Positions 1 to 64,000 of a DNA stretch of 64,000 nucleotides are shown here, piece by piece. The notes beneath the pieces were generated by a model. The model was not told where the DNA came from, ran no database searches, and saw only the letters and a program-made list of their open reading frames with translations. Location: contig NC_017095.1 of the NCBI RefSeq assembly GCF_000235405.2, positions 769,501 to 833,500 of the forward strand, read 5' to 3'. Both the position numbers and the translations under genes were made by a program. Position 1 is the first letter of the stretch, and each line of letters opens with the position of its first letter. This DNA comes from Fervidobacterium pennivorans DSM 9078. Its GTDB lineage: Bacteria > Thermotogota > Thermotogae > Thermotogales > Fervidobacteriaceae.

Positions 1-366
1 ATCGTTGAAAATAGCCTTCGAATTCTCAACCTTGACTATTTTTGTATAATACCCCTCGAACTTCCCTCCAAGCGGTCCGAGTCCTTTTCCCGTTGCCATC
101 ACACCTTGATTATTCACTTTTATATCCACTATCTGTATTTCCAGCACATCTCCCGGCTCTGCACCGTTCACAAAGACTGGACCAGTTGCTGGATTTACCT
201 GGTTCCAGTCGAGGCTCTCAAGCTTATCTTCGCAAGTCTTTATCTGGTTGGAAAAACAATCAAGCGTTTCGAAAACAACCTCATCACCGCTATTTACAGA
301 AACAGCAGGAGCATTATCCGGCGAAAATGCGAAAACCTTCTTTTGCGTATCTACAAAATGCCTCAC
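1..366 (-). CDS. Acetamidase/formamidase family protein (N-terminal part, cut by window edge)
   Basis: The minus strand is open from about 370 to the window edge and encodes the N-terminal ~120 residues of an FmdA/AmdA amidase, an enzyme family that hydrolyses short-chain amides to ammonia and the acid. The diagnostic stretch is visible: SLDWNQVNPATGPVFVNGAE followed by a PGDVLEIQI segment and a Gly-rich GKGLGPLGGKFEG. A GTG at 366 lies 6 nt after an AGGGGGG Shine-Dalgarno; an in-frame ATG at 372 is also possible but sits against the SD. It follows the HAD gene by about 20 nt on the same strand, so the two are probably co-transcribed. The C-terminal part with the rest of the active site is outside the window. 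Confidence 0.85.
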   Translation of the reverse strand, partial: MRHFVDTQKKVFAFSPDNAPAVSVNSGDEVVFETLDCFSNQIKTCEDKLESLDWNQVNPATGPVFVNGAEPGDVLEIQIVDIKVNNQGVMATGKGLGPLGGKFEGYYTKIVKVENSKAIFND

Positions 367-386
367 ACCCATCCCCCCTACTAAGA

Positions 387-1007
387 TCACTCTACAGGAT
401 GCCCCAACACTTTTTCAAGCTCTTCTTTCAAAACCCTGTAGTCGGTCAAGTGTATTACTGAAAATCCCAACCTACTTGCCGTCTCGATATTGTCCTTCCT
501 ATCATCTATAAACAGCGAATGCATCGGCACAACACCGTAGCGCTCCATAAGCTCGTAGAAGATATCCTCATTCGGCTTTATCTTTTTCACGTGGCTCGAT
601 ATGACCATACCGTCGAAATACTTAAAGAATTCAAACGTATTGTACACATGCTCAAACGCTTTGTAGCTGAAATTAGAAAGCACGAGCAGCCTGTATCCCA
701 TCTTTTTCAACACCGGCAACAGTTTGGCATTCTCCTCAATCGGTTTCAAAAGGCTGAGCACCGCACTCTTCATGTGGCGAATGTACTCGCCATACTCGGG
801 GTATCTTTCCTCAACCATCTTCCAAAACTGGGCTTCTGAGATCTCTCCCTTATCCATCAAGTTCCACTCTTCAATCGAGAAAACCTTCTCCGTTAGCACC
901 TTCGCAACTTCTTCGTCGAAGTGCTCTACCATGTACCCGTAAGGGTCCCAGTGAATCAAAACTCTCCCAAGGTCGAAAACAATCGTATCTATCTGTTTAG
1001 CCCCCAT
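387..1007 (-). CDS. HAD-superfamily phosphatase (YihX/haloacid dehalogenase-like)
   Basis: A 206-residue HAD hydrolase of subfamily IA. Motif I is VFDLGRVLIHWDP with the nucleophilic Asp near residue 11; the usual second Asp is replaced by Gly, as in YihX-like sugar-phosphate phosphatases. Motif II is LLVLSNFS, the motif III lysine lies in KKIKPNEDIFYEL, and motif IV is LFIDDRKDN. The helical cap lies between motifs I and II. An upstream in-frame TTG at 1016 directly abuts the GGAGG, whereas the ATG at 1007 sits 9 nt behind it, so the ATG is preferred. Substrate unknown; a small phosphorylated sugar is a family-based guess. Likely in one operon with the downstream amidase. Confidence 0.85.
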   Translation of the reverse strand: MGAKQIDTIVFDLGRVLIHWDPYGYMVEHFDEEVAKVLTEKVFSIEEWNLMDKGEISEAQFWKMVEERYPEYGEYIRHMKSAVLSLLKPIEENAKLLPVLKKMGYRLLVLSNFSYKAFEHVYNTFEFFKYFDGMVISSHVKKIKPNEDIFYELMERYGVVPMHSLFIDDRKDNIETASRLGFSVIHLTDYRVLKEELEKVLGHPVE

Positions 1008-1036
1008 AATATCCAACCTCCCTCTGCTTTCTTGGA

Positions 1037-1066
1037 TTACATTTTATCACATCTTCATGATATAAT
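1037..1066 (+). promoter_or_regulatory. Promoter of the GT2-LCP operon
   Basis: A consensus TATAAT at 1061-1066 is preceded by TGA, making an extended -10 element. A weak TTACAT -35 sits 18 bp upstream at 1037-1042. The gene start is 47 nt downstream of the -10. It lies in the divergent gap with the HAD gene. Confidence 0.6.
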
Positions 1067-1112
1067 AAATTCCGTCGAATTTCTAATCATCTTAAAAGGA
1101 GAGAAAATAAAT

Positions 1113-2108
1113 ATGGCTGTTCTACCACTCGTTTCGGTAATTCTCCCAACTCTCAACGAAGAAAAAACAATCGAAAAGACAATAATTAGCTTTATCGAAT
1201 CGGATTACCAAAATGTTGAACTCATAGTCGTCGACGGCATGAGCTCAGACAGAACGAGAGAAATAGTCGAAAGGCTCAAAGAAAAATACCCAAACAAAAT
1301 AAGATTGCTTGAGAATTCCAAAAAATATACGCCATCCGGTATAAACATCGGCATCAAGAATGCAAACGGAAAGTACATTATGCTTGCAAGCGGACATGCG
1401 TCTTACTCAAAAAATTACATCTCTGCCTGTGTCCAAGCGCTTGAAAACAACGAATGCGACGTAGCAGGCGGGGTTATGGAAGTCTTGCCAAGAAGTAGCA
1501 ACGTAAAAGCCGTTGCTATAAGCGAAATATTGAAACACCCATTCGGAATAGGCGGTGCGAAATATAGAACAAACAACCAGAAGAAAGAATACGTCGACAC
1601 CGTTGCGTACGGCATATACAAAAGGGAAATCTTTGAAAAAGTAGGGCTTTTCAATGAAGAACTAATAAGAAACCAAGACATTGAATTCAACATCCGATTA
1701 AAAAACGCTGGCTACAAGATATTGCTCATTCCAGAAGCTCGAGCATATTACTATGCGAGGGACACATACACAAAACTATGGCAAAATAACTACTCAAACG
1801 GCTTTTGGGTAACCCACAGCTCCAAATTCGTCAAAAGGGCATATCGACCAAGACATTTAGTGCCGATGCTCTTTGTCTTGTATCTCATTTCTTTGCTCTT
1901 ATTGCTCTTGCCAGTGAATAGAGTTCTGAAGTTTTTATACGCACTCCCTGCTTCTCTGTACCTGGCTCTGAGCATTTACTTCTCATCACAGGTTGCAATC
2001 AAGCACAAAAAGATTGCGCTCGTTCCTTATACATTCTTTTCATTCTTAGTTTTGCACATCTCATATGGCATCGGTTCGATAGTGGGAATCTTTAAGAATA
2101 GGAGATGA
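1113..2108 (+). CDS. Family 2 glycosyltransferase, membrane-anchored, ExoA-like
   Basis: A 331-residue GT-A fold glycosyltransferase. The N-terminus VSVILPTLNEEKTIEKTI and the VELIVVDGMSSDRT segment are the standard nucleotide-sugar-binding motifs. A SGHASYSKNYI stretch and RNQDIEFNIRLKNAGY (the acceptor-side ED/QD motif) complete the catalytic domain. The last ~80 residues hold two or three hydrophobic segments, so the enzyme is held at the inner membrane, as in ExoA-type exopolysaccharide transferases. The ATG at 1113 follows AAAAGGAGAG; the longer open frame upstream has no such signal and overlaps the divergent HAD gene. The LCP gene follows after 7 nt, which suggests surface-polysaccharide synthesis and attachment. 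Sugar specificity unknown. Confidence 0.88.
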   Translation: MAVLPLVSVILPTLNEEKTIEKTIISFIESDYQNVELIVVDGMSSDRTREIVERLKEKYPNKIRLLENSKKYTPSGINIGIKNANGKYIMLASGHASYSKNYISACVQALENNECDVAGGVMEVLPRSSNVKAVAISEILKHPFGIGGAKYRTNNQKKEYVDTVAYGIYKREIFEKVGLFNEELIRNQDIEFNIRLKNAGYKILLIPEARAYYYARDTYTKLWQNNYSNGFWVTHSSKFVKRAYRPRHLVPMLFVLYLISLLLLLLPVNRVLKFLYALPASLYLALSIYFSSQVAIKHKKIALVPYTFFSFLVLHISYGIGSIVGIFKNRR

Positions 2109-2115
2109 GAAAGAT

Positions 2116-3072
2116 ATGCAAAATTTCTTGAAATTCATTGTCGCATTCTCGTTATCTTTGATAATAACAGCAATCATCGTCGGGGTATACCTCAACACAA
2201 GGCTTGAAAAAATTAAATTCACAGACTTGTTCAGTCTCGAAGAAGTTTATGCCGCAAAAGATACGAACAACCCGACAGCTCCAAGCAACGAAAAATTTGC
2301 GGCTGTGCTCTTTGGTCTTGACGCAAGGCAAGAAGGAGAACACGCAAGGAGCGATACGATAATGGTATTGCTAATAGACCATGCTAATAAAAAAATAAAG
2401 CTTGCTTCGATAATGAGAGATCTGTACGTTAAAATCCCCGGATTTGACAAAAGAAAGATAAACAGTGCATACGAACTCGGCGGTCCGAAACTTGCACTTG
2501 CAACGCTTAACAAAACGTTCCAGTTATCTTTAACAAGATACGCTACCGTCGATTTTGAAGGGTTCGAAAAGATAATAGACGCCGTCGGTGGCGTTGAAAT
2601 AGATGTTAAACCAGAAGAAGTTGAACATATAAACATAAACATGCGAGAGGTAAAAAATTTGCTTGGCGGAAAACTTCCTGAAGTCAAAAAGCCCGGCTTG
2701 CAAAAACTGAATGGGCGACAGGCTCTTGCATATGCAAGGATAAGATACGTTGGCAATGCTGACTACGAGCGCGTTCAACGCCAACAGAGAGTCCTCGAGC
2801 AGGTATTTGAAAAACTAAAAACCGCATCTGTTTCAACAAAACTAAGGATAATAAATTTGGTGCTTCCATATATAGAAACCAACATTCCAAAGTCAGAGCT
2901 CATCTCGCTCGGAAGCAGGAACTACTCAGCATACACTCTCGAAAGGTTCAGGGTGCCAATAAACGGTTCCTTCCAAGAAGGACATGCAGTGATAGATGGC
3001 GTGAACCAGTGGGTGTTTATAACCGATATACCGAAGAATACAAAAGCACTGCACGAATTTCTGGGAAAGTGA
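2116..3072 (+). CDS. LytR-CpsA-Psr (LCP) family glycopolymer transferase
   Basis: A 318-residue protein with one N-terminal membrane helix (about residues 5-27) and an extracytoplasmic LCP domain. Visible family motifs are VLFGLDAR, RSDTIMVLLID, RDLYVKIPGF, INSAYELGGPKLA, VGGVEIDV and the arginine-rich YARIRY...ADYERVQRQQR near residue 210. LCP enzymes transfer polyprenyl-phosphate-linked glycopolymers to the cell wall. Coupling to the upstream GT2 gene suggests this one attaches the polymer made by that enzyme. The start follows AGGAGATGAG. A second surface-sugar gene (wecB) lies nearby on the other strand. Confidence 0.9.
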   Translation: MQNFLKFIVAFSLSLIITAIIVGVYLNTRLEKIKFTDLFSLEEVYAAKDTNNPTAPSNEKFAAVLFGLDARQEGEHARSDTIMVLLIDHANKKIKLASIMRDLYVKIPGFDKRKINSAYELGGPKLALATLNKTFQLSLTRYATVDFEGFEKIIDAVGGVEIDVKPEEVEHININMREVKNLLGGKLPEVKKPGLQKLNGRQALAYARIRYVGNADYERVQRQQRVLEQVFEKLKTASVSTKLRIINLVLPYIETNIPKSELISLGSRNYSAYTLERFRVPINGSFQEGHAVIDGVNQWVFITDIPKNTKALHEFLGK

Positions 3073-3077
3073 AAATC

Positions 3078-3580
3078 TCACCGTGATTTAAAATATTCTG
3101 GATACACCGCCCATCGTCCACCGATTTTTGTAGCAATAAGTGTTTTCCTTTCAATCATCTTTCTGATTGCATCAGGCGATTTGCCAATCATATTCGAAAA
3201 ATCATCTATCTTCATAAGTTTTTCTTCGTTAACTTTGCAGATAATCCTATCGTATGACTCCATCAGCATAAACGCGATTATTTCTGCCAGTTCTTGGATA
3301 TCTTCTTTGTCAAAGCGTTTTTCAATATCTCCGATTGAAAAATTCCTTGGTGAATCTTTAAGAATTTTTCTAAGCCCTTTTCTGCACTTTCAAGGGATTT
3401 GATGTACTTATCTCTATTTTCAGCATGTACAACCATTCCATATGCCCAGTTTCAACCGGTACGAGCCCGCATATACTTTTTCGCCATTCTAAGAGCTCTC
3501 GCAATACATTATTCATCTGAGAACAACACTTTCTTGTCCTGTTCTGAGACGCTACAAAATGATACTCTATTAAAATCAAA
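3078..3580 (-). pseudogene. Decayed gene with an intact C-terminal HTH/excisionase-like stretch
   Basis: The 63-residue frame at 3269-3078 reads IDDFSNMIGKSPDAIRKMIE followed by IGGRWAVYPEYFKSR, a helix-turn-helix with the wing seen in small excisionase/MerR-like DNA binders. It has no ribosome-binding site. Reading further upstream on the minus strand, the same protein appears to continue as SIGDIEKRFDKEDIQELAEI. After a frame change comes HAENRDKYIKSLESAEKGL, and beyond that two in-frame stops (after FSDE and after RARTG). I read this as one gene broken by a frameshift and nonsense codons. Function unknown. The alternative, a short independent HTH protein, is weakened by the missing SD. Confidence 0.45.
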
Positions 3581-3687
3581 TAAATAACAACATTTTAGAA
3601 AGTCAATGTTTGTCCAATTTCCGCCCAAAATCGCCAAACCGGACAACTATTCACACAACAATAATCAAAAGGATACGTCTTAGTTAC

Positions 3688-4758
3688 CTATTCGATTACC
3701 GCCCTTATTATCCTCTCCGAAGCTTTTCCGTCTCCAAATGGATTTTTCAGCTCACCTGGTTGGAATTCCAAGGCTTTGTACATCGCGTTTAAGACACCAT
3801 CCGTCTGCGTGCCTGCAAGAACACCGAAACCACTTTCAATGAGCTCTGGTCTTTCCGTTGTCTCCCTGCACACTACGACAAATTTTCCAAACGTAGGCGC
3901 TTCCTCTTGAATTCCCCCACTGTCTGTTGCGATGAACTTTGCACCTTTAAGCAAAGCTGTGAGCTGGACGTAGTCAACCGGTTCAGTCAACTTCGCATAT
4001 TTACATCCGTCAAGTTCTGAGTATACAATCTCCCGCACTTTCGGATTTTTGTGAACAGGAAAGACAAGGTGTATCTTCTCGTTTTCAGCAAACTTTCTCA
4101 ACGCTTTCAATATATTCCTCATTCTATCCCCTATGTTCTCCCTTCTGTGCAATGTAACTAAGAAATATTCACCATCATCAAAAATCTTCTTTCTTTCCGC
4201 ATCCAAATCGAAATGCTCTACAACATACATCTGTGCATCTATAACCGTATTCCCCGTCACCAATATCCTGCTTTCATCAAAACCTTCCCTGAAAAGTGTC
4301 GCTCTTGACTTTTCCGTCGGTGCGAACATCTTCTCTGAAACTTGGTCAATCACCCTTCTGTTCATCTCTTCAGGGAACGGGTCGTACAAATCACCACTCC
4401 TCAACCCAGCCTCTATATGCCCCACCTTAACGCCTCTATTGAAAGCAGCAAGAGCTGCTGCCATAGCCGTTGTCGTATCACCTTGGACGAATATCCAGTC
4501 GTACTTTCGCTCATTCAAAAGCTCTTCAAAACCTTTGACAACTCTGTACATAACCTCGTTGAGCGTCTGATTTGCTGTCATTATGTTCATATCTATATCA
4601 GACTCAACACCGAATATCCCCTTCATCATGTCAACCATTTCTCTGTGCTGACCTGTGCAGATAAAATCCGCATCCACGCCAAGCTCCTTCGCTTTCAAAT
4701 AGACCGTGGCAACCTTTATTATCTCAGGCCTCGTCCCAAACACTATCCCTATTCGCAC
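3688..4758 (-). CDS. wecB: UDP-N-acetylglucosamine 2-epimerase (non-hydrolysing)
   Basis: A 356-residue enzyme that interconverts UDP-GlcNAc and UDP-ManNAc in the cytoplasm to feed cell-surface polymer synthesis. Landmarks are the N-terminal GTRPEIIKVA, FVQGDTTTAMAAALAAF, VGHIEAGLRSGDLYDPFPEE, LVTLHRRENIGDR, the FPVHKNPKVRE segment and the C-terminal ATDSGGIQEEAPTFGK with RETTERPE. These are all typical of the GT-B-fold epimerase and the length is normal. It starts at a GTG a few bases after AAAGGTGGG. Together with the GT2 and LCP genes it suggests a ManNAc-containing surface glycan, which is inference. Confidence 0.95.
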   Translation of the reverse strand: MRIGIVFGTRPEIIKVATVYLKAKELGVDADFICTGQHREMVDMMKGIFGVESDIDMNIMTANQTLNEVMYRVVKGFEELLNERKYDWIFVQGDTTTAMAAALAAFNRGVKVGHIEAGLRSGDLYDPFPEEMNRRVIDQVSEKMFAPTEKSRATLFREGFDESRILVTGNTVIDAQMYVVEHFDLDAERKKIFDDGEYFLVTLHRRENIGDRMRNILKALRKFAENEKIHLVFPVHKNPKVREIVYSELDGCKYAKLTEPVDYVQLTALLKGAKFIATDSGGIQEEAPTFGKFVVVCRETTERPELIESGFGVLAGTQTDGVLNAMYKALEFQPGELKNPFGDGKASERIIRAVIE

Positions 4759-4824
4759 AACTATCCCACCTTTACTACTAATCTTTCGAAATCTAAAATT
4801 ATTCTACCATACAAAACTATCCGT

Positions 4825-5928
4825 TCAATTACTGAACCTCTTTCTTGCGTACTCTTCAAACACTGGGTCAACAATCTCGTACCTTCCCCTTCCGAGTTTT
4901 TCGACAATTCCATACTCTGAAAGCTTTCTCAACACCTTGCTCAGTGCAGATGAATTTGGAATATCGTAGCCTTCTAACGTACCGGAGGAAAATAGTTCGC
5001 CTGACTGTTCCGCAACTAACTTTAGCGCATTCTTAACATACTTGTACCCTAGTGTTTCGACCAAAATATCGTAATTGTACGACTCTTTCTCAACAATATT
5101 ATTAAACGCATCTTCCACATCTTCAAAATCCACTTCTGCTTGAGTTCTGCTCCACAATTCGTACCCGAAAAGCTGCAAATAATACGGATGTCCCTTCGTT
5201 TTGGTATACACTTCTTTTGCTAAATCAGGAGAAATAACCTTTCCCGTTCTTCCAAACTGCCTCACAAGATACTCAACACAATCGTCTTCTGGCAACAGTG
5301 GATTCAAATCAACCTTCAGACAAGAATGGTACAATATGCCAGAGTTTTCAAAAAACAACTGCTCGAGCATGTGTTTGAAAGAACCAGAGAAAACAAAACC
5401 TACGTTTTCTGCAGATTGAATATAACTTCTCAAACTCTCCGCCAAATTCTTGTGGACGTTCTTGTACGCTTGGAATTCGTCCAAGACGATAACCAACCTC
5501 TCATTGAGCTCCCTCTGGACTCTGTTCAGTAGCTCATATAGTCCGCCGAGCAACATCTCATTATCAACTTCCTTAGAAAAAGAAACGCCGACAAAACCCA
5601 AATTGAACTGGATGCTGAAAGGCAGATTCTTCAGATAGTTCACAAAAAATGCCATCAAATCTTTCCGACGCAAAATCTCGAAAATCTGCTCAACTAAGGT
5701 ATTAACAAGCCCTCTAACCGAATAAACTCCGAACAAATCAACGTAAAGACAACTAAACCCGCTCTCTACAGAAAATTTCTGCAAAAACCACGTCTTTCCA
5801 AACCTGCGAGGTGCGATAACCACAACATTATTCCCGCTCTTGACACCTTCGAGAAGATCACAGTATTCATCTACTCTATCAACAAAACTCTCCGGACTGT
5901 ACGCCCTTCCGATTTTAAAAGGATTCAT
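4825..5928 (-). CDS. Archaeal-type AAA ATPase (PF01637-like) with C-terminal winged helix
   Basis: A 367-residue P-loop ATPase of the family found mainly in archaea and thermophiles. The start MNPFKIGRAYSPESFVDR is the usual 'F-x-R-x-x-E' entry. The Walker A is VVIAPRRFGKTWF (about residues 33-45), Walker B is LVIVLDEFQAY, and a GHPYYLQLFGYELW sensor-2 region follows. The last ~80 residues (SALSKVLRKLSEYGIVEKLG) form a winged helix. The frame stays open further upstream, but the ATG at 5928 lies 8 nt behind GGGAGG, and the extension overlaps a divergent gene. The role of these stand-alone ATPases is not known; some resemble mobile-element or conflict NTPases. Confidence 0.75.
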   Translation of the reverse strand: MNPFKIGRAYSPESFVDRVDEYCDLLEGVKSGNNVVVIAPRRFGKTWFLQKFSVESGFSCLYVDLFGVYSVRGLVNTLVEQIFEILRRKDLMAFFVNYLKNLPFSIQFNLGFVGVSFSKEVDNEMLLGGLYELLNRVQRELNERLVIVLDEFQAYKNVHKNLAESLRSYIQSAENVGFVFSGSFKHMLEQLFFENSGILYHSCLKVDLNPLLPEDDCVEYLVRQFGRTGKVISPDLAKEVYTKTKGHPYYLQLFGYELWSRTQAEVDFEDVEDAFNNIVEKESYNYDILVETLGYKYVKNALKLVAEQSGELFSSGTLEGYDIPNSSALSKVLRKLSEYGIVEKLGRGRYEIVDPVFEEYARKRFSN

Positions 5929-6027
5929 CAGCATTCCCTCCCGCTTAAACAAATTTCCAATAAGATGTATCCACATGTTAATAAACTTAAGTAGATACAT
6001 ATCTTTGGAATACGAATTCAACCTCCC

Positions 6028-6057
6028 TTGACACGGGAGAATTTTTTTTGCTATAAT
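6028..6057 (+). promoter_or_regulatory. Consensus promoter of the sigma-like gene
   Basis: A perfect TTGACA (6028-6033) and a perfect TATAAT (6052-6057) are separated by 18 bp. It drives the gene starting at 6143, giving a leader of about 80 nt. Confidence 0.75.
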
Positions 6058-6059
6058 TA

Positions 6060-6077
6060 GTATACATTTGTATACAT
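6060..6077 (+). promoter_or_regulatory. Tandem GTATAC operator-like site at the transcription start
   Basis: GTATACATTTGTATACAT contains two palindromic GTATAC half-elements exactly 10 bp (one helical turn) apart, immediately downstream of the -10 box, where a repressor would block initiation. Related ATGTATC and GATACAT sequences occur at about 5970-6000, upstream of the divergent ATPase gene, so one regulator could control both. That is inference. Confidence 0.4.
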
Positions 6078-6142
6078 ATTTGAAAACCCAACACCTCAAG
6101 AATAAAGAGAAAAAGAAAGCATAAAGCCGTGGGGGGATTAAT

Positions 6143-6553
6143 GTGGAAATTGCCAAAAGTATTGAAGACTTAGAACCACAAGCAGCGGTTGACAACTGTG
6201 CAGAAAGCACAAGAAAGTGGCACGAAAAGGTTCTCAGCTATGCGCACCTTGTGCGCAGATGGACGAGCTATTTCTGGAAAATCAACAAAGCGTACCTATA
6301 CTCATATGAAGATTTAGAACAGACCATATGGTACATACTAATGGTTGGATTGCAAGAATTCGACGGTAGGGGAGATGAGGAACAATTCCTTAACTGGTAT
6401 ATCAGAAACAAAATTGTTTCTGTAATCATGTACGGCAAAAAACCTCCAAAATGTGTACATTCACCATTCACACCTATAAGGTTCGACTACGTCTCGCCGG
6501 ATGATTTAGCCGAAGTAAACGAACTATTTTACTCGGATTTGGATGGGGAATAA
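6143..6553 (+). CDS. Small sigma-70 region-2-like protein without region 4
   Basis: A 136-residue protein. Residues ~25-100 read like sigma-factor region 2: a helix with YAHLVRRWTSYFW, then SYEDLEQTIWYILMVGLQEF, DGRGDEEQFLNWYIRNKI and VSVIMY. This matches the DL-Q-x-x-x-x-x-L-x-x-A-L-x-x-FD core-binding pattern and the Trp-rich -10-recognition helix. No region 4 follows; the C-terminus is short and acidic. The GTG start is 6 nt after a GGGGGG SD; an overlapping ATG is out of frame. The gene has its own strong promoter and terminator, so it is monocistronic. It could be a phage- or competence-type sigma fragment or a regulator that binds core polymerase. No homologue recognised with certainty. 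Confidence 0.6.
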   Translation: MEIAKSIEDLEPQAAVDNCAESTRKWHEKVLSYAHLVRRWTSYFWKINKAYLYSYEDLEQTIWYILMVGLQEFDGRGDEEQFLNWYIRNKIVSVIMYGKKPPKCVHSPFTPIRFDYVSPDDLAEVNELFYSDLDGE

Positions 6554-6573
6554 GAAAAGCATACTTAAGGAGA

Positions 6574-6606
6574 ATGCCTCCGCAAAATTTTGCGGAGGCT
6601 TTTTTA
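6574..6606 (+). terminator. Rho-independent terminator
   Basis: The inverted repeat GCCTCCGC...GCGGAGGC around AAAATTTT (6576-6599) is followed by a run of six or more T residues. It ends the sigma-like transcription unit. Confidence 0.9.
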
Positions 6607-6701
6607 TTTGCCTTTATTTAAGCCGTTTTAGAAATCCGATATTTTGTTACATATTTATCAAGTGCGGAAATTCGCATACATAATATGTTTTTTGCACATC
6701 G

Positions 6702-6730
6702 TTGACAATTTTGTAATTTTAGTATATAAT
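6702..6730 (+). promoter_or_regulatory. Consensus promoter of the B12/opine/ATP-grasp operon
   Basis: TTGACA at 6702-6707 and TATAAT at 6725-6730 are separated by an ideal 17 bp. The leader to the first start codon is only about 37 nt, which leaves no space for a cobalamin riboswitch. Confidence 0.8.
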
Positions 6731-6773
6731 TAGTAACCGGTCCGCCTCTGCTCCTAAGAAAGGGGTGGTATTG

Positions 6774-7853
6774 ATGAAAGTATGTATCATAGGAGGCGGT
6801 AATGGCGGTCAGGCGCTTGCTGGAGTACTTGCTTTAAGAGGATTTGATGTCTCATTGTACAACAGAAGTGAGCAAAGAATTGAAAGGATTATAAAAACCA
6901 AAAAAATTGAGTTGCAAGGTTCTATATCAGGCATAACTTATATTTCCTTCGCTACAACAGACCTAAGAGAAGCAATATCAGGCAGGCAGTTACTTTTGGT
7001 AGTGCTTCCCGCTTTTGCCCACAGAGAGATTGCCTTAAAGTTAGCCCCATATTTAGAAGACGGACAGATAATAATCTTGAACCCAGGCAGGACCGCTGGT
7101 GCTTTGGAGTTCTACACTGCTTTGAAGCAATTTGGTGTTGATAAAGACATCACAGTAGCAGAGGCTCAGACGTTCCTCTTCGCTTCACGCATAACCGGTC
7201 CGGGAGTTGTAAAGATATTTGGAGTTAAGAATGCCGTGCCAGTTGCCGCACTTCCCGCTCAGAAAAATACTATACTCAAAGATGCAATTGAAAAAGTGCT
7301 TCCGGAATTCAGAATTGTTCCAAACACGCTTCACACTTCTTTTGCAAACATAGGGGCTGTTTTCCATCCTGCAAGCGTCTTGCTGAACGCTGGATGGATT
7401 GAATCAACATCGGGTGATTTTGAATTTTACACAAACGGGATATCGCCGAGTGTAGCTAAAGTTTTACAGGCGATTGATGATGAAAGATGTGCGGTTGCCA
7501 AATCTTTTGGATTAGAAACCATGAGTGCACTCGAGTGGCTCAAATATGCTTACAGTGTGGAGGGGGAAGACCTATACGAAGCGTTGCAACTGAACAAAGC
7601 TTACAAGGGTATAAAGGCACCAAGTTCGATTGATAACCGCTACATACTCGAGGACGTGCCAATGAGCTTAGTGCCGATTTCAGAATTCGGCAAAGTTACA
7701 GGCGTTCGAACACCAACAATAGACACGATTATTTCATTAGCATCAGTAATGCTGGGACGTGATTTCAGAAAAGAGGGTCGCACGCTTGAAAAACTTGGAC
7801 TTCTCGGCAAGAGTCCAGAAGAAGTTAAAAGGATCATGGAGGTGGGAATATGA
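6774..7853 (+). CDS. NAD(P)-dependent dehydrogenase, octopine/nopaline dehydrogenase family
   Basis: A 359-residue oxidoreductase. The N-terminal Rossmann fold starts at once with MKVCIIGGGNGGQALAGVLA and NRSEQRIERI. The C-terminal all-helical domain has the opine-dehydrogenase hallmark HPASVLLNAGWIES and a DDERCAVAKSFGLETMSALE segment. Family members reductively join an amino acid to a 2-keto acid (opines, opine metallophores), or reduce 2-keto acids. The first gene of a tight three-gene operon: its stop overlaps the next ATG (ATGA). The ATG at 6774 is chosen over an upstream GTG at 6765 that lies inside the SD (GAAAGGGGTGG). Substrates unknown; the neighbours suggest biosynthesis of a modified amino acid or dipeptide-like product. 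Confidence 0.8.
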   Translation: MKVCIIGGGNGGQALAGVLALRGFDVSLYNRSEQRIERIIKTKKIELQGSISGITYISFATTDLREAISGRQLLLVVLPAFAHREIALKLAPYLEDGQIIILNPGRTAGALEFYTALKQFGVDKDITVAEAQTFLFASRITGPGVVKIFGVKNAVPVAALPAQKNTILKDAIEKVLPEFRIVPNTLHTSFANIGAVFHPASVLLNAGWIESTSGDFEFYTNGISPSVAKVLQAIDDERCAVAKSFGLETMSALEWLKYAYSVEGEDLYEALQLNKAYKGIKAPSSIDNRYILEDVPMSLVPISEFGKVTGVRTPTIDTIISLASVMLGRDFRKEGRTLEKLGLLGKSPEEVKRIMEVGI

Positions 7854-9505
7854 GAATTTTGGGCGCTGCGATAGGAAGTTGCGTTCACAACGCCGGGTTA
7901 TTCAACTTCCTCCGATTAGCAGAAGACAATGGGTACGAGACTATATATCTCGGTTCTGCAGTACCTCTGGAAGTCTTGGTGAAAGCTATAGAAGAAGAAA
8001 ATCCGGATATAGTCGCGCTAAGTTACAGACTCGGCGCAGAACCATTGCGAAAACTCTTAAGAAAACTTGAAAAGATGCTCAAGAAAAGAAAATTGTTAGA
8101 CAAACTATACATTTTCGGTGGGGCGTATGAAACTGGAAAGGTAGCTAAAGAATTCAGATTTATCAAGCACGTATTCGACGGAACTGAAGAGCTTGAAGAC
8201 GTAGTCATGTTCCTGAGAGGAACCGTTCGTGCAGAGTTTTTGGATGTAACCTATCCACAAACCTTATCTGAACGTGTGAAGTTCAAAGCACCGTTCCCAT
8301 TGATAAGGCATCACATAGGTTTGCAAACATTAGAAGAGACTGAGGAAGAAATCAGAAAACTTGCTGAATCGGGACAACTTGACATTATCTCAATTGCGCC
8401 TGATCAGAATTGTCAACAGTACTTTTTCGAACCTGAGAAGATGGACCCGGCACAAGATGGCGCTGGCGGTGTGCCAATAAGGAAAAGGGAAGATTTCGTG
8501 AGGCTGTACGAAGCGTCAAGAAGAGGTAATTATCCACTAGTACGCTGTTATTCAGGCACAACGCACTTGCTTGAATTCTCAAAATTACTGAAAGAGACTA
8601 TTAACAACGCTTGGGCAGCTATACCATTGATGTGGTATAGTGACCTCGACAGGCGTTCAGACAGACCGCTTAGGGAAGCGATAAAAGAAAATATGAAAGC
8701 CATAAGGTGGAATGCAAAGCACGGCGTACCTGTTGAAATCAACGATCCGCACCAATGGGCTTTGAGATATGCTCACGATGCAGTCGAAGTTGCAATGACT
8801 TACATAACAGCTTTTGTAGCAAAAAAATTAGGCGTTAGAGACTATGTCCAGCAATTCATGCTCGAAACACCGAACGGTTATTCACCAAAAGGAGACCTTG
8901 CGAAAAACCTTGCTAAACGCGAGCTTATAGAACCGCTCCAAGACGAGAACTTCAAAATCTACAGAATGATTCGCACCGGTTTGATGTCGATGCCATCGGA
9001 CCCGCACGCAGCGATGGCTCAACTCAGTGTTTCAATGTACTACGGTTGGGCATTAGAGCCTCACATAGTTCACGTTGTAGCTTACTCAGAAGCAATCCAG
9101 AGAGCCACAGCCAAAGAGATAATCGAAAGCGTGAAAATGGCAAAGCGTGCGATAAGCCTTGCGATGCGTGGCACACCTGACCCACTTGCCGACAGATGGG
9201 TCAGAAGAGAAAAGAACAGAATAATGCAAGAAGCGATGGCAATAATCGAAGCTATAAAAGAACTCAAAGGCGGAAGCGAAGATGCATTAGCCGACCCCGA
9301 TACGCTTTATGAAGCAGTAAGACTTGGCATCTTAGACGCTCCTGCACTTAAGAGCTTCTCAGTCGCAAAAGGCGAAGTAAAAGTAAAGATTATCGACGGC
9401 ATAGCCCGTTCTGTTGATGAATTCGGCAGGCCATTACCTGAAGAAGTCAGGCTTGAGAATATCCTTTCGGAGGTGGCTGACGTTGAAAATAGCGATAGCA
9501 TATGA
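7850..9505 (+). CDS. B12-binding/TIM-barrel protein, predicted cobalamin-dependent mutase-like enzyme
   Basis: A 551-residue protein. Residues ~1-125 resemble a cobalamin-binding flavodoxin-like domain: IGSCVHNAGLFNFL stands for D-x-H-x-x-G (His and Gly kept, Asp replaced by Cys), LSYRLG for the S-x-L motif, and YIFGGAYETG for the terminal GG. Residues ~150-430 look like a barrel related to glutamate-mutase-type catalytic subunits (RCYSGTTHLLEFSKLL, VPVEINDPHQWALRYAHDAV, LEPHIVHVVAYSEAIQRAT). No radical-SAM cysteine cluster or PLP lysine signature was seen. GGAGG precedes the ATG, which overlaps the previous stop. The reaction is unknown; a carbon-skeleton rearrangement or elimination is inferred. 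Confidence 0.6.
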   Translation: MRILGAAIGSCVHNAGLFNFLRLAEDNGYETIYLGSAVPLEVLVKAIEEENPDIVALSYRLGAEPLRKLLRKLEKMLKKRKLLDKLYIFGGAYETGKVAKEFRFIKHVFDGTEELEDVVMFLRGTVRAEFLDVTYPQTLSERVKFKAPFPLIRHHIGLQTLEETEEEIRKLAESGQLDIISIAPDQNCQQYFFEPEKMDPAQDGAGGVPIRKREDFVRLYEASRRGNYPLVRCYSGTTHLLEFSKLLKETINNAWAAIPLMWYSDLDRRSDRPLREAIKENMKAIRWNAKHGVPVEINDPHQWALRYAHDAVEVAMTYITAFVAKKLGVRDYVQQFMLETPNGYSPKGDLAKNLAKRELIEPLQDENFKIYRMIRTGLMSMPSDPHAAMAQLSVSMYYGWALEPHIVHVVAYSEAIQRATAKEIIESVKMAKRAISLAMRGTPDPLADRWVRREKNRIMQEAMAIIEAIKELKGGSEDALADPDTLYEAVRLGILDAPALKSFSVAKGEVKVKIIDGIARSVDEFGRPLPEEVRLENILSEVADVENSDSI

Positions 9506-10391
9506 CAAATCAAATCTCGACAACGAGCGCTGGAAGATGGTCCAATCAGTCTCTGAAGCGCTTTCAAAAAAATACGATGCAGAACCAGTCGCCTTTGAAG
9601 ATAACTTCTGCGAAAAGGTAAAAAAATACGATGCCGTTTTCAACCTCTCAACGGCATACAAACAGATGCACGTACCCGCAATACTTGAAGTATTGAAAAT
9701 CCCATTCACCGGCTCGTCAGCTGCCGCTCATGCACTGTGCATCGACAAGCTTAAAACCAAAATAATTCTCAAACACTTCGGCATTCCAACGCCTGACTTC
9801 ATTTCAGTTGACTTAGATGAAGAAGTCCCTGAAATAGATTTTTATCCAGCAATCGTCAAACCGGTGAAAGAAGGGAGTGCAAAAGGCATATACGCCGATT
9901 CTGTTGTGCATAACCACGAAGAGTTGAAAGAAAAGGTTCTGAGAGTACACAAAGAGTTTGAACAACCAGCTTTGGTTGAACAATTTATCGAAGGAGACAG
10001 AGAATACAGCATAGGAATAGTCGGCAGTAAAGTCTTGCCAATACTCGAGATAGACTTCTCATCGCTACCGGAAGGGCTCGAAAGATTCTATTCACATCGT
10101 GTCAAACACGAATACGGAGAACAGACAACCTACATCTGCCCAGCGCAACTCACGGAAGAACTGAAAGCACAAATCGAACACTACGCATTGAAATCATTCA
10201 AAGTCCTCGGGCTTAGAAACTACGCTCGAATGGATTTAAGAGTAAAAGATGGCAAAATATACTTCTTGGAAGCAAACTCATTGCCAATGCTCACGCCAAA
10301 CTATTCAGACATAATCAAAATGGCGCAGGCTGCAGGTTATACATACGACGAATTCATACTTACCATCTTCGAAGACGCGTTGAGAAAATAA
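9483..10391 (+). CDS. ATP-grasp ligase, D-Ala-D-Ala ligase-like
   Basis: A 302-residue ATP-grasp enzyme. Features are the N-terminal KIAIAYDKSNLDN, the specificity region FTGSSAAAHALCIDKLKTK, the ATP-binding IVKPVKEGSAKGI, EYSIGIVG and the metal-binding ARMDLRVKDGKIYFLEANSL with a final NSLPMLTPNYSD. It lacks the classical Ddl EVNTLPG context, so the substrate is probably not D-Ala-D-Ala. The TTG at 9483 lies 7 nt after GGAGGTG; the gene then overlaps the previous one by 23 nt, which implies coupled translation. The open frame to 9414 has no start signal. As the last gene of the operon it is followed by a strong terminator. It may ligate the product of the two upstream enzymes to an amine (inference). 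Confidence 0.78.
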   Translation: MKIAIAYDKSNLDNERWKMVQSVSEALSKKYDAEPVAFEDNFCEKVKKYDAVFNLSTAYKQMHVPAILEVLKIPFTGSSAAAHALCIDKLKTKIILKHFGIPTPDFISVDLDEEVPEIDFYPAIVKPVKEGSAKGIYADSVVHNHEELKEKVLRVHKEFEQPALVEQFIEGDREYSIGIVGSKVLPILEIDFSSLPEGLERFYSHRVKHEYGEQTTYICPAQLTEELKAQIEHYALKSFKVLGLRNYARMDLRVKDGKIYFLEANSLPMLTPNYSDIIKMAQAAGYTYDEFILTIFEDALRK

Positions 10392-10406
10392 CTAAAGACA
10401 ATTTTG

Positions 10407-10451
10407 AAAACACGGGCGCCCCCTCCTCCTTATCCTCCGCCCGTGTTTTTT
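10407..10451 (+). terminator. Rho-independent terminator of the B12 operon
   Basis: A 12-bp stem AAAACACGGGCG/CGCCCGTGTTTT encloses a C/T-rich loop of about 19 nt and is followed by Ts. Confidence 0.88.
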
Positions 10452-10702
10452 AGTTAAATAGATTCTGACACGTGTCATCCTATACCAAAAAATCGTCTTT
10501 AACAAACCTTCCTTCTTCACTGTCATTGTAAAGAACCTGCCAATTCGAATTGGTAGGAATTTATAAAGTGGACTTTACAAAAACCAACCAAGTGTGATAA
10601 CAGTCCTACAAAACCCGCCAATTTGTAGCATCAATAAATCCTCGAATCAAAACAATGCCTTTCCTAAGAATAGAAAAACGAGAGTATTCTTACCACAAAT
10701 CG

Positions 10703-10754
10703 TGATGCATCATTGACACAAGATGATGCATCAGCCAACATAAATGATGCATCA
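10703..10754. repeat. Three identical TGATGCATCA palindromes at 21-bp pitch
   Basis: The 10-bp palindrome TGATGCATCA starts at 10703, 10724 and 10745, separated by two 11-bp spacers of different sequence. The 21-bp period equals two helical turns and places all three sites on one face of the DNA, as expected for cooperative protein binding. A TTGACA lies in the first spacer, but no convincing -10 follows. Confidence 0.8.
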
Positions 10755-10891
10755 ATTTTGTATGGACAACCCACACTACATTGGTTTTGTCTGTCCTAAT
10801 GATCAAGCTTTTTATTTCTACTTTTTCTCCCTAACCAAACAAAACACCAAGGATGCACTATGTAAGCACTCGTTGCGCAATTTTCGGCGTA

Positions 10892-10942
10892 TTGACCTGT
10901 CCATAGGTCAAAAACTGCAAAACTTGACCTTTGCGCAGGTCA
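10892..10942. repeat. Two TTGACCT-N6-AGGTCA dyads, 32 bp apart
   Basis: The arms TTGACCT and AGGTCA(A) flank 6-nt centres at 10892-10911 and 10924-10942. The centres differ (GTCCAT, TTGCGC) while the arms are identical. The 32-bp pitch is about three helical turns. Seen directly; operator function is inferred. Confidence 0.7.
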
Positions 10943-11013
10943 TTTTTCACTGCCACTGTGAACCAGAAAAATCATTTCTGGCTTAGAAAATTTATAAATA
11001 AATAATCTTCAGC

Positions 11014-11139
11014 AATCGTTTCACGTTGAAACGATTTTTGCATAAAATCGTTCTATAACAAAACGAAAATCGAGAAAATTTATAAATTCTGTTCTGCAAT
11101 GAAACGAAATCTTGGCAAATTCGTTCTGACGCAGAACGA
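11014..11139. repeat. Two TCGTT-type dyads with 3-bp centres
   Basis: AATCGTTTCA and TGAAACGATT flank CGT at 11014-11036; TCGTTCTG and CAGAACGA flank ACG at 11121-11139. Between them lie further TCGTT/AACGA half-sites (11048-11066 and about 11104). The shared outer TCGTT and the 3-bp centre suggest one protein family binding variant sites. Confidence 0.65.
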
Positions 11140-11214
11140 TTTACAATATGAGGACGAGCAAATTGAGAGGAACTTATAGGGGAAAACTTACTCTCAAATC
11201 GGTGGTGATGGAGG

Positions 11215-12100
11215 CTACAACCCGCTCAGGATGTTTTTAAGCTTTTCCAAAGCATCTTTCGATTCCCTAAGAAATGTCAAAATCACCCAGTCGTGGAACA
11301 AGCCGTCGTACTCGAAATAATTGCATAAAACCCGTTGTTCTCTAAGCTTATCTCTCAGCTTTCGTGCATCTGGATTGAGGATATCGTGTGTACCCGTGAA
11401 TATACTCACCGGACAAAAGCCATGAAAATCTCCATAAATCGGGCTAACGTGCCAGTCTTTCAATTCCAGCCCAGAAGCGTACTGCTGAGCTGCTGCTTTC
11501 AAGCCCTTAACTGTTAGAATCACATCTTTGCTCTCTAAATTCGCAATCTCAGGATTCTCCATGCTCACATCAATCCAGGGCGAGAAGAGAACAATGTGTT
11601 CAGGCAATCTTCTATTCTCGTCTCTCAACTTTTGTGCAAATCCGAGCGCCAGTCCCCCGCCTGCCGAATCGCCGATGAAAACAAATTTTTTGCCTGAATA
11701 TTTCTCGAGCAGCATTCCATAAAGCTTATCCACAAACTCGTAAGTTTCTCTCCACGTATTCTCAGGCGCAAGCGGATAATCCGGAACAACGACAAGTGCG
11801 TTCAACTTATCAACTAATTTTCCAACCAAATCCCAGTGCATTTTAGTTATATTGCCAACATACGCTCCACCATGCAAAAAAAGAACCACAGTACGTGGTT
11901 CTGAAATCTTCGGTGTAACTGCCCATACACAACCGGCCAAGCAGAGTAAATTCTTCTATGCTGAATTTTCTAAATAACTTCTTCATCGGCTTGGCAGGTT
12001 CCCTCTTCAACGAACCGTCAGCTATTCTCTTTTCAATGATATACTTAAATCTAAACGACCTTAGGAAAAACTGAATAGTTGATGTTTCAAAACTCGCCAT
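11215..12100 (-). pseudogene. Alpha/beta hydrolase (HSL-type esterase), apparently frameshifted
   Basis: The main frame, from about 11940 down to 11215, encodes the catalytic part of a hormone-sensitive-lipase-type esterase: oxyanion-hole LFLHGGAYVG, a VVVPDYPLAPENTW segment, nucleophile elbow FIGDSAGGGLAL, Asp region GTHDILNPDA and catalytic His in GLFHDWV. The N-terminal cap (MASFETSTIQFFLRSFRFKY, ending FRKFSIEEFTLL) is in a different frame starting at 12100. Joining FTL to AGCVWAVTPKISEP near 11940 restores a normal ~300-residue protein. This implies a single-base indel, either a true disruption or a sequencing error. The short frame alone would lack the cap. Native substrate: short-chain esters by family. 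Confidence 0.7.
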
Positions 12101-12114
12101 AGTTTCAGTTACTC

Positions 12115-12880
12115 CTAATCTTTAAACACGAACTCTAAGAACTCTCCTTCCTTCTCTTCATCCCATACAAAAAGGTGCTTGCATTTCTCTACATTCTGCC
12201 TGTAATACTCATAGTTTTCAAACGCATCAAGTATCTTTTTCACCGAACCTTCCACATCACTTGGGTCAATCACAACACCAATTCCGTACTTCTCCACCAG
12301 TTTCACCATAGAGACGAACGTATTTTTGACTATTACTGGCGTTCCTGCAGCGATTGAATCGTAGAACTTATTTGGCAGCGAGAAGATGTCGTTCTTGTAA
12401 GTCTCATTTCCTGTAGTCGAGAAAGATATAAGGCTGAACATCGACTTTGAAAGCTCCATCATCATCTGCTCGTACGGCAGAAAGCTCGTGTATTCGTGCG
12501 GGATGTCTTTGAAAATGTCGGAATTAATACCAATGACCTTGAACTTGATTTCTAAATCATTCAGCTTTCTTAATATTTCTTTCTCTTTGGATATGCCTCT
12601 TTGAATCTTTCCCACAAAGACAATTTCCTTACGCTTCTCGGTCGGCTCAACTGATAAACTTGCGTAATTTGGAAGAACAAGTGCCGGTTTCCTGAATTCA
12701 ACTTTTTCGAAGATGTCGCTCATCGTCTCTTCGGAAACGAAAATCAACTTGTCAGATAGCTCTATCTGCTTCTTGAAGAAGTTCCAAGCTATCTTTTCAA
12801 TTATTCTCTTGGAAAATCCCGAAAGTGTCTTTAGAAAATTCTCTGGATGGTACTCATGGATATCAAATAAAACAAAATAA
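12115..12880 (-). pseudogene. GT-B glycosyltransferase, 5'-truncated at the island junction
   Basis: The C-terminal ~250 residues of a group 1-like glycosyltransferase: FDIHEYHPENFLK, LSDKLIFVSEETMSDIF, VFVGKIQRGISKEKEIL, a NDIFSLPNKFYDSIAAGTPV nucleotide-sugar loop and YGIGVVIDPSD. A normal member has roughly 100 more N-terminal residues. The homology stops at about 12880, exactly where the foreign ABC-3C cluster begins on the other strand. The apparent frame beyond that is the complement of the ABC-3C gene. No start with an SD exists at the junction. I read it as a host surface-glycan gene cut by the island insertion. Confidence 0.7.
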
Positions 12881-12896
12881 CAGGAGGGCGCAATAC

Positions 12897-14135
12897 ATGA
12901 AGAAGCTATGTTTTGGCACTTTTGCAACAATTTTAAAGATTTGCATGGCAAAAAGAGTAACACAAAAGCAATTGTGCGGTACCATGCTGCTTTCTATTGC
13001 GCCTACTTATGATATTCGCAGCGATGATGGCACCGTTTCAGATTTGATATTAGGTAAAAAAAATCTTTCACCTGTTGTAACCGATGCTGCTCCGGATGTA
13101 GATGCTCGTGATATTTCGGTTTTCTTTAAGGAGAAAGTCCTCCCCATGTTGGATAGTAATAAAAATAGCCTAATAGTTCTTGCATTGAAGGACATCATTG
13201 CTTCTGATGACACAATCGAACCTGAAACAATTGTTGAGAAAGTAAATAACATGACAAAGGAGGATATTGTTACCTGTAATTCATTTGTTCTGGAAGACTT
13301 TCTTGCCGGAATATTTCTTTATACAGTACTTAATGTCGAAAACAGGAATTGTGAAAATAGTGTAAGAGAGATAACCGATGAGTACATACAATCCTTTGAA
13401 ACTCAAAAGAAAAGCATTAAATTTATTACAACTTACAATAATTTTTCTATGGAAGCCGCTAATGAAGTTGCGATCGATGCTCGAGCTTTGGTGCTACTAG
13501 CTGAAACGGGCGGCAGATGCCAAAAGTGCGGTAGAATTCTTGGTATAAAAAAAGAAGGCAACGATATTAACTACGCTAAGATCGTTCGCCTTTCAGAAAC
13601 TGACGATATTATTCTATGTGTTGACTGTGAACGCGAAATTCGAAATTTATCTGAAGAAGATAAATTGGCTTTATTATCCGACAAGCATGACTTAGAAATA
13701 CTTGTTAAGGCAAGAGATGCCACATCAAGACATGAAATAGAAAAGCAAACTGAACAAGTACTTCGAGAAGTTGATCTAATGGATGTTACAGCCGATACAC
13801 AACTCAAAATGGAACCTATTAAGGTTGAAAATAAAATTACTGAAAAACGCCTGAAAGAAAGAGTGCTTTTTGATGTTAGACGGTTTTATGAAGGAGTAAA
13901 TGATACATTAGATCGGTTAGCCGGAGAAAATAAATTAAATGTGGATAGATTTGCTAAAAGTATTAAACGGATGTATGAAGATGCTAGTGAATCACAGATT
14001 TCACAAAGTGCTATTTACAACCTCCTTGTTGAGACATTATTTGAAAAGACCGGTCGTAAATACAGAGAGGCTTGTGAGATAATAATCTCCTACTTCGTGC
14101 AAAGGTGTGAGGTGTTCGATGAGATTACCAAATAA
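12897..14135 (+). CDS. ABC-3C system effector-type protein with zinc-finger/HNH-like centre
   Basis: A 412-residue protein, first gene of an ABC-three-component cassette. A helical N-terminal half is followed by a GGRCQKCGRILG...IILCVDCERE module. C208/C211 and C241/C244 form two zinc knuckles in the layout of an HNH (treble-clef) nuclease, but the position of the usual catalytic His is INYAKIVRL, so activity is doubtful. The C-terminal ~95 residues (VLFDVRRFYEGVNDTLDRLA...YREACEIIISYFVQRCEVF) match the helical C-terminal domain that recruits such effectors to the ABC-3C ATPase. The ATG is 9 nt behind AGGAGG. The start lies about 20 nt from the island edge and no convincing promoter is visible. 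Confidence 0.65.
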   Translation: MKKLCFGTFATILKICMAKRVTQKQLCGTMLLSIAPTYDIRSDDGTVSDLILGKKNLSPVVTDAAPDVDARDISVFFKEKVLPMLDSNKNSLIVLALKDIIASDDTIEPETIVEKVNNMTKEDIVTCNSFVLEDFLAGIFLYTVLNVENRNCENSVREITDEYIQSFETQKKSIKFITTYNNFSMEAANEVAIDARALVLLAETGGRCQKCGRILGIKKEGNDINYAKIVRLSETDDIILCVDCEREIRNLSEEDKLALLSDKHDLEILVKARDATSRHEIEKQTEQVLREVDLMDVTADTQLKMEPIKVENKITEKRLKERVLFDVRRFYEGVNDTLDRLAGENKLNVDRFAKSIKRMYEDASESQISQSAIYNLLVETLFEKTGRKYREACEIIISYFVQRCEVFDEITK

Positions 14136-14361
14136 AGTAACATCATATTCAAACAGTATTATTGCGCTTTTTCCAGGTATTTTAGAAGCATTGTCACAGC
14201 AAGATATGTCCCCAAAAGAATTATTTGAACGAACCATGCCACGCCAAAAAAACATGGCTGATTTTCTAAGTGCTTTAGACTGCTTGTTTGCATTAGGCAG
14301 AATTAAACTAATTGAGGAAAAGAGGGTACTGCGCTATGTTAAAAGAGATACGATGCGATAA
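14119..14361 (+). CDS. ABC-3C middle component, MC6-like
   Basis: An 80-residue winged-helix-like protein (MRLPNKVTSYSNSIIALFPG, MSPKELFERTMPR, FLSALDCLFALGRIKLIEE). Size, position and the 'ALDxLFxLGxIxLxE' ending are those of the small middle component of ABC-three-component systems, which bridges effector and ATPase. It overlaps the effector gene by 17 nt and the ATPase gene by 26 nt, so the three are translationally coupled. The ATG at 14119 is preferred over the GTG at 14107 because GAGG lies 6 nt upstream. Confidence 0.7.
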   Translation: MRLPNKVTSYSNSIIALFPGILEALSQQDMSPKELFERTMPRQKNMADFLSALDCLFALGRIKLIEEKRVLRYVKRDTMR

Positions 14362-15973
14362 ATTTGCTCCAAATCATCAAGTGATAAAACTTAATGAAGG
14401 ATTAAACACGGTTTTGGGCAGTTCCAGCGGTACTAATGCAATAGGAAAATCAACATTTCTGTGGGTTATAGATTATGCATTCGGCGGTGACAGATACTAC
14501 TCCATGTCGGATGATATAAAAAAGGAAATAGGCCCACATACCATCCATTTCACTTACGAGTTTGAAGGACAACCGTACTATTTTTATAGAAGTACTGAAG
14601 ATACTAAAAATGTATATCGAAGTGATAAGGACGGACATTTTATTACAAAATTGACACTTGATGAATTTCGTAGCTTTCTATTTCAAGAATATAAAGTTGG
14701 TACCCCCTCTCTTACATTTTCAGATATAACTGAGCGTTTTTTCCGCATTTATGGGCGCGAAAATACGCTAGAAAAGTATCCATTACTTGTAAAACCTCGT
14801 GAACAAGATGAAAAGGCAGTCGATTTTTTATTAAAACTTTTTGGGCACTATGAAATTCTATCTGCGATTAAGAGCATGGAAGAAGAACTTGGGATTAAAT
14901 TTTCGCAGCTCAAATATCGCCAACATCAGAGAGTGGATATAGAAAAAATCGAAACCAATCAAAAAATGATCGAGTCTTTAAAGAAAAGGCTTCAAAAATT
15001 AATGAAAAACAACGAAGAAGCACAATTAGCAGTTTTTGGGTTTGATACACATACATTCGAACAAATAACTGCAATTCAAAAAGAATTGAATAGTTTTATT
15101 CGCAAACGTAATCGCTTGCAATCGCAGCTTAATGCTATTACGAGCAATATAGCTGATAGCAAGGCCGAAATCGCAAGTGAATTTGATTCATTGTTACACT
15201 TTTTCCCAAATGCTAATATAGCAGCATTTGAAAAGATTGAATATTTTCATGAGAAAATTAGAGAAATTTTAGGCGAAGAGATGAATCAGGAAATTGAGCG
15301 TTTGCAGCAAATAATTGATCAATATGATAAAGAAATAAATCGCCTTAATAGAAAAATTAAAGAAACTGGCTTAGCTAAGGAAATGTCAGAGAGAATACTA
15401 TCACAGTGTGTTAATGTGTCCAAAACAATTGATAGACTTGAAGAAGAAACGGCGGATTTAATTCATCAAAAAGAACTTCAAGAAGCTCGCATTGAAGCAG
15501 AGAGGAAATTAAAAGATCTGCTACTGCAACAAACCGAAATAATACAAGAAATACAAGATAACATTAACCTACGAATGAAAATGATTAACGACGTAGTAAC
15601 TGAACAGCAGGAAATCGCCCCACTTTTGCAAATAACTCCTCAAAAGGAAATTATATTTGAAACACCCGGAAACACAAGTGAGGGAACCGCTTTCAAGAGC
15701 CTAGTTATATACGATTTAACTATACTTGAACTACGGCCAATCCCTGCACTTATCCATGACTCCAATATCCTTAAACGTATTGAGGATATACACTTAGAAC
15801 ATATATTGGAACGTTATCAATCCAGTAATCGCCAGGTTTTCATTGCGTTTGATAAAGCTGATTCTACAACTGAGAAAGCGCACAAGATTTTAGAAGAAAC
15901 AGCAATCTTGCGATTATCAGATGGTAATGAACTATTTGGTCGTTCGTGGAGTAAATACGAATCGAATGATTAA
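14336..15973 (+). CDS. ABC-3C ATPase, DUF2326-type SMC-like protein
   Basis: A 545-residue ABC-type ATPase. The N-terminus LKEIRCDKFAPNHQ leads into a Walker A with the family's GTNAIGKSTFLWVIDYAFGG (about residues 32-51). Two long coiled-coil stretches follow (about 190-400) around a helical hinge, as in SMC/RecN proteins. The C-terminal head has FKSLVIYDLTILELRP, PALIHDSNILKRIED (Walker B region) and VFIAFDKADS. It belongs to the DUF2326 class used in ABC-3C conflict systems. The ATPase is thought to sense invading DNA or nucleoprotein and to license the effector. The ATG lies 9 nt after AGAGGG inside the preceding gene. Confidence 0.75.
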   Translation: MLKEIRCDKFAPNHQVIKLNEGLNTVLGSSSGTNAIGKSTFLWVIDYAFGGDRYYSMSDDIKKEIGPHTIHFTYEFEGQPYYFYRSTEDTKNVYRSDKDGHFITKLTLDEFRSFLFQEYKVGTPSLTFSDITERFFRIYGRENTLEKYPLLVKPREQDEKAVDFLLKLFGHYEILSAIKSMEEELGIKFSQLKYRQHQRVDIEKIETNQKMIESLKKRLQKLMKNNEEAQLAVFGFDTHTFEQITAIQKELNSFIRKRNRLQSQLNAITSNIADSKAEIASEFDSLLHFFPNANIAAFEKIEYFHEKIREILGEEMNQEIERLQQIIDQYDKEINRLNRKIKETGLAKEMSERILSQCVNVSKTIDRLEEETADLIHQKELQEARIEAERKLKDLLLQQTEIIQEIQDNINLRMKMINDVVTEQQEIAPLLQITPQKEIIFETPGNTSEGTAFKSLVIYDLTILELRPIPALIHDSNILKRIEDIHLEHILERYQSSNRQVFIAFDKADSTTEKAHKILEETAILRLSDGNELFGRSWSKYESND

Positions 15974-15993
15974 ATATTAGGAGGATGAAAAAT

Positions 15994-18303
15994 ATGGCTG
16001 CAATCAATGATTTACTACGTCAAATTCCTGACACTTCTTTGCGTGATCGATTAGAACAGGAATTTGCCCGCTTATCAAAAAATAAAAAATTTGGTCTTGT
16101 ATTTGAAGAGCACATTCCTGAATGTACTCCTCTATATGATGTGCCCGTAAAACGTGGCTCGACGGTTGCTCTCAAAACAGGCCATATTAACGATTTGTAT
16201 ACGGTGTTAAAAATAGAAAAGGATATCGCCCTTTGCCGCAACAAAGCAACAGGTGATACTAGAAATATCCCAGTTTCGGAGTTGGTTTCAGTTGCTCAAT
16301 TTGGAGAACCTATTTTTCCCATGCTTCAGCCAATTGCTGCTGTAGAGAATGCACCTGACAGTAATTTATGGCACACTATTATTGAAGCAGATAATTACCA
16401 CGCACTCCAGTTATTAGAGTATTTATATCCAAAGAAAGTAGACTGCATTTATATAGATCCACCATACAATACCGGTGCTCGGGATTGGAAATATAATAAT
16501 GATTATGTTGATTCCACTGATAATTGGCGTCATAGTAAATGGCTATCCATGATGCAGAAACGTTTAAAGATAGCAAAAAGAATACTTGCTGATGATGGTG
16601 TTTTGATTACTACAATAGATGACAATGAATATGCTCATCTATGGATTCTCCTTCATGAAATTTTTCCAAACCTAACTCATACCTGCATAACCATTCAGCA
16701 TAATCCCGGCGGAACTCAGGGCAAAAAATTTTCTGTGACTCATGAATATGCAATATTTTCATATTCATCAGAAAGTACTATTTTTCGCAAGCAACATACT
16801 GGTGGAGATGTATATAATTTAAGACGTTGGGGAAGCACTTCAGGTCGCTACGAAGGTGCAACATGTTTTTATCCAGTAATTCTAGACTCTAACTATAACA
16901 TCATCGGTTTTGGTGATTTACTCGATGAAGAGTTACACCATACAGCTCAAGTAGAATATAATGCAGATGGTACAATTTATGTTTGGCCAATTGATAAGAA
17001 TGGCATTGAAAAGAAATGGTGATATGGACGTGATACCGTAGAATCAGTAAAAGATAGAATGTTTATTGAAAAAAGAGGAAATCGAATAGAAATTATTTTA
17101 CGTAGAGAAAGCGAACCTCCAAAAACGGTTTGGACTGATCCTTTATATAATGCAGAAGCCCATGGTACAGATATGCTTAAAACCATAATTGGTGGCGGTT
17201 TTTCTTACCCAAAATCACTCTATGCTGTCCATGATGCATTGTTATTCGCTGTATCAGGAAAGAAAAATGCTTTAATTGTCGACTTTTTTGCTGGTAGTGG
17301 AACAACGCTCCATGCGGTAAATTTACTAAACGTAGAGGATAATGGTAACCGTCGTTGTATTTTAGTAACAAATAACGAAGTATCAGACGCAGAATCAAAA
17401 GCTTTACGCGAACAAGGATATCAACCTGGCGACCCAGAATGGGAAAAACATGGTATATGTCGCTCGGTTACTTGGCCTAGGATAAAATATAGTATCCTTG
17501 GAAAACGTGATGATGGCACTATCCTATCAGGAGAGTATTACACAAACCAAACAGTATCAAAAGAGGTAGAGCGTTCATTCTATCAGCTTGGCTTTATTGA
17601 GAATCCTACGGAACTAACAACTAATGCAAAAAAGCAGCTTGTTTCTTTGCTACGCGGTAAGGATGGAAAGTCGCAATTACCACAATCATTAGTCAAAGCA
17701 GATAGTAAATTCATTGTTTCGGATAAACATTCGGCGACGATCTTGTTTGATGTAAATGCTGTTAATGAATGGCTGGAAGCTTTAGAAGATCAAGACCACA
17801 TCACAGACTTTTATATAGTGGTAAAATCTGCTGCCACTTTCAAGGAAATTAAAGCACGGGTATCAAACTTGCTCGGTCCAATGAATGTAACATTGCAAGT
17901 TAAACGTCCCATGAGCGATGGTTTTCCTGCAAATGTTGAGTATTTTAAACTAGGTTTTTTAGATAAAAACAGCGTATCACTAGGTCAACAATTCCGCGAA
18001 ATATTACCATTGCTTTGGCTAAAATCCGGTGCTATCGGCCGGAGGCCAGAAATAAACAGCGATGAAGAACCAGATATGTTAATTCTTCCTCAAAACGGCT
18101 TTGCAGTTCTGGTTGATGAAACAAAATATGCCGAGTTTGCAAAAAAGATTTCAGAAGTAAATAATATTAAAGTGGTATATTTTGTAACAAACTCGGAGGA
18201 AGCTTTCCGCGAAATGACTGATGGCATAAAAATAAAAAATACATACCAACTATACCGCGATTACATTGATAACTTTGTGTTGGGAAGTAGGAGGGATTCA
18301 TAA
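15994..18303 (+). pseudogene. Type III-like adenine-specific DNA methyltransferase (mod), interrupted by in-frame TGA
   Basis: The frame encodes a 769-codon beta-class N6-adenine methyltransferase. The catalytic motif IYIDPPYNTG is at residue ~155, the AdoMet motif VDFFAGSGTT at ~430, and the target-recognition region lies between and after. Codon 343 is TGA (17020-17022) in the context KKW-stop-YGRDTVES. Homologues would be expected to have Arg here, so CGA to TGA is the simplest explanation. The stop separates the catalytic and AdoMet motifs; neither half has both. Start: the second ATG (15994), 9 nt behind GGAGG. Flanks: ABC-3C ATPase upstream (20 nt) and res immediately downstream. Unless read through, methylation activity is lost. 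Confidence 0.8.
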
Positions 18304-20812
18304 ATGAGAGTTACTTTATTTCCATTTCAGGAAACGGCTCTTGCAGAATTGCATGAGAAAATTAATAAAGCTCATTTAATGTGGAGCGAAAAAGACCCTC
18401 AGGTAATATCGTTTTCCGCACCTACGGGTTCTGGAAAAACTATAATTATGACTGCACTTTTTGAAGAAATCCTATATGGAGGTTCAGATAATATCGGCGA
18501 TCCGAATTCAGTGTTTGTTTGGCTTTCCGATTCGCCGGAACTTAACGAGCAAACGCGATTAAAAATTGAAAGCAAATCAGACAAAATTCGTGTACGGGAC
18601 TTAGTAACTGTAGATTCAAACTTTGATGCCGAGTATTTGGAGGGTGGACGTATTTATTTTATTAACACACAAAAACTCGGTTCTGACAAGTTATTAACAA
18701 CTAAGTCCGATACAAGGCAATATACAATTTGGGAAACACTCACAAATACAGCTAAACGCATTCCCAAACAGTTCTATGTGGTCATTGATGAAGCACATAG
18801 AGGGACTTATACCTCTGCTCAAGCAGAAAATAAAGCACAATCCATCATGCAAAAATTCATCAAAGGTAGCGAAGAAGACGGACTTTGTATTATGCCTTTA
18901 GTTATCGGCGTGACCGCAACACCCCAGAGATTTGATAACTTAATTGCTGGGACTACTTCGACAGTACAAAAAGTTATTGTTCCACCTGAACAAGTACGTG
19001 AATCGGGGCTTTTAAAGGACAGAATCATTATTCATTACCCAGATATCCAACTTGGTGCCGATATGACAATGTTCAAAGGTGCAGTCGAAAATTGGCTTAA
19101 TAAATGTGCTCACTGGAAAGCTTACTGTGAACGTGAAAATGAGAAAATGGTAAACCCTATCCTTGTCGTCCAAGTTGAGGATGGTAATGAACGAGAAATA
19201 ACCCGTACCGATTTAGGGATTTGCATCGATTTGTTGGAAGAGGCAATGGGACGCAAGTTATTGCCCGGTGAAGTGGTACATACCTTTAATGATTATGGTA
19301 CGATCAAAGTGCGTGACGTTGAAATTCATCAAATTGAAGCTTCTAGAATCGAAGACGAAGAAAATGTGAAGGTTGTGTTCTTCAAAATGAACCTTTCCAC
19401 AGGTTGGGACTGTCCTCGTGCTGAAACAATGATGTCATTTCGTAGCGAGCAGGACTATACCTACATAGCACAGCTTTTGGGGCGTATGATTCGCACTCCT
19501 TTGGCAAGAAGAATTGCCTCCGATGCTGAACTTAATAATGTAAGTCTGTTTCTTCCATACTTTGATAAAGATACAGTAAAAAATGTTGTTAATGCTCTAC
19601 ATGATAGTGAATCGGTTATGCCCACTGAAACTGGTACAAATAAAGAGCTTATAACACTCGGGCGCAACCTCGCTTATTCTGATGTGTTTGATTCAATGGA
19701 TAAGCTCATTACATACCGCCTGGATTCATCCCGCAAGCAAGCACCGCCTTAAGTTATTAATACAGCTTTCTAGAGCATTAACAATGGATGGTATTGATTT
19801 GGAAGCACAAAAAGCCGTTAAAAATGCAGTTTTATCAAAAATGGACGAAGAAATTGCTCGCATAAAAGTAAGTGGTGACTTTGATGGTCGAGTTGCTTCA
19901 ATCACTGGATTTGCTCTTAATACGCTAACATTTGACTATGGAGAAAATGCTTATTCATTTGATGAAGCTACACAAACCATGACTGTTACCGAATTTGACA
20001 TTTCTCGACATTTTGAACAAGCTGGAAGGATATTGGGAGAAGGCTTACATAAGGAGTATTGGATTCGCCACAGTACCCGAGACCATATTGAAGTAAAGAT
20101 TGAAGTCATTGTGCTTACAAGTGATACTGCTGCTATGGAGCGAATAAACGCCTTTGCAGAAGAGAAATTTATTAGTCTATATGAGAATAATAAACGCTCT
20201 ATTGCAAGATTAAATGAGGCTCGAAAAAACATCTATGAAAGATTAATAAATGCTTCCGCTCAACCAATAGCTATTCCTTGGGTATTGCCAGATTCAATCG
20301 ATTTTTCAGTTTCAGATAACAGTATAAAAATTGATCGACACCTCTATTGTTCTGAGGATGGAACATTCCAAGCATCACTAAACCCATGGGAAAAGGGAGT
20401 TATTGAAGAAGAACTAAAAAACGGTGCCGTTTGCTGGTTACGTAATCTTGATCGTAAAAAGTGGTCACTTGAAATCCCATATGAGGTCGGCGGTGTTATC
20501 ACTTCTATGTTTCCTGATTTAGTGGTAGTGAGAGCTGATGCACAAGGTTACATTTTTGATATTCTAGAACCACACGACCCCAGCCGTAAGGACAATTATC
20601 CCAAGGCAGTTGGCCTAGCAAAATTCGCAGAGAAACATTGGGATAAATTTGGAAGAATTCAACTTATCCGGCAAAAGAAAGGATTAGACGGTCGTGAACA
20701 TTTCTATAGACTTGATATGGCAAAAGTAGCTGTTAGAAATAAAGTTCGTGGCATTACATCAAACGAGGAACTTGATAGAATTTTTGATACGGATGCTGAG
20801 CGAGAAGATTAA
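18304..20812 (+). pseudogene. Type III-like restriction endonuclease subunit (res), frameshifted
   Basis: The first frame (483 codons) holds the SF2 helicase motor: FQETALAEL Q-motif, SAPTGSGKTIIM (Walker A ~39), VVIDEAHRG (motif II ~162), IGVTATPQRF (motif III) and AQLLGRMIRTP (motif VI). It ends at a TAA after RKQAPP (19752). The protein resumes in another frame at RLKLLIQLSRALTMDGIDLE and runs to 20812. It includes the C-terminal nuclease region with SMFPDLVVVRADAQGYIFDI, an apparent PD-(D/E)xK variant. The break is near 19735-19752 and fits a one-base indel. The start codon directly follows the mod stop, with AGGAGG upstream. Motor and nuclease are therefore uncoupled unless the shift is an error. 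Confidence 0.78.
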
Positions 20813-20860
20813 ATTATACATCCATCCTGTATCCTCAACCCCCTGTAAAAAAGGCGGTTA

Positions 20861-21061
20861 TCTAATCTGGTAACTCAACTATTAATTTTCGGGACGGTTG
20901 ATATGTTCCCTCAAGCAACAAAAATAAGGGTTTCCTGACATTGCCACATCCGGCATCGGCCTCGAGAAAAACTAAATGTCTGGAAACCCTTTATTTACAA
21001 GCTTTTCAGTTTTTTATTTCTCAACCTTTGACATCAATGTGACGCACTCAACGTGAAATAC
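20861..21061. repeat. rlmD-associated repeat, copy A (distal att side)
   Basis: Diverged direct copy of the segment at 23481-23690. Shared landmarks in the same order: TCTAATCTG, TTGATATGTTCCCTCAAG, a long hairpin with arms AAGGGTTTCC (20926-20935) and GGAAACCCTT (20982-20991), then an rlmD 3' end on the minus strand. The arms extend through GACAT/ATGTC in this copy. The hairpin may act as a terminator for rlmD and/or res. Apart from this the 20813-21216 gap holds only AT-rich sequence and two TAGGCTATTT motifs (21063, 21169). Confidence 0.65.
21014..21061 (-). pseudogene. Displaced 3' end of an rlmD gene
   Basis: On the minus strand the bases read VFHVECVTLMSKVEK-stop, which is the C-terminus of an RlmD/RumA 23S rRNA methyltransferase (compare YHVETVVLMSRV of the complete gene at 23645). 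A stop lies just before the Val codon, so only this tail exists. HVEC is the conserved codon block where elements of the rumA-integrating type recombine in other bacteria (known from streptococcal ICEs). Best read as the far attachment site of the mini-element. Confidence 0.7.
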
Positions 21062-21216
21062 TTAGGCTATTTATGGAATAAGTCAATAAATCGTAAGATA
21101 TCTTTATTTATCAATGTTTACTCGTCGTTTTTCTTTTCTATGTCATCTATGCTTACCTTTAAGAAAGTAGGCTATTTTGTTTTTATGCTTCAAAAGACCC
21201 TGTAAGCTAGGTTTTA

Positions 21217-22083
21217 TCATTGAGAATATAATTGGACAATAACCACTTCTGGCCTGTTATTAATTCTTACAGGAATTATGCTGTTTCCAATACCACGACT
21301 GACAATCATCGTAGTATTGGCTTCATGATATTCTCCTGCATCATATTTTGGGAAAAACCCCTGATTTGGAGCAATAACGCCCCCTATAAAAGGAATTCTG
21401 AACTGCCCGCCATGTGCATGACCACTGAGAACTAAATCAATGTCATTTTTTACATATACTCCAAAGAATTCTGGTCTGTGCGACAATAAAATCTTGAACC
21501 CATCTTTTAAATTCATATTGTAAAGTTTAGCCTCTAGCATGCTCTCTTGAAGGTAAGGAGCCTGATCTGAAAAATCAGGATCGTCCAAACCAATCAGTTG
21601 AATGCTGTCTTTATCATTCGATATTGTAATCACCTCATCACGTAATACAGTGACACCTGCGTCGAGCAATTGTTCTTCCAGTTCATAGTAGATATCTCCA
21701 ATCCATGCCTCATGGTTGCCTGTCACATAATAGCACGGAGAAATTTTTACCGCCTGTTGAATAAACTTTATTGCAATGTCTATGTCCATGTGATTTGAAT
21801 CTACCAGATCACCAGTAATAACAATGATATCAGGATTCTCCTCTTTCAAGATTTTAATTGTTTTCGAATTATCCTCTCCAAATTCTGAATTATGCAAATC
21901 TGCAATCTGTGCAATCTTATATCCTTCAAATGCAACTGGCAAACGCTCCAAAGTTATCTTATAACGAGTGGTGCCTACTGTAAGATTACCCCAGACGGTT
22001 ATAGCTCCAAAAACAGCCAATAAGATTAGAATTGTAATTATGATGATTCTTTTTGATTTATTATTATTTTTCATTTTTTTCAA
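21217..22083 (-). CDS. Membrane-anchored metallophosphoesterase (YaeI/YkuE-like)
   Basis: About 288 residues. One N-terminal membrane helix (IIIITILILLAVFGAITVW) is followed by a calcineurin-like phosphoesterase domain facing outward or at the membrane. Metal ligands are visible in IAQIADLHNSEFG (D-x-H), IVITGDLVDS (GDxxD), YYVTGNHEAW (GNHE), LLSHRPEFF and VLSGHAHGGQFRIP (GHxH). YkuE-type relatives act on lipid-linked or wall substrates; the substrate here is unknown. TTG at 22083 is 9 nt after GGAGG; the ATG at 22074 is an alternative. It is cargo of the serine-recombinase element, about 30 nt downstream of the recombinase on the same strand, and its composition resembles Firmicutes genes. 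Confidence 0.82.
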   Translation of the reverse strand: MKKMKNNNKSKRIIIITILILLAVFGAITVWGNLTVGTTRYKITLERLPVAFEGYKIAQIADLHNSEFGEDNSKTIKILKEENPDIIVITGDLVDSNHMDIDIAIKFIQQAVKISPCYYVTGNHEAWIGDIYYELEEQLLDAGVTVLRDEVITISNDKDSIQLIGLDDPDFSDQAPYLQESMLEAKLYNMNLKDGFKILLSHRPEFFGVYVKNDIDLVLSGHAHGGQFRIPFIGGVIAPNQGFFPKYDAGEYHEANTTMIVSRGIGNSIIPVRINNRPEVVIVQLYSQ

Positions 22084-22112
22084 TCCAAATAACCTCCATA
22101 AATCCAAATTTG

Positions 22113-23039
22113 CTATTTTCTCTTAGAACTGTACTTTTTATTTTTTCTCTGGTTGCCATCTTCACCCTTTATAACATTACTTCTATTTGCCTTCTCAATC
22201 TGTACTGCCTTAAACTGTTCATCACTTATAATAGAAGGATTATTATCTTCAGAAATATAATGAGCTTCGTACTTCCCTGAATTTAATAGTCGAACTATTC
22301 CTATATATTTTTCATTACTTAACATTACATCAATTGTCCTTTTACTCCACTTATCTTTTCCAGTTGGGGATTTAATACCAAGCTTTTCTAACTCTTCAAT
22401 TATTCCTATAATACTTTTGCCTTGAAGGTAAAAATCAAATATTAGCTGTACATTTTTAGCCTCTTCATCATCTATAATAAGACTGCCATCAACATCATTT
22501 TTATAGCCATAACATTTACGGTTATACAGCTTTGAAGTGCCTTGTGCCGCTCTTTGTTTAATACCCCATTTTATATTATCACTTCTAGATTCATTTTCCG
22601 CCTGTGCAATAGCTTCGATGATAGATATCATAAGGTCACTATCTGTATTTGCAGTATCTAGATCTTCTTGCTCAAATATTACACGAACTCCTAACGTTTT
22701 TAGTTGATTTAATGCTTCAAGTGTATCCACTGTATCTCTACCAAATCGGCTAATACTCTTAGTGAGTATTATATCTAGATTATGGGAGTTGCAATCTTCA
22801 AGCATACGAGAGAACTCTTTGCGAGAAGAACCGGTTTTCCCAGAGGCAATATCCATATAAACATCAACAAGTAACCATTGAGGCGTGGCCGCAGTTACCC
22901 TTGTAAGGGCAGATACTTGAGCAGTAAGGCTTTTCAATTGTTCAAAACTATTACTACTGACCCGGCAGTAAATACCTACTCTTTTCTCTCGTTTTGGAGG
23001 TTTAGGTGGTATAAAATGAACTTTTGGGTTTTTAGACAT
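22113..23039 (-). CDS. Compact large serine recombinase (site-specific integrase)
   Basis: A 308-residue recombinase. The resolvase-type catalytic domain has VGIYCRVSS with nucleophile Ser28, ILTKSISRFGRDTVDTLE (the conserved R-F-x-R-D) and a DSDLMISIIEAIAQAENESR helix. The DNA-binding recombinase domain follows (CYGYKNDVDGSLIIDDEEAK, IKSPTGKDKWSKRTIDVMLS, EKYIG). The zinc-ribbon and coiled-coil of full-size large serine integrases are absent and the C-terminus is a basic tail (RKNKKYSSKRK), so it is a short variant. GGAGG precedes the ATG. It most likely catalysed integration at the 3' end of rlmD, as the flanking duplicated rlmD ends indicate. Confidence 0.9.
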   Translation of the reverse strand: MSKNPKVHFIPPKPPKREKRVGIYCRVSSNSFEQLKSLTAQVSALTRVTAATPQWLLVDVYMDIASGKTGSSRKEFSRMLEDCNSHNLDIILTKSISRFGRDTVDTLEALNQLKTLGVRVIFEQEDLDTANTDSDLMISIIEAIAQAENESRSDNIKWGIKQRAAQGTSKLYNRKCYGYKNDVDGSLIIDDEEAKNVQLIFDFYLQGKSIIGIIEELEKLGIKSPTGKDKWSKRTIDVMLSNEKYIGIVRLLNSGKYEAHYISEDNNPSIISDEQFKAVQIEKANRSNVIKGEDGNQRKNKKYSSKRK

Positions 23040-23063
23040 GTTCTACCTCCAAATTAATATTTT

Positions 23064-23324
23064 TTATAAACAATCAACATAAAAAGTATTATTAATTTCT
23101 TTCATTTTCTTTTTTATTAATAACTTAAGAATAATAGCAATAAATATTATTACAGCAGTACCCCACCCATATACTTGAATACTCATGTGCCAAGGTGTCG
23201 ATTGAATCTCATATAAACCTGGATTATTTCTAAAATCAAAATATGTATATATACTATGAGCAATAAACACACCGATAAATGAACCAATTAAACAATTCAA
23301 GAAATTATTTATTTTTTTAAACAT
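23064..23324 (-). CDS. Small two-helix membrane protein
   Basis: About 86 residues with two transmembrane segments (FLNCLIGSFIGVFIAHSIYT and AVIIFIAIILKLLI) joined by a short loop with NPGLYEIQSTPWHMSI, and a Lys-rich C-terminus. It resembles small hypothetical membrane proteins carried on Firmicutes mobile elements, but no function is known to me. It is upstream of the recombinase on the same strand with a 24-nt gap, so it is probably the first gene of the element's operon. The inner ATG at 23324 is preferred over the one at 23342 because a GTGGGG SD-like sequence lies between them. Confidence 0.6.
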   Translation of the reverse strand: MFKKINNFLNCLIGSFIGVFIAHSIYTYFDFRNNPGLYEIQSTPWHMSIQVYGWGTAVIIFIAIILKLLIKKKMKEINNTFYVDCL

Positions 23325-23480
23325 GCTGATCCCCACTTCCAATTCATATAAAATAAAGCCTTAAAATTTTATAAACGTACACACTGACTATTCAACATAT
23401 AGCAAAACATTATTTATGATATGTAGGCTATTTAAAATATCTTATCACATCTATCCTATCTCCACAACCCTACCAATCCA

Positions 23481-23690
23481 TCTAATCTGTCAACTCAACC
23501 CTATGGCAATTTTAGTCTTTGATATGTTTCCTCAACCACTAAAAATAAGGGTTTCCCAGCATTATCAGCTCTAGAAAATAATCTAGAAAAACTAACTACA
23601 CTTGGAAACCCTTGATTTATCAATGTTTTAAATACACCTTATTTTTATACCCTTGACATCAATACCACCGTCTCAACATGATACGTTTGA
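23481..23690. repeat. rlmD-associated repeat, copy B (proximal att side)
   Basis: Second copy of the repeat described at 20861. It has TCTAATCTG, TTTGATATGTTTCCTCAA (23520-23537), hairpin arms AAGGGTTTCC (23547-23556) and GGAAACCCTT (23604-23613), and then the live rlmD 3' end. A TAGGCTATTTA motif at about 23425 matches one at 21063 next to copy A. The hairpin lies just past the rlmD stop and could terminate it. Confidence 0.65.
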
Positions 23691-25015
23691 GGAAACATGT
23701 CAAATGGTTGAACGGCTAGTATGTTGTAGTGTTCTTTCAAAACGGCCAAGTCCCTTGCAAGTGTTGATGGATCGCAAGAAATATATGCGATTTTCTCGGG
23801 TTTAACTCTTATTATATGTTCACATACGGACTTTCCTGCGCCTCCTCTTGGAGGGTCGAGCACGATTACATTTGCTTTATCATCGTAAGAACGAATGAAT
23901 TCCTCAACATCTGTTTCTTCATATTTTACATTTCTCAAGTTGTTTATATTGGCGTTTGCTCTCCCTGCTTTGACCGCTATATGCGAACTTTCAACAGCGA
24001 CAACATATTTCGAAAGCATCGCCAACCTCATTGTAAACGTTCCTACTCCTGCGTATAAATCTAAGACCTTTTCGTTTCCTTTTAGGTCAAGTTGCTTAAT
24101 AACGTATTCTATCATCTTAGCTGCTATATGGTAATTATTTTGGAAGAAAGCAGTTGGTGGAATTTGGAATTTTTCATAATCCATCTCCACTTCCAAAACG
24201 CCTGAACCATAAAGTGTTTTATACGGTCCTCTTAAAACTACGCTGTCGGAAGAGTTCATAACATGGATAATAGAGTTTACTTGTGGAACTCTTCTAAGTA
24301 GTTCAGCACGTATAAATTTTGCCTCATCAAACCTTTCGGTTTTTGTTACGAATATTGCCATAGTTTGATTATTTGAATGGGAATACCTCATAACCAAATG
24401 CTTAAGCATACCAGAACCCGTTCTCGGATTGTAAATCTTAGCTTTGCTCAATTCAACAATTTCAGGCGCGACTTCGAGCACCTTGTTAAATGAAGAAGGC
24501 GAAATAGGACATTCCTTTATATTTATTACCTTGTTGCTATTTCTCATTTTCAATCCCAGTATAACTCCTTCAGTATTGCTGTAAAAAAACGCAAATTCCA
24601 TTTTATTCCTGTATCCGAATTCTAAATCACTTGGAATAGTTGGATTTACATCGACATCAATCTTTCCTATCCGTTTCAACTGTTCCTTTACAACCAGGGT
24701 CTTTAATTCAAGTTGCTTTTCGTACTTGACGTCCATCATCTGACATCCGCCACAAATACCGTAATATTTACACCTAGGTGTTCTTCGAAACTCTGACTTT
24801 TCAAGTAAAGTTTTCAACCTTCCAAAAGCCACATCAGATTTTTCTTGCACGACTTCTATTTCAGCCAAATCACCCGGATATGTCCCCTCAACAAAAACCA
24901 ATTTACCACCGGGCAGTTTTCCAATACCGTACCCTCCGTAAGCGTACCTTTCTATGTAAACTGTGTAAAGTTGCTCAACTTTTTCACTTTTTTTGTAAAA
25001 GTCTTTATCAGTCAT
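23645..25015 (-). CDS. rlmD: 23S rRNA (uracil-5-)-methyltransferase RlmD/RumA-type
   Basis: A 456-residue methyltransferase that makes m5U in 23S rRNA using AdoMet and a 4Fe-4S cluster. An N-terminal TRAM domain (YGGYGIGKLPGGKLVFVEG) is followed by the cluster cysteines CKYYGICGGC plus the later CPIS. The Rossmann-fold has DLYAGVGTFTM, VIVLDPPRGG and the nucleophile Cys in ISCDPSTLARDL. The C-terminus is YHVETVVLMSRV. The second ATG (25015) is 9 nt behind GGAGG; the first is too close. The 3' end of this gene is the apparent integration site of the adjacent element, which leaves the reading frame complete. RlmCD- or TrmA-like specificity cannot be excluded from sequence alone. Confidence 0.9.
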   Translation of the reverse strand: MTDKDFYKKSEKVEQLYTVYIERYAYGGYGIGKLPGGKLVFVEGTYPGDLAEIEVVQEKSDVAFGRLKTLLEKSEFRRTPRCKYYGICGGCQMMDVKYEKQLELKTLVVKEQLKRIGKIDVDVNPTIPSDLEFGYRNKMEFAFFYSNTEGVILGLKMRNSNKVINIKECPISPSSFNKVLEVAPEIVELSKAKIYNPRTGSGMLKHLVMRYSHSNNQTMAIFVTKTERFDEAKFIRAELLRRVPQVNSIIHVMNSSDSVVLRGPYKTLYGSGVLEVEMDYEKFQIPPTAFFQNNYHIAAKMIEYVIKQLDLKGNEKVLDLYAGVGTFTMRLAMLSKYVVAVESSHIAVKAGRANANINNLRNVKYEETDVEEFIRSYDDKANVIVLDPPRGGAGKSVCEHIIRVKPEKIAYISCDPSTLARDLAVLKEHYNILAVQPFDMFPQTYHVETVVLMSRV

Positions 25016-25075
25016 AACCATCTTCCTCCTGCTTTATCGTGTCTAAGTCATTCTTACCCAATTTTAACACACAGA

Positions 25076-26191
25076 TTATTTTGTATCAAATTTTTGGACG
25101 ATCCCGAAATATATCGACGCTACAAAAGCTACGGGTATAGCAAGCCCTAATGATAAAACCACATCGTTGCCGAATACAGAATTATAACCAGTTGCTATGA
25201 AATCCCCCAATGACCATGCAAACCCCATAGCAACAGATGATGCTAAGGCTTTCCTATTCGGTAATATTTTCTGTGCTTGAACAACATTTGCTGACATGAG
25301 CAAAAATCCAAAAAAGTCAAAAAGGACAAAGGAAATGAAAATTGGTAAAACACTTTTACTGGATATTAACCAGCATATCGCTAACCCCATACCTATAAAT
25401 GCTGCTAAATCTTGTTTCTTCGCACCTATTTTCTCCATTAAAATAACTCCGAGGTAGTTTGCAAAGACGCCTGCAATCATTCCACTTGTTATTAACAAAC
25501 CTGAGAGAGAAATCGAATAAGAGCGTATTTTTGTGACGTATATAGGTGTATAAGCGTGGACAACAGACATGAGAAAACTTCGAACCGTGACAACTAATAG
25601 TATGGGCAATAGTTTTGCAACCTCTCTTAAGTCGAATTTTGAGTTGTGCACAGTCCTGTTTGGAATATTAAGTCTGAGTAAGAAACTGGCTAAAATAAAT
25701 GCCGGTAGTGATACAACCCAAAGTGATTCTATCGGAAAATGTGATACATAAAGGGATATAAAAACAGGTCCGAGTGCAGCACCAATTGTTCCTGCAATAG
25801 AGAAGAATGCAACACTCCGACCACCAACCTCGCCAGCCATAGAAGCACCTAAAGGATGAAAGGCAGAGTTTGCAATTCTAACAACAAAAACCGCGGATAT
25901 GAACATCCAAAAGTTTGTGGAAATACCTATCAGTGATACACCTATCGCTTCCAAAACATACATTGTAAAGAGCAAACTCTTGGTGTATTTGACTCTGTCA
26001 AAAAAGAATCCAAAGAATATCTGCAAAAGGCTAGCTATCGCTGATGATAATGCCAAAAAAGAGGTAAGTATGCGAATTTCTATTGGAAATTTCTGGATAA
26101 TGAACGGTCCCAAGGGATTGAAGAAAGAAACGTAAAAGTCTAAAAAGAAGTGTGAAAATATTGAAAGTAGCGACATTAAATTAAACCCCAT
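25076..26191 (-). CDS. MFS transporter, fosmidomycin-resistance-like
   Basis: About 371 residues with roughly 12 hydrophobic segments. The first half contains the MFS loop signature FFGFFFDRVKYTKSLL and a helix-5 motif (HPLGASMAGEVGG, AGTIGAALGPVF) seen in the Fsr group of drug exporters. A second similar half follows (LLITSGMIAGVFANYLGVIL, SSVAMGFAWSLGDF). Substrate unknown. Start uncertain: the frame opens at 26239, but AAAGGAG lies within that stretch about 12 nt before the ATG at 26191. It is divergent from the valS operon, with which it shares the intergenic region. Confidence 0.8.
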   Translation of the reverse strand: MGFNLMSLLSIFSHFFLDFYVSFFNPLGPFIIQKFPIEIRILTSFLALSSAIASLLQIFFGFFFDRVKYTKSLLFTMYVLEAIGVSLIGISTNFWMFISAVFVVRIANSAFHPLGASMAGEVGGRSVAFFSIAGTIGAALGPVFISLYVSHFPIESLWVVSLPAFILASFLLRLNIPNRTVHNSKFDLREVAKLLPILLVVTVRSFLMSVVHAYTPIYVTKIRSYSISLSGLLITSGMIAGVFANYLGVILMEKIGAKKQDLAAFIGMGLAICWLISSKSVLPIFISFVLFDFFGFLLMSANVVQAQKILPNRKALASSVAMGFAWSLGDFIATGYNSVFGNDVVLSLGLAIPVAFVASIYFGIVQKFDTK

Positions 26192-26358
26192 AAAATTTTT
26201 ACACTCCTTTCTAGGTTCTTGTTTATCACTTTTAGTCATTTAAAAGTTTGTCATGCGAACAATTTAAATTTCGTTACTTATTCTATCACACATGCCATAT
26301 TCTCACAATATGACAAATGTGGTAAAATAATTTAAACAGGAAAGTGGGAGGTATTCGG

Positions 26359-26790
26359 ATGAAGGGTATTCACAAGTTATTAACAGGCGAATGGGTTGAT
26401 CCAATTACGAGACTTCCAAATCAGGAGTTCGTAAAAAACGTATTTGAAGAACTTAGGCAAAGCAATGAAAAATTTTATGTTTTGCACATCACACTGAAAT
26501 TTCAAGCTAGCACCGAAGATTTAAGAAATTTTGTGCTCTCTAGAGTTTCTTCTGTTATAAAACACAGTGTGAGGATACCCAAGGATTTTGTTTGCAAACT
26601 TGAAGGGAACGATTTTTGTATAGTTCTCCACGGGGTAGGAGAAAATGAGGTCATGAAGATTTCTAATAGAATAAAGGATTCTTTGCACTACCTTCTGTTA
26701 ACCTACGGTTCAGAGAGAATACAGATAGATTGTGACATAGAAATAAGTGCTATCGGAGGTGTCAAGGATGGAGATAGGAACGCGATATGA
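26359..26790 (+). CDS. Small degenerate GGDEF-like protein
   Basis: A 143-residue protein with the outline of a single GGDEF domain: DPITRLPNQEF matches the 'DPLTGLPNR' entry motif, a central helical and strand region follows, and KLEGNDFCIVL takes the place of 'RxGGDEFxxl'. The signature is EGNDF, so the Gly needed for GTP binding is lost, and catalytic diguanylate cyclase activity is unlikely. It may bind a nucleotide or act as a regulatory partner. ATG at 26359 is 7 nt after GGGAGG. It overlaps valS by 23 nt, an unusual coupling of a signalling-type domain with a tRNA synthetase gene. Confidence 0.65.
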   Translation: MKGIHKLLTGEWVDPITRLPNQEFVKNVFEELRQSNEKFYVLHITLKFQASTEDLRNFVLSRVSSVIKHSVRIPKDFVCKLEGNDFCIVLHGVGENEVMKISNRIKDSLHYLLLTYGSERIQIDCDIEISAIGGVKDGDRNAI

Positions 26791-29371
26791 CCCAACAAAT
26801 ATTGAGATGAAGTGGTACAAAAAGTGGCTTGAAAAAGGTTATTTTACGCCAAAGGGGAGTGGTCCAAAGTACTCAATTGTTATTCCACCGCCAAATATCA
26901 CGGGCAGAATTCACATGGGACATGCCCTTAATATCACTATTCAAGATATTTTAAGTCGTTACAAGCGCATGCAAGGTTTCGACGTACTATGGCTTCCTGG
27001 TGAAGACCACGCAGGTATTGCAACGCAAACAGCTGTTGAGAAATACATTGCTACTCAGGGCAAAAGTAGGAGAGACTTTACTCGAGAAGAGTTCTTAAGG
27101 ATTGTATGGGATTGGGCAAATAAATACAGAGAAGAGATAAAAAAGCAAATAATGTCAATTGGTGCGTCCGTTGACTGGACTCGTGAACGTTTCACGCTAG
27201 ATGAAGGTTTGTCCAAGGCAGTCAGAAAGGTTTTTGTAGAGTTATATAAGAAGGGTTTAATCTATAAAGGTAAGTACATAGTTAATTGGTGTCACAGATG
27301 TGGAACAGTGCTTTCAGATGAGGAAGTGGAATATCACGAGGAAGAGGGAGCTCTTTACTATATCAAATATCCAATCAAAGGCGAAGAGGATTATTTGGTG
27401 ATAGCTACCACAAGACCTGAAACTATGCTTGGTGATACCGCTGTTGCAGTTCATCCGTCAGATGAGAGATACAAAAATTACGTAGGAAAGACTGCGATAT
27501 TGCCGTTAGTTGGAAGAGAGTTACCAATCATAGCCGATAATTACGTTGACCCATCGTTTGGGACTGGTGCACTGAAGGTAACACCAGCGCACGATCCAAA
27601 CGACTATCTCATAGGTCAAAGGCATAACTTGCCGTTTGTTGATATATTCGACGAAAATATTGTTATCAACGAAAATGGTGGTAAATTCAAGGGATTAACC
27701 GCATCTGAAGCAAGGAAGGCGGTCATTGCTGAGTTGGAAGCACAGGGATACCTTGTAAAAATTGAAAAGATTAAACACTCAGTCGGACACTGTTACAGAT
27801 GTGACACTGTTGTAGAACCAAGGTTGATGGACCAATGGTTTGTGAGTATGAAACCACTGGCAAAGAGAGCGATAGAAGCTGTTGAAAATGACGAAGTCAG
27901 ATTCATTCCTGAAAGATGGAAGAAAGTTTATCTAAATTGGATGTATGAAATCAGAGATTGGTGTATAAGCAGGCAACTTTGGTGGGGACACAGGATTCCT
28001 GTCTGGCAATGTCAAGATTGTGGACATTACAACGTTTCAGAAGATGAACCGAAGGTTTGTGAAAAATGTGGTAGCGCAAATCTAAGACAAGACGAAGATG
28101 TACTTGACACGTGGTTCAGCTCAGCACTTTGGCCATTTAGTACAATGGGCTGGCCTGAGGAGACAGAAGACTTGAAACGATACTATCCAACCGATGTTTT
28201 AGTCACAGGTTTTGACATTATCTTCTTCTGGGTTGCAAGAATGATAATGATGGGCTATGAATTCATGAAGGAAAAACCGTTCAGTGAAGTGTATATACAC
28301 CAACTTGTAAGAGATAAATACGGTAGAAAGATGAGCAAGTCTCTTGGAAACGGAATCGATCCGCTCGAAGTTATTGATGAATATGGTGCCGATCCTATGA
28401 GGTTTACACTTGCTATCCTTGCCGCACAAGGAAGGGACCTAAAACTTGATGTACGATTCTTTGATACATACAAGAAATTTGCTAATAAGATATGGAACGC
28501 CTCTCGATTCGTATTCATGAACCTTGATGACTTTGAAAAGATGGAAATTCAGAAAGAGCACCTGAAATTGTCAGATAAATGGATTCTCTCGAGGCTACAG
28601 AAAACGATTAAAAAAGTGACAGAGGCACTTGATAACTATGATTTCAATATAGCGGCGGGAGAAATTTATAACTTCTTCTGGGATGAACTCTGCGACTGGT
28701 ATATCGAGGCTGTAAAGAATAGGCTTAAATCTGAGGACAAGAAAATTGTACAAAACGTGCTTGTTTACGTACTCGATATGAGCTTAAGACTGTTGCATCC
28801 ATTTATGCCGTTCTTGACGGAGGAATTGTGGACAAAACTTCCAACTGCTGGTGAATCAATAGTTGTTGCTCCCTGGCCAAAGGTAGCAGAGGAATATGTT
28901 GACGAAACTGCCGAGAAGAGATTCGAAGAAATAATGGCTCTCATTAGAGGCGTCAGAAATGTTAGAGCCGAAGTAAATGTTCCGCAATCAACAAAAGTAG
29001 ATCTCTTTATCAAAGGAATGCTAAATGAAGAAGAGCAAGAATATATAAGATTCCTTGGCAATGTTTCAAACATTCAGTTTACAGAATCAAGGCCAAAGCT
29101 TTGTGCAACAGCTTACGTGTCATTAAACTTAGAAGCTTACGTTTCTCTTGGAGAACTTATCGATGTGAATGCGGAAGTTCAAAGGCTCAAGAAAAAGGTT
29201 GAAAAACTAAAGGCAGATTTAGAAAAATTTGCAAAGAAACTGGAAGATGAAAACTTCCTTAAGAATGCTCCTGAGGATATCGTCGAAGAAACAAAAGAAA
29301 AGCAAAGGACATTCTTAGAACAGATAAATAGAATTGAATTGATAATTTCCGACTTGGAGGCTCAGGGATGA
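26768..29371 (+). CDS. valS: Valine--tRNA ligase
   Basis: An 867-residue class I synthetase that charges tRNA-Val. It has the HIGH motif in PPPNITGRIHMGHAL, the class-I 'WCISRQLWWGHRIPVW' block, the KMSKS loop as KMSKSLGNGIDPLEVI, an editing (CP1) domain with TTRPETMLGDTAVAVHP, and zinc-type cysteine pairs (CHRCG; CQDCG...CEKCG). The C-terminal ~65 residues form the ValS coiled-coil arm (VQRLKKKVEKLKADLEKFAK). The true ATG at 26768 follows GGAGGTG inside the preceding gene; the frame upstream to 26747 is not needed. folC follows with an ATGA overlap. Confidence 0.97.
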   Translation: MEIGTRYDPTNIEMKWYKKWLEKGYFTPKGSGPKYSIVIPPPNITGRIHMGHALNITIQDILSRYKRMQGFDVLWLPGEDHAGIATQTAVEKYIATQGKSRRDFTREEFLRIVWDWANKYREEIKKQIMSIGASVDWTRERFTLDEGLSKAVRKVFVELYKKGLIYKGKYIVNWCHRCGTVLSDEEVEYHEEEGALYYIKYPIKGEEDYLVIATTRPETMLGDTAVAVHPSDERYKNYVGKTAILPLVGRELPIIADNYVDPSFGTGALKVTPAHDPNDYLIGQRHNLPFVDIFDENIVINENGGKFKGLTASEARKAVIAELEAQGYLVKIEKIKHSVGHCYRCDTVVEPRLMDQWFVSMKPLAKRAIEAVENDEVRFIPERWKKVYLNWMYEIRDWCISRQLWWGHRIPVWQCQDCGHYNVSEDEPKVCEKCGSANLRQDEDVLDTWFSSALWPFSTMGWPEETEDLKRYYPTDVLVTGFDIIFFWVARMIMMGYEFMKEKPFSEVYIHQLVRDKYGRKMSKSLGNGIDPLEVIDEYGADPMRFTLAILAAQGRDLKLDVRFFDTYKKFANKIWNASRFVFMNLDDFEKMEIQKEHLKLSDKWILSRLQKTIKKVTEALDNYDFNIAAGEIYNFFWDELCDWYIEAVKNRLKSEDKKIVQNVLVYVLDMSLRLLHPFMPFLTEELWTKLPTAGESIVVAPWPKVAEEYVDETAEKRFEEIMALIRGVRNVRAEVNVPQSTKVDLFIKGMLNEEEQEYIRFLGNVSNIQFTESRPKLCATAYVSLNLEAYVSLGELIDVNAEVQRLKKKVEKLKADLEKFAKKLEDENFLKNAPEDIVEETKEKQRTFLEQINRIELIISDLEAQG

Positions 29372-30678
29372 TTTCCGCAACATTTTTAGACACTCTAAAA
29401 TATCTATACTTCACACGCCCTTACAACACAATGAAGCTTGGTTTGTTCAGAATAGAAAATCTCCTCTCCAGAATGGGTAACCCCCATTCTGGAGTTAAAT
29501 ATTTCCATGTGACTGGTTCAAATGGAAAAGGGAGTGTTACAACTTTTCTTGAATACTTGACATATCACCATGGGCATAATGTAACGGGATTTTACTCACC
29601 ACACTTATCAACAATCCTGGAGCGGTTCCATTACAACACACAGAATATAAGTCAAGAAGAATTTGTGGAAGCAGCATTTGAGGTCAAAAAACATGCGGAA
29701 GAGATGGATAAACTTGGTGAAGAATTCTCTCCGAGTTTCTTTGAGTATATGACTGCGATGTATTTTTACATAACGAAAAAAAAGAACGCAGAATACGGAA
29801 GTGTTGAAGTTGGATTGGGAGGAAGGTTTGATTCAACGAACGTTATAATACCAGAAATTTCCGTAATTTGCACCGTCTCTTTAGAACATACGAACGTTCT
29901 CGGTAATACTGTTGAGCAAATTGCCTTTGAAAAAGCCGGAATCATAAAAGAAAAGAAGCCTGTCGTCGTTGGTTTAATGGCAGATTCGGCATTAGAAGTA
30001 ATAAGGCAAATTGCCAAACAGAAAAATTCTAAAGTATACGAATACGGGAAAGATTTCTATGTGGAACCTGTTCAGTTTTCGTTTAACGAAAATGTCTATG
30101 ATTACTACGGTGATACAACCATCAAAGGTATAAAAGTTCGGTTGAATGGAAAGCACCAGCTATACAACGTTGGACTGGCATTAAAAGCTTTTGAAGTTAC
30201 GCACAGAATTAATGAAAAAGCTGTAAAAAAAGCATTTGAAGAAGCATTTATACCCGGCAGATTTGAAATGGTGAACGGAGTAGTATTAGATGGTTCGCAT
30301 AATCCACAAGCGGCCGAAAAATTCGCCGAAAATCTAGATTTATACTTCCCTGGAAAAAGAAGAGCTTCAGTTTTTGGTATAGTAGATGACAAAGATAAAG
30401 AGGGTGTGCTAAAAGTAATTGCTCCGAAATTCGATTTGTTAATAGTGACAAAGCCACCCTCGAAAAGGGCCGAGAAAGTAGCTGAAACTTATGAAATTGC
30501 GAAGAGATATAACTCAAATGTTATTCTTGAACCAGATTATATCAAGGCTGTCAACTTGCTAAAAGAAACAGACGCAGATGTTAAATTTGTGACTGGTTCA
30601 TTTTATCTGGTTGGGTATGTTCGTGATTATCTACTGAATGGAAAGATAAGCGAAGAACTAACGATAGGAGGTGCTTAA
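29368..30678 (+). CDS. folC: Folylpolyglutamate synthase / dihydrofolate synthase
   Basis: A 436-residue Mur-ligase-family enzyme adding glutamate to (dihydro)pteroate or folates with ATP. The P-loop is VTGSNGKGSVTTFLE (about residues 49-63), followed by GFYSPHLSTILERF (the substrate loop), VEVGLGGRFDSTN, SLEHTNVLGNTVEQIAFEKA and the C-terminal domain with LDGSHNPQAAEKFAEN. These are canonical. The start codon overlaps the valS stop (ATGA), and the stop directly adjoins the rsfS GTG. Whether it performs both reactions cannot be told from the sequence. Confidence 0.93.
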   Translation: MISATFLDTLKYLYFTRPYNTMKLGLFRIENLLSRMGNPHSGVKYFHVTGSNGKGSVTTFLEYLTYHHGHNVTGFYSPHLSTILERFHYNTQNISQEEFVEAAFEVKKHAEEMDKLGEEFSPSFFEYMTAMYFYITKKKNAEYGSVEVGLGGRFDSTNVIIPEISVICTVSLEHTNVLGNTVEQIAFEKAGIIKEKKPVVVGLMADSALEVIRQIAKQKNSKVYEYGKDFYVEPVQFSFNENVYDYYGDTTIKGIKVRLNGKHQLYNVGLALKAFEVTHRINEKAVKKAFEEAFIPGRFEMVNGVVLDGSHNPQAAEKFAENLDLYFPGKRRASVFGIVDDKDKEGVLKVIAPKFDLLIVTKPPSKRAEKVAETYEIAKRYNSNVILEPDYIKAVNLLKETDADVKFVTGSFYLVGYVRDYLLNGKISEELTIGGA

Positions 30679-31035
30679 GTGTTGGTGAGCCAAGAAAAAA
30701 GTGAAATTAGCTTAATCAAAGATCTACTTGTGTTACTCGAAAAGAAAGAAGCAATTGAACCCGTTGTGCTTAACATGAGTAAAACAAGACTCTTAACCGA
30801 TTATTTTGTTATTTGCACGGCGAACAGTAATATACATATGAAAAGCCTTAGAGATGAGGTTGTTGAGTTCTTCAATGAAAAAGGTAAAGAAATTATCTAT
30901 TACGACCGAGGAGAAGGTTACGATTGGATTCTTATTGATGCCGGCGATATCGTGGTCCACATATTCACCAAAAGTGCACGAGAGTTCTACGACCTAGAGC
31001 ATCTATGGATTGATGCAGAAAGGGTTGTTTTTTAA
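30679..31035 (+). CDS. rsfS: Ribosomal silencing factor RsfS
   Basis: A 118-residue protein of the RsfS/Iojap (DUF143) family, which binds ribosomal protein L14 and blocks subunit joining under starvation. Recognisable elements are VVLNMSKTRLLTDYFVICTA, NSNIHMKSLRDEVVEF, the YDRGEGYDWILIDAGDIVVH block and the FYDLEHLW ending. The GTG start is 7 nt after GGAGG at the end of folC; the stop overlaps the mtaD ATG by one base. Confidence 0.93.
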   Translation: MLVSQEKSEISLIKDLLVLLEKKEAIEPVVLNMSKTRLLTDYFVICTANSNIHMKSLRDEVVEFFNEKGKEIIYYDRGEGYDWILIDAGDIVVHIFTKSAREFYDLEHLWIDAERVVF

Positions 31036-32267
31036 TGCTTTTGAAGAATGGTAAAGCTCTTATTGGATTAGAACTTAGAAATTGTGATATCAGAATAGAG
31101 AACGGAATGATAAAAGAAATATCTGAAAACTTGGTTCCATTAGATAATGAAGATGTCATTGACCTAACAGGGAAGATAATTACTCCTGGTTTTGTTAACA
31201 CTCACACCCATGTTGCTATGTCTTTACTCAGAGGATATGCGGAAGACCTTCCGTTCAAAGAGTGGCTCTTTGGTAAAATACTTCCAGCTGAAGAAAGACT
31301 CACGCCCGAAGCCGTTTATTACGGTTCGCTAGTCTCTATGATGGAAATGGCGGCGCATGGTGTTGTTGCCTTTTGCGATATGTATTTCCATGAAGATATG
31401 GTAGCAAAAGCTGTGGCTGATTTTGGTTTGAAGGCATTGCTGACCAGAGGGCTTGTTGACACTGGTGGGGATGACAACGGTAGACTTGAAGAAAATTTGA
31501 AATTATTCAGAAAGTGGAATGAATATGAGGATAGAATCTACATTGGACTTGGTCCACATGCTCCTTACAGCTGTTCTAAAAGTTATCTTTCAAAGATTGT
31601 AGATATCGCAAAAACAGAAGATATTCCAGTAACGATGCATTTTTTTGAAAATGCATGGGAATACGAAATGTATACTCCCAGGGAAATCATGGACATAGGA
31701 TTCCACAAAGTACACTTCATTCCCGTCCATTGCACACAGTTAAAACGTGAAGATATACCTTTGCTTGAAGGCTCATATCCGTCAATAAACACAGTAAGCA
31801 ATATGAAACTTGGAAACGGAATACCACCTGTCACTGAGATGCTCAAGAATGGAATTAAAATTACAATTGGAACAGACGGACCTGCAAGCAATAACTCACA
31901 AAATTTACTTTCCGATTTAAGGATTTCTGTTTTAGCTCAGAAGAGTTATTCACCCGAGAATTTCAAAGTTGAAGAGGCATTCAACGCTATAACAAGGAAC
32001 GGTTATTTAGCGCTCCGTTTAACTGGTGGGACAATCGAAGTGGGGAACCCTGCCGATTTTGCGATTTTCGAAGCCTCACACATCCAGTTACAACCAATCG
32101 ATAACTTTTTGAAGAACCTCATTCACGCTTACACCGATAGGGTTTATGCAACAATGGTAAATGGTAGATTCGTCTATATTAATGGCTCATATCCGACGGT
32201 TGACGTTGAGGAGGTGTTGGAAAAATTTTCGACTTTCTCGAGGATGGTTACAGGTACAGAAAGCTAA
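31035..32267 (+). CDS. mtaD: 5-methylthioadenosine/S-adenosylhomocysteine deaminase
   Basis: A 410-residue zinc amidohydrolase of the MtaD type (Thermotoga TM0936 is the characterised relative), which deaminates SAH and MTA to inosyl products. Landmarks are the metal-binding PGFVNTHTHVAMSLLRGYAE, AAHGVVAFCDMYFHED, GPHAPYSCS, VTMHFFEN, IPVHCTQL, and TIGTDGPASNNSQNLLSDLR with the final metal Asp. N- and C-terminal beta segments form the composite domain (IDLTGKIITPGF; GGTIEVGNPADFAIFE). It belongs to the valS-folC-rsfS run and its 3' end carries the SD and start of the radical SAM gene. Confidence 0.9.
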   Translation: MLLKNGKALIGLELRNCDIRIENGMIKEISENLVPLDNEDVIDLTGKIITPGFVNTHTHVAMSLLRGYAEDLPFKEWLFGKILPAEERLTPEAVYYGSLVSMMEMAAHGVVAFCDMYFHEDMVAKAVADFGLKALLTRGLVDTGGDDNGRLEENLKLFRKWNEYEDRIYIGLGPHAPYSCSKSYLSKIVDIAKTEDIPVTMHFFENAWEYEMYTPREIMDIGFHKVHFIPVHCTQLKREDIPLLEGSYPSINTVSNMKLGNGIPPVTEMLKNGIKITIGTDGPASNNSQNLLSDLRISVLAQKSYSPENFKVEEAFNAITRNGYLALRLTGGTIEVGNPADFAIFEASHIQLQPIDNFLKNLIHAYTDRVYATMVNGRFVYINGSYPTVDVEEVLEKFSTFSRMVTGTES

Positions 32268-33151
32268 GCGTTGAATTAAAAAAGAAGTTTGGGGAAAAGG
32301 TACAAAGATTACCGCTTAACGCAGGTTTCACGTGTCCAAATAGAGAAAATGGAAGACCAGGTTGTTTTTTCTGCGATGAAACGGGTAGTGGTTTTAGCAC
32401 TTTTGCAGGATTAAGTGTTAAAGAACAGTTAGAGAAAATGAAGCAGAAGTACCGAAAAAAAGGTATTAGAAAATTCATTGCGTATTTTCAAAACTATACA
32501 AACACTTACGCCCCCTTAGACGTCTTGAGACAGACCTATACAGAAGCGATAGATGAAGATGTTGTTCAACTTGATATCGCAACAAGACCAGACTGCATAA
32601 ACGAAGAAATTTTAAAGATGGTTGACGAGATAAGGAAAGGTTACGGTATTCAGGTCTCTTTTGATGTAGGTTTGCAAACTGCAAATTATCATACTTTGGT
32701 TAAGATAAACAGAGGACACACGTTGGGAGAATACATTTACGCTGTGAATCTTCTGAAAAAATATGAATTTGAAGTTGTATCGCACGTAATTTTGAATTTG
32801 CCAGGAGATAATACATTAGATGTTGTAGAAAGCGCAAAGATAATTTCCGCACTTGGAGTGGATGGTGTGAAACTTCATTCGTTGTATGTTGTCGAAGGCT
32901 CCATGTTCGGTGAGATGTTTAAAGCAGGAAAATTACAGTTAGGAACTCTTGAAGAATACGTGGAGCGAGCAGTTGCTTTCCTTGAGAATCTATCGCCACG
33001 GATAGTTATTCATAGACTTGTTGCAGACCCACCCTTAACTGGTACACTTTTTGGAAATTGGGGAAGGACAAAAACCGAGATCGTTAACTTGATAGAAAAT
33101 AGATTGATAGAAAAAGATACTTACCAAGGCAAAAGGGCTAAGATAATGTAA
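32225..33151 (+). CDS. Radical SAM protein, YhcC/TIGR01212-like, with apparent ATT start
   Basis: About 308 residues. The cluster motif is CPNRENGRPGCFFC (C-x8-C-x2-C), near residue 41, preceded by the family N-terminus YRYRKLSVELKKKFGEKVQR and followed by QNYTNTYAPLDVL, VVQLDIATRPDCI, VSFDVGLQTANYHTL and VSHVILNLPGD. This is the Elp3-like YhcC branch, of unknown reaction. The usual ATG at 32438 would discard the FeS motif. Upstream in frame there is no ATG, GTG or TTG before a TGA at 32207. The ATT at 32225, 10 nt after GGAGG, is the best start (giving FDFLEDGYRYRK). The 5' end overlaps mtaD by 43 nt. Confidence 0.82.
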   Translation: MFDFLEDGYRYRKLSVELKKKFGEKVQRLPLNAGFTCPNRENGRPGCFFCDETGSGFSTFAGLSVKEQLEKMKQKYRKKGIRKFIAYFQNYTNTYAPLDVLRQTYTEAIDEDVVQLDIATRPDCINEEILKMVDEIRKGYGIQVSFDVGLQTANYHTLVKINRGHTLGEYIYAVNLLKKYEFEVVSHVILNLPGDNTLDVVESAKIISALGVDGVKLHSLYVVEGSMFGEMFKAGKLQLGTLEEYVERAVAFLENLSPRIVIHRLVADPPLTGTLFGNWGRTKTEIVNLIENRLIEKDTYQGKRAKIM

Positions 33152-33154
33152 ATA

Positions 33155-33564
33155 ATCGAGTAGAAGCTGGGTAATTAGGTAATTTGCCCAACGTCCTCTC
33201 TCACACCACCGTACGCACCGTGCGATATATGGTGGTTTCTTAGTTGATTTGCGCTACTGCACACTGGCTTGTGATTCTGGAACTGTCGTTGATGGCATTA
33301 AAACTGCTTGGTTATGCCCGGGTTCCACCTCTCTTTCTCCAACGTAGCCCTTTTCGGTTCTCTGCTTTCCATCACCTTTCGGCTACTGAGCTTTGCTGAT
33401 TTCTGACGGTTCAGCTACTAATTACTGATTAGTTTACCAATAGGTGTATCCGTCCTGGGGTAAGAACGATAGCCTTCATCCCATTTACTTGCCACATTTA
33501 CGTTCCCACTACCAAGCCCATAGCAAAACTTTTACCGCCAAGCTGTCGCTCATGCCGGGCACAC
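33155..33564 (-). ncRNA. ORF-less group IIC intron (self-splicing ribozyme or remnant)
   Basis: The minus strand begins GTGTGCCCGGCATG, the 5' end typical of group IIC introns such as the Oceanobacillus iheyensis ribozyme. It contains a GATGAAGG...TTCTTACCCC block, and has a domain V-like hairpin (CACCATATATCGCAC / GTGCGTACGGTGGTG) followed by TGAGAGG. A domain VI stem (GGGCAAATTACCTAATTACCC) and CTACTCGAT close it at the 3' end. Length is 410 nt with no reverse-transcriptase frame; a short ATGGAAAGCAGAGAACCGAA stretch could be a leftover of one. The 5' boundary abuts the T-tract of the solute-binding-protein terminator, the classical IIC target. Domain I looks shorter than in the O. iheyensis intron, so activity is uncertain. 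Confidence 0.75.
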
Positions 33565-33600
33565 AAAAAGAAAGGGTCGCCTTGCAAGGCGACCCTTTTA
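33565..33600 (-). terminator. Terminator of the solute-binding-protein gene, intron target
   Basis: An 11-bp perfect stem GGGTCGCCTTG/CAAGGCGACCC (33574-33595) extended by A/T pairs is followed on the minus strand by TTTCTTTTT. The group IIC intron begins at the next base. Confidence 0.9.
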
Positions 33601-33615
33601 AACTAATGAAAACTA

Positions 33616-35463
33616 TTACTTTTCTTTGTAAAGTATGTAGAAATCGTGACCAGGTCTCATTGGGTTGTCATACCAACCTTTTACCCACGTTCTTTGGACT
33701 CGAACACCAACTGGTTGGTAAACTGGAACACTAATACAGTTGTCAACAACGAACTTTTGAATCTGCAAGTAAAGTTTTGCCCTAACTGCTGGATCTGTTT
33801 CTGCTGCGGCTTGTTCGATGAGCTGGTCAAGGCTCTTACCGCCAAGTTCTTTTCTTGGAGTGCTTACGAATTCCTGGAATTTCTTACCTTGTCTGGTCGA
33901 GTAATCGCCTTTGCTGTGGTAGTAGGTAAATATGAAATTGTCTGGGTCTGGGAAGTCAGCAACCCAGCCAAGTATAAACACTGGAAGTTCTCCACGCTTT
34001 GTTGCATCAAGGAATGTTGGCCATTGGAGTGGTTGAACATCTATCTTAACTTTTCCAGGTGCTGCCATTTCCATGTACATCTTTATCATTTCTGCAATTC
34101 TTTGTCTTGCAACGTTACCCTGGTTGTAAGCAACACTGAACTTGATTCCTTTCTTCAATACTTCTCCATTCCAAGCTTTCTGGAGATTTGCGCGCACTTC
34201 GTTCAAATTAAATTTGTAAAGTGGCAGAGTTGGGTCAAATCCAAGTAATCCTTCTGGCAACGCCGTTGGAATTCTCTTACCAAAACCTTTTAGAACATCC
34301 CTAATGAGTGCATCGTAGTTAATAGCTGCTGCAACAGCTTTTCTGGCATATACGTCGCTGAAGAAGTCAAGAGGTATTCCGTTACCATCCAGTTTTCCAC
34401 TTCCAACATACTTACTTGATGGGTTGATAGACCAGTTGAAACCAACAACTGTTACAGAGAGTGTCGGAATGTTTTCGATAATCTGAATATCCTTGTTACC
34501 TCTAAGTTGGTCGAGGTATTCAAGAACCACTGCTATAGAATCTGCGTCACCTTTCTCAAGCATTGCTTTTCTTGTTGACCATTCGTCGATGCCCCAGATT
34601 ATTACTTTCTTTAGTTTTGGAGGTTCTCTCCAGTAGTTTTCATTAGCAACAAGCGTAACTTTTTGTTGTTTTCTGTCCCATTCCACAAATTTGAAAGGTC
34701 CAGTACCCATTGCCCATGCATATAGTGGTGATTTTTCTTTTTGCATATCCTTGTATTTCCACCATGTATCTGGTTTTCCATCCCAAAGACCAAGTTTAAC
34801 ACATGTTTCTTTGTCAAGGATTGCTGCCCAGTTTGCACTTTGTGCGATGATATTGAGGAATGGACCGTATGGTCTCTTGAGCTTGATAACAACGTTGTCT
34901 CCCTGAACTTCTATCGCTGGGTCGACAACTTGTTTGTAGAAGTCTATCAGTTTTTGTTTATATTCCGGTTTTGGCTCGCCGTTTTTATCGTATATTTCAC
35001 TAACTGGTTTCCCAACAAACTCTTCGAGAGCTTCATCTCTTGAGTGGACGCCAAAGATTGCATACCAAAGCATCCACATTGGACCGCCTTCTGGGTCATA
35101 GAGAAGACCGCGTTCAAATGAGTATTCAACATCTTCTGGTGTCAATGGGTTTCCGTTGTGGAACTTTACCCCTTTCCTTATTGGGAAGATGTAGGTCTTA
35201 CCACCGTCTTTTATAAGACCGTTCTTAACCGTTGGAACCTCTGTTGCTAACTTTGGTTCGAATTCACTAACACTTCTGCCTTTGTACTGAATAAGGTTTT
35301 CGTAGACGTTGTAAATAACCTCGCCACTTGCTGTGTCATAAGCCAGATGTGGATCGAGAGTGTCCGGTTCGCCTATGGTTGCCGACACGTAAACCGTGGG
35401 ATCAAACGCAAGGAGAACTGCCGCGAGGAGAACACTCAGCAATGCTACCAGTACCTTCTTCAC
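33616..35463 (-). CDS. ABC transporter substrate-binding protein, peptide/oligosaccharide family 5
   Basis: A 615-residue secreted binding protein. A signal peptide (KKVLVALLSVLLAAVLLAF) is followed by the family-5 entry VSATIGEPDTLDPHLAYDTA, GVKFHNGNPLTPEDVEYSFE, KSPLYAWAMGTGPFKFVEWD, ARKAVAAAINYDALI and a C-terminal WVADFPDPDNFIFTYYHSKG. In Thermotogales this family binds oligosaccharides as often as peptides, so the ligand is open. No permease genes adjoin. GTG start with GGGGGG upstream. An IS sits just upstream of the SD and separates the gene from its probable native promoter at about 36600. Confidence 0.9.
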   Translation of the reverse strand: MKKVLVALLSVLLAAVLLAFDPTVYVSATIGEPDTLDPHLAYDTASGEVIYNVYENLIQYKGRSVSEFEPKLATEVPTVKNGLIKDGGKTYIFPIRKGVKFHNGNPLTPEDVEYSFERGLLYDPEGGPMWMLWYAIFGVHSRDEALEEFVGKPVSEIYDKNGEPKPEYKQKLIDFYKQVVDPAIEVQGDNVVIKLKRPYGPFLNIIAQSANWAAILDKETCVKLGLWDGKPDTWWKYKDMQKEKSPLYAWAMGTGPFKFVEWDRKQQKVTLVANENYWREPPKLKKVIIWGIDEWSTRKAMLEKGDADSIAVVLEYLDQLRGNKDIQIIENIPTLSVTVVGFNWSINPSSKYVGSGKLDGNGIPLDFFSDVYARKAVAAAINYDALIRDVLKGFGKRIPTALPEGLLGFDPTLPLYKFNLNEVRANLQKAWNGEVLKKGIKFSVAYNQGNVARQRIAEMIKMYMEMAAPGKVKIDVQPLQWPTFLDATKRGELPVFILGWVADFPDPDNFIFTYYHSKGDYSTRQGKKFQEFVSTPRKELGGKSLDQLIEQAAAETDPAVRAKLYLQIQKFVVDNCISVPVYQPVGVRVQRTWVKGWYDNPMRPGHDFYILYKEK

Positions 35464-35477
35464 AAAAATCCCCCCTT

Positions 35478-35487
35478 CAAAAGGATG
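35478..35487. repeat. Target-site duplication, left copy
   Basis: CAAAAGGATG directly precedes the left terminal repeat of the IS; the same 10 bp follow the right end at 36545-36554. It lies upstream of the SD of the solute-binding-protein gene. Confidence 0.85.
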
Positions 35488-36544
35488 ATAATGTTAACTA
35501 AAAGTATTGAAACTTTCCAAAAACCGCATTATCCTTATAAAGAGGGGACACCCCCCAACCAACTCTCGACAAAGGAGGTATCCCGATATGAACAACTCAA
35601 CGCTCTCTTGTCCAAAATGCGGTTCCACCAGCTTATACAAAAACGGTCATGACAAATACGGTAACCAACAATTCCTTTGCAAACTCTGCCATCATTCTTT
35701 CAAACTCTCCCATTCTCACAAACGCAAAAACTTCTCTTTCCCTTATCCCAAATGCACTTCTTGTGGTAAATCTATGCAAATTTACAAAGTCCGTCGCTCT
35801 TTCGTTGTCTTCCGTTGTAGAGCTTGTCGTACCAAAGATAGAGTACCTTTTAACCTCCCCGAACCAGTCACCCTTATTCCTGAGAAATTTAAATACTTCC
35901 GCTTCCCTATCTTTTTCGTCTTAAAGGCTTTCGTTTTGTATATGAAACACAATATGTCTTATCGCTCTCTTGCTCATTCTCTTAATATCAAAGTATCTCA
36001 TGTCACCATATACAAATGGGTTATTAAATTGTGTACTTTATTCTCTGTACTTTTTCCAACATTTACCATCGAAAATGTTTTCTCAGTTCATGCTGATGAA
36101 ACTGTTCTTGTGTTCAAAGAACAAAAGTACTATGTTTGGCTATTAGTTGATCACGAAACTAACTTAATTCTTTGTTGGCATGTCTCAAAGTATCGTGATA
36201 TGGGACAAGTCAAAGTATTGCTCGAGAAGTTCTTTGGTAATTCAAAACCTAGAAACATTGAACTTATTACTGATGGACTTGGTGCATATGAAAGTGCAGT
36301 AAAGCTGTTGTTCAGAAATATCAATCACGTAGTGGTACCGCTCGGTAAAAACAATCAATGTGAATCTAAGTTTTCATTGTTGAAAGACTTTTTCCGACTC
36401 AAGCGAGGGCTGAAGAATACGAAGAATTTAGCAAAATACATTCAAGGCTTTTGTGTAGTGAAGAATCTTTGGAAAACACACAATGGCAATATCAATTGCA
36501 TTCTTTCACACTTACACTCTTTCATCACTACAAGTTAACACTAT
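35488..36544 (+). mobile_element. Insertion sequence, IS6-like DDE transposase, 1057 bp
   Basis: Terminal inverted repeats ATAATGTTAACT (35488-35499) and AGTTAACACTAT (36533-36544) match at 11 of 12 positions. They are bounded by perfect 10-bp direct repeats CAAAAGGATG. One transposase gene fills the element. Intact repeats, intact frame and an exact target duplication indicate a recent insertion. The family assignment rests on the transposase only; a 10-bp duplication is longer than the 8 bp usual for IS6. Confidence 0.85.
35588..36538 (+). CDS. DDE transposase with N-terminal zinc ribbons
   Basis: A 316-residue transposase. Two zinc-ribbon segments (SCPKCGSTSLYKNG...CKLCHHSF and CTSCGKSM...CRACRTKD) precede a helix-turn-helix (MSYRSLAHSLNIKVSHVTIY). 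The RNase-H core has catalytic residues in VHADETVLVF (D), ITDGLGAYES (D) and NNQCESKFSLLKDFF (E), with a KHNMSYRS-type linker and an N-terminal DNA-binding arrangement like IS6/IS240 relatives. The ATG at 35588 lies 8-9 nt behind AAAGGAGG; the frame open to 35507 has no signal. Intact and probably active. Confidence 0.88.
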   Translation: MNNSTLSCPKCGSTSLYKNGHDKYGNQQFLCKLCHHSFKLSHSHKRKNFSFPYPKCTSCGKSMQIYKVRRSFVVFRCRACRTKDRVPFNLPEPVTLIPEKFKYFRFPIFFVLKAFVLYMKHNMSYRSLAHSLNIKVSHVTIYKWVIKLCTLFSVLFPTFTIENVFSVHADETVLVFKEQKYYVWLLVDHETNLILCWHVSKYRDMGQVKVLLEKFFGNSKPRNIELITDGLGAYESAVKLLFRNINHVVVPLGKNNQCESKFSLLKDFFRLKRGLKNTKNLAKYIQGFCVVKNLWKTHNGNINCILSHLHSFITTS

Positions 36545-36594
36545 CAAAAGGATGTGATGAGAGACTATTAACCCTGCATATTGGGTTCAGTTAT

Positions 36595-36624
36595 ATTATA
36601 CCACACATTTCAAAAAAATTGCAA
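36595..36624 (-). promoter_or_regulatory. Probable native promoter of the solute-binding-protein gene, separated by the IS
   Basis: On the minus strand TTGCAA (36624-36619) and a perfect TATAAT (36600-36595) are separated by 18 bp, pointing toward the solute-binding-protein gene. The IS now lies between this promoter and the gene's ribosome-binding site. Confidence 0.6.
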
Positions 36625-36767
36625 TTGTTACTTTGAAGTTTTCAGTGACTTAAAGTGAAGAAAGAAAGATTACTGTAAATTACTGTAATTTTCTTTTTCA
36701 AGCTCAATATCTCTGTCGATTGGATTTACGCACCAGTCTTGCCAACGATTTTGTTTTTCAAAATTGG

Positions 36768-36796
36768 TTGACTTACAAATTTATATTTGGTATAAT
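36768..36796 (+). promoter_or_regulatory. Promoter of the peroxiredoxin-ferritin operon
   Basis: TTGACT (36768-36773) and TATAAT (36791-36796) are separated by 17 bp; the leader is about 40 nt. Confidence 0.75.
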
Positions 36797-36840
36797 ATCT
36801 TAGGCGATACAAATTTTTTTACCACGAGGAGGTTGAGTTT

Positions 36841-37293
36841 ATGCTCCAAAAAGGTTCAATAGCTCCAGATTTTGAATTGTTTGATACAAATCTACAGAGA
36901 GTAAAACTCTCGGAGATCCAAGGAAAGGTAGTTTTGGTCTTTTATCCCGGGGCTTTTACAAGTGTCTGTGAAAAAGAACTTTGCACTTTCCGAGACATGC
37001 TAGCAAGATTCAACAATTTAAACGCAACTGTGCTTGGAATCAGTGTTGACAGCCCGTTTACTAACAAAGCATTTGCCGAGAAAAACAGACTCAATTTTAG
37101 TTTGCTCTCAGATTTTGGAGGCATGATTGCTCGGCAATACGGTGGTGTGCATGAGAACTTTGCCGGTATTCCACACTACACAGTTGCTAAGAGGGCTGTT
37201 TTCGTTGTTGAAAACGGACAAGTAATTTACGCGTGGGTTACTGAAGATCCACGGGTAGAGCCATTATATGATGAGATTGAAAAGGTACTTTGA
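36841..37293 (+). CDS. Peroxiredoxin (AhpC/TSA family, AhpE/Bcp-like)
   Basis: A 150-residue thiol peroxidase. The active site FYPGAFTSVCEKELCTFRD carries the peroxidatic Cys (about residue 44), a Thr four residues before it, and a second Cys five residues after; the catalytic Arg lies near the C-terminus (KRAVFVV context). The Thr-x-x-Cys pattern and the nearby second Cys resemble Bcp-type atypical enzymes. It detoxifies peroxides in this anaerobe with an unknown thiol donor. Strong promoter upstream and GAGGAGG SD. Ferritin follows after 24 nt, which makes an oxidative-stress/iron-storage operon. Confidence 0.9.
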   Translation: MLQKGSIAPDFELFDTNLQRVKLSEIQGKVVLVFYPGAFTSVCEKELCTFRDMLARFNNLNATVLGISVDSPFTNKAFAEKNRLNFSLLSDFGGMIARQYGGVHENFAGIPHYTVAKRAVFVVENGQVIYAWVTEDPRVEPLYDEIEKVL

Positions 37294-37317
37294 AAACTAT
37301 AAAAGGAGGGATTTAGC

Positions 37318-37803
37318 ATGAGTGAAAAGGTATTTAAAGCTTTAAATGAGCAAGTAGGTAAAGAGATTTTCTCGGCATATTTATATCTTTCAATGGCAAC
37401 ATACTTCGATGCTATAGATTTGCCAGGTTTTGCAAAATGGATGAAAATGCAAGCCAAGGAAGAATTAGAACACGCAATGAAGATTTATGATTTTCTTTAT
37501 GAACGCGGGTCAAGGGTTGAACTTCCTGCTTTGGAGAAACCTAAGAGCAATTGGAAAAGCCCGTTAGAAGCATTTGAAGCAGCGTATGAACACGAGAAAT
37601 CCATAACAAAAAGCATCAACAATATACTGGAAATCGCAAGGAAAGAGAAAGATTACGCTACTGAACAGTTCCTTGCATGGTTTATAAAAGAGCAGGTTGA
37701 AGAAGAGGCTCAAACAGATTTGATAGTTAGAAAACTCAAAAAGCTCCAAGACAGTCCAACAGGTCTATACATGCTCGATAGAGAACTTGGAAGTAGAGAA
37801 TAA
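37318..37803 (+). CDS. ftnA: Ferritin (non-haem, bacterial FtnA-like)
   Basis: A 161-residue four-helix-bundle iron-storage protein. Ferroxidase residues are visible: the Glu of VGKEIFSAYLYLSMATYF, the EELEHAMKIYDF helix (E-x-x-H), the Glu of FEAAYEHEKSITKSIN, and the QFLAWFIKEQVEEEAQTD helix. Length is normal. GGAGG precedes the ATG. It is co-transcribed with the peroxiredoxin, consistent with removing Fe(II) to limit Fenton chemistry. It is followed by a terminator. Confidence 0.95.
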   Translation: MSEKVFKALNEQVGKEIFSAYLYLSMATYFDAIDLPGFAKWMKMQAKEELEHAMKIYDFLYERGSRVELPALEKPKSNWKSPLEAFEAAYEHEKSITKSINNILEIARKEKDYATEQFLAWFIKEQVEEEAQTDLIVRKLKKLQDSPTGLYMLDRELGSRE

Positions 37804-37828
37804 TTATCCAAGATAAAGGATAAAAATA

Positions 37829-37862
37829 CAAAAAGCCAGCCATTAAGGCTGGCTTTTTCTTT
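37829..37862. terminator. Bidirectional rho-independent terminator
   Basis: GCCAGCC and GGCTGGC form a stem around a 5-nt loop, with AAAAA before and TTTTTC after. It serves the ferritin operon and the convergent minus-strand gene. Confidence 0.9.
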
Positions 37863-37872
37863 TCTTTAATCA

Positions 37873-38535
37873 TCAGAGTCTATGTCTGAAAAGTCTCGGC
37901 ATGAATCTTTGGTTAAACAGAATAGTGCGTTGACTAAGATTCGTCAAACGTTCTTTAGCAGGTAACGTGTACGTCTTTCCATCGACAGTTATGCTTTCTT
38001 TGATTTCAAATGTTCTGTTGAAACCTGAGATTTTAACTTCATCCCCTTCTTTTAAATTCCTCCAGAATGGAACGAAATTTGCCGGGAACTTGTACTCTTT
38101 GTTATTCTCGTCCAGGATTACAATATTCGCATAGTTTCTACCAACTTCGATACTCTTGATTTTGGCTTTAAGTTCTGTTAACTGAACATCTTTCGGGATC
38201 CTATTTCTGAAAACAAGTCTATAGCCGTTTGTTTCCAAACTAGTAGGTATGAAAGCCGTAATCTTTGAGCCTTTGACAGTTACTTTTTCATCAGGTTTTA
38301 CCACTAATGAGAGTTTTCCGGCAACAGGTACTTTGACTTCAGTCTCATCTGTTGTTAATACCAAATATCCAAATCCTCCTGGACGGTACACTACTTCTTT
38401 AACTGTTCCTGTAATTTCAAAAGGTACCTTTTCCAAAATGAAGGTGTTTAGAAGACTTTCCACCTGCGGTTGGGCAGCTGAAAAGACTACAAATGACGTG
38501 AGCAAAACAAAGAGCAACGGTAATACTTTTCTCAT
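37873..38535 (-). CDS. Secreted beta-rich protein of unknown function
   Basis: About 220 residues. A clear signal peptide (MRKVLPLLFVLLTSFVVFSA) is followed by two beta-rich modules of about 80 residues. Each has a run such as VPFEITGTVKEVVYRPGG...VTVKGSKI and LKAKIKSIEVGRNYANIVIL...GDEVKISGF, the alternating pattern of OB-fold or DUF5666-like domains. The C-terminus is basic (FMPRLFRHRL). Probably periplasmic. ATG at 38535 is chosen because the signal peptide starts there. No functional neighbour; not recognised further. Confidence 0.6.
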   Translation of the reverse strand: MRKVLPLLFVLLTSFVVFSAAQPQVESLLNTFILEKVPFEITGTVKEVVYRPGGFGYLVLTTDETEVKVPVAGKLSLVVKPDEKVTVKGSKITAFIPTSLETNGYRLVFRNRIPKDVQLTELKAKIKSIEVGRNYANIVILDENNKEYKFPANFVPFWRNLKEGDEVKISGFNRTFEIKESITVDGKTYTLPAKERLTNLSQRTILFNQRFMPRLFRHRL

Positions 38536-38664
38536 AACCACACTTCCCCTTCTAAGGATGGATAGTAGTTCAATCGCTCATCGAGAGTTATTATATTATT
38601 GAAAGCTTAAAACATCCTTAGAAACCTTTGTGGAATGGCTGACATGTGATCATAAGTTAGAGAA

Positions 38665-39336
38665 TCACATTTTCAGTTTTTGTGAATAGTAGTGGGCTAG
38701 TCTTACAGGTTCCGGTAGTTTAAAACCATTTAGGAGGGATTTAACAATATGGAGGGAACTTTCTAGATCCGTTTTATATCCTGGGGAAATTACTATTGGT
38801 TTTGTATTTTTCTTTGAAAGATAACAAAAGCCTATGACTTCTCCGTTTCTATCCTTTAGTTCGGTGGCCTGTCCAACAAAGGAAGGTTTTTCACACTTCC
38901 CATATAATATAGTCTTTGCTACTCCGATTGTAGGAATATTCAGGAGTATACCAACATGTGATGCTATTCCAAGCCTTCGAGGGTGCGCAATTCCTTGACC
39001 GTCAAACAAGATTACATCCGGAGTATTTTTGAGTTTTTCAAAACATTTTAAAATTACAGGTGCCTCTCGAAAAGCAAGGAACCCTGGAATATACGGAAAG
39101 GTAACCTTAAGCCTTTCATGCACTACTTCAATAATTTCAAAGTTCTTATTTATCACAACAACAATTCCTAATGCCTGGTCGTCAACATAGCTAACATCAA
39201 CACCAGCAATCAAAGACACCTTAGAAAAATCAAGAGGAACTAAGACAAGTTTTTTCAAAAATTCTTTTTGTATCCTTTCTGCTTCCTCTAGAGTCTTTGG
39301 GTACAAAAAATTTGAAATATCAACCATACTTTTCAT
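38665..39336 (-). CDS. nfi: Endonuclease V (deoxyinosine 3' endonuclease)
   Basis: About 223 residues. The conserved catalytic elements are the Asp of IAGVDVSYVDDQALG, the VTFPYIPGFLAFREAP block, FDGQGIAHPRRLGIASHVG with the second Asp and His, and IGVAKTILYG. It cleaves the second phosphodiester 3' of deoxyinosine in repair of deaminated adenine, a heat-driven lesion; the Thermotoga maritima enzyme is the model. Start uncertain between 39336 and a TTG at 39348. It follows the permease gene on the same strand with little spacing. Confidence 0.93.
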   Translation of the reverse strand: MKSMVDISNFLYPKTLEEAERIQKEFLKKLVLVPLDFSKVSLIAGVDVSYVDDQALGIVVVINKNFEIIEVVHERLKVTFPYIPGFLAFREAPVILKCFEKLKNTPDVILFDGQGIAHPRRLGIASHVGILLNIPTIGVAKTILYGKCEKPSFVGQATELKDRNGEVIGFCYLSKKNTKPIVISPGYKTDLESSLHIVKSLLNGFKLPEPVRLAHYYSQKLKM

Positions 39337-39357
39337 TCCAATATCCAAAATACCTTT

Positions 39358-40641
39358 TTAAAGAATTTTGAGAAGTATTAATGAATATACATTCGAAACT
39401 GCCAAACTTATGAAAACAACAAAAAAAGAATATTTAATAAAATTGCGAAACGTTATCTCTTTACCTTTGTATTTTTTCGTGAGTGTAAGTCCAACGACGT
39501 TTGCCGATGCACCAACAGGCGTCAGGTTACCACCTAAACAAGCGCCCAAAGCCAAAGCGTACCAGAGCGGAGTTATGTTGGAAAATTGGGGACTGATTGC
39601 TGGTAAACCTTTTATCACCGGAATCATTGTTGCAGTAAACGGGATGTTGTCTACAAATCCAGAAAGAATGCCAGATGCCCACACTATAACGGAAGACAGG
39701 GTAACCATGGAACCAGATGATATCTTAACAAGGAAATTTGCTATGTCTTTCATTATCCCAACTTTCTCCATAGCACCCGTTATAATGAAAAGACCAAGGA
39801 AGAAGAAGATAACTTCCCACTCCACCTTTTCCAAAAATGGAGTAATCTCTTGAGGTTCAAATATCAACAAACCAAAAAAACCAGCAATAAGACCTATAAT
39901 AGAGCTTTCGAGCTTTAGAGGTTTTTGTAGCAGGAATAAAAAGATTACGAAAAACATGAATCCAGAAGCTATTACAAATCGTCTTCTGCTTTTAATAACC
40001 TTTGATTCATCAAATCCATCTAGAAACTCCCTTGAAAATTGCCTATTGAATTCCTTTCTGAAAATAACGACCAGTGAAACATCGGTCAAAAACAATATAA
40101 TTAAATTCACAGGAATCATATATTTTATGAACTCAGTGAATGGAATCTTGGCTGCGGAAGTAATTAATATGTTTGGTGGATCACCTATTGGAGTCATTGT
40201 ACCACCAATGTTAGATGCGAATATCTCTCCAAGAACAAAAGGAATAGGGTCTATGTTTAGAATATCGCCGATTGCAAATGTAACAGGAACGAATATCAGA
40301 ATCGTTGTTACGTTATCGATAAAAGCTGAAACAAAAGCAACAACAAATGTCATGGCAAAAAACAATTTTGGTAAGCTCGTGCCAGCGATTTTGACAGTCT
40401 TAATAGCTATGTACTCAAATATCCCTGAGGTTTCCATTACGCGTACAAATATCATCATACCAATGAGAAAGAGCAAAGTATTGATGTCTATAGATTCTTT
40501 TAAACCTTCATACGGGTCAGGAAAAACTCTTATAGCTAATAATGTTAATCCTCCAACCATAGCGGCAATGGTTTTGTTGAGTTTTCCAGTAACAACAAAG
40601 TACAAAACTAACGAAAACGTCAAGGCTACTACTAATTTCAA
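39358..40641 (-). CDS. ArsB/NhaD-type (IT superfamily) permease, first copy
   Basis: About 427 residues, 10-12 membrane segments. The paired signature loops are GGTMTPIGDPPNILITSAA in the first half and GGNLTPVGASANVVGLTLTKK in the second, with FIDNVTTILIFVPVTF and FVDNIPFTATMIPV helices. This two-fold pattern is typical of ArsB/NhaD/P-protein transporters, so the ion could be arsenite, Na+/H+ or a carboxylate. TTG at 40641 is 8 nt behind GGAGG; the GTG at 40650 lies inside the SD. It forms a pair with the similar gene just upstream. Confidence 0.82.
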   Translation of the reverse strand: MKLVVALTFSLVLYFVVTGKLNKTIAAMVGGLTLLAIRVFPDPYEGLKESIDINTLLFLIGMMIFVRVMETSGIFEYIAIKTVKIAGTSLPKLFFAMTFVVAFVSAFIDNVTTILIFVPVTFAIGDILNIDPIPFVLGEIFASNIGGTMTPIGDPPNILITSAAKIPFTEFIKYMIPVNLIILFLTDVSLVVIFRKEFNRQFSREFLDGFDESKVIKSRRRFVIASGFMFFVIFLFLLQKPLKLESSIIGLIAGFFGLLIFEPQEITPFLEKVEWEVIFFFLGLFIITGAMEKVGIMKDIANFLVKISSGSMVTLSSVIVWASGILSGFVDNIPFTATMIPVIKGLPAISPQFSNITPLWYALALGACLGGNLTPVGASANVVGLTLTKKYKGKEITFRNFIKYSFFVVFISLAVSNVYSLILLKIL

Positions 40642-40667
40642 TTGCTTCACCTCCTAAAAATGCTACT

Positions 40668-41915
40668 TTAAAACCCGGTGAAGGAAAAGACTAACAAAAA
40701 CACACTTGAGATTATACCACTAAGCAAAACCGGCTTCAACATATTCTTTGTGAACTGAAGAAACGTTAATCGTTCGTTTTTTAAATTCTTGAAAAGGTTG
40801 TTACCAACGATATTACACATAGATGCTATCGGGGTCAAGTTCCCCCCGATGCCAACTCCAATGGCAAGGGCCCAGTACAGTGTATTGGGTGCTCCCATAA
40901 GGACTAATTTTTTAATGATGACCAAATACATTAGGGTAACTGGTAGGGCGCTTAGAAATCCTGTCAAGAAAATTGAAGACCACAGAACAGACAAAACGAG
41001 CAAATACGGACTGTTTATTTTGGAAAGTACGGAGACAAAAGGTCTATAAAAATTAAGGTGCTCTATTGAAAAATTCAAAAGGTACAAACCTGATATGAGT
41101 ATTAATGTGTCCCAGTCAATTTCATCTACAACCGATTGAAAATTTTTCCCCTCAACAAACAAAACGCTCATCGCTCCTAGCATTATTATTGTTCCAAGCT
41201 CAATACCAAGTTCTTCGTGAAAGACCATCAAAGTAACAATAAAAACAAATGCAAGTAGATAATACTGCCATTTACGGTTTTGAGAAGTATCGTTCTCCAC
41301 ACTTGATTGGAATATCGTATTTACAGCTTCTGCACGGAGTTTTCTCCCTAAGAATATAAATTGTACAAGCAGCAGAGCTATACCAACAGGCATTAGATGG
41401 GTTATAAAAGATATGAAACTCAAACGGGACACGCTGTAAATAATTATGTTTGGAGGGTCGCCTATGGCTGTTGTCATTCCACCTAGGTTGGAAAAAAGCA
41501 CAGCATTTATAAGGAGCAATTTAGAATCTATTTGAAGCGCGTCGGAAATATAGAAAAGTATCGGTATGAAAATCAAAATAGTAGTGACATTATCCAAGAA
41601 ACTCGAGAGGAAGAATATAGCGAAGTATATGAAGAATATAGCTACGTAAACCCTTCCTCTACTGGCTTTTAGGATTATTTTGGAGATTTCAACAAAAACA
41701 CCGTTTTCCTTTAAAATGGAAACCAATGTCATCATTCCAAGAAGAATAAACAGAGTGTTAAAATCGATGATTAAGGATAACCGTGAAAAGTCAAAGTTAC
41801 CAATAACTAAGACTGACGTTAAGCCGAACAAAAACGTTGTTACAGAAGAAATTTGAGGCAAAAAAATTATGTAAGCGTAAGCTACTGCATACAAAAGCAA
41901 AACTATTCCAATCAA
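40668..41915 (-). CDS. ArsB/NhaD-type (IT superfamily) permease, second copy
   Basis: About 415 residues with the same two-fold architecture as its downstream neighbour: GGMTTAIGDPPNIIIYSVS, FLDNVTTILIFIPILF, then GIGGNLTPIASMCNIVGNNL. Overall identity between the two looks low apart from these loops, so they are old paralogues, and they might work as separate carriers or a heteromer. The TTG start overlaps the stop of the TPR gene upstream (TTGA), so translation is coupled. Confidence 0.8.
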   Translation of the reverse strand: MIGIVLLLYAVAYAYIIFLPQISSVTTFLFGLTSVLVIGNFDFSRLSLIIDFNTLFILLGMMTLVSILKENGVFVEISKIILKASRGRVYVAIFFIYFAIFFLSSFLDNVTTILIFIPILFYISDALQIDSKLLLINAVLFSNLGGMTTAIGDPPNIIIYSVSRLSFISFITHLMPVGIALLLVQFIFLGRKLRAEAVNTIFQSSVENDTSQNRKWQYYLLAFVFIVTLMVFHEELGIELGTIIMLGAMSVLFVEGKNFQSVVDEIDWDTLILISGLYLLNFSIEHLNFYRPFVSVLSKINSPYLLVLSVLWSSIFLTGFLSALPVTLMYLVIIKKLVLMGAPNTLYWALAIGVGIGGNLTPIASMCNIVGNNLFKNLKNERLTFLQFTKNMLKPVLLSGIISSVFLLVFSFTGF

Positions 41916-43081
41916 TTATTCTCACCCTGCCTAAGTTTAATGAGTTTTTCAACTAATATTTTAGTTTCTTCTTCTGTTATTTTTTCCAAAGTGTCATATT
42001 CCGAGAAATCTTTTTGCATCTCCTCGTAGAATTCGGCTGAAGGCTGGCTTTCTTCAACCCAGCTATCTCTTTGAACCCTCAATTTACTTAAAAGTCCTGC
42101 TTCAATACTTTCCATCTCTATCTGTTCTACTTGAGACATCTTTTCTTGTGGTTGTGTAACTATTTCTTTCCCCAGGTCCTCGATTAATTCTTTAGTTTCG
42201 CCCAGTATTTCCTCAACGATCTTTTCTCTTTCAACCTCTTTCTCAGGAGCCTCAGCTAAATGTTCTTTTTCTAATTCTTCTGCACCTTTAGCTTCTGTTG
42301 GTTTTTGCTTTGTTTCCTCTTTTTGAGGTATTTGTTCGAAGATATCTTTGAAAACATCAATTTCACTTTGCAATAGTTGTTCAAAATCAACAATTCTTGC
42401 TTCTTTTGGTATAAGTTCGAACTCCTCAGAAAACAATTTTTCAGAAGGCTCTACAAAACTTTCAGAAACATTTTGACCAACGGTCGAGGGTGGCAAGGTG
42501 GCTTCGGCAGGTTTTTTAGGAAGCTCAATTACCATCCTTCTAGCTTTGTAAATTCTAAACTCTGCAATCAAAAGAACAGCAAATGTTATCACAAAGATGA
42601 GAAAAATAGGTAAAAAGTTACTTTTAGATTTTTTCTCCACTTGAGAAGCTACTTGTGTAGCTTCTTCTACAGTTGTTGGTCTGTAGGTTGAAATCCATTT
42701 TTTCCATTCATCCTGAGCTTTTCGCTGGCTTATAGAATCAAGCAGGGCTCTGACAAATTCATTGTTGTAACCGGCAAGATAACTTCTTGCTTTGTCGTAG
42801 TCACCCATCATATAGGCAGATATACCCATTTTAAACTTTATCTGAGAATCGTATCCTTCTATTGTAGGATCGGTCGAGAACGCTAACTCGTAATTTTTCA
42901 AAGCAGTCGAATAGTCCCCGGATTTATAGGAAAGTTCCGCAGCAGAGTAATATTCTATTGCCTTCTGTGAAACTGCTAACAGTAAGGTCACATGACTTAA
43001 AAATATCACAAATGTGATTAGAAAAACCAAAAATCTTCCATTGGGTTGTTCCCACAGTAAGTAGGAGCGTTCAGAAGACAT
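41912..43081 (-). CDS. TPR-containing membrane protein with long acidic cytoplasmic tail
   Basis: About 389 residues. An N-terminal membrane helix (FLVFLITFVIFLSHVTLLLA) leads into a short TPR-like repeat region (AIEYYSAAELSYKSGDYSTA; IKFKMGISAYMMGDYDKARS). A second membrane helix follows (FLPIFLIFVITFAVLLIAEF) and then a ~210-residue Glu/Lys-rich, low-complexity tail. The TPR part would face the periplasm and the tail the cytoplasm. Function not recognised; a scaffold role is a guess. ATG at 43081 follows GAGAGGTG. It lies between rho and the permeases. Confidence 0.65.
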   Translation of the reverse strand: MSSERSYLLWEQPNGRFLVFLITFVIFLSHVTLLLAVSQKAIEYYSAAELSYKSGDYSTALKNYELAFSTDPTIEGYDSQIKFKMGISAYMMGDYDKARSYLAGYNNEFVRALLDSISQRKAQDEWKKWISTYRPTTVEEATQVASQVEKKSKSNFLPIFLIFVITFAVLLIAEFRIYKARRMVIELPKKPAEATLPPSTVGQNVSESFVEPSEKLFSEEFELIPKEARIVDFEQLLQSEIDVFKDIFEQIPQKEETKQKPTEAKGAEELEKEHLAEAPEKEVEREKIVEEILGETKELIEDLGKEIVTQPQEKMSQVEQIEMESIEAGLLSKLRVQRDSWVEESQPSAEFYEEMQKDFSEYDTLEKITEEETKILVEKLIKLRQGENN

Positions 43082-43110
43082 AAATGCACCTCTCACACCG
43101 CTCAATAAAT

Positions 43111-44379
43111 CTAAACACTTTTTTGAGCATCTATGAGTGCTAAGAATTCTGCATTTGTTTTCGTATCTTTAAGCTTGTTTAGAAGTAATTTCAGACCTTC
43201 TTCTTCGCTCATGGAATCAAGCATACGTCTCAATAACCAGATTTTCTTAAGGTTGGACTGCTCAATGAGCAGTTCCTCTCTTCTAGTTCCAGAAAGTGTA
43301 ATGTTAATTGCTGGGAATATCCTTTTGTTTGCAAGTTGTCTTGACAAAACCAGCTCCATGTTACCTGTTCCTTTGAATTCTTCGAATATTACTTCGTCCA
43401 TTTTTGAACCGGTTTCAACAAGTGCGGTTGCTATTATGGTCAAACTTCCACCCTCACGAGTGTTACGGGCAGCTCCGAAGAATTGCTTAGGTTTATGAAG
43501 CGCAGCAGGGTCAACACCACCAGTTAATAATTTCCCACTCGGTGGTACCGTTACATTGTAGACTCTTGCAAGCCTTGTCAAACTATCCAAAAGCACAACA
43601 ACGTGATTGCCGTACTCCACAAGTCGCTTACACATTTCCAATGTTAATTCAGCTATTTTTATTTGCTTTTCAGATGGCATATCAAAGGGGGCGGCAATTA
43701 CTTTTGCATCAACAGATTCTTTAATATCGGTTACCTCTTCCGGTCTTTCATCAATTAGCAAAACTATTCTGAATGTATCCGGATGATTTTCCGCAATTCC
43801 ATTCGCAATCTCTTTAAGGATTGTTGTTTTCCCAGCTTTTGGTGGTGCAACAATCATACCTCGTTGCCCTTTTCCTATTGGAGCAAATAAATCTATAAGC
43901 CTTGTAGAGAAAACGTCAGGTTTGGTTTCAAGTATATATCGCTCTTTTGGATAATCTGGAGTAAGGTTTTCAAAATTGACACGTTCGTTGGCAAATTCTG
44001 GTGGTTTATAATTTATTGCTTCAATCTTAATCATTGCGTTGAAACGTTCACCCTCTTTTGGAGGACGGATAACACCGGAAACTATGTCTCCGGTATTCAG
44101 ATTAAATTTTCGAATTTGTGATTGTGAAACGTATATGTCTTTTGGTCCTGAAAGCATCGTTTCCAAACTTCTCAAAAAGCCATAGCCATCCGGGGCTATT
44201 TCAAGTACACCTTCTCCAAAAAAGTATCCTTCAGCTTTTGCTTTCGCTTCGAGAATTTCGAATATTAAATCCTGTTTCCTCATACTAGTATATCTTGGAA
44301 TGTCGTATTTTCTCGCTAGCTCATACAATTCTTTCATTGTCATTTCTTCAAGTTGTTTCATGCTGATACCTTCGCTCAA
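43111..44379 (-). CDS. rho: Transcription termination factor Rho
   Basis: A 422-residue hexameric RNA helicase. It has the N-terminal Rho_N fold (LEEMTMKELYELARKYDIPR), the RNA-binding cold-shock domain (GVLEIAPDGYGFLRS, DIYVSQSQIRKFNL, DIVSGVIRPPKEGERF), the P-loop GMIVAPPKAGKTTILKEIAN, Walker B VVVLLDSLTRLAR and the Q/R-loop region SGTRREELL. Length is standard. The TTG start lies 10 nt behind GGAGG. upp lies about 50 nt upstream. Confidence 0.97.
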   Translation of the reverse strand: MSEGISMKQLEEMTMKELYELARKYDIPRYTSMRKQDLIFEILEAKAKAEGYFFGEGVLEIAPDGYGFLRSLETMLSGPKDIYVSQSQIRKFNLNTGDIVSGVIRPPKEGERFNAMIKIEAINYKPPEFANERVNFENLTPDYPKERYILETKPDVFSTRLIDLFAPIGKGQRGMIVAPPKAGKTTILKEIANGIAENHPDTFRIVLLIDERPEEVTDIKESVDAKVIAAPFDMPSEKQIKIAELTLEMCKRLVEYGNHVVVLLDSLTRLARVYNVTVPPSGKLLTGGVDPAALHKPKQFFGAARNTREGGSLTIIATALVETGSKMDEVIFEEFKGTGNMELVLSRQLANKRIFPAINITLSGTRREELLIEQSNLKKIWLLRRMLDSMSEEEGLKLLLNKLKDTKTNAEFLALIDAQKSV

Positions 44380-44432
44380 CTATTAGCCACCTCCTAAAAA
44401 TCAAAAAAATCATTAACCCATGATAAAAAACG

Positions 44433-46107
<1,675 letters not shown>

Positions 46108-46123
<16 letters not shown>

Positions 46124-47166
46124 CCTATCTTTTTAGCCACCTCCTCTGGATTGCGAGCAAAACCGATTACTGTTTCTTTCGTTATTTCTCCAGTGAAATA
46201 TGCTTTTAGTAAAGCGTCGTCAAAAAGCACGTTACCAAGCTTTTGAGCAGTTTGCATGATACTTTCTATTTGGTGTATCTTTCCCTCTCTTATGAGATTT
46301 TTTACAGCAGCGTTAGCTACAAGAATTTCGGCAATTGGCATCATTCCTATCGTTTTCTTTGGGACAAGTCTTTGATAGATAACGCCAACCAGTGTGTTGG
46401 CAAGTTGCAGAGAAACTTGTTTTTGCTGATGTGCAGGAAAAACATCAACGATTCTCTCAGGAGCTGTTGCGGCGGAATTTGTGTGAAGAGTTCCAAGCAC
46501 AAGATGTCCCGTTTCGGCAGCAGTTAAAGCTAATGATATCGTCTCTAAATCCCTCATTTCACCAACGAGAATTATATCAGGGTCCTGTCTGAGAGCGTAT
46601 TTGAGACCATCTGCAAATGACTCCGTGTCCCTTCCAACTTCGCGTTGATGGATCAATGAGTTCTTGTTTTCGAAAACGTATTCTATGGGGTCTTCTATTG
46701 TAATAATGTGGTAAGCGTATTTAGAGTTAATGTAATCAACCATGGCTGCAAGGGTCGTTGATTTACCACTACCCGTAGGACCTGTTATAATAATTAACCC
46801 TGTATCCCTGTCACAAAAATCTCGAATTGTTGTTGGCAGCCCGAGTTCTTCGAAAGTTCTTATACGTTTGGTAATAATTCTTAAGGCAAGTGCAGGGTTA
46901 CCACGTTCGTAGTAGAGATTTGCCCTAATCCTAACATCTTCGAATCCGAAAGAAAAGTCTACTTCTTTATTATGACTCATGATGTCATGTTCTTCCAAAA
47001 GTCGAGTTACAATTTCCTTTACCTCACCATAAGAAAGTGGTGAGTAACCCTGCATTTTTGTTAGATAACCGTCCACACGAATTATCGGAGGATTTCCCAC
47101 AGATATATGAACATCGGTAGCCCTTGCATTTTTTGCTTTACTTATGATTTCATAGATATCAACCAT
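46108..47166 (-). CDS. pilT: Twitching motility ATPase PilT
   Basis: A 352-residue type IV pilus retraction ATPase. It has an N-terminal PAS-like domain ([20 protein letters not shown]), Walker [18 protein letters not shown], an Asp box ([13 protein letters not shown]), Walker [17 protein letters not shown], a His box ([20 protein letters not shown]) and the PilT-type C-terminal [20 protein letters not shown]. These distinguish PilT from PilB. No other pilus genes are in the window. Upstream dnaX, downstream prfA. Confidence 0.95.
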
Positions 47167-47192
47167 GTGATGCTCACATCCTTTCTTTTAAT

Positions 47193-48809
47193 TTAGTCCG
47201 TGAGCAGAATCTTTAACTTCTCCAAAACAGGGTCGTGCTCATCATCCGAAAGCTCTACAACAACTTCTCTGTTCTTGCCTGATTTTTTCTGGTAAAGTAG
47301 AGCTATTTGGTCTTTCTTTTCTTTCATTACCTCATAACTGAACTGTTTTGATTTGTCAAAGACAATTCTTACAACATCGTCGAGTTCATAGACTGTAGCA
47401 AGAGACAAACCAACAAATATGGATAAATCCCCATTGAGTTTTAAGTCTTCTAATATTTCTTTTGTCACAAATGTTTGATTTAGTTGAGATGTGTTTTCTG
47501 AAGCAGAACGTTCTACCTCTTTTCCATCTAGAGCTGAAAGCTTTGTAGCTTCAGGAGATTCTTTTGGATTTTCTTCTTGCTTGAGCTCACCAAATTGCTT
47601 AAGTGGCACTTCTGACCCAGGTTGCATGAGTTCAGCTTTTTCAAAACCAACTGCTGATATTTCTTCTTTTTCTTCGTTAGTTACTTCGACTTTTCTAGCG
47701 TGCACCACTTGAGTTAATGCTTGCTTCTCATTTGCAACTTGAGTGTGGTTAGTTGCTCTTTCACCTTTTGTCAAAATCGTTGAGGTTATCTCTGAAGTTC
47801 CAGTTCCACCCGATTTATTGACTGTTAGCGCCAGACTAATTACCAATACTTTTGCTAATAGTAGTTTTTCTTCGGCAATTTTCAACTCTTTTTGTATTCT
47901 ATAAATTTCGGAAGCTAACTTAATACCTTGAGCGCTTTTATTTTCCAACAGTTTTTCCATAACTTGTGTCAGAAATGTGTCAAAATCTCCTCTTTCGGTG
48001 TAAACTTCATCAATAATACCTTCAATGTCTTCAAAATTTCCGGAGAGTATAGCCTCGATAAATTTATCTATTGTTTCCTCACTTACTAATCCCAAAGCTT
48101 CGTTCACAGTTTCTGGAGTAACTTCTCCGCCTGAGTACCTCACTACTTGTTCAAGGATGGAAAGTGCATCTCTAAGTCCACCTGCAGCCTTTTTCACTAT
48201 TTTCTCTAAAGCATCTTCTGTTACATCGTAACCTTCTTTAATACAAATTTCTCTGAGCCTGTTTTTAATTTCATTGTTTGATATATTCCGGAATTCCAAA
48301 ACCTGGCATCGAGAAATGATAGTCGGAGGTATCTTTTCGGGGTTTGTCGTGGCTAGGATAAAGACAACATGTTCGGGAGGTTCTTCAAGGGTCTTTAAAA
48401 GGGCATTGAATGCCTCTTTCGTAAGCATATGAACTTCGTCAATAATATAAACTTTATGTTTCCCCATAACTGGAGTGAAATTGACACCATCTCTTATTTT
48501 CCTTACTTCATCAATACCCCTGTTTGATGCAGCATCAAGTTCTATAACATCTAAATGCGAGCCACTGTCGATAGCTTTACAAGAAACACATTCATTGCAT
48601 GGCTCCTCATACTGATTCTTCTCACAGTTTAATGATTTTGCTATAATTCTTGCAGTTGTGGTTTTTCCTGTTCCGCGAGGACCAGCAAATATGTATGCAT
48701 GACTAATCCTTCGTTTTTCAAGAGCGTTTTTTAATAACCTCTTAATATGTTCTTGTCCCACTATTTCTGAGAACCTTGTAGGCCTATATTTTCTATACAG
48801 CGCTTCCAT
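47193..48809 (-). CDS. dnaX: DNA polymerase III subunit gamma/tau
   Basis: A 538-residue clamp-loader ATPase. It has YRKYRPTRFSEIVGQEHIK, P-loop FAGPRGTGKTTTARIIA, a zinc module CEKNQYEEPCNECVSC, the DEAD-type IDEVHMLTKEAFNALLKTLE and sensor-1 ATTNPEKIPPTIISRC. The C-terminal ~200 residues are variable and acidic (tau-like). The frame is open further upstream, but the ATG at 48809 has GAGGTGGA 7 nt before it and begins the conserved sequence. No clear frameshift signal for a separate gamma form was seen. Confidence 0.95.
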   Translation of the reverse strand: MEALYRKYRPTRFSEIVGQEHIKRLLKNALEKRRISHAYIFAGPRGTGKTTTARIIAKSLNCEKNQYEEPCNECVSCKAIDSGSHLDVIELDAASNRGIDEVRKIRDGVNFTPVMGKHKVYIIDEVHMLTKEAFNALLKTLEEPPEHVVFILATTNPEKIPPTIISRCQVLEFRNISNNEIKNRLREICIKEGYDVTEDALEKIVKKAAGGLRDALSILEQVVRYSGGEVTPETVNEALGLVSEETIDKFIEAILSGNFEDIEGIIDEVYTERGDFDTFLTQVMEKLLENKSAQGIKLASEIYRIQKELKIAEEKLLLAKVLVISLALTVNKSGGTGTSEITSTILTKGERATNHTQVANEKQALTQVVHARKVEVTNEEKEEISAVGFEKAELMQPGSEVPLKQFGELKQEENPKESPEATKLSALDGKEVERSASENTSQLNQTFVTKEILEDLKLNGDLSIFVGLSLATVYELDDVVRIVFDKSKQFSYEVMKEKKDQIALLYQKKSGKNREVVVELSDDEHDPVLEKLKILLTD

Positions 48810-48850
48810 ATGCTCCACCTCTGCTAAACGCTGAAATACTGATGTAAATT

Positions 48851-49759
48851 TCACAAGATCGATTGGACTTCTTTTTGTATGATTTTAAGCACTGTTTCCA
48901 AAGCCTGTTTACCAGGTTCAAGCCACACGGCATTTGGAAATCTTCTAAGATAGATTATTTGTCTTCTTGCGTAATGACGAGTGTTTCTTTTCATTAAGTG
49001 TAAAGCCAACTCTAGACTGTAGATTCCATCCAAGTATTCGATTATCTCCCTGTAACCTATAGTTTTGAAAGCGTCAAGGTTCTTACCGTATTTTTCTACA
49101 AGCATTTTTACTTCATCGATAAGTCCCTGTTCAATCATCTTTTCAGCGCGTTGATTTATTCTTTCGTAAAGTTCTTCCCTTTTTGGATTCAAAACAATAA
49201 GAATGAAGTCATCATAATTTGCTTTTTGCGTCTGCAATTCAGAAATCCTCTTCCCTGTTTTTAGGTAGACCTCTAATGCCCTTATCGTACGCTTCACATC
49301 TTGTGGATGTATTCTGGCTGCAGCTTCCGGGTCAAATTCCTCTAGCATCTTTCTCAGAATCCCTGGTTCTTGCTCATTTAGCTTACTGAGTTCTTTCCTA
49401 ATGTTTTCATCCCGAGAGACTCCTTCAAAGAAGCCTTTTACTAATGCATCTATGTATAAACCTGTCCCTCCTACGTATATTGGTATTTTGCCAGCTCTTT
49501 TAACTTCTTCTTCCTTCTTTTTTGCCATTTTTTGGTACAGAAAAGCATTAAAATACTCGTTTGGTTCGATAATGTCAATCATGTGGTGCTTTACTAAGGA
49601 TAACTGGTATGGATCCGGTTTTGCTGTTCCAATGTCCATGTACTTATATATCTGCCTAGAATCCATAGAAATAACTTCTATGGGCAAGTATTCCGCAAGC
49701 TGGATTGCAAATTCGGTCTTCCCTGAAGCGGTTGGCCCGGAAATTATTATTCTTTTCAC
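48851..49759 (-). CDS. miaA: tRNA dimethylallyltransferase
   Basis: A 302-residue enzyme adding an isopentenyl group to A37 of UNN-reading tRNAs. Motifs are IISGPTASGKTEFAIQLAEY, SMDSRQIYKYMDIGTAKPDP, VGGTGLYIDALVKG, the ALEVYLKTGKRISELQ loop and NTRHYARRQIIYLRR. The GTG at 49759 lies behind GGGGGATTAAA and begins the conserved protein; the open frame to 49828 lacks a signal. Its 3' end is 41 nt from the chosen dnaX ATG, in the same transcription direction. Confidence 0.95.
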   Translation of the reverse strand: MKRIIISGPTASGKTEFAIQLAEYLPIEVISMDSRQIYKYMDIGTAKPDPYQLSLVKHHMIDIIEPNEYFNAFLYQKMAKKKEEEVKRAGKIPIYVGGTGLYIDALVKGFFEGVSRDENIRKELSKLNEQEPGILRKMLEEFDPEAAARIHPQDVKRTIRALEVYLKTGKRISELQTQKANYDDFILIVLNPKREELYERINQRAEKMIEQGLIDEVKMLVEKYGKNLDAFKTIGYREIIEYLDGIYSLELALHLMKRNTRHYARRQIIYLRRFPNAVWLEPGKQALETVLKIIQKEVQSIL

Positions 49760-49820
49760 TTTAATCCCCCATTTTTTAAAGCTGTTAGAAACATCTCTAG
49801 ACGCGATTACCAAACAAAGG

Positions 49821-50489
49821 TTAGTCAACTTTCAGTTCAATACTAACGTTATTAGCTTTCATATCGTTTTTTTCAGTGTATATAACAGCGTCTGATGCAG
49901 TCATCTTTATACCTTTTTTCGGATCATTTATTACTACCGCTCCGTAAAGATAAAGTTCTCCCTTCTCTTTGTCATATTCAAATCTGTCAGCCACAGCAGT
50001 TATATCACCTTTTGTAATGTTTACTCCTCCTTTTTTAGTTCCACTGTATTTGTTGTTTTCAAGATCGTAATTCAGGGTGTCCGTAATTATAATTATTTTC
50101 TCGTTACTCTTTGTATCTATAATAGTGACTGTAGAGTTAGTTAGAGCACCTGTTTTGTTATCTAAGTCATAGGTCATTTTATCGGCAACGGCGCTACCAC
50201 CGTCAAATGTGAATTCAACTTTCGTTGGAATCTCTACTATTTTCCATTTGTCTCCAACCTTTTTAACGTACATCTCCGTTGTCCTGAGACTTACCTTATC
50301 CTCATCGATATTTACAAAAACACTACCTTTGTAGTAAATAACATCACTTTTTGGTTCAACATAATCTGCTGAAACGCGAACGGTTTTAGATTTTTTTTGA
50401 GTTGTAGCTGTTGTGGTTTGAGAAGTCAAAACTACTACAACAGCAACCAATAAAATCAAAATGCCAGCTATCCTAAAAAAACTTTTCAT
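49821..50489 (-). CDS. LptA/OstA-like periplasmic protein
   Basis: A 222-residue protein. A signal peptide (FFRIAGILILLVAVVVVLTS) is followed by a beta-jellyroll OstA-type repeat region: VSADYVEPKSDVIYYKGSVF, TEMYVKKVG, GSAVADKMTYDLDNKTGALT, TLNYDLENNKYSGTKKGGVN, ADRFEYDKEKGELYLYG and ASDAVIYTEKNDMKA. The repeated 'A-D-x-x-x-Y-D/E-x-x-x-x' units are those of LptA, which bridges lipid transfer to the outer membrane. Thermotogota lack typical LPS, so the cargo is unclear. GGAGG precedes the ATG. Confidence 0.75.
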   Translation of the reverse strand: MKSFFRIAGILILLVAVVVVLTSQTTTATTQKKSKTVRVSADYVEPKSDVIYYKGSVFVNIDEDKVSLRTTEMYVKKVGDKWKIVEIPTKVEFTFDGGSAVADKMTYDLDNKTGALTNSTVTIIDTKSNEKIIIITDTLNYDLENNKYSGTKKGGVNITKGDITAVADRFEYDKEKGELYLYGAVVINDPKKGIKMTASDAVIYTEKNDMKANNVSIELKVD

Positions 50490-50540
50490 AAGTACCCCTC
50501 CGAAGTATATTAATTTGTCCCTAAACTTTGATATTGTTGA

Positions 50541-51296
50541 TCAGTGAAACTTTTCTAAGAACTCTTTACCAGCTAAATAGAAACGATTGCTGATAGACCT
50601 AAAATCCTTAAAACCGGAACCACTAAGTCTGATAGTCACTGTTACTTTTGCTTTTTCAGTTGCAAGCTTGATAAAAGAAGCTGTCCTGGCAAAGGTGGCC
50701 ATTAGAAGGAAGTCGGTGGCCCTACGAGGTTCAAAAGGATCATACCAATCAATGTATATTATACCATCACCTTCAGGAATTCCAAAGACCCAACTTGAGG
50801 AAATATACCCATCAACAGGTGCAAAATCAATAGGATAAGGAAGTGCGTGTATTAAAACTTCTCGTGCATTGCCGTAAAGGATTTCATCTTGCCTTTTCTC
50901 CAAGTTAAAAGCGTGTATTTTTATTCTGGATTGTTCTTCAATCTCCACATTTGGAATCCACTTCTCAACAAATTCACTAAGTTTTTGTTTTGATAACTCT
51001 AAATCTATCCTCTTTTGCATCTTATACAAAAGCAAAAAGTTTTTTCCAATCTCTGACAAAGAAGGTTTAAAACTACCTTTGAAAAACTTGGAAGCCTCGT
51101 CCCACATACTTGAAAGAATGTTGTATGCATTATTTCTTTGATATGTCCATAAAATCAATGGTATGCACGAAAAACCGCTGCAATGTATCTCCAAATCGTC
51201 TCTTTCTGTAACCTTATTTTCTGAAAGAGCGTTTAAGAGCCCAACAGCTCCTAAATAGTGTAGAATATCACCGCCTAATGAAATTTTCAAATTCAT
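50541..51296 (-). CDS. Patatin-fold protein lacking the catalytic dyad (pseudo-patatin)
   Basis: A 251-residue protein not matching a named family by eye. Its layout follows its upstream neighbour, a patatin: KISLGGDILHYLGAVGLLNAL stands where patatins have the GGG oxyanion loop. IHCSGFSCIPLILW replaces the nucleophile elbow (G-x-S-x-G becomes GFSCI), and FAPVDGYISSSWVFGIPEGD replaces the DGG/DGA catalytic Asp region. I infer a diverged, probably inactive paralogue. AGGAG precedes the ATG, and the gene overlaps the patatin by 29 nt. It may form a heterodimer with it. Confidence 0.5.
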   Translation of the reverse strand: MNLKISLGGDILHYLGAVGLLNALSENKVTERDDLEIHCSGFSCIPLILWTYQRNNAYNILSSMWDEASKFFKGSFKPSLSEIGKNFLLLYKMQKRIDLELSKQKLSEFVEKWIPNVEIEEQSRIKIHAFNLEKRQDEILYGNAREVLIHALPYPIDFAPVDGYISSSWVFGIPEGDGIIYIDWYDPFEPRRATDFLLMATFARTASFIKLATEKAKVTVTIRLSGSGFKDFRSISNRFYLAGKEFLEKFH

Positions 51297-52050
51297 CTTT
51301 CACTCTCCTTGCAACAATTAAAGCATTTCGATAAACTTCTTCATGTTTAGCAAAATCGCTCCAGCTGACATTTACAGGATAAATAAACGTGAAATCTGCC
51401 ACACTGAGCTCGTTCTGCACAATATATGACTCTTTAACTGCATCTACAGTGAGCATTAGTTCCATATGTGTTGTGTATGGTGGTATGCGCTCTTCAAAAA
51501 CACTAGCTACTATGGTATCTGCTCCGTACTCTTTCAATTCAAAAGTAGGAACAGGAGATAGAATCCCGCCATCAAGCATTCGAACACCTGCAATGTATGT
51601 AGGTTCAAATACTCCAGGAACAGTGCAACTTGCAAGCACTGCATCAACAAGGTAGCCTTCATCTATGACGAAACTCTTCCAGGTTTCTATATCAAAAGCC
51701 ACAACTAAAAGTTTTGTTTTTAGCTCCGAGAACTTCTTTTTACCAAACAACTCTTTGAAAAATTGATAGAACTCATCCAAACTGTAAAGAGCTTCTTTTA
51801 TAACCATCTCTAAATTCATTATCGGTTCAGGTTTCGTACTTTGTTTTTTGAGAAATTTACGAACTGTTTCTGAAAAGATCTTGTAAACAATTTCTGAGCT
51901 GCCATGTAATGCATATAACGCTCCAACAATAGAACCTGCTGACGAACCCGAAATAATATCAGGTTCGACGTTGCATTCTTCAAAAACTTTCAGTGTTGCG
52001 ATATGCGAAAATCCTTTTACTCCTCCGGCTTGAAGAGCAAGTCCAACCAT
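51268..52050 (-). CDS. Patatin-like phospholipase
   Basis: About 260 residues with the patatin layout: LALQAGGVKGFSHIATLKVF (oxyanion hole), IISGSSAGSIVGALYALHG with the nucleophile Ser in G-S-S-A-G, and MLDGGILSPVPTFEL with the catalytic Asp. Such RssA-type enzymes hydrolyse acyl chains of lipids. The chosen ATG (52050) begins the conserved sequence; AAAGGA lies a little far upstream (13 nt), so a start further up is possible. It sits between the Omp-alpha-like anchor and LptA-like genes, so membrane-lipid remodelling is a reasonable guess. Confidence 0.85.
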   Translation of the reverse strand: MVGLALQAGGVKGFSHIATLKVFEECNVEPDIISGSSAGSIVGALYALHGSSEIVYKIFSETVRKFLKKQSTKPEPIMNLEMVIKEALYSLDEFYQFFKELFGKKKFSELKTKLLVVAFDIETWKSFVIDEGYLVDAVLASCTVPGVFEPTYIAGVRMLDGGILSPVPTFELKEYGADTIVASVFEERIPPYTTHMELMLTVDAVKESYIVQNELSVADFTFIYPVNVSWSDFAKHEEVYRNALIVARRVKDEFENFIRR

Positions 52051-52084
52051 AATTACTATCAAATCCTTTCTAGTTATTCTCAAT

Positions 52085-53362
52085 TCACTTGAGAAGTACG
52101 AGAATTCCTGCAACTATGGAAACTAACAAACTAATGTAAGTTATTGTTCGCGTAGTCATCAATTGACTATTTAAACTCTCCACTTGCGCTGAAAGCTTTT
52201 TTATATCCTCGTTATTAGCGTTATTAGAAGCTTCGAGTTGAGAAACTTTTTGTTCCAAAGAGTCGAACTTTTTCACAGAGTTCTGAGAAACGACAAGTTC
52301 GTTGAGTACATATCTTTGTTCCAAGACCACTTGAGAAAGACTGTCCTCAAGCTTTTTGAATCTTGCTTCAAGCTGGTCAAATCGGTTAGAAAGTACTTCC
52401 AAGTTAGAGAATGTATTGATTATTGTCAAAGCATCTAAGGCTTCTAAACGTTGTAAAAAGTCTTGACCTTTTCCTATAACTTCCTCAATAGTTCCAAGAC
52501 GAGACTTTAATTTCTCAATTTCTCCTGATAATTGATTTCTCAAATCATTTATACTCGCCATGGTGGTGTTTTGGAGATTCTTAATATTCTCCGAAGAACT
52601 TGCTTCCAATTTGGAAATCTTTTCCGATAGCGAATTAGTCGTAATTATTGTATGTTCAACCTTTTTTTCTAAATCCGTCGCCCTTGTTTTAAGTTTTTCA
52701 ACTTCATTAATATAATAGTTCATCAGCTGAGTGAATTCATTTAGTCTCTCTTCTAAACTATTTATCTGAGCTGTCAATTGTGCTATGTCTTTAGCGAAAT
52801 CCTTCGATTGGGAAAGTGTTGAAATTTTGTTTTCAACAGCAGTAACCCTTCTGGCCAATGCTGAAAGCTCATTCTGTACAGAGATAATAGTTTGCTGGTC
52901 CTTTGATGGGTTGGTGCTTTTAGTTTCAAGGTTCGCGACCTTGTTTTCAATTGCTAAAAGTCTTTTTTTTAAATCGGTCACTTCACTTTGCAAAGCCGAA
53001 AAACTTTGGAGTTGAGCAGAAGGAATATTGGATACTTGTTTTTCTAATGTAGTAATTCTCGATTCAAGCTTTGCTAAATCATCGGACTTGCTACTTTGTA
53101 AGTTTGTTAACTTGTATCTATCTATGAGCGCATACAAATAGCGTGCAAGGTCAAGTTTTGTTACAAGTAAAGAAGGTTTAAAATTTCCATTTGAATCTAC
53201 GTCCATAATCTTTTGTTCTACAAGGAAAAGCACAGCTTTGTATTCAGCTGCGGATGGAGAAAGATCTTTTATTGCGGTAGAAAACCCAAAGACGCTAAAG
53301 CAAATCAGGAAAAGAATAATGACACTTCGATATTTTAACAGTCGATAGAAAACGTAAGTCAT
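52085..53362 (-). CDS. Toga anchor protein: SLH domain, coiled-coil rod, C-terminal membrane helix (Omp-alpha-like)
   Basis: About 425 residues. After a signal peptide (VIILFLICFSVFGF) comes one SLH-type module (KDLSPSAAEYKAVLFLVEQK...SLLVTKLDLARYLYALIDRY). Then about 300 residues of heptad-rich coiled coil follow (LESRITTLEKQVSNI, LQSEVTDLKKRLLAIENKVA). The end is a hydrophobic helix (YISLLVSIVAGILVLLK). This is the known layout of Thermotoga Omp-alpha, a rod spanning the periplasm with the SLH end on the wall and the C-terminus in the outer membrane. GAGGTGAAG precedes the ATG at 53362. It suggests a Thermotogota host. Confidence 0.85.
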   Translation of the reverse strand: MTYVFYRLLKYRSVIILFLICFSVFGFSTAIKDLSPSAAEYKAVLFLVEQKIMDVDSNGNFKPSLLVTKLDLARYLYALIDRYKLTNLQSSKSDDLAKLESRITTLEKQVSNIPSAQLQSFSALQSEVTDLKKRLLAIENKVANLETKSTNPSKDQQTIISVQNELSALARRVTAVENKISTLSQSKDFAKDIAQLTAQINSLEERLNEFTQLMNYYINEVEKLKTRATDLEKKVEHTIITTNSLSEKISKLEASSSENIKNLQNTTMASINDLRNQLSGEIEKLKSRLGTIEEVIGKGQDFLQRLEALDALTIINTFSNLEVLSNRFDQLEARFKKLEDSLSQVVLEQRYVLNELVVSQNSVKKFDSLEQKVSQLEASNNANNEDIKKLSAQVESLNSQLMTTRTITYISLLVSIVAGILVLLK

Positions 53363-53397
53363 GCTCTTCACCTCGCATTGAAATCTGGAAGTAGTCT

Positions 53398-54819
53398 TCA
53401 AAATGATTGTCGAAATTCGTTGAGTTGTCCTTGCTTCGCTTCAACAATTTGTTCGTTAACCTTTAAACCATTCCGTACGAAAGTTAACTTGTGCTTCCCT
53501 GCTGATGTAACAAAGAAATATATCGGTGTGTTTCCTATGAATTCATCATCCCAGTAAACTTCACAGACATCTTTTGAATATACATTCACCAAAACCCTAT
53601 CTTCAGTATCAATCACTGTGAGTCCTTCTACTTGTATCTTTTCTTCACTACCTGCTCTTCTGTTGTCATAAAAAAGAATATTAGTACCCAACGTTACCTG
53701 TAAAATTGTAGGTCCTTTGAACATTGTACGCCCTATCATACAAATCATATCTTTACTTATCAAAACTGGAACAGTCTTTGGGAGGGCTTTAAGACTTCCA
53801 TCGCTGAAACCATACCACACTATATTTCCTTCATTATCTTTTATCGTCGTAAACCACGGTTTGACGACAACTCTGTCCCTTACATATCCATCATACTCTA
53901 TAACAAAGCTGTCGTCGATAGTTCTTTGAGCTACCTCCAGCTTGGGTTTCAAATTGTAGAAAATCTTTGTGTCTTTCCTTAGTTCAACCTTTGTTTTGTA
54001 ATCTTCATAGTTTTGGGAAAATATTCGAATGTCGTAACTGCTCTCTGGTAATACTATCGTTGTTGGAAGTTTCCAAATCTGACCAGAGATCCAAGCATAC
54101 GCTCCTGCAGGGCTTCCATCAATAGTCAACTTAAACATCTGTGTAGAGTCGACTTTATATACATATTCATCAACGAACGGTACTTCAAATTCTTGAATGC
54201 TATTCAAAAAGGTATTTGGTAGGTAGAGTTTGTATTTACCAGGTTCTACCTCTATCGTTGAAGGTAAATTTATTATCATTCCACCTAAAATAGCGTTGTT
54301 AATATTTTTTTCAGAAACCAATTTAAGTGTTACTGTTTTTTTCAGTGTTATTTCCAAATCTTTTTCCTCATACGGATTGATTTCAACTCTGACAGTTTTG
54401 GTAACATATCCCGGAGCTTCTGCTTTAATTTCATGAATCCCAGAATTTATTTGTAGCCTTGCGGTACCACTGGAAGTGTCAACCTCAACTAGTTGACCAT
54501 CGACAGAAACCCGTGCATTTTGCGGGGTTACTTTTACATTCAAGAATGAGGGTAATGAAAGTTCTACAGTCACAGTAGCCTCCTCTGTGAGGATTTTTTC
54601 AAACGGCACAAAACCAGGTTTTACAACCTTGAGAGTCCCTGGAAACTCTGCGTTGAAACTTATGGAGTCTTTTTGTACAACCCCCATAAGTTTGTCGTTA
54701 TAGTAAACCATACTCCCTTTTGGTGCGTAAACTGTTATTGAAAAAGTGATTTCTGAAAATAGCGCTATGATGAAAAAAGCAAGCTTGAACAAACTTCTAA
54801 ATTCCACGTTTTTCCTCAA
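53398..54819 (-). CDS. PEGA-domain surface/periplasmic protein
   Basis: A 473-residue secreted protein with an N-terminal hydrophobic signal (LFKLAFFIIALFSEITFS). Several PEGA-like beta modules follow, for example FPGTLKVVKPGFVPFEKIL, VTPQNARVSVDGQLVEV...SGIHEIKAEAPGYV and VYWDDEFIGNTPIYFFVTSA. The G-x-H-x-I/L-x-x-x-x-x-G-Y pattern is the PEGA consensus. Such modules are cell-surface or wall-associated. The TTG start follows AGGAGAG. It overlaps the frame upstream of the SLH protein by four bases, so the two are likely one envelope operon. Confidence 0.8.
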   Translation of the reverse strand: MRKNVEFRSLFKLAFFIIALFSEITFSITVYAPKGSMVYYNDKLMGVVQKDSISFNAEFPGTLKVVKPGFVPFEKILTEEATVTVELSLPSFLNVKVTPQNARVSVDGQLVEVDTSSGTARLQINSGIHEIKAEAPGYVTKTVRVEINPYEEKDLEITLKKTVTLKLVSEKNINNAILGGMIINLPSTIEVEPGKYKLYLPNTFLNSIQEFEVPFVDEYVYKVDSTQMFKLTIDGSPAGAYAWISGQIWKLPTTIVLPESSYDIRIFSQNYEDYKTKVELRKDTKIFYNLKPKLEVAQRTIDDSFVIEYDGYVRDRVVVKPWFTTIKDNEGNIVWYGFSDGSLKALPKTVPVLISKDMICMIGRTMFKGPTILQVTLGTNILFYDNRRAGSEEKIQVEGLTVIDTEDRVLVNVYSKDVCEVYWDDEFIGNTPIYFFVTSAGKHKLTFVRNGLKVNEQIVEAKQGQLNEFRQSF

Positions 54820-54863
54820 AGAGATTCTCTCCTTATTAAAACATAGAATTTCAAAGCTTTAGA

Positions 54864-55328
54864 TTACTTGGAACTTATAACCCCGTAAAGGAGGTCTAAG
54901 GCCTCGTGGATTAATCTAGTCTTTTCGCCGGGTATTTGCCTAATAACCTCTTCAATGTATTTGACTCGCATCTCTATAACTGCTTTTATCACTTGTTCAC
55001 CAAGAGGTGTTATTTCCACCTTAAAAACTCTTCTATCTGTTTCATCCCTTTTTCGATTTAAAAATCCGTCCCTCACAAGTCTCATAACAAGGCCACTAGT
55101 CGTACTCTTTGCGATACCTAATGACTGACTCAATTTCGTCATCGTCTGGGGTCCATTGAAATAAACCCTTTGGAGTAAGTCAAATTGTGCTGCCGTAATG
55201 CTGTAGTTCTTCAAGGCCTCACGACCATGTACCCGTATTCTAAAACATATGGTCCTGAGCAACTGTTCTAGGTGTGCTGGCAACCCATTTTTTAAGTCGC
55301 CTTCTGAGTAAGTTACTTCTCCAAACAT
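54864..55328 (-). CDS. MarR-family transcriptional regulator
   Basis: A 154-residue winged-helix repressor. The core is ITAAQFDLLQRVYFNGPQTM, TKLSQSLGIAKSTTSGLVMR (recognition helix) and the wing DGFLNRKRDETDRRVFKVEI, followed by a dimerisation helix. The N-terminal Cys in LLRTICFRIRV may sense oxidation (inference). GAGGTGG precedes the ATG. It may regulate the downstream envelope genes or the M18 gene beside it; no operator was identified. Confidence 0.93.
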   Translation of the reverse strand: MFGEVTYSEGDLKNGLPAHLEQLLRTICFRIRVHGREALKNYSITAAQFDLLQRVYFNGPQTMTKLSQSLGIAKSTTSGLVMRLVRDGFLNRKRDETDRRVFKVEITPLGEQVIKAVIEMRVKYIEEVIRQIPGEKTRLIHEALDLLYGVISSK

Positions 55329-55344
55329 CGAACCACCTCAGTTT

Positions 55345-56688
55345 TCACAATTCTTCCACAAGAACTTTAAATGCAAGATAAGTTTCGTAAAGGTCTGCTT
55401 TTGAGACAAGTTCAAAAGGAGCGTGCATACTCATTAGTCCAGGTCCTATATCAATCGTATCAAATCCCTCTTTTGCAAGGAACTTTGCAACGGTTCCACC
55501 GCCACCGACGTCAACTTTACCTAAAAGGCTAACCTGCCAAGAGATGCCGTTTCGATTCAGTATAGCTCTTACTTTCCCAACCAGTTCAGCATGTGCTTCG
55601 CTTGCCCCGCTTTTTCCACCTCTGCCAGTGTATTTTACTATAGCAACACCGTAACCTGCTTTAGCAACATTAAGTTTATCATGAACATCAGGGTAAGACG
55701 GATCAAAAAGGGCGGTTACATCAGCTGAAAGAACTGTTGACTTACTAATAATCTCATCTAAAACTTGCTCGGTGTCATTAAATCCCTTAACAGAAAGCAT
55801 CCTTCTCAAAAATGCTCTATAAAACCTTGCTTGAGCTCCTGCATCGCCTTCGCTTCCTATTTCCTCTCTGTCAAACAAAATAACTCCAATAGCTTTATTT
55901 TTTGGTTGCGCGTTCAATAAGGCCATGATACCCTCGAAAGCGCATATTCTATCATCGTGGCCGTATGCACCAATAAAACTGCTATCCATACCTACATCTC
56001 GAGGTTTCAAAGCGGGAACAAGCTCTAAGTCAGCACTTATAAAGTCTTCTTCTTCAATGTTATACTTCTCTTTCAAGAGCTTTAGGATGTATTTCTTAAC
56101 TGGTTCTTTTTCCTCACCTTCTAAAGGTATAGAACCGAGTATGACGTTCATCTTCTCTGCTTTGAATTGTTCACTTACCTTTTTGTCCTCTTTATCCAGA
56201 TGAGGAAGCAGGTCAGGAAGAACCAATACTGGGTCCTTTTCTTCACATCCTATGCATACTCTAATTTTTTCGCCGTTTTCTTTTACAACAACGCCTACAA
56301 GTGCCAGGGGTAGACTCAACCATTGATATTTCTTAACTCCACCATAATAATGGGTCTTCGCAAGTGCTATCCCTGAATCTTCATACAATGGGTTTGGTTT
56401 CAAATCAATTCTTGGAGCATCTACATGCGCCGCAACAAAATTAATACCATTCAATATTTCTCCATTAACCGCAACCAAAGATTTTTCTTTATTTATGTAG
56501 AAAACCTTATTCTCCTTTCCAGTATATTTTTCGATCGGAATGTAACCATTTTCCAAAAGTATCTTTTCAAAATATTCAATAGCTAACCGCTCAGTTTTTG
56601 CGTAATCAATGAATTCTTTGTACCTATCTGAAAAATGTTCAATCTCTTCCCTTGTTCGTTTTTTCCATACTAATTCATTCAACCCCAT
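55345..56688 (-). CDS. M18-family aminopeptidase
   Basis: A 447-residue zinc aminopeptidase of the ApeA/LAP4 type. The metal ligands and catalytic residues are seen in NFVAAHVDAPRIDLKPNPLY, IGAYGHDDRICAFEGI, ILFDREEIGSEGDAGAQARF, LSADVTALFDPSYPDVHD and LMSMHAPFELVSKADLYETY. It releases N-terminal, often acidic or aliphatic, residues from peptides in the cytoplasm and fits the peptide-fermenting lifestyle of this group. GGAGG precedes the ATG. murB is 38 nt upstream. Confidence 0.93.
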   Translation of the reverse strand: MGLNELVWKKRTREEIEHFSDRYKEFIDYAKTERLAIEYFEKILLENGYIPIEKYTGKENKVFYINKEKSLVAVNGEILNGINFVAAHVDAPRIDLKPNPLYEDSGIALAKTHYYGGVKKYQWLSLPLALVGVVVKENGEKIRVCIGCEEKDPVLVLPDLLPHLDKEDKKVSEQFKAEKMNVILGSIPLEGEEKEPVKKYILKLLKEKYNIEEEDFISADLELVPALKPRDVGMDSSFIGAYGHDDRICAFEGIMALLNAQPKNKAIGVILFDREEIGSEGDAGAQARFYRAFLRRMLSVKGFNDTEQVLDEIISKSTVLSADVTALFDPSYPDVHDKLNVAKAGYGVAIVKYTGRGGKSGASEAHAELVGKVRAILNRNGISWQVSLLGKVDVGGGGTVAKFLAKEGFDTIDIGPGLMSMHAPFELVSKADLYETYLAFKVLVEEL

Positions 56689-56726
56689 TTCCAGCCACCT
56701 CCAACTTTTTTATCAGCTATTATAAT

Positions 56727-57665
56727 TTACCAGATTTCGACTTCTGTTTCTAATTCCACGCCGTAATATTCTTTAACTTTGCCTTTGATAAAATCAATCA
56801 ATTTCAAGACATCTGAAGCTGTTGCGTTTCCCTTATTGATTATAAACCCAGCATGTTTTTCAGAAACTTGTGCGCCGCCTATTTGATAACCTTTCAAACC
56901 AAGTGATTCTATAGCCGTTCCAACGTAAAAATCAGGTCTTGGTCTTTTAAAGACGCTACCAGCGCTAGGATACTCTAATGGCTGCTTCTCGTACCGTTTT
57001 CGCATAGTGTCAATCATAATTTCACGGATACTTTCCTTGTCACCTATCGTTAATTTTAAAACTGCTGAGAGTATTATTAGAGATTTTTCGTGTTTAAATA
57101 TACTATCCCTGTAGCTAAATTGTGCCTCAGAAGGACTTATGGTTTCAACATTTTTTCCATCAAACACTTTGATACTAACAACGTTTTGAGCCATTTCCCA
57201 ACCATAGCAACCGGCATTCATGTAGACTGCCCCACCAACACTACCAGGCAATCCAAAAGCCTTTTCCAAACCTGAAAGTGAATGTTTAAGCGCTAATAAA
57301 CAGAGGCTTTTAAACGACATTCCAGCTGATACGGTAATAAATTCATCGTGAACTTCTACGAAATCTATTCTTTCCGTAGAGATAACCGCAAACCCTTTTT
57401 CGTCATCTGTTGGGATTATATTCGTTCCTTTACCAATTACGCGGAAAGGGACCTCATATTCTTTGAGAAGCCTTATCGTTTCTAAAAAGCCTTCCATCGA
57501 ACTGGGAATTATGAAAAGTGGAACACTTCCACCTATTCTAAAACTAACATGATGTGAAAGGTTTTCATCAAAAAACAGATCACATCCTAAATCCCAAAGT
57601 TTCTCAATCAAGCTTTTCTTAAAGCCTCTAATGTATTCGTTAAGTGTATCATGCGTGTAATCCAC
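56727..57665 (-). CDS. murB: UDP-N-acetylenolpyruvoylglucosamine reductase
   Basis: A 312-residue FAD enzyme that makes UDP-MurNAc for peptidoglycan. It has VSFRIGGSVPLFIIPSSMEG, FRVIGKGTNIIPTDDEKGFA, SGLEKAFGLPGSVGGAVYMN (FAD-binding signature), QFSYRDSIFK, EYPSAGSVFKRP with the catalytic Ser, and a C-terminal GAQVSEKHAGFIINKGNATA. The GTG start is 9 nt behind GGAGG and overlaps the end of the giant GGDEF gene by 17 nt, an unusual coupling of wall synthesis with a signalling gene. Confidence 0.96.
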   Translation of the reverse strand: MDYTHDTLNEYIRGFKKSLIEKLWDLGCDLFFDENLSHHVSFRIGGSVPLFIIPSSMEGFLETIRLLKEYEVPFRVIGKGTNIIPTDDEKGFAVISTERIDFVEVHDEFITVSAGMSFKSLCLLALKHSLSGLEKAFGLPGSVGGAVYMNAGCYGWEMAQNVVSIKVFDGKNVETISPSEAQFSYRDSIFKHEKSLIILSAVLKLTIGDKESIREIMIDTMRKRYEKQPLEYPSAGSVFKRPRPDFYVGTAIESLGLKGYQIGGAQVSEKHAGFIINKGNATASDVLKLIDFIKGKVKEYYGVELETEVEIW

Positions 57666-60600
57666 CGCTCATTCCCTCCGTATACACAACAATTTTGTCT
57701 TTTCCTGTGTTTTTAGCATGGTAAAGTGCAATATCAGCTTTTTGTATCAATTCTTCAGGGTCATTGACCTTGCATGCAGGATAAACGGCTATTCCATAAC
57801 TAAGGGTAATCTTAAATGGGAATTTGTCCAAATCCCTAGTTAATCTTCTCAATCTTTCAACAACAGTCTTTGCTTCTTCCTCACCGGTTGATGGGAAGAG
57901 TAAAACGAATTCTTCGCCACCAAAACGTCCTACAACATCCACTGAACGTACGTTGTCTCTCAATATTCTTGCCACTTCCTTTAAAACTTCGTCACCTGTA
58001 AGGTGACCGTACGTATCGTTTATCTTCTTGAAATTGTCAATATCACACATAACAACACTTAATTCCCCCTGCTCGGACTGAGCTTTTTCGAAGTAATGTT
58101 GCAAAACTTCGCTGAAATGATACCTTGTGTAGAGTTTTGTAAGAGGGTCTATTAGACTTCTTAACCATGTTAGTGTTCCCTTCATAACAGCCACAAAACT
58201 ATACTCAAGCAACTGTAGCATTCGTAGAAGTTCTTTCTTATATTCTTCAGGAAATCGAACTTTTTTATTGGAAAGCCAAAGTTCATATACTGCGTTTTTG
58301 TCAATTTTGTCGCTAACATAAACTTCCAATGGAGCCACGCTTAAAGTCTCTCCAACAGGTTTTTCTTTGTCTGGTGTTCCAAGACTGGTTTCGAACGTTT
58401 TATCTAGGACCTTATCGTAAAGCTTAAACAAAAGGCTTTTAGCTGGTATCAGCAACAGAATCTTTGCGGCAAAGTAATTTAAAAGTTTCTCCGGTTCTGT
58501 TTTCGGGTCAATTGCTTTTAAACTGGAGAGCAAATCATATGAAAGCGTGCTCAGTTGTTTTGAATGCTTTTCTTTTTCGTCTTTTTCTAATTCGACTCCG
58601 TAGAGTTCACATAACATTCTAGCAGCATTTTCAAGTCCTATGTCTTTATAAATAGTTATCGCCTTAGAATAGTATGACTTTGATTTGTATTCATTACCGA
58701 GGGCTTTATAGTAATGACCAAATCCTTCGTACACCATTGCCAAGGATAACAAAGCTCCATCAAGCACGTAGTTCGTTTCGAGATACTCAAGTTCCTCTTT
58801 GAATAATTCAGGAACAGTTCTTGCCAATTCGTTTCCCAAAACTGCTACTATTTCTTCCCTAAAATATCTAGAACCAGCATCTCTATACTTTTTCCATTTT
58901 ATTGCAAACTCCTCTGTCCCAGCTGCAGAAATGACCTCGACAATCTCCTTTGTGCTTTCATCATACTCCTCGCTACTCAAGACACTTTGTTTGTACTCCA
59001 TTGCTTTAGGAAGGTTTCTTGTTATAAAGTGAACAGCAAAAATGTCGAATGAACTATCCACCCCGTAACGTTCTTTTATACGCTCAATATGTTGAAGAGC
59101 TTCTTCAACTTCGAAATTATAACTATGATAATAAGCCTCTAGTGTTTGTGCAAAGATTATCTCATTTCTTAAGTTTAACATTTCAAGTTTTGGTTCTAAT
59201 TCAGCAATACCAGATATGAATTCTCCTATCTTACCTGCATAAAGTGCGTGGGAAAGTATGTTTAACCTTGCTAAATAGCTTCGAGCAGGCAACCCAATGT
59301 TTTCAGCAGCCTTTACTGCTCGTTCAAGGTACTGCATAGAAATAGTGGTGTTTGTAATCTCAACAGCAATGTTGTTATAAATCGATGGGAGTTTATGTGC
59401 AACATTGTAATCAAGTGCTAGCTTTTCAGCCTTTCTTAAGTACTCTAAAGCCTTTGATGGGTTCGAACGAGCTATAACCGACATAAATATGTAAATGTCA
59501 ATAAGAAGCCTCACGTGCAACGGGTTGTTTTCGTCAAGTTGTTCCATTATTCGTTTTGCTCTTTCGTAATAATCTTTTCTTCCAGGAGCTTGTCCCACTT
59601 CGGACCGTAATAGTAAAAACTCACGCTTCAAATTACCAAACGGTCCAAGCTCGACGTGCGAATTTTTGAGAAGTTCTACTGCGTTCTTGTAGTCGTAAAC
59701 TAAGTAGTATTTGAACGATTTCAGATAGACGTATATCTTTTTATCCGGAATGTCCAAGTCTCTTATATAGTTTTCGTCTTCTGTTCGTTCAGCAAGTTCG
59801 AGTAGGAATTTATAATAAGCGTAAGACTCTCGATTTTTAAGAATTTTTCTCGCTTTTTGTAGCACAGCGTATATAACTGATGGAGATGCGTAAAAATTTA
59901 GAAGCTCCATTGCGTACTTTAGGTAAGCAACAGCAGCTGACACTTCATTTCCTGATGATTCCAAATGCCAAGCCTTCTTCTCATAGTCAGCCAAAGAAGA
60001 TGCCAATTTTTTATGGAGTTCTAACCTTTCCTCTTCAACAATCGATTCGTACAGTATTTCCCAATACTGTTTGAGTGTGAAACGGATTATATTGTATTCT
60101 CTGTAAAGTATCCCATCTTCTAGAAGCTTTGTCAAATCTATATTTTCCCCCAGTAACTTTTCCAAGGTTTCTACTTCTACCAGGTTAAACTTTTGCCCGA
60201 GAACTGAAAGATATTTCGCGTTTGAGTTCTTGAATTTTTCTACTCTCTCGACAAAAATAGATTCAACCCTAACTTCTTCAAGTCTTTCCGCATCGAAAAC
60301 AAATCCTTCGTGCTCTTTTCTTAGTACATCTTGTTCGTAAAGGTATCTAAGGTATTCAACTATAAGCCCTGGTAAGCCTCCACTGGCAGCATAGAGCCAA
60401 TCAACGAGGATGTCTTGATTTTGTATTTTTAAGAAAGACGAGTCTAAGAGCCTTTTTATTGTATGTTTGTCAAACGCTTTTAATTCAACACGAAGATGGA
60501 AGTCTTCCGAGTCCTCAACAGAGAAAGCAAGAATTTTTATTTTCCCAGTACTGTCAAATCTTGCAAGTCTTCTTAAGAATGATTTCAGTCGTTCACCTGC

Positions 60601-61599
60601 TTCTTGATAGTCATCAACGAATATAACCACGTTATCAAGATGCGTCAAAGCTTGAACCACATCTATGCTCACTGTGTCTATAGTGCAAACATTTTCCAGA
60701 CAATAAGATAAACTCGAAACCAGCTTCTCTGATACTTTGTCTGAACAAACTTGCAATGTTTGTGCAATTAAATCAGATCCACTGGTAACGTGCAAAAAAG
60801 GTATTCCTTTTTGCCTGAAGTTACTCTGCAAATTCTCAATCATGGTAGTTTTACCTATCCGTTGTGGACCTATAACACCTATAAAGCCTTGCCCTGGCAG
60901 TGGTCGTAGAACAAGTTCTACTATTTGGTTCTCCTCTTCTCTGTGAATTCTTCTTATAGTCAGAATCTTCTTGGAACCAAACACATTCTGAAAAGGAATC
61001 TCCTCAACATAGTCTCTCTGACTTGGCTCCTCAACTATCATACGCTGAACAATTCTTTTGAGCTCTTCATTGCTAGTCAAATCGTGGATTATTTTGCCAA
61101 AGACGTAGATTGTTGATTTGTCTGTTATTTCTTTTCTGAAGTATTCGGGAGCAGCAAACACTTTTCCAGTTTTTGCCATACTTTCAACATGTTCAAAAGA
61201 TTGTATCAACGGCAGAAATATCCTAATTTCATCGTTAACAATAACTAAGTCATCTAACCCCATATAAGGAACAGAGAGACCAGGAATATGTAAGACTGTC
61301 TTCATAATAGAAAGCAACTGTGGAAGGAGTTTCTCAACATGTTCACGTCCGTACCTAGTAATAGAATCATACGAAGGAATATCATATACAAGAATATCTC
61401 GTTCGCCCTCTTCAAAATAAAAGATTTCAGGAACTATAAGTCCGTGAACGTTGCGAGCTAGTTCTGAACGCAGAATAGCATCTGCCTGACTTTTAATCAA
61501 GCTTTTTTCTACGAATTTCGCTACCTTTTTGTAGCCCTGAATTTCAACGATATAATCACTGCTCCAGTAGGTATCACCAATGTATTCGAGTATTTCCAA
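57649..61599 (-). CDS. Giant signalling protein: pseudokinase - NTPase - TPR - GGDEF
   Basis: A 1316-residue protein. Residues 1-205 follow a Ser/Thr kinase outline (VAKFVEKSL lysine strand, FAAPEYFRKEITDKSTIYVF for the APE/DxxxxG block, VEEPSQRDYVEE for the last helix), but the HRD and DFG positions read YMGLDDLVI and FLPLIQ, so it should be inactive. Residues ~235-470 are a STAND/AAA NTPase (GVIGPQRIGKTTMIENL; NVVIFVDDYQEAGERLK). A long TPR region (~480-1000) and a GAF-like segment follow. The GGDEF domain (~1150-1310) has LTKLYTRYHF, FKKINDTYGHLTGDEV, a RSVD inhibitory site and GRFGGEEFVLLFPS, so cyclic-di-GMP synthesis is plausible. PknK/MalT-like architecture. Confidence 0.8.
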   Translation of the reverse strand: MEILEYIGDTYWSSDYIVEIQGYKKVAKFVEKSLIKSQADAILRSELARNVHGLIVPEIFYFEEGERDILVYDIPSYDSITRYGREHVEKLLPQLLSIMKTVLHIPGLSVPYMGLDDLVIVNDEIRIFLPLIQSFEHVESMAKTGKVFAAPEYFRKEITDKSTIYVFGKIIHDLTSNEELKRIVQRMIVEEPSQRDYVEEIPFQNVFGSKKILTIRRIHREEENQIVELVLRPLPGQGFIGVIGPQRIGKTTMIENLQSNFRQKGIPFLHVTSGSDLIAQTLQVCSDKVSEKLVSSLSYCLENVCTIDTVSIDVVQALTHLDNVVIFVDDYQEAGERLKSFLRRLARFDSTGKIKILAFSVEDSEDFHLRVELKAFDKHTIKRLLDSSFLKIQNQDILVDWLYAASGGLPGLIVEYLRYLYEQDVLRKEHEGFVFDAERLEEVRVESIFVERVEKFKNSNAKYLSVLGQKFNLVEVETLEKLLGENIDLTKLLEDGILYREYNIIRFTLKQYWEILYESIVEEERLELHKKLASSLADYEKKAWHLESSGNEVSAAVAYLKYAMELLNFYASPSVIYAVLQKARKILKNRESYAYYKFLLELAERTEDENYIRDLDIPDKKIYVYLKSFKYYLVYDYKNAVELLKNSHVELGPFGNLKREFLLLRSEVGQAPGRKDYYERAKRIMEQLDENNPLHVRLLIDIYIFMSVIARSNPSKALEYLRKAEKLALDYNVAHKLPSIYNNIAVEITNTTISMQYLERAVKAAENIGLPARSYLARLNILSHALYAGKIGEFISGIAELEPKLEMLNLRNEIIFAQTLEAYYHSYNFEVEEALQHIERIKERYGVDSSFDIFAVHFITRNLPKAMEYKQSVLSSEEYDESTKEIVEVISAAGTEEFAIKWKKYRDAGSRYFREEIVAVLGNELARTVPELFKEELEYLETNYVLDGALLSLAMVYEGFGHYYKALGNEYKSKSYYSKAITIYKDIGLENAARMLCELYGVELEKDEKEKHSKQLSTLSYDLLSSLKAIDPKTEPEKLLNYFAAKILLLIPAKSLLFKLYDKVLDKTFETSLGTPDKEKPVGETLSVAPLEVYVSDKIDKNAVYELWLSNKKVRFPEEYKKELLRMLQLLEYSFVAVMKGTLTWLRSLIDPLTKLYTRYHFSEVLQHYFEKAQSEQGELSVVMCDIDNFKKINDTYGHLTGDEVLKEVARILRDNVRSVDVVGRFGGEEFVLLFPSTGEEEAKTVVERLRRLTRDLDKFPFKITLSYGIAVYPACKVNDPEELIQKADIALYHAKNTGKDKIVVYTEGMSGGLHA

Positions 61600-61649
61600 C
61601 CTATACCACGCCTCCCACTAAATTTAAACTAAAAACTTTCAAAAGGCTC

Positions 61650-64000
61650 TTAAGAAAAACAGACTCTGTTTTTCCCGGTCTCTTTAGCAATGTACAATCT
61701 ATTATCTGCAAGTCCTATCAGTTCAGTTATGTTCTGTTTCTCAAAAGAAGATGCAATTCCAAAACTAATCGTTACTTGAAACCCGAAAATATCATAGGAA
61801 CTCTTTTCTATTGCCATTCGAACGCCTTCACATATTTCAACACACCTTGCTTTGTCTACTTTCATCGCACCTACGAATTCTTCACCTCCGTATCTTGCAA
61901 CAATCCCGTTCTCTCCAATATTATCTTTCAAAATAGCAGCAATATTTTTCAGAACCATATCACCAGTCAAATGACCGTAAGTATCGTTAATTTTCTTGAA
62001 ATTGTCTATATCCGCTATAAAGACAGTTACTTCTTTTTCCTTTCGTGAAACAGCGGGTTCTTCCATGTATTCTTGAAGAATTTCCAAAAATCTCCATCTG
62101 TTGTATAGCCCTGTCAAAACATCCCTCGTTGCCCTTTCTCTATATATTATGCCTCTTACTTGACTTGCAAACAACTCATCCAACAGAGTTATCTTATCCC
62201 ATATATCTTTTTTCTCTTCTTCCGATAACACCAAACGGTTGGTTGAGAAGAATATTAGATAATCGCTATCCTTGTCTATATTATCCTTGATATGCACCTC
62301 GAGAGGGTCAAATCTAACAATGCTTTTCTTTTCATCAGAAGTCACAATGCCTATAGATGCTCTTAGATTCGTCTTTTTATCCCTCACTGATACAAAAACA
62401 TGATGGGGCTCGAAAAGATTAATCAATATATTTGAAAATATCCTTAGAAATTCATCCAAACCTGTCTTTTGGTCGATTGATTTTAATATCTCGAGTGTAT
62501 CAACTATCTCATTTTCCACCGCATTTCTTCGGAAATCAACAAACAAAATATCCTTCAAAGGCTGCTCAAAGTCTTTTTCAATTTCCAAATCAAAAACAAT
62601 CCTTGCGATTCTTAGCTTTACTAAATCGCGTTTGATCTCATTTTGAATTAGCTCATAATATTTTTGCTTAGCCAGAAGTATGTAAAGCAAAGAGAGTTTT
62701 GTCATTTCCGAAGTATAGAAACTGTCCCATTTGTCAAGCTCATCAGCCAATCTCTCTTTGTCGACCTTGTAGATTTGCTCTACAAATAGGTATAAAATCT
62801 CTTCTCTCAGCAAAGTGTAATTCGATGTAATATAATCATTCCACGCTCTAAAGAATTCCTCATCATCCTTAGCCATTATCATTGCGGTGAAATATTCAAA
62901 GGCTCTTGTATGAATTGCTGGATCGTCGTGGTGTTTTTGGATCAATTCTTTTGCATTTTCTCTATTCCCGCAAAGCATTTCATGGAGAATCAATCCTCGC
63001 AAAGAGTGATGAAGTAACTTTTTCTCAGATTCAATTTCAAAAGCTTTCTTAAAGTATCTTAAACCTTCTTCGTAACGCTGCAGATATGAATAAACCATAC
63101 CATGGAGTCTGTACAAGAAGGATAAATCAGAATAACTTAAGTAATCTTTGTGAGAGTTTTCTAACAAGGAAAACTCGGTAAATAGTTCTTTGAACTTTCC
63201 AAAATAAAGTAACTCACGTGCCAGGTTAAGCCTCTGGGTCAAACTGCGGCGCGTGTACCCAATTTCACCCACTATTTTTATGGCTTCTTTGAAATACACT
63301 ATGGAGAGTAGGTATCCATCGTACGCTATACCAAATGAGTTATATATGCTTACTAAAAGATGTTTCAAACTGTACTGATTAGCAATCTCCAGTGCTTGGT
63401 TTAAAAACACTGTAGCTTTCTTCCTATTCGTGTATACCAAAGCATTGCCAATTAACCATAACCATTCCGCCTTTAACTCGGCCCATTTTTCGTTCCAAAT
63501 TTTAATCTTTTGAATTTCTTCAACGTCAGGACCAGTATCTGATAGTTTATCGTAATATGACAAGTATGCCCTTTCCTTGATAAAAGATAGTTTTAATGAC
63601 TTGTATTTTGTTAGTTCGAAGGACCTCAAAATATCGTCAATATAAGAAACACAGTCTAAATACTTTTCTTCAACGAATAGTTCAAGTGCTTTCAGGTAAG
63701 TAAAAATTCTTTTTTCTGGAAGCTGTATGCTTTTAAAATTTAAACTAATTCCTTCTCGATTTTCAAGTTCAAGTCTCAACTTGTGGAATGCATATGATTC
63801 TTCTTTACAATTTTTCTTTAAGATTTCGTAAGCTTTGTATAAAGCATCCGACAGAAAAGAAGGAGAAAATGTGTATTTTTCCAATCCTATCTTCACAAAC
63901 CTAAGATAAGTAACTGCTGCAGATAGTTCCCTACCAGCCCGCATGTAGTGAAAAGCAGCTTTAAGCGCGTATTGATTATATGGACTGATGTGTCTACTGT
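61650..64000 (-). CDS. TPR-GGDEF protein, paralogue of the preceding gene (N-terminus beyond window)
   Basis: The frame is open to the window edge (SPYNQYALKAAFHYMRAGRE is still in frame upstream of the ATG at 63944), so this is a partial gene of at least 780 residues. It resembles the second half of its neighbour: TPR helices (AAVTYLRFVKIGLEKYTF, ALYKAYEILKKN), a GAF-like linker and a C-terminal GGDEF (LTGLYNRWRFLEIL, FKKINDTYGHLTGDMV, VARYGGEEFVGAM). The RxxD inhibitory site is replaced by GENG. The N-terminus may hold a pseudokinase and NTPase as in the neighbour; this cannot be seen. Tandem duplication is inferred. Confidence 0.8.
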   Translation of the reverse strand, partial: SRHISPYNQYALKAAFHYMRAGRELSAAVTYLRFVKIGLEKYTFSPSFLSDALYKAYEILKKNCKEESYAFHKLRLELENREGISLNFKSIQLPEKRIFTYLKALELFVEEKYLDCVSYIDDILRSFELTKYKSLKLSFIKERAYLSYYDKLSDTGPDVEEIQKIKIWNEKWAELKAEWLWLIGNALVYTNRKKATVFLNQALEIANQYSLKHLLVSIYNSFGIAYDGYLLSIVYFKEAIKIVGEIGYTRRSLTQRLNLARELLYFGKFKELFTEFSLLENSHKDYLSYSDLSFLYRLHGMVYSYLQRYEEGLRYFKKAFEIESEKKLLHHSLRGLILHEMLCGNRENAKELIQKHHDDPAIHTRAFEYFTAMIMAKDDEEFFRAWNDYITSNYTLLREEILYLFVEQIYKVDKERLADELDKWDSFYTSEMTKLSLLYILLAKQKYYELIQNEIKRDLVKLRIARIVFDLEIEKDFEQPLKDILFVDFRRNAVENEIVDTLEILKSIDQKTGLDEFLRIFSNILINLFEPHHVFVSVRDKKTNLRASIGIVTSDEKKSIVRFDPLEVHIKDNIDKDSDYLIFFSTNRLVLSEEEKKDIWDKITLLDELFASQVRGIIYRERATRDVLTGLYNRWRFLEILQEYMEEPAVSRKEKEVTVFIADIDNFKKINDTYGHLTGDMVLKNIAAILKDNIGENGIVARYGGEEFVGAMKVDKARCVEICEGVRMAIEKSSYDIFGFQVTISFGIASSFEKQNITELIGLADNRLYIAKETGKNRVCFS

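What the first reader, a model, noticed from the sequence alone, without database searches (positions are those of the whole stretch)
6702..10451. Self-contained operon: opine-dehydrogenase-like + B12-binding mutase-like + ATP-grasp ligase
Three coupled genes with a consensus promoter and their own terminator combine chemistries not known to me as one pathway. A B12 protein in which the DxHxxG motif has Cys for Asp sits between an opine-type dehydrogenase and a Ddl-like ligase. A plausible reading is a rearranged amino acid that is then reduced or N-alkylated and amide-linked, a new opine-, metallophore- or peptide-like metabolite.
Basis: inference. Interest (0 to 1): 0.8.

Follow-up and report, generated by a model that had tools for sequence, protein, structure and literature searches.

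The report
B12 mutase paired with opine dehydrogenase
A vitamin-B12 radical enzyme and an enzyme that joins acidic amino acids to pyruvate occur together in every assessable genome that has the B12 enzyme, usually as neighbours and often with a bond-forming ligase, which points to an undescribed pathway for a modified amino acid that some bacteria may attach to their surface polysaccharides.

Summary
Three overlapping genes with a perfect sigma-70 promoter and their own terminator encode an opine dehydrogenase (ODH), a B12-binding plus glutamate-mutase-barrel protein (MUT) and a Ddl-like ATP-grasp ligase (LIG). The core is the ODH-MUT pair, conserved in Thermotogota, Bacillota and Bacteroidota: 75 of 77 assessable MUT genes have ODH next to them on the same strand, and the two exceptions carry the same ODH type elsewhere. 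In 61 Thermotogota genomes both genes occur in exactly the same 38. MUT's barrel fits glutamate mutase epsilon (Z 33), and two relatives are fused to MutL, the glutamate-mutase reactivase. The Cys-for-Asp change is real and is the family norm (60 of 77). MUT-linked ODHs carry the Arg/Gly pair that published mutagenesis shows selects acidic amino acids (81/81 and 80/81); most unlinked ODHs do not. The third enzyme varies (Ddl-like, other ATP-grasp, AsnB-like), and four loci lie in polysaccharide clusters. Best reading: an acidic amino acid plus pyruvate gives an N-carboxyethyl amino acid, MUT rearranges its glutamate-like skeleton, and a ligase amide-links the product. Substrates and order are inferred. 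No description of this pairing was found.

The parts
6702..6730 (+). sigma-70-type promoter, TTGACA-17-TATAAT
   Evidence: 12 of 12 consensus matches; sequence read
6774..7853 (+). ODH: opine dehydrogenase with the acidic-amino-acid signature (R106, G194), R31 (NADPH), catalytic H198-D294 dyad, W255
   Evidence: Pfam PF02317 8.5e-51; nearest solved structure 1bg6 CENDH, 282.8 bits and 347 bits as profile; signature counts
7850..9505 (+). MUT: N-terminal B12-binding domain (about residues 1-125, CxHxxG) plus C-terminal (beta/alpha)8 barrel of glutamate-mutase epsilon type
   Evidence: Pfam; AlphaFold2 model pLDDT 83.9; best fold matches 6h9e_B/1cb7_B, Z 33; HMM-HMM alignment over 407 columns, E 3.9e-8
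9483..10391 (+). LIG: Ddl-like ATP-grasp ligase, TTG start, 23-nt overlap with MUT
   Evidence: Pfam PF07478 1.2e-31; a separate Ddl-type gene, 34% identical, is elsewhere in the genome
10406..10450 (+). intrinsic terminator, 13-bp stem, 19-nt loop, then U-rich
   Evidence: -18.9 kcal/mol, z -6.0

Best explanation
The operon encodes a short biosynthetic pathway for a modified acidic amino acid. ODH reductively joins an acidic L-amino acid (glutamate, aspartate or a methylaspartate) to pyruvate with NADPH, giving an N-(1-carboxyethyl) amino acid. MUT, an adenosylcobalamin radical mutase of the glutamate-mutase fold, rearranges the carbon skeleton of the glutamate-like part; the version I favour is N-(1-carboxyethyl)-glutamate to N-(1-carboxyethyl)-3-methylaspartate. 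LIG (or another ATP-grasp, or an AsnB-like enzyme, in other genomes) activates a carboxylate and links the product through an amide, in some bacteria perhaps onto a surface polysaccharide. Shown: operon anatomy, conservation of the ODH-MUT pair, domain and fold assignments, catalytic and specificity residues of ODH, fusion of MUT relatives to MutL. Inferred: adenosylcobalamin use, substrates, order of steps, final product and its attachment.
For: Pairing: of 79 MUT loci, one repeats the window and one ends at a contig edge; of the other 77, 75 have ODH adjacent or within 1.2 kb on the same strand (median gap 33 nt), and the two exceptions have a signature-bearing ODH elsewhere. Identical presence in 38 of 61 Thermotogota genomes. 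ODH: R106 and G194 equal ArODH positions 111 and 198, whose double swap switches Phe to Asp specificity (PMC10787698); 81/81 Arg and 80/81 Gly in linked ODHs, against mostly Ser/Tyr/Thr/Ala plus Asn in unlinked ones. MUT: glutamate mutase epsilon is the best fold; E414, aligned with the glutamate that holds the adenosyl ribose in that family, is invariant in 79 of 79, and His13 in 77 of 77 where present; MutL fusion in L109 and L110. Glutamate mutase's R100 and E171 have no aligned counterpart, which favours a substituted rather than free glutamate. Amide-forming third partner. Polysaccharide clusters: L031, L065, L078, L083.
Against: No substrate, product or cofactor has been measured. In 50 of 79 loci no LIG or ATP-grasp homologue was detected within 2 kb (AsnB-like genes were not in that search), so the amide step may not be general. 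L110 has ODH-MUT-MutL beside a peptide ABC transporter, a peptidase C26 and a CitMHS-type transporter, which looks catabolic. Barrel residues were mapped at about 16% identity by profile alignment, not by superposed coordinates.
Confidence: 0.55

Rival explanations
1. Same enzymes, other order: MUT converts free L-glutamate to (2S,3S)-3-methylaspartate as ordinary glutamate mutase does, and ODH then adds pyruvate to it.
For: Glutamate-mutase fold; papers on macrolactam biosynthesis clusters mention glutamate mutase and methylaspartate (listed). The ODH signature accepts Asp-like substrates (PMC10787698).
Against: R66 aligns with His155; R100 and E171 of glutamate mutase fall in gaps. One MUT-bearing genome (G061) also has a separate canonical MutE in its own operon.
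Confidence: 0.22
2. A catabolic module: an acidic opine is taken up, MUT rearranges it, and ODH runs in the oxidative direction to release pyruvate and an amino acid.
For: L110 has transport and peptidase genes around ODH-MUT-MutL. Acidic-signature ODHs without MUT sit with a TAXI-TRAP transporter and an ornithine cyclodeaminase-family enzyme in L192 and the similarly organised L193 and L194.
Against: Ligases and AsnB-like enzymes as third partner, and polysaccharide clusters, point to synthesis; the window operon has no transporter.
Confidence: 0.13
3. MUT binds a corrinoid but is not a carbon-skeleton mutase (for example a methyltransferase or a sensor).
For: Its B12-binding domain alone scores best against methyltransferase corrinoid proteins and methionine synthase.
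Against: The whole barrel matches glutamate mutase, lysine 5,6-aminomutase, ornithine aminomutase and methylmalonyl-CoA mutase above other barrels; invariant ribose-binding Glu and MutL fusion.
Confidence: 0.05

Closest known systems
Metagenomic acidic-amino-acid opine dehydrogenases (mODHs) and ArODH/CENDH (1bg6)
   Same: ODH shares the family, His-Asp dyad, active-site Trp, and the Arg111/Gly198 and Arg35 positions of mODHs.
   Different: The published work (PMC10787698) gives no gene context in its main text, mentions no partner mutase and does not name Thermotogota. Its sequences could not be compared here.
Glutamate mutase (GlmS/GlmE)
   Same: B12-binding domain plus (beta/alpha)8 barrel; conserved His lower ligand and ribose-binding Glu; two relatives fused to MutL.
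   Different: Domains are fused in one chain, Cys usually replaces Asp in DxHxxG, substrate residues R66, R100 and E171 are not recognisable, and the partner gene is ODH.
D-alanine--D-alanine ligase (Ddl) and VanA-type ligases
   Same: ATP-grasp core, active-site Arg and Asn of the C-terminal domain retained.
   Different: Only 34% identical to the genome's other Ddl-type gene, below curated Ddl cut-offs, and the Tyr216 position aligns with His.
Opine metallophore pathways (staphylopine/pseudopaline type)
   Same: A PF02317 opine dehydrogenase makes an N-carboxyalkyl product.
   Different: No nicotianamine-synthase-like gene or metal uptake system was seen nearby; the partners are a B12 mutase and a ligase.

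Membership tests
Opine dehydrogenase (PF02317, ArODH/mODH group) | Octopine_DH domain above cut-off | tested here: met
   172.4 bits against cut-off 30
Opine dehydrogenase (PF02317, ArODH/mODH group) | Catalytic His-Asp dyad, active-site Trp, Arg NADH sensor (OcDH His212, Arg324) | tested here: met
   H198, D294, W255 and R289 each 81 of 81; alignment to 3c7a; roles from PMC2924402 and PMC10787698
Acidic-amino-acid opine dehydrogenases (mODH) | Arg at ArODH 111 and Gly at ArODH 198 | tested here: met
   R106 81/81, G194 80/81; control set
Acidic-amino-acid opine dehydrogenases (mODH) | Turnover of Asp or Glu with pyruvate | not testable with these tools
   needs an enzyme assay
Glutamate mutase | B12-binding domain and glutamate-mutase-type barrel | tested here: met
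Glutamate mutase | DxHxxG motif with Asp | tested here: not met
   Cys in the window protein; C 60, D 16, H 1 of 77 in the family; His and Gly of the motif invariant where present
Glutamate mutase | Glutamate-binding residues R66, R100, R149, E171 | tested here: not met
   R66 aligns with H155; R100 and E171 fall in gaps; R149 lies at R232/Y234. Profile alignment at low identity; residue roles from my own knowledge
Glutamate mutase | Conversion of glutamate to 3-methylaspartate | not testable with these tools
   needs an enzyme assay
Adenosylcobalamin mutases in general | Ribose-binding Glu (GlmE E330) and a MutL-type reactivase link | tested here: met
   E414 79 of 79; MutL fusion in two relatives, PF13941 4.9e-81 in L109
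PLP-dependent aminomutase (OraE/KamDE) | PLP-binding Lys in the B12 domain | tested here: not met
   the position aligned with OraE Lys (chain residue 626) is Ala24 in the window protein; identity of that Lys from my own knowledge
D-alanine--D-alanine ligase | Curated Ddl subfamily or equivalog score | tested here: not met
   167.3 bits against 243 for NF002378, 151.6 against 245.65 for TIGR01205

The most novel reading that the evidence does not exclude
MUT is the first adenosylcobalamin mutase that works on an opine (an N-carboxyalkyl amino acid) rather than on a free amino acid or a CoA thioester, and its product is a previously unseen N-carboxyethyl methylaspartate-type unit used in cell-surface polysaccharides, spread between phyla by gene transfer.
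Probability: 0.35. Interest if true: 0.85.

Novelty: new variant of a known kind. Interest (0 to 1): 0.72.

Why it matters
If right, it is an undescribed B12-dependent pathway found in about a fifth of the genomes sampled from the phylum of Clostridiaceae bacterium 14S0207 (85 of 398) and in 38 of 61 Thermotogota genomes, and so a hidden reason for these bacteria to need B12. It gives a concrete substrate class (acidic amino acid plus pyruvate) for a new branch of radical mutases, offers a role for orphan acidic opine dehydrogenases, and predicts an unknown amino-acid unit in some surface glycans. All of this can be tested with two purified enzymes.

Tried and rejected
Ordinary methylaspartate fermentation: rejected, since the canonical MutE loci fetched (L085-L088) sit beside genes that I read as methylaspartate ammonia-lyase and/or MutL, which the ODH-MUT loci lack. 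LIG as the housekeeping Ddl: rejected, since a separate Ddl-type gene is present and LIG falls below curated cut-offs. PLP aminomutase: rejected on the missing Lys. Metallophore: no supporting neighbours seen. Literature searches pairing glutamate mutase or adenosylcobalamin with opine or octopine dehydrogenase gave no paper, and Fervidobacterium with opine dehydrogenase none; the library lacks most subscription journals. Rfam found no riboswitch at the locus. The control search turned up three unlinked ODHs with the acidic signature, so the signature is not exclusive to MUT partners. Mirror-tree correlation was positive (Mantel r 0.65, best of 2000 permutations 0.41) but adds little beyond co-occurrence. 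The first ORF-calling pass seemed to show MUT loci without ODH (L019, L025); translated searches showed this to be an artefact.
Full report
What is there. The window lies in a 2.17-Mb genome whose relatives by named records are Thermotogota, Fervidobacterium among the closest. At 6774-10391 three genes overlap head to tail: ODH, MUT and LIG. A perfect sigma-70 promoter precedes them and a strong terminator follows. Pfam assigns Octopine_DH, B12-binding with a just sub-threshold Met_asp_mut_E match, and D-Ala-D-Ala ligase C-terminus.

The conserved core is two genes. MUT relatives were collected from Thermotogota, Bacillota and Bacteroidota. Among 79 distinct MUT loci, one is a truncated copy of the window locus and one runs off its contig; 75 of the remaining 77 have ODH on the same strand, 71 of them within 200 nt or overlapping and four with up to 1.2 kb between, in three of which a ligase gene lies in the gap. 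The two exceptions (G1309, G1385) have an ODH elsewhere in the genome, and both carry the same signature residues as linked ODHs. In 61 Thermotogota genomes MUT and ODH each occur in 38, and these are the same 38; within the window's own genus only 3 of 9 genomes have them, so the pair is gained or lost together. ODH usually lies upstream; four loci have it downstream.

MUT. AlphaFold2 with an 11-sequence alignment gave mean pLDDT 83.9. Foldseek and VIA-align both rank glutamate mutase epsilon first (Z 33.4, rmsd 3.2, 374 residues); lysine 5,6-aminomutase (Z 32.6) is tied with it, and ornithine aminomutase follows. A profile-profile alignment of the barrel with MutE covers 407 columns at E 3.9e-8. 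His13 and Gly16 of the corrin motif are invariant where present, while the motif's Asp is Cys in 60, Asp in 16 and His in 1 of 77. E414 aligns with the glutamate that binds the adenosyl ribose in glutamate mutase (role of such a Glu described in PMC4389238; residue number from my own knowledge) and is invariant. Two clostridial relatives, L109 and L110, carry MutL, the reactivase of glutamate mutase, fused at the C-terminus. A second, divergent class of about 630 residues (L055-L059, L062-L064, L084) has no Pfam hit in the two members scanned but keeps a DxHxLG and the SYRL motif and is also paired with ODH. In L084, from the same order as the window, the divergent class sits with a Thermotogota-type ODH and LIG, as if the mutase had been exchanged while its partners stayed.

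ODH. The nearest solved structure is Arthrobacter CENDH, 1bg6. Telek et al. 2024 (PMC10787698) described hot-spring opine dehydrogenases that prefer aspartate and glutamate with pyruvate, and showed by double mutation that Arg at position 111 and Gly at 198 set this preference; Arg at 35 goes with NADPH use. By the alignment these are R106, G194 and R31 of the window ODH. Among 81 MUT-linked ODHs Arg106 is universal, Gly194 is found in 80 (Ala in one), and R31 in 71 of the 74 that cover it. Unlinked ODHs from the same searches mostly carry Ser, Tyr, Thr or Ala with Asn. Three unlinked ODHs do carry the Arg-Gly pair (L165, L166, L170), and two more such cases are short loci at contig ends. So the signature predicts acidic substrates but is not unique to MUT partners.

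Third enzyme. Most Thermotogota and some Bacillota (L067, L068, L070, L077, L119, L128) have a Ddl-like ligase, in changing order (LIG-ODH-MUT, ODH-MUT-LIG, ODH-LIG-MUT). L031, L065, L078 and L083 instead have other ATP-grasp enzymes, and these four loci also hold flippase, polymerase/ligase-type or glycosyltransferase genes (L065 by homology to L031). Three related Bacteroidota loci (L124-L126) have an asparagine-synthase-type gene next to MUT. Unrelated carboxylate-activating enzymes in the same slot suggest an amide-bond step. In 50 of the 79 loci no LIG or ATP-grasp was detected within 2 kb by the homology search used, which did not include AsnB, so this step may not be universal.

Reading. 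An acidic-type ODH plus a glutamate-mutase-type MUT points to one acidic substrate handled by both. I favour ODH first and MUT acting on the N-substituted glutamate, because the residues glutamate mutase uses to hold free glutamate are not recognisable in MUT; that mapping is weak evidence at 16% identity. Free-glutamate mutase activity followed by ODH is the main rival. A catabolic direction is possible for some loci (L110).

Evolution. On the MUT tree, Bacteroidales sequences including the isolate Seramator thermalis (L027-L030) fall inside the Thermotogota clade, consistent with gene transfer. Support values were not examined.

Limits. All functional statements rest on sequence and predicted structure. 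The genome sample is one genome per species, partly incomplete; the flank test misses distant partners; the literature library is open-access only.

Noticed in passing
L192:2369-8057, with L193 and L194: Acidic-signature ODHs without the mutase sit in an operon with a TAXI-TRAP transporter (NMT1_3 binding protein, DUF1850, DctM) and an ornithine cyclodeaminase-family enzyme, with a sigma-54-type response regulator nearby; L193 and L194 show the same gene sizes and order. Looks like acidic-opine uptake and use.
   Followed up: partly
L109:1739-5380 and L110:6306-10007: A single gene fuses the B12-binding domain, the mutase barrel and MutL, directly downstream of an ODH.
   Followed up: yes
window 12825-15970: An ABC-three-component system protein (CTD11 domain) followed by a DUF2326 protein, a candidate phage-defence pair.
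   Followed up: no
window 6143-6599: A 136-aa ORF with a weak sigma-70 region 2 match, followed by a strong terminator at 6576-6599, just upstream of the operon.
   Followed up: no
window 921-4758: Glycosyltransferase, LytR-CpsA-Psr protein and UDP-GlcNAc 2-epimerase genes close to the operon; suggestive of a glycan context but separated from it by an AAA ATPase gene.
   Followed up: partly
L079:9957-12015: Two sulfotransferase-family genes lie beside a Bacteroidota ODH-MUT pair.
   Followed up: no
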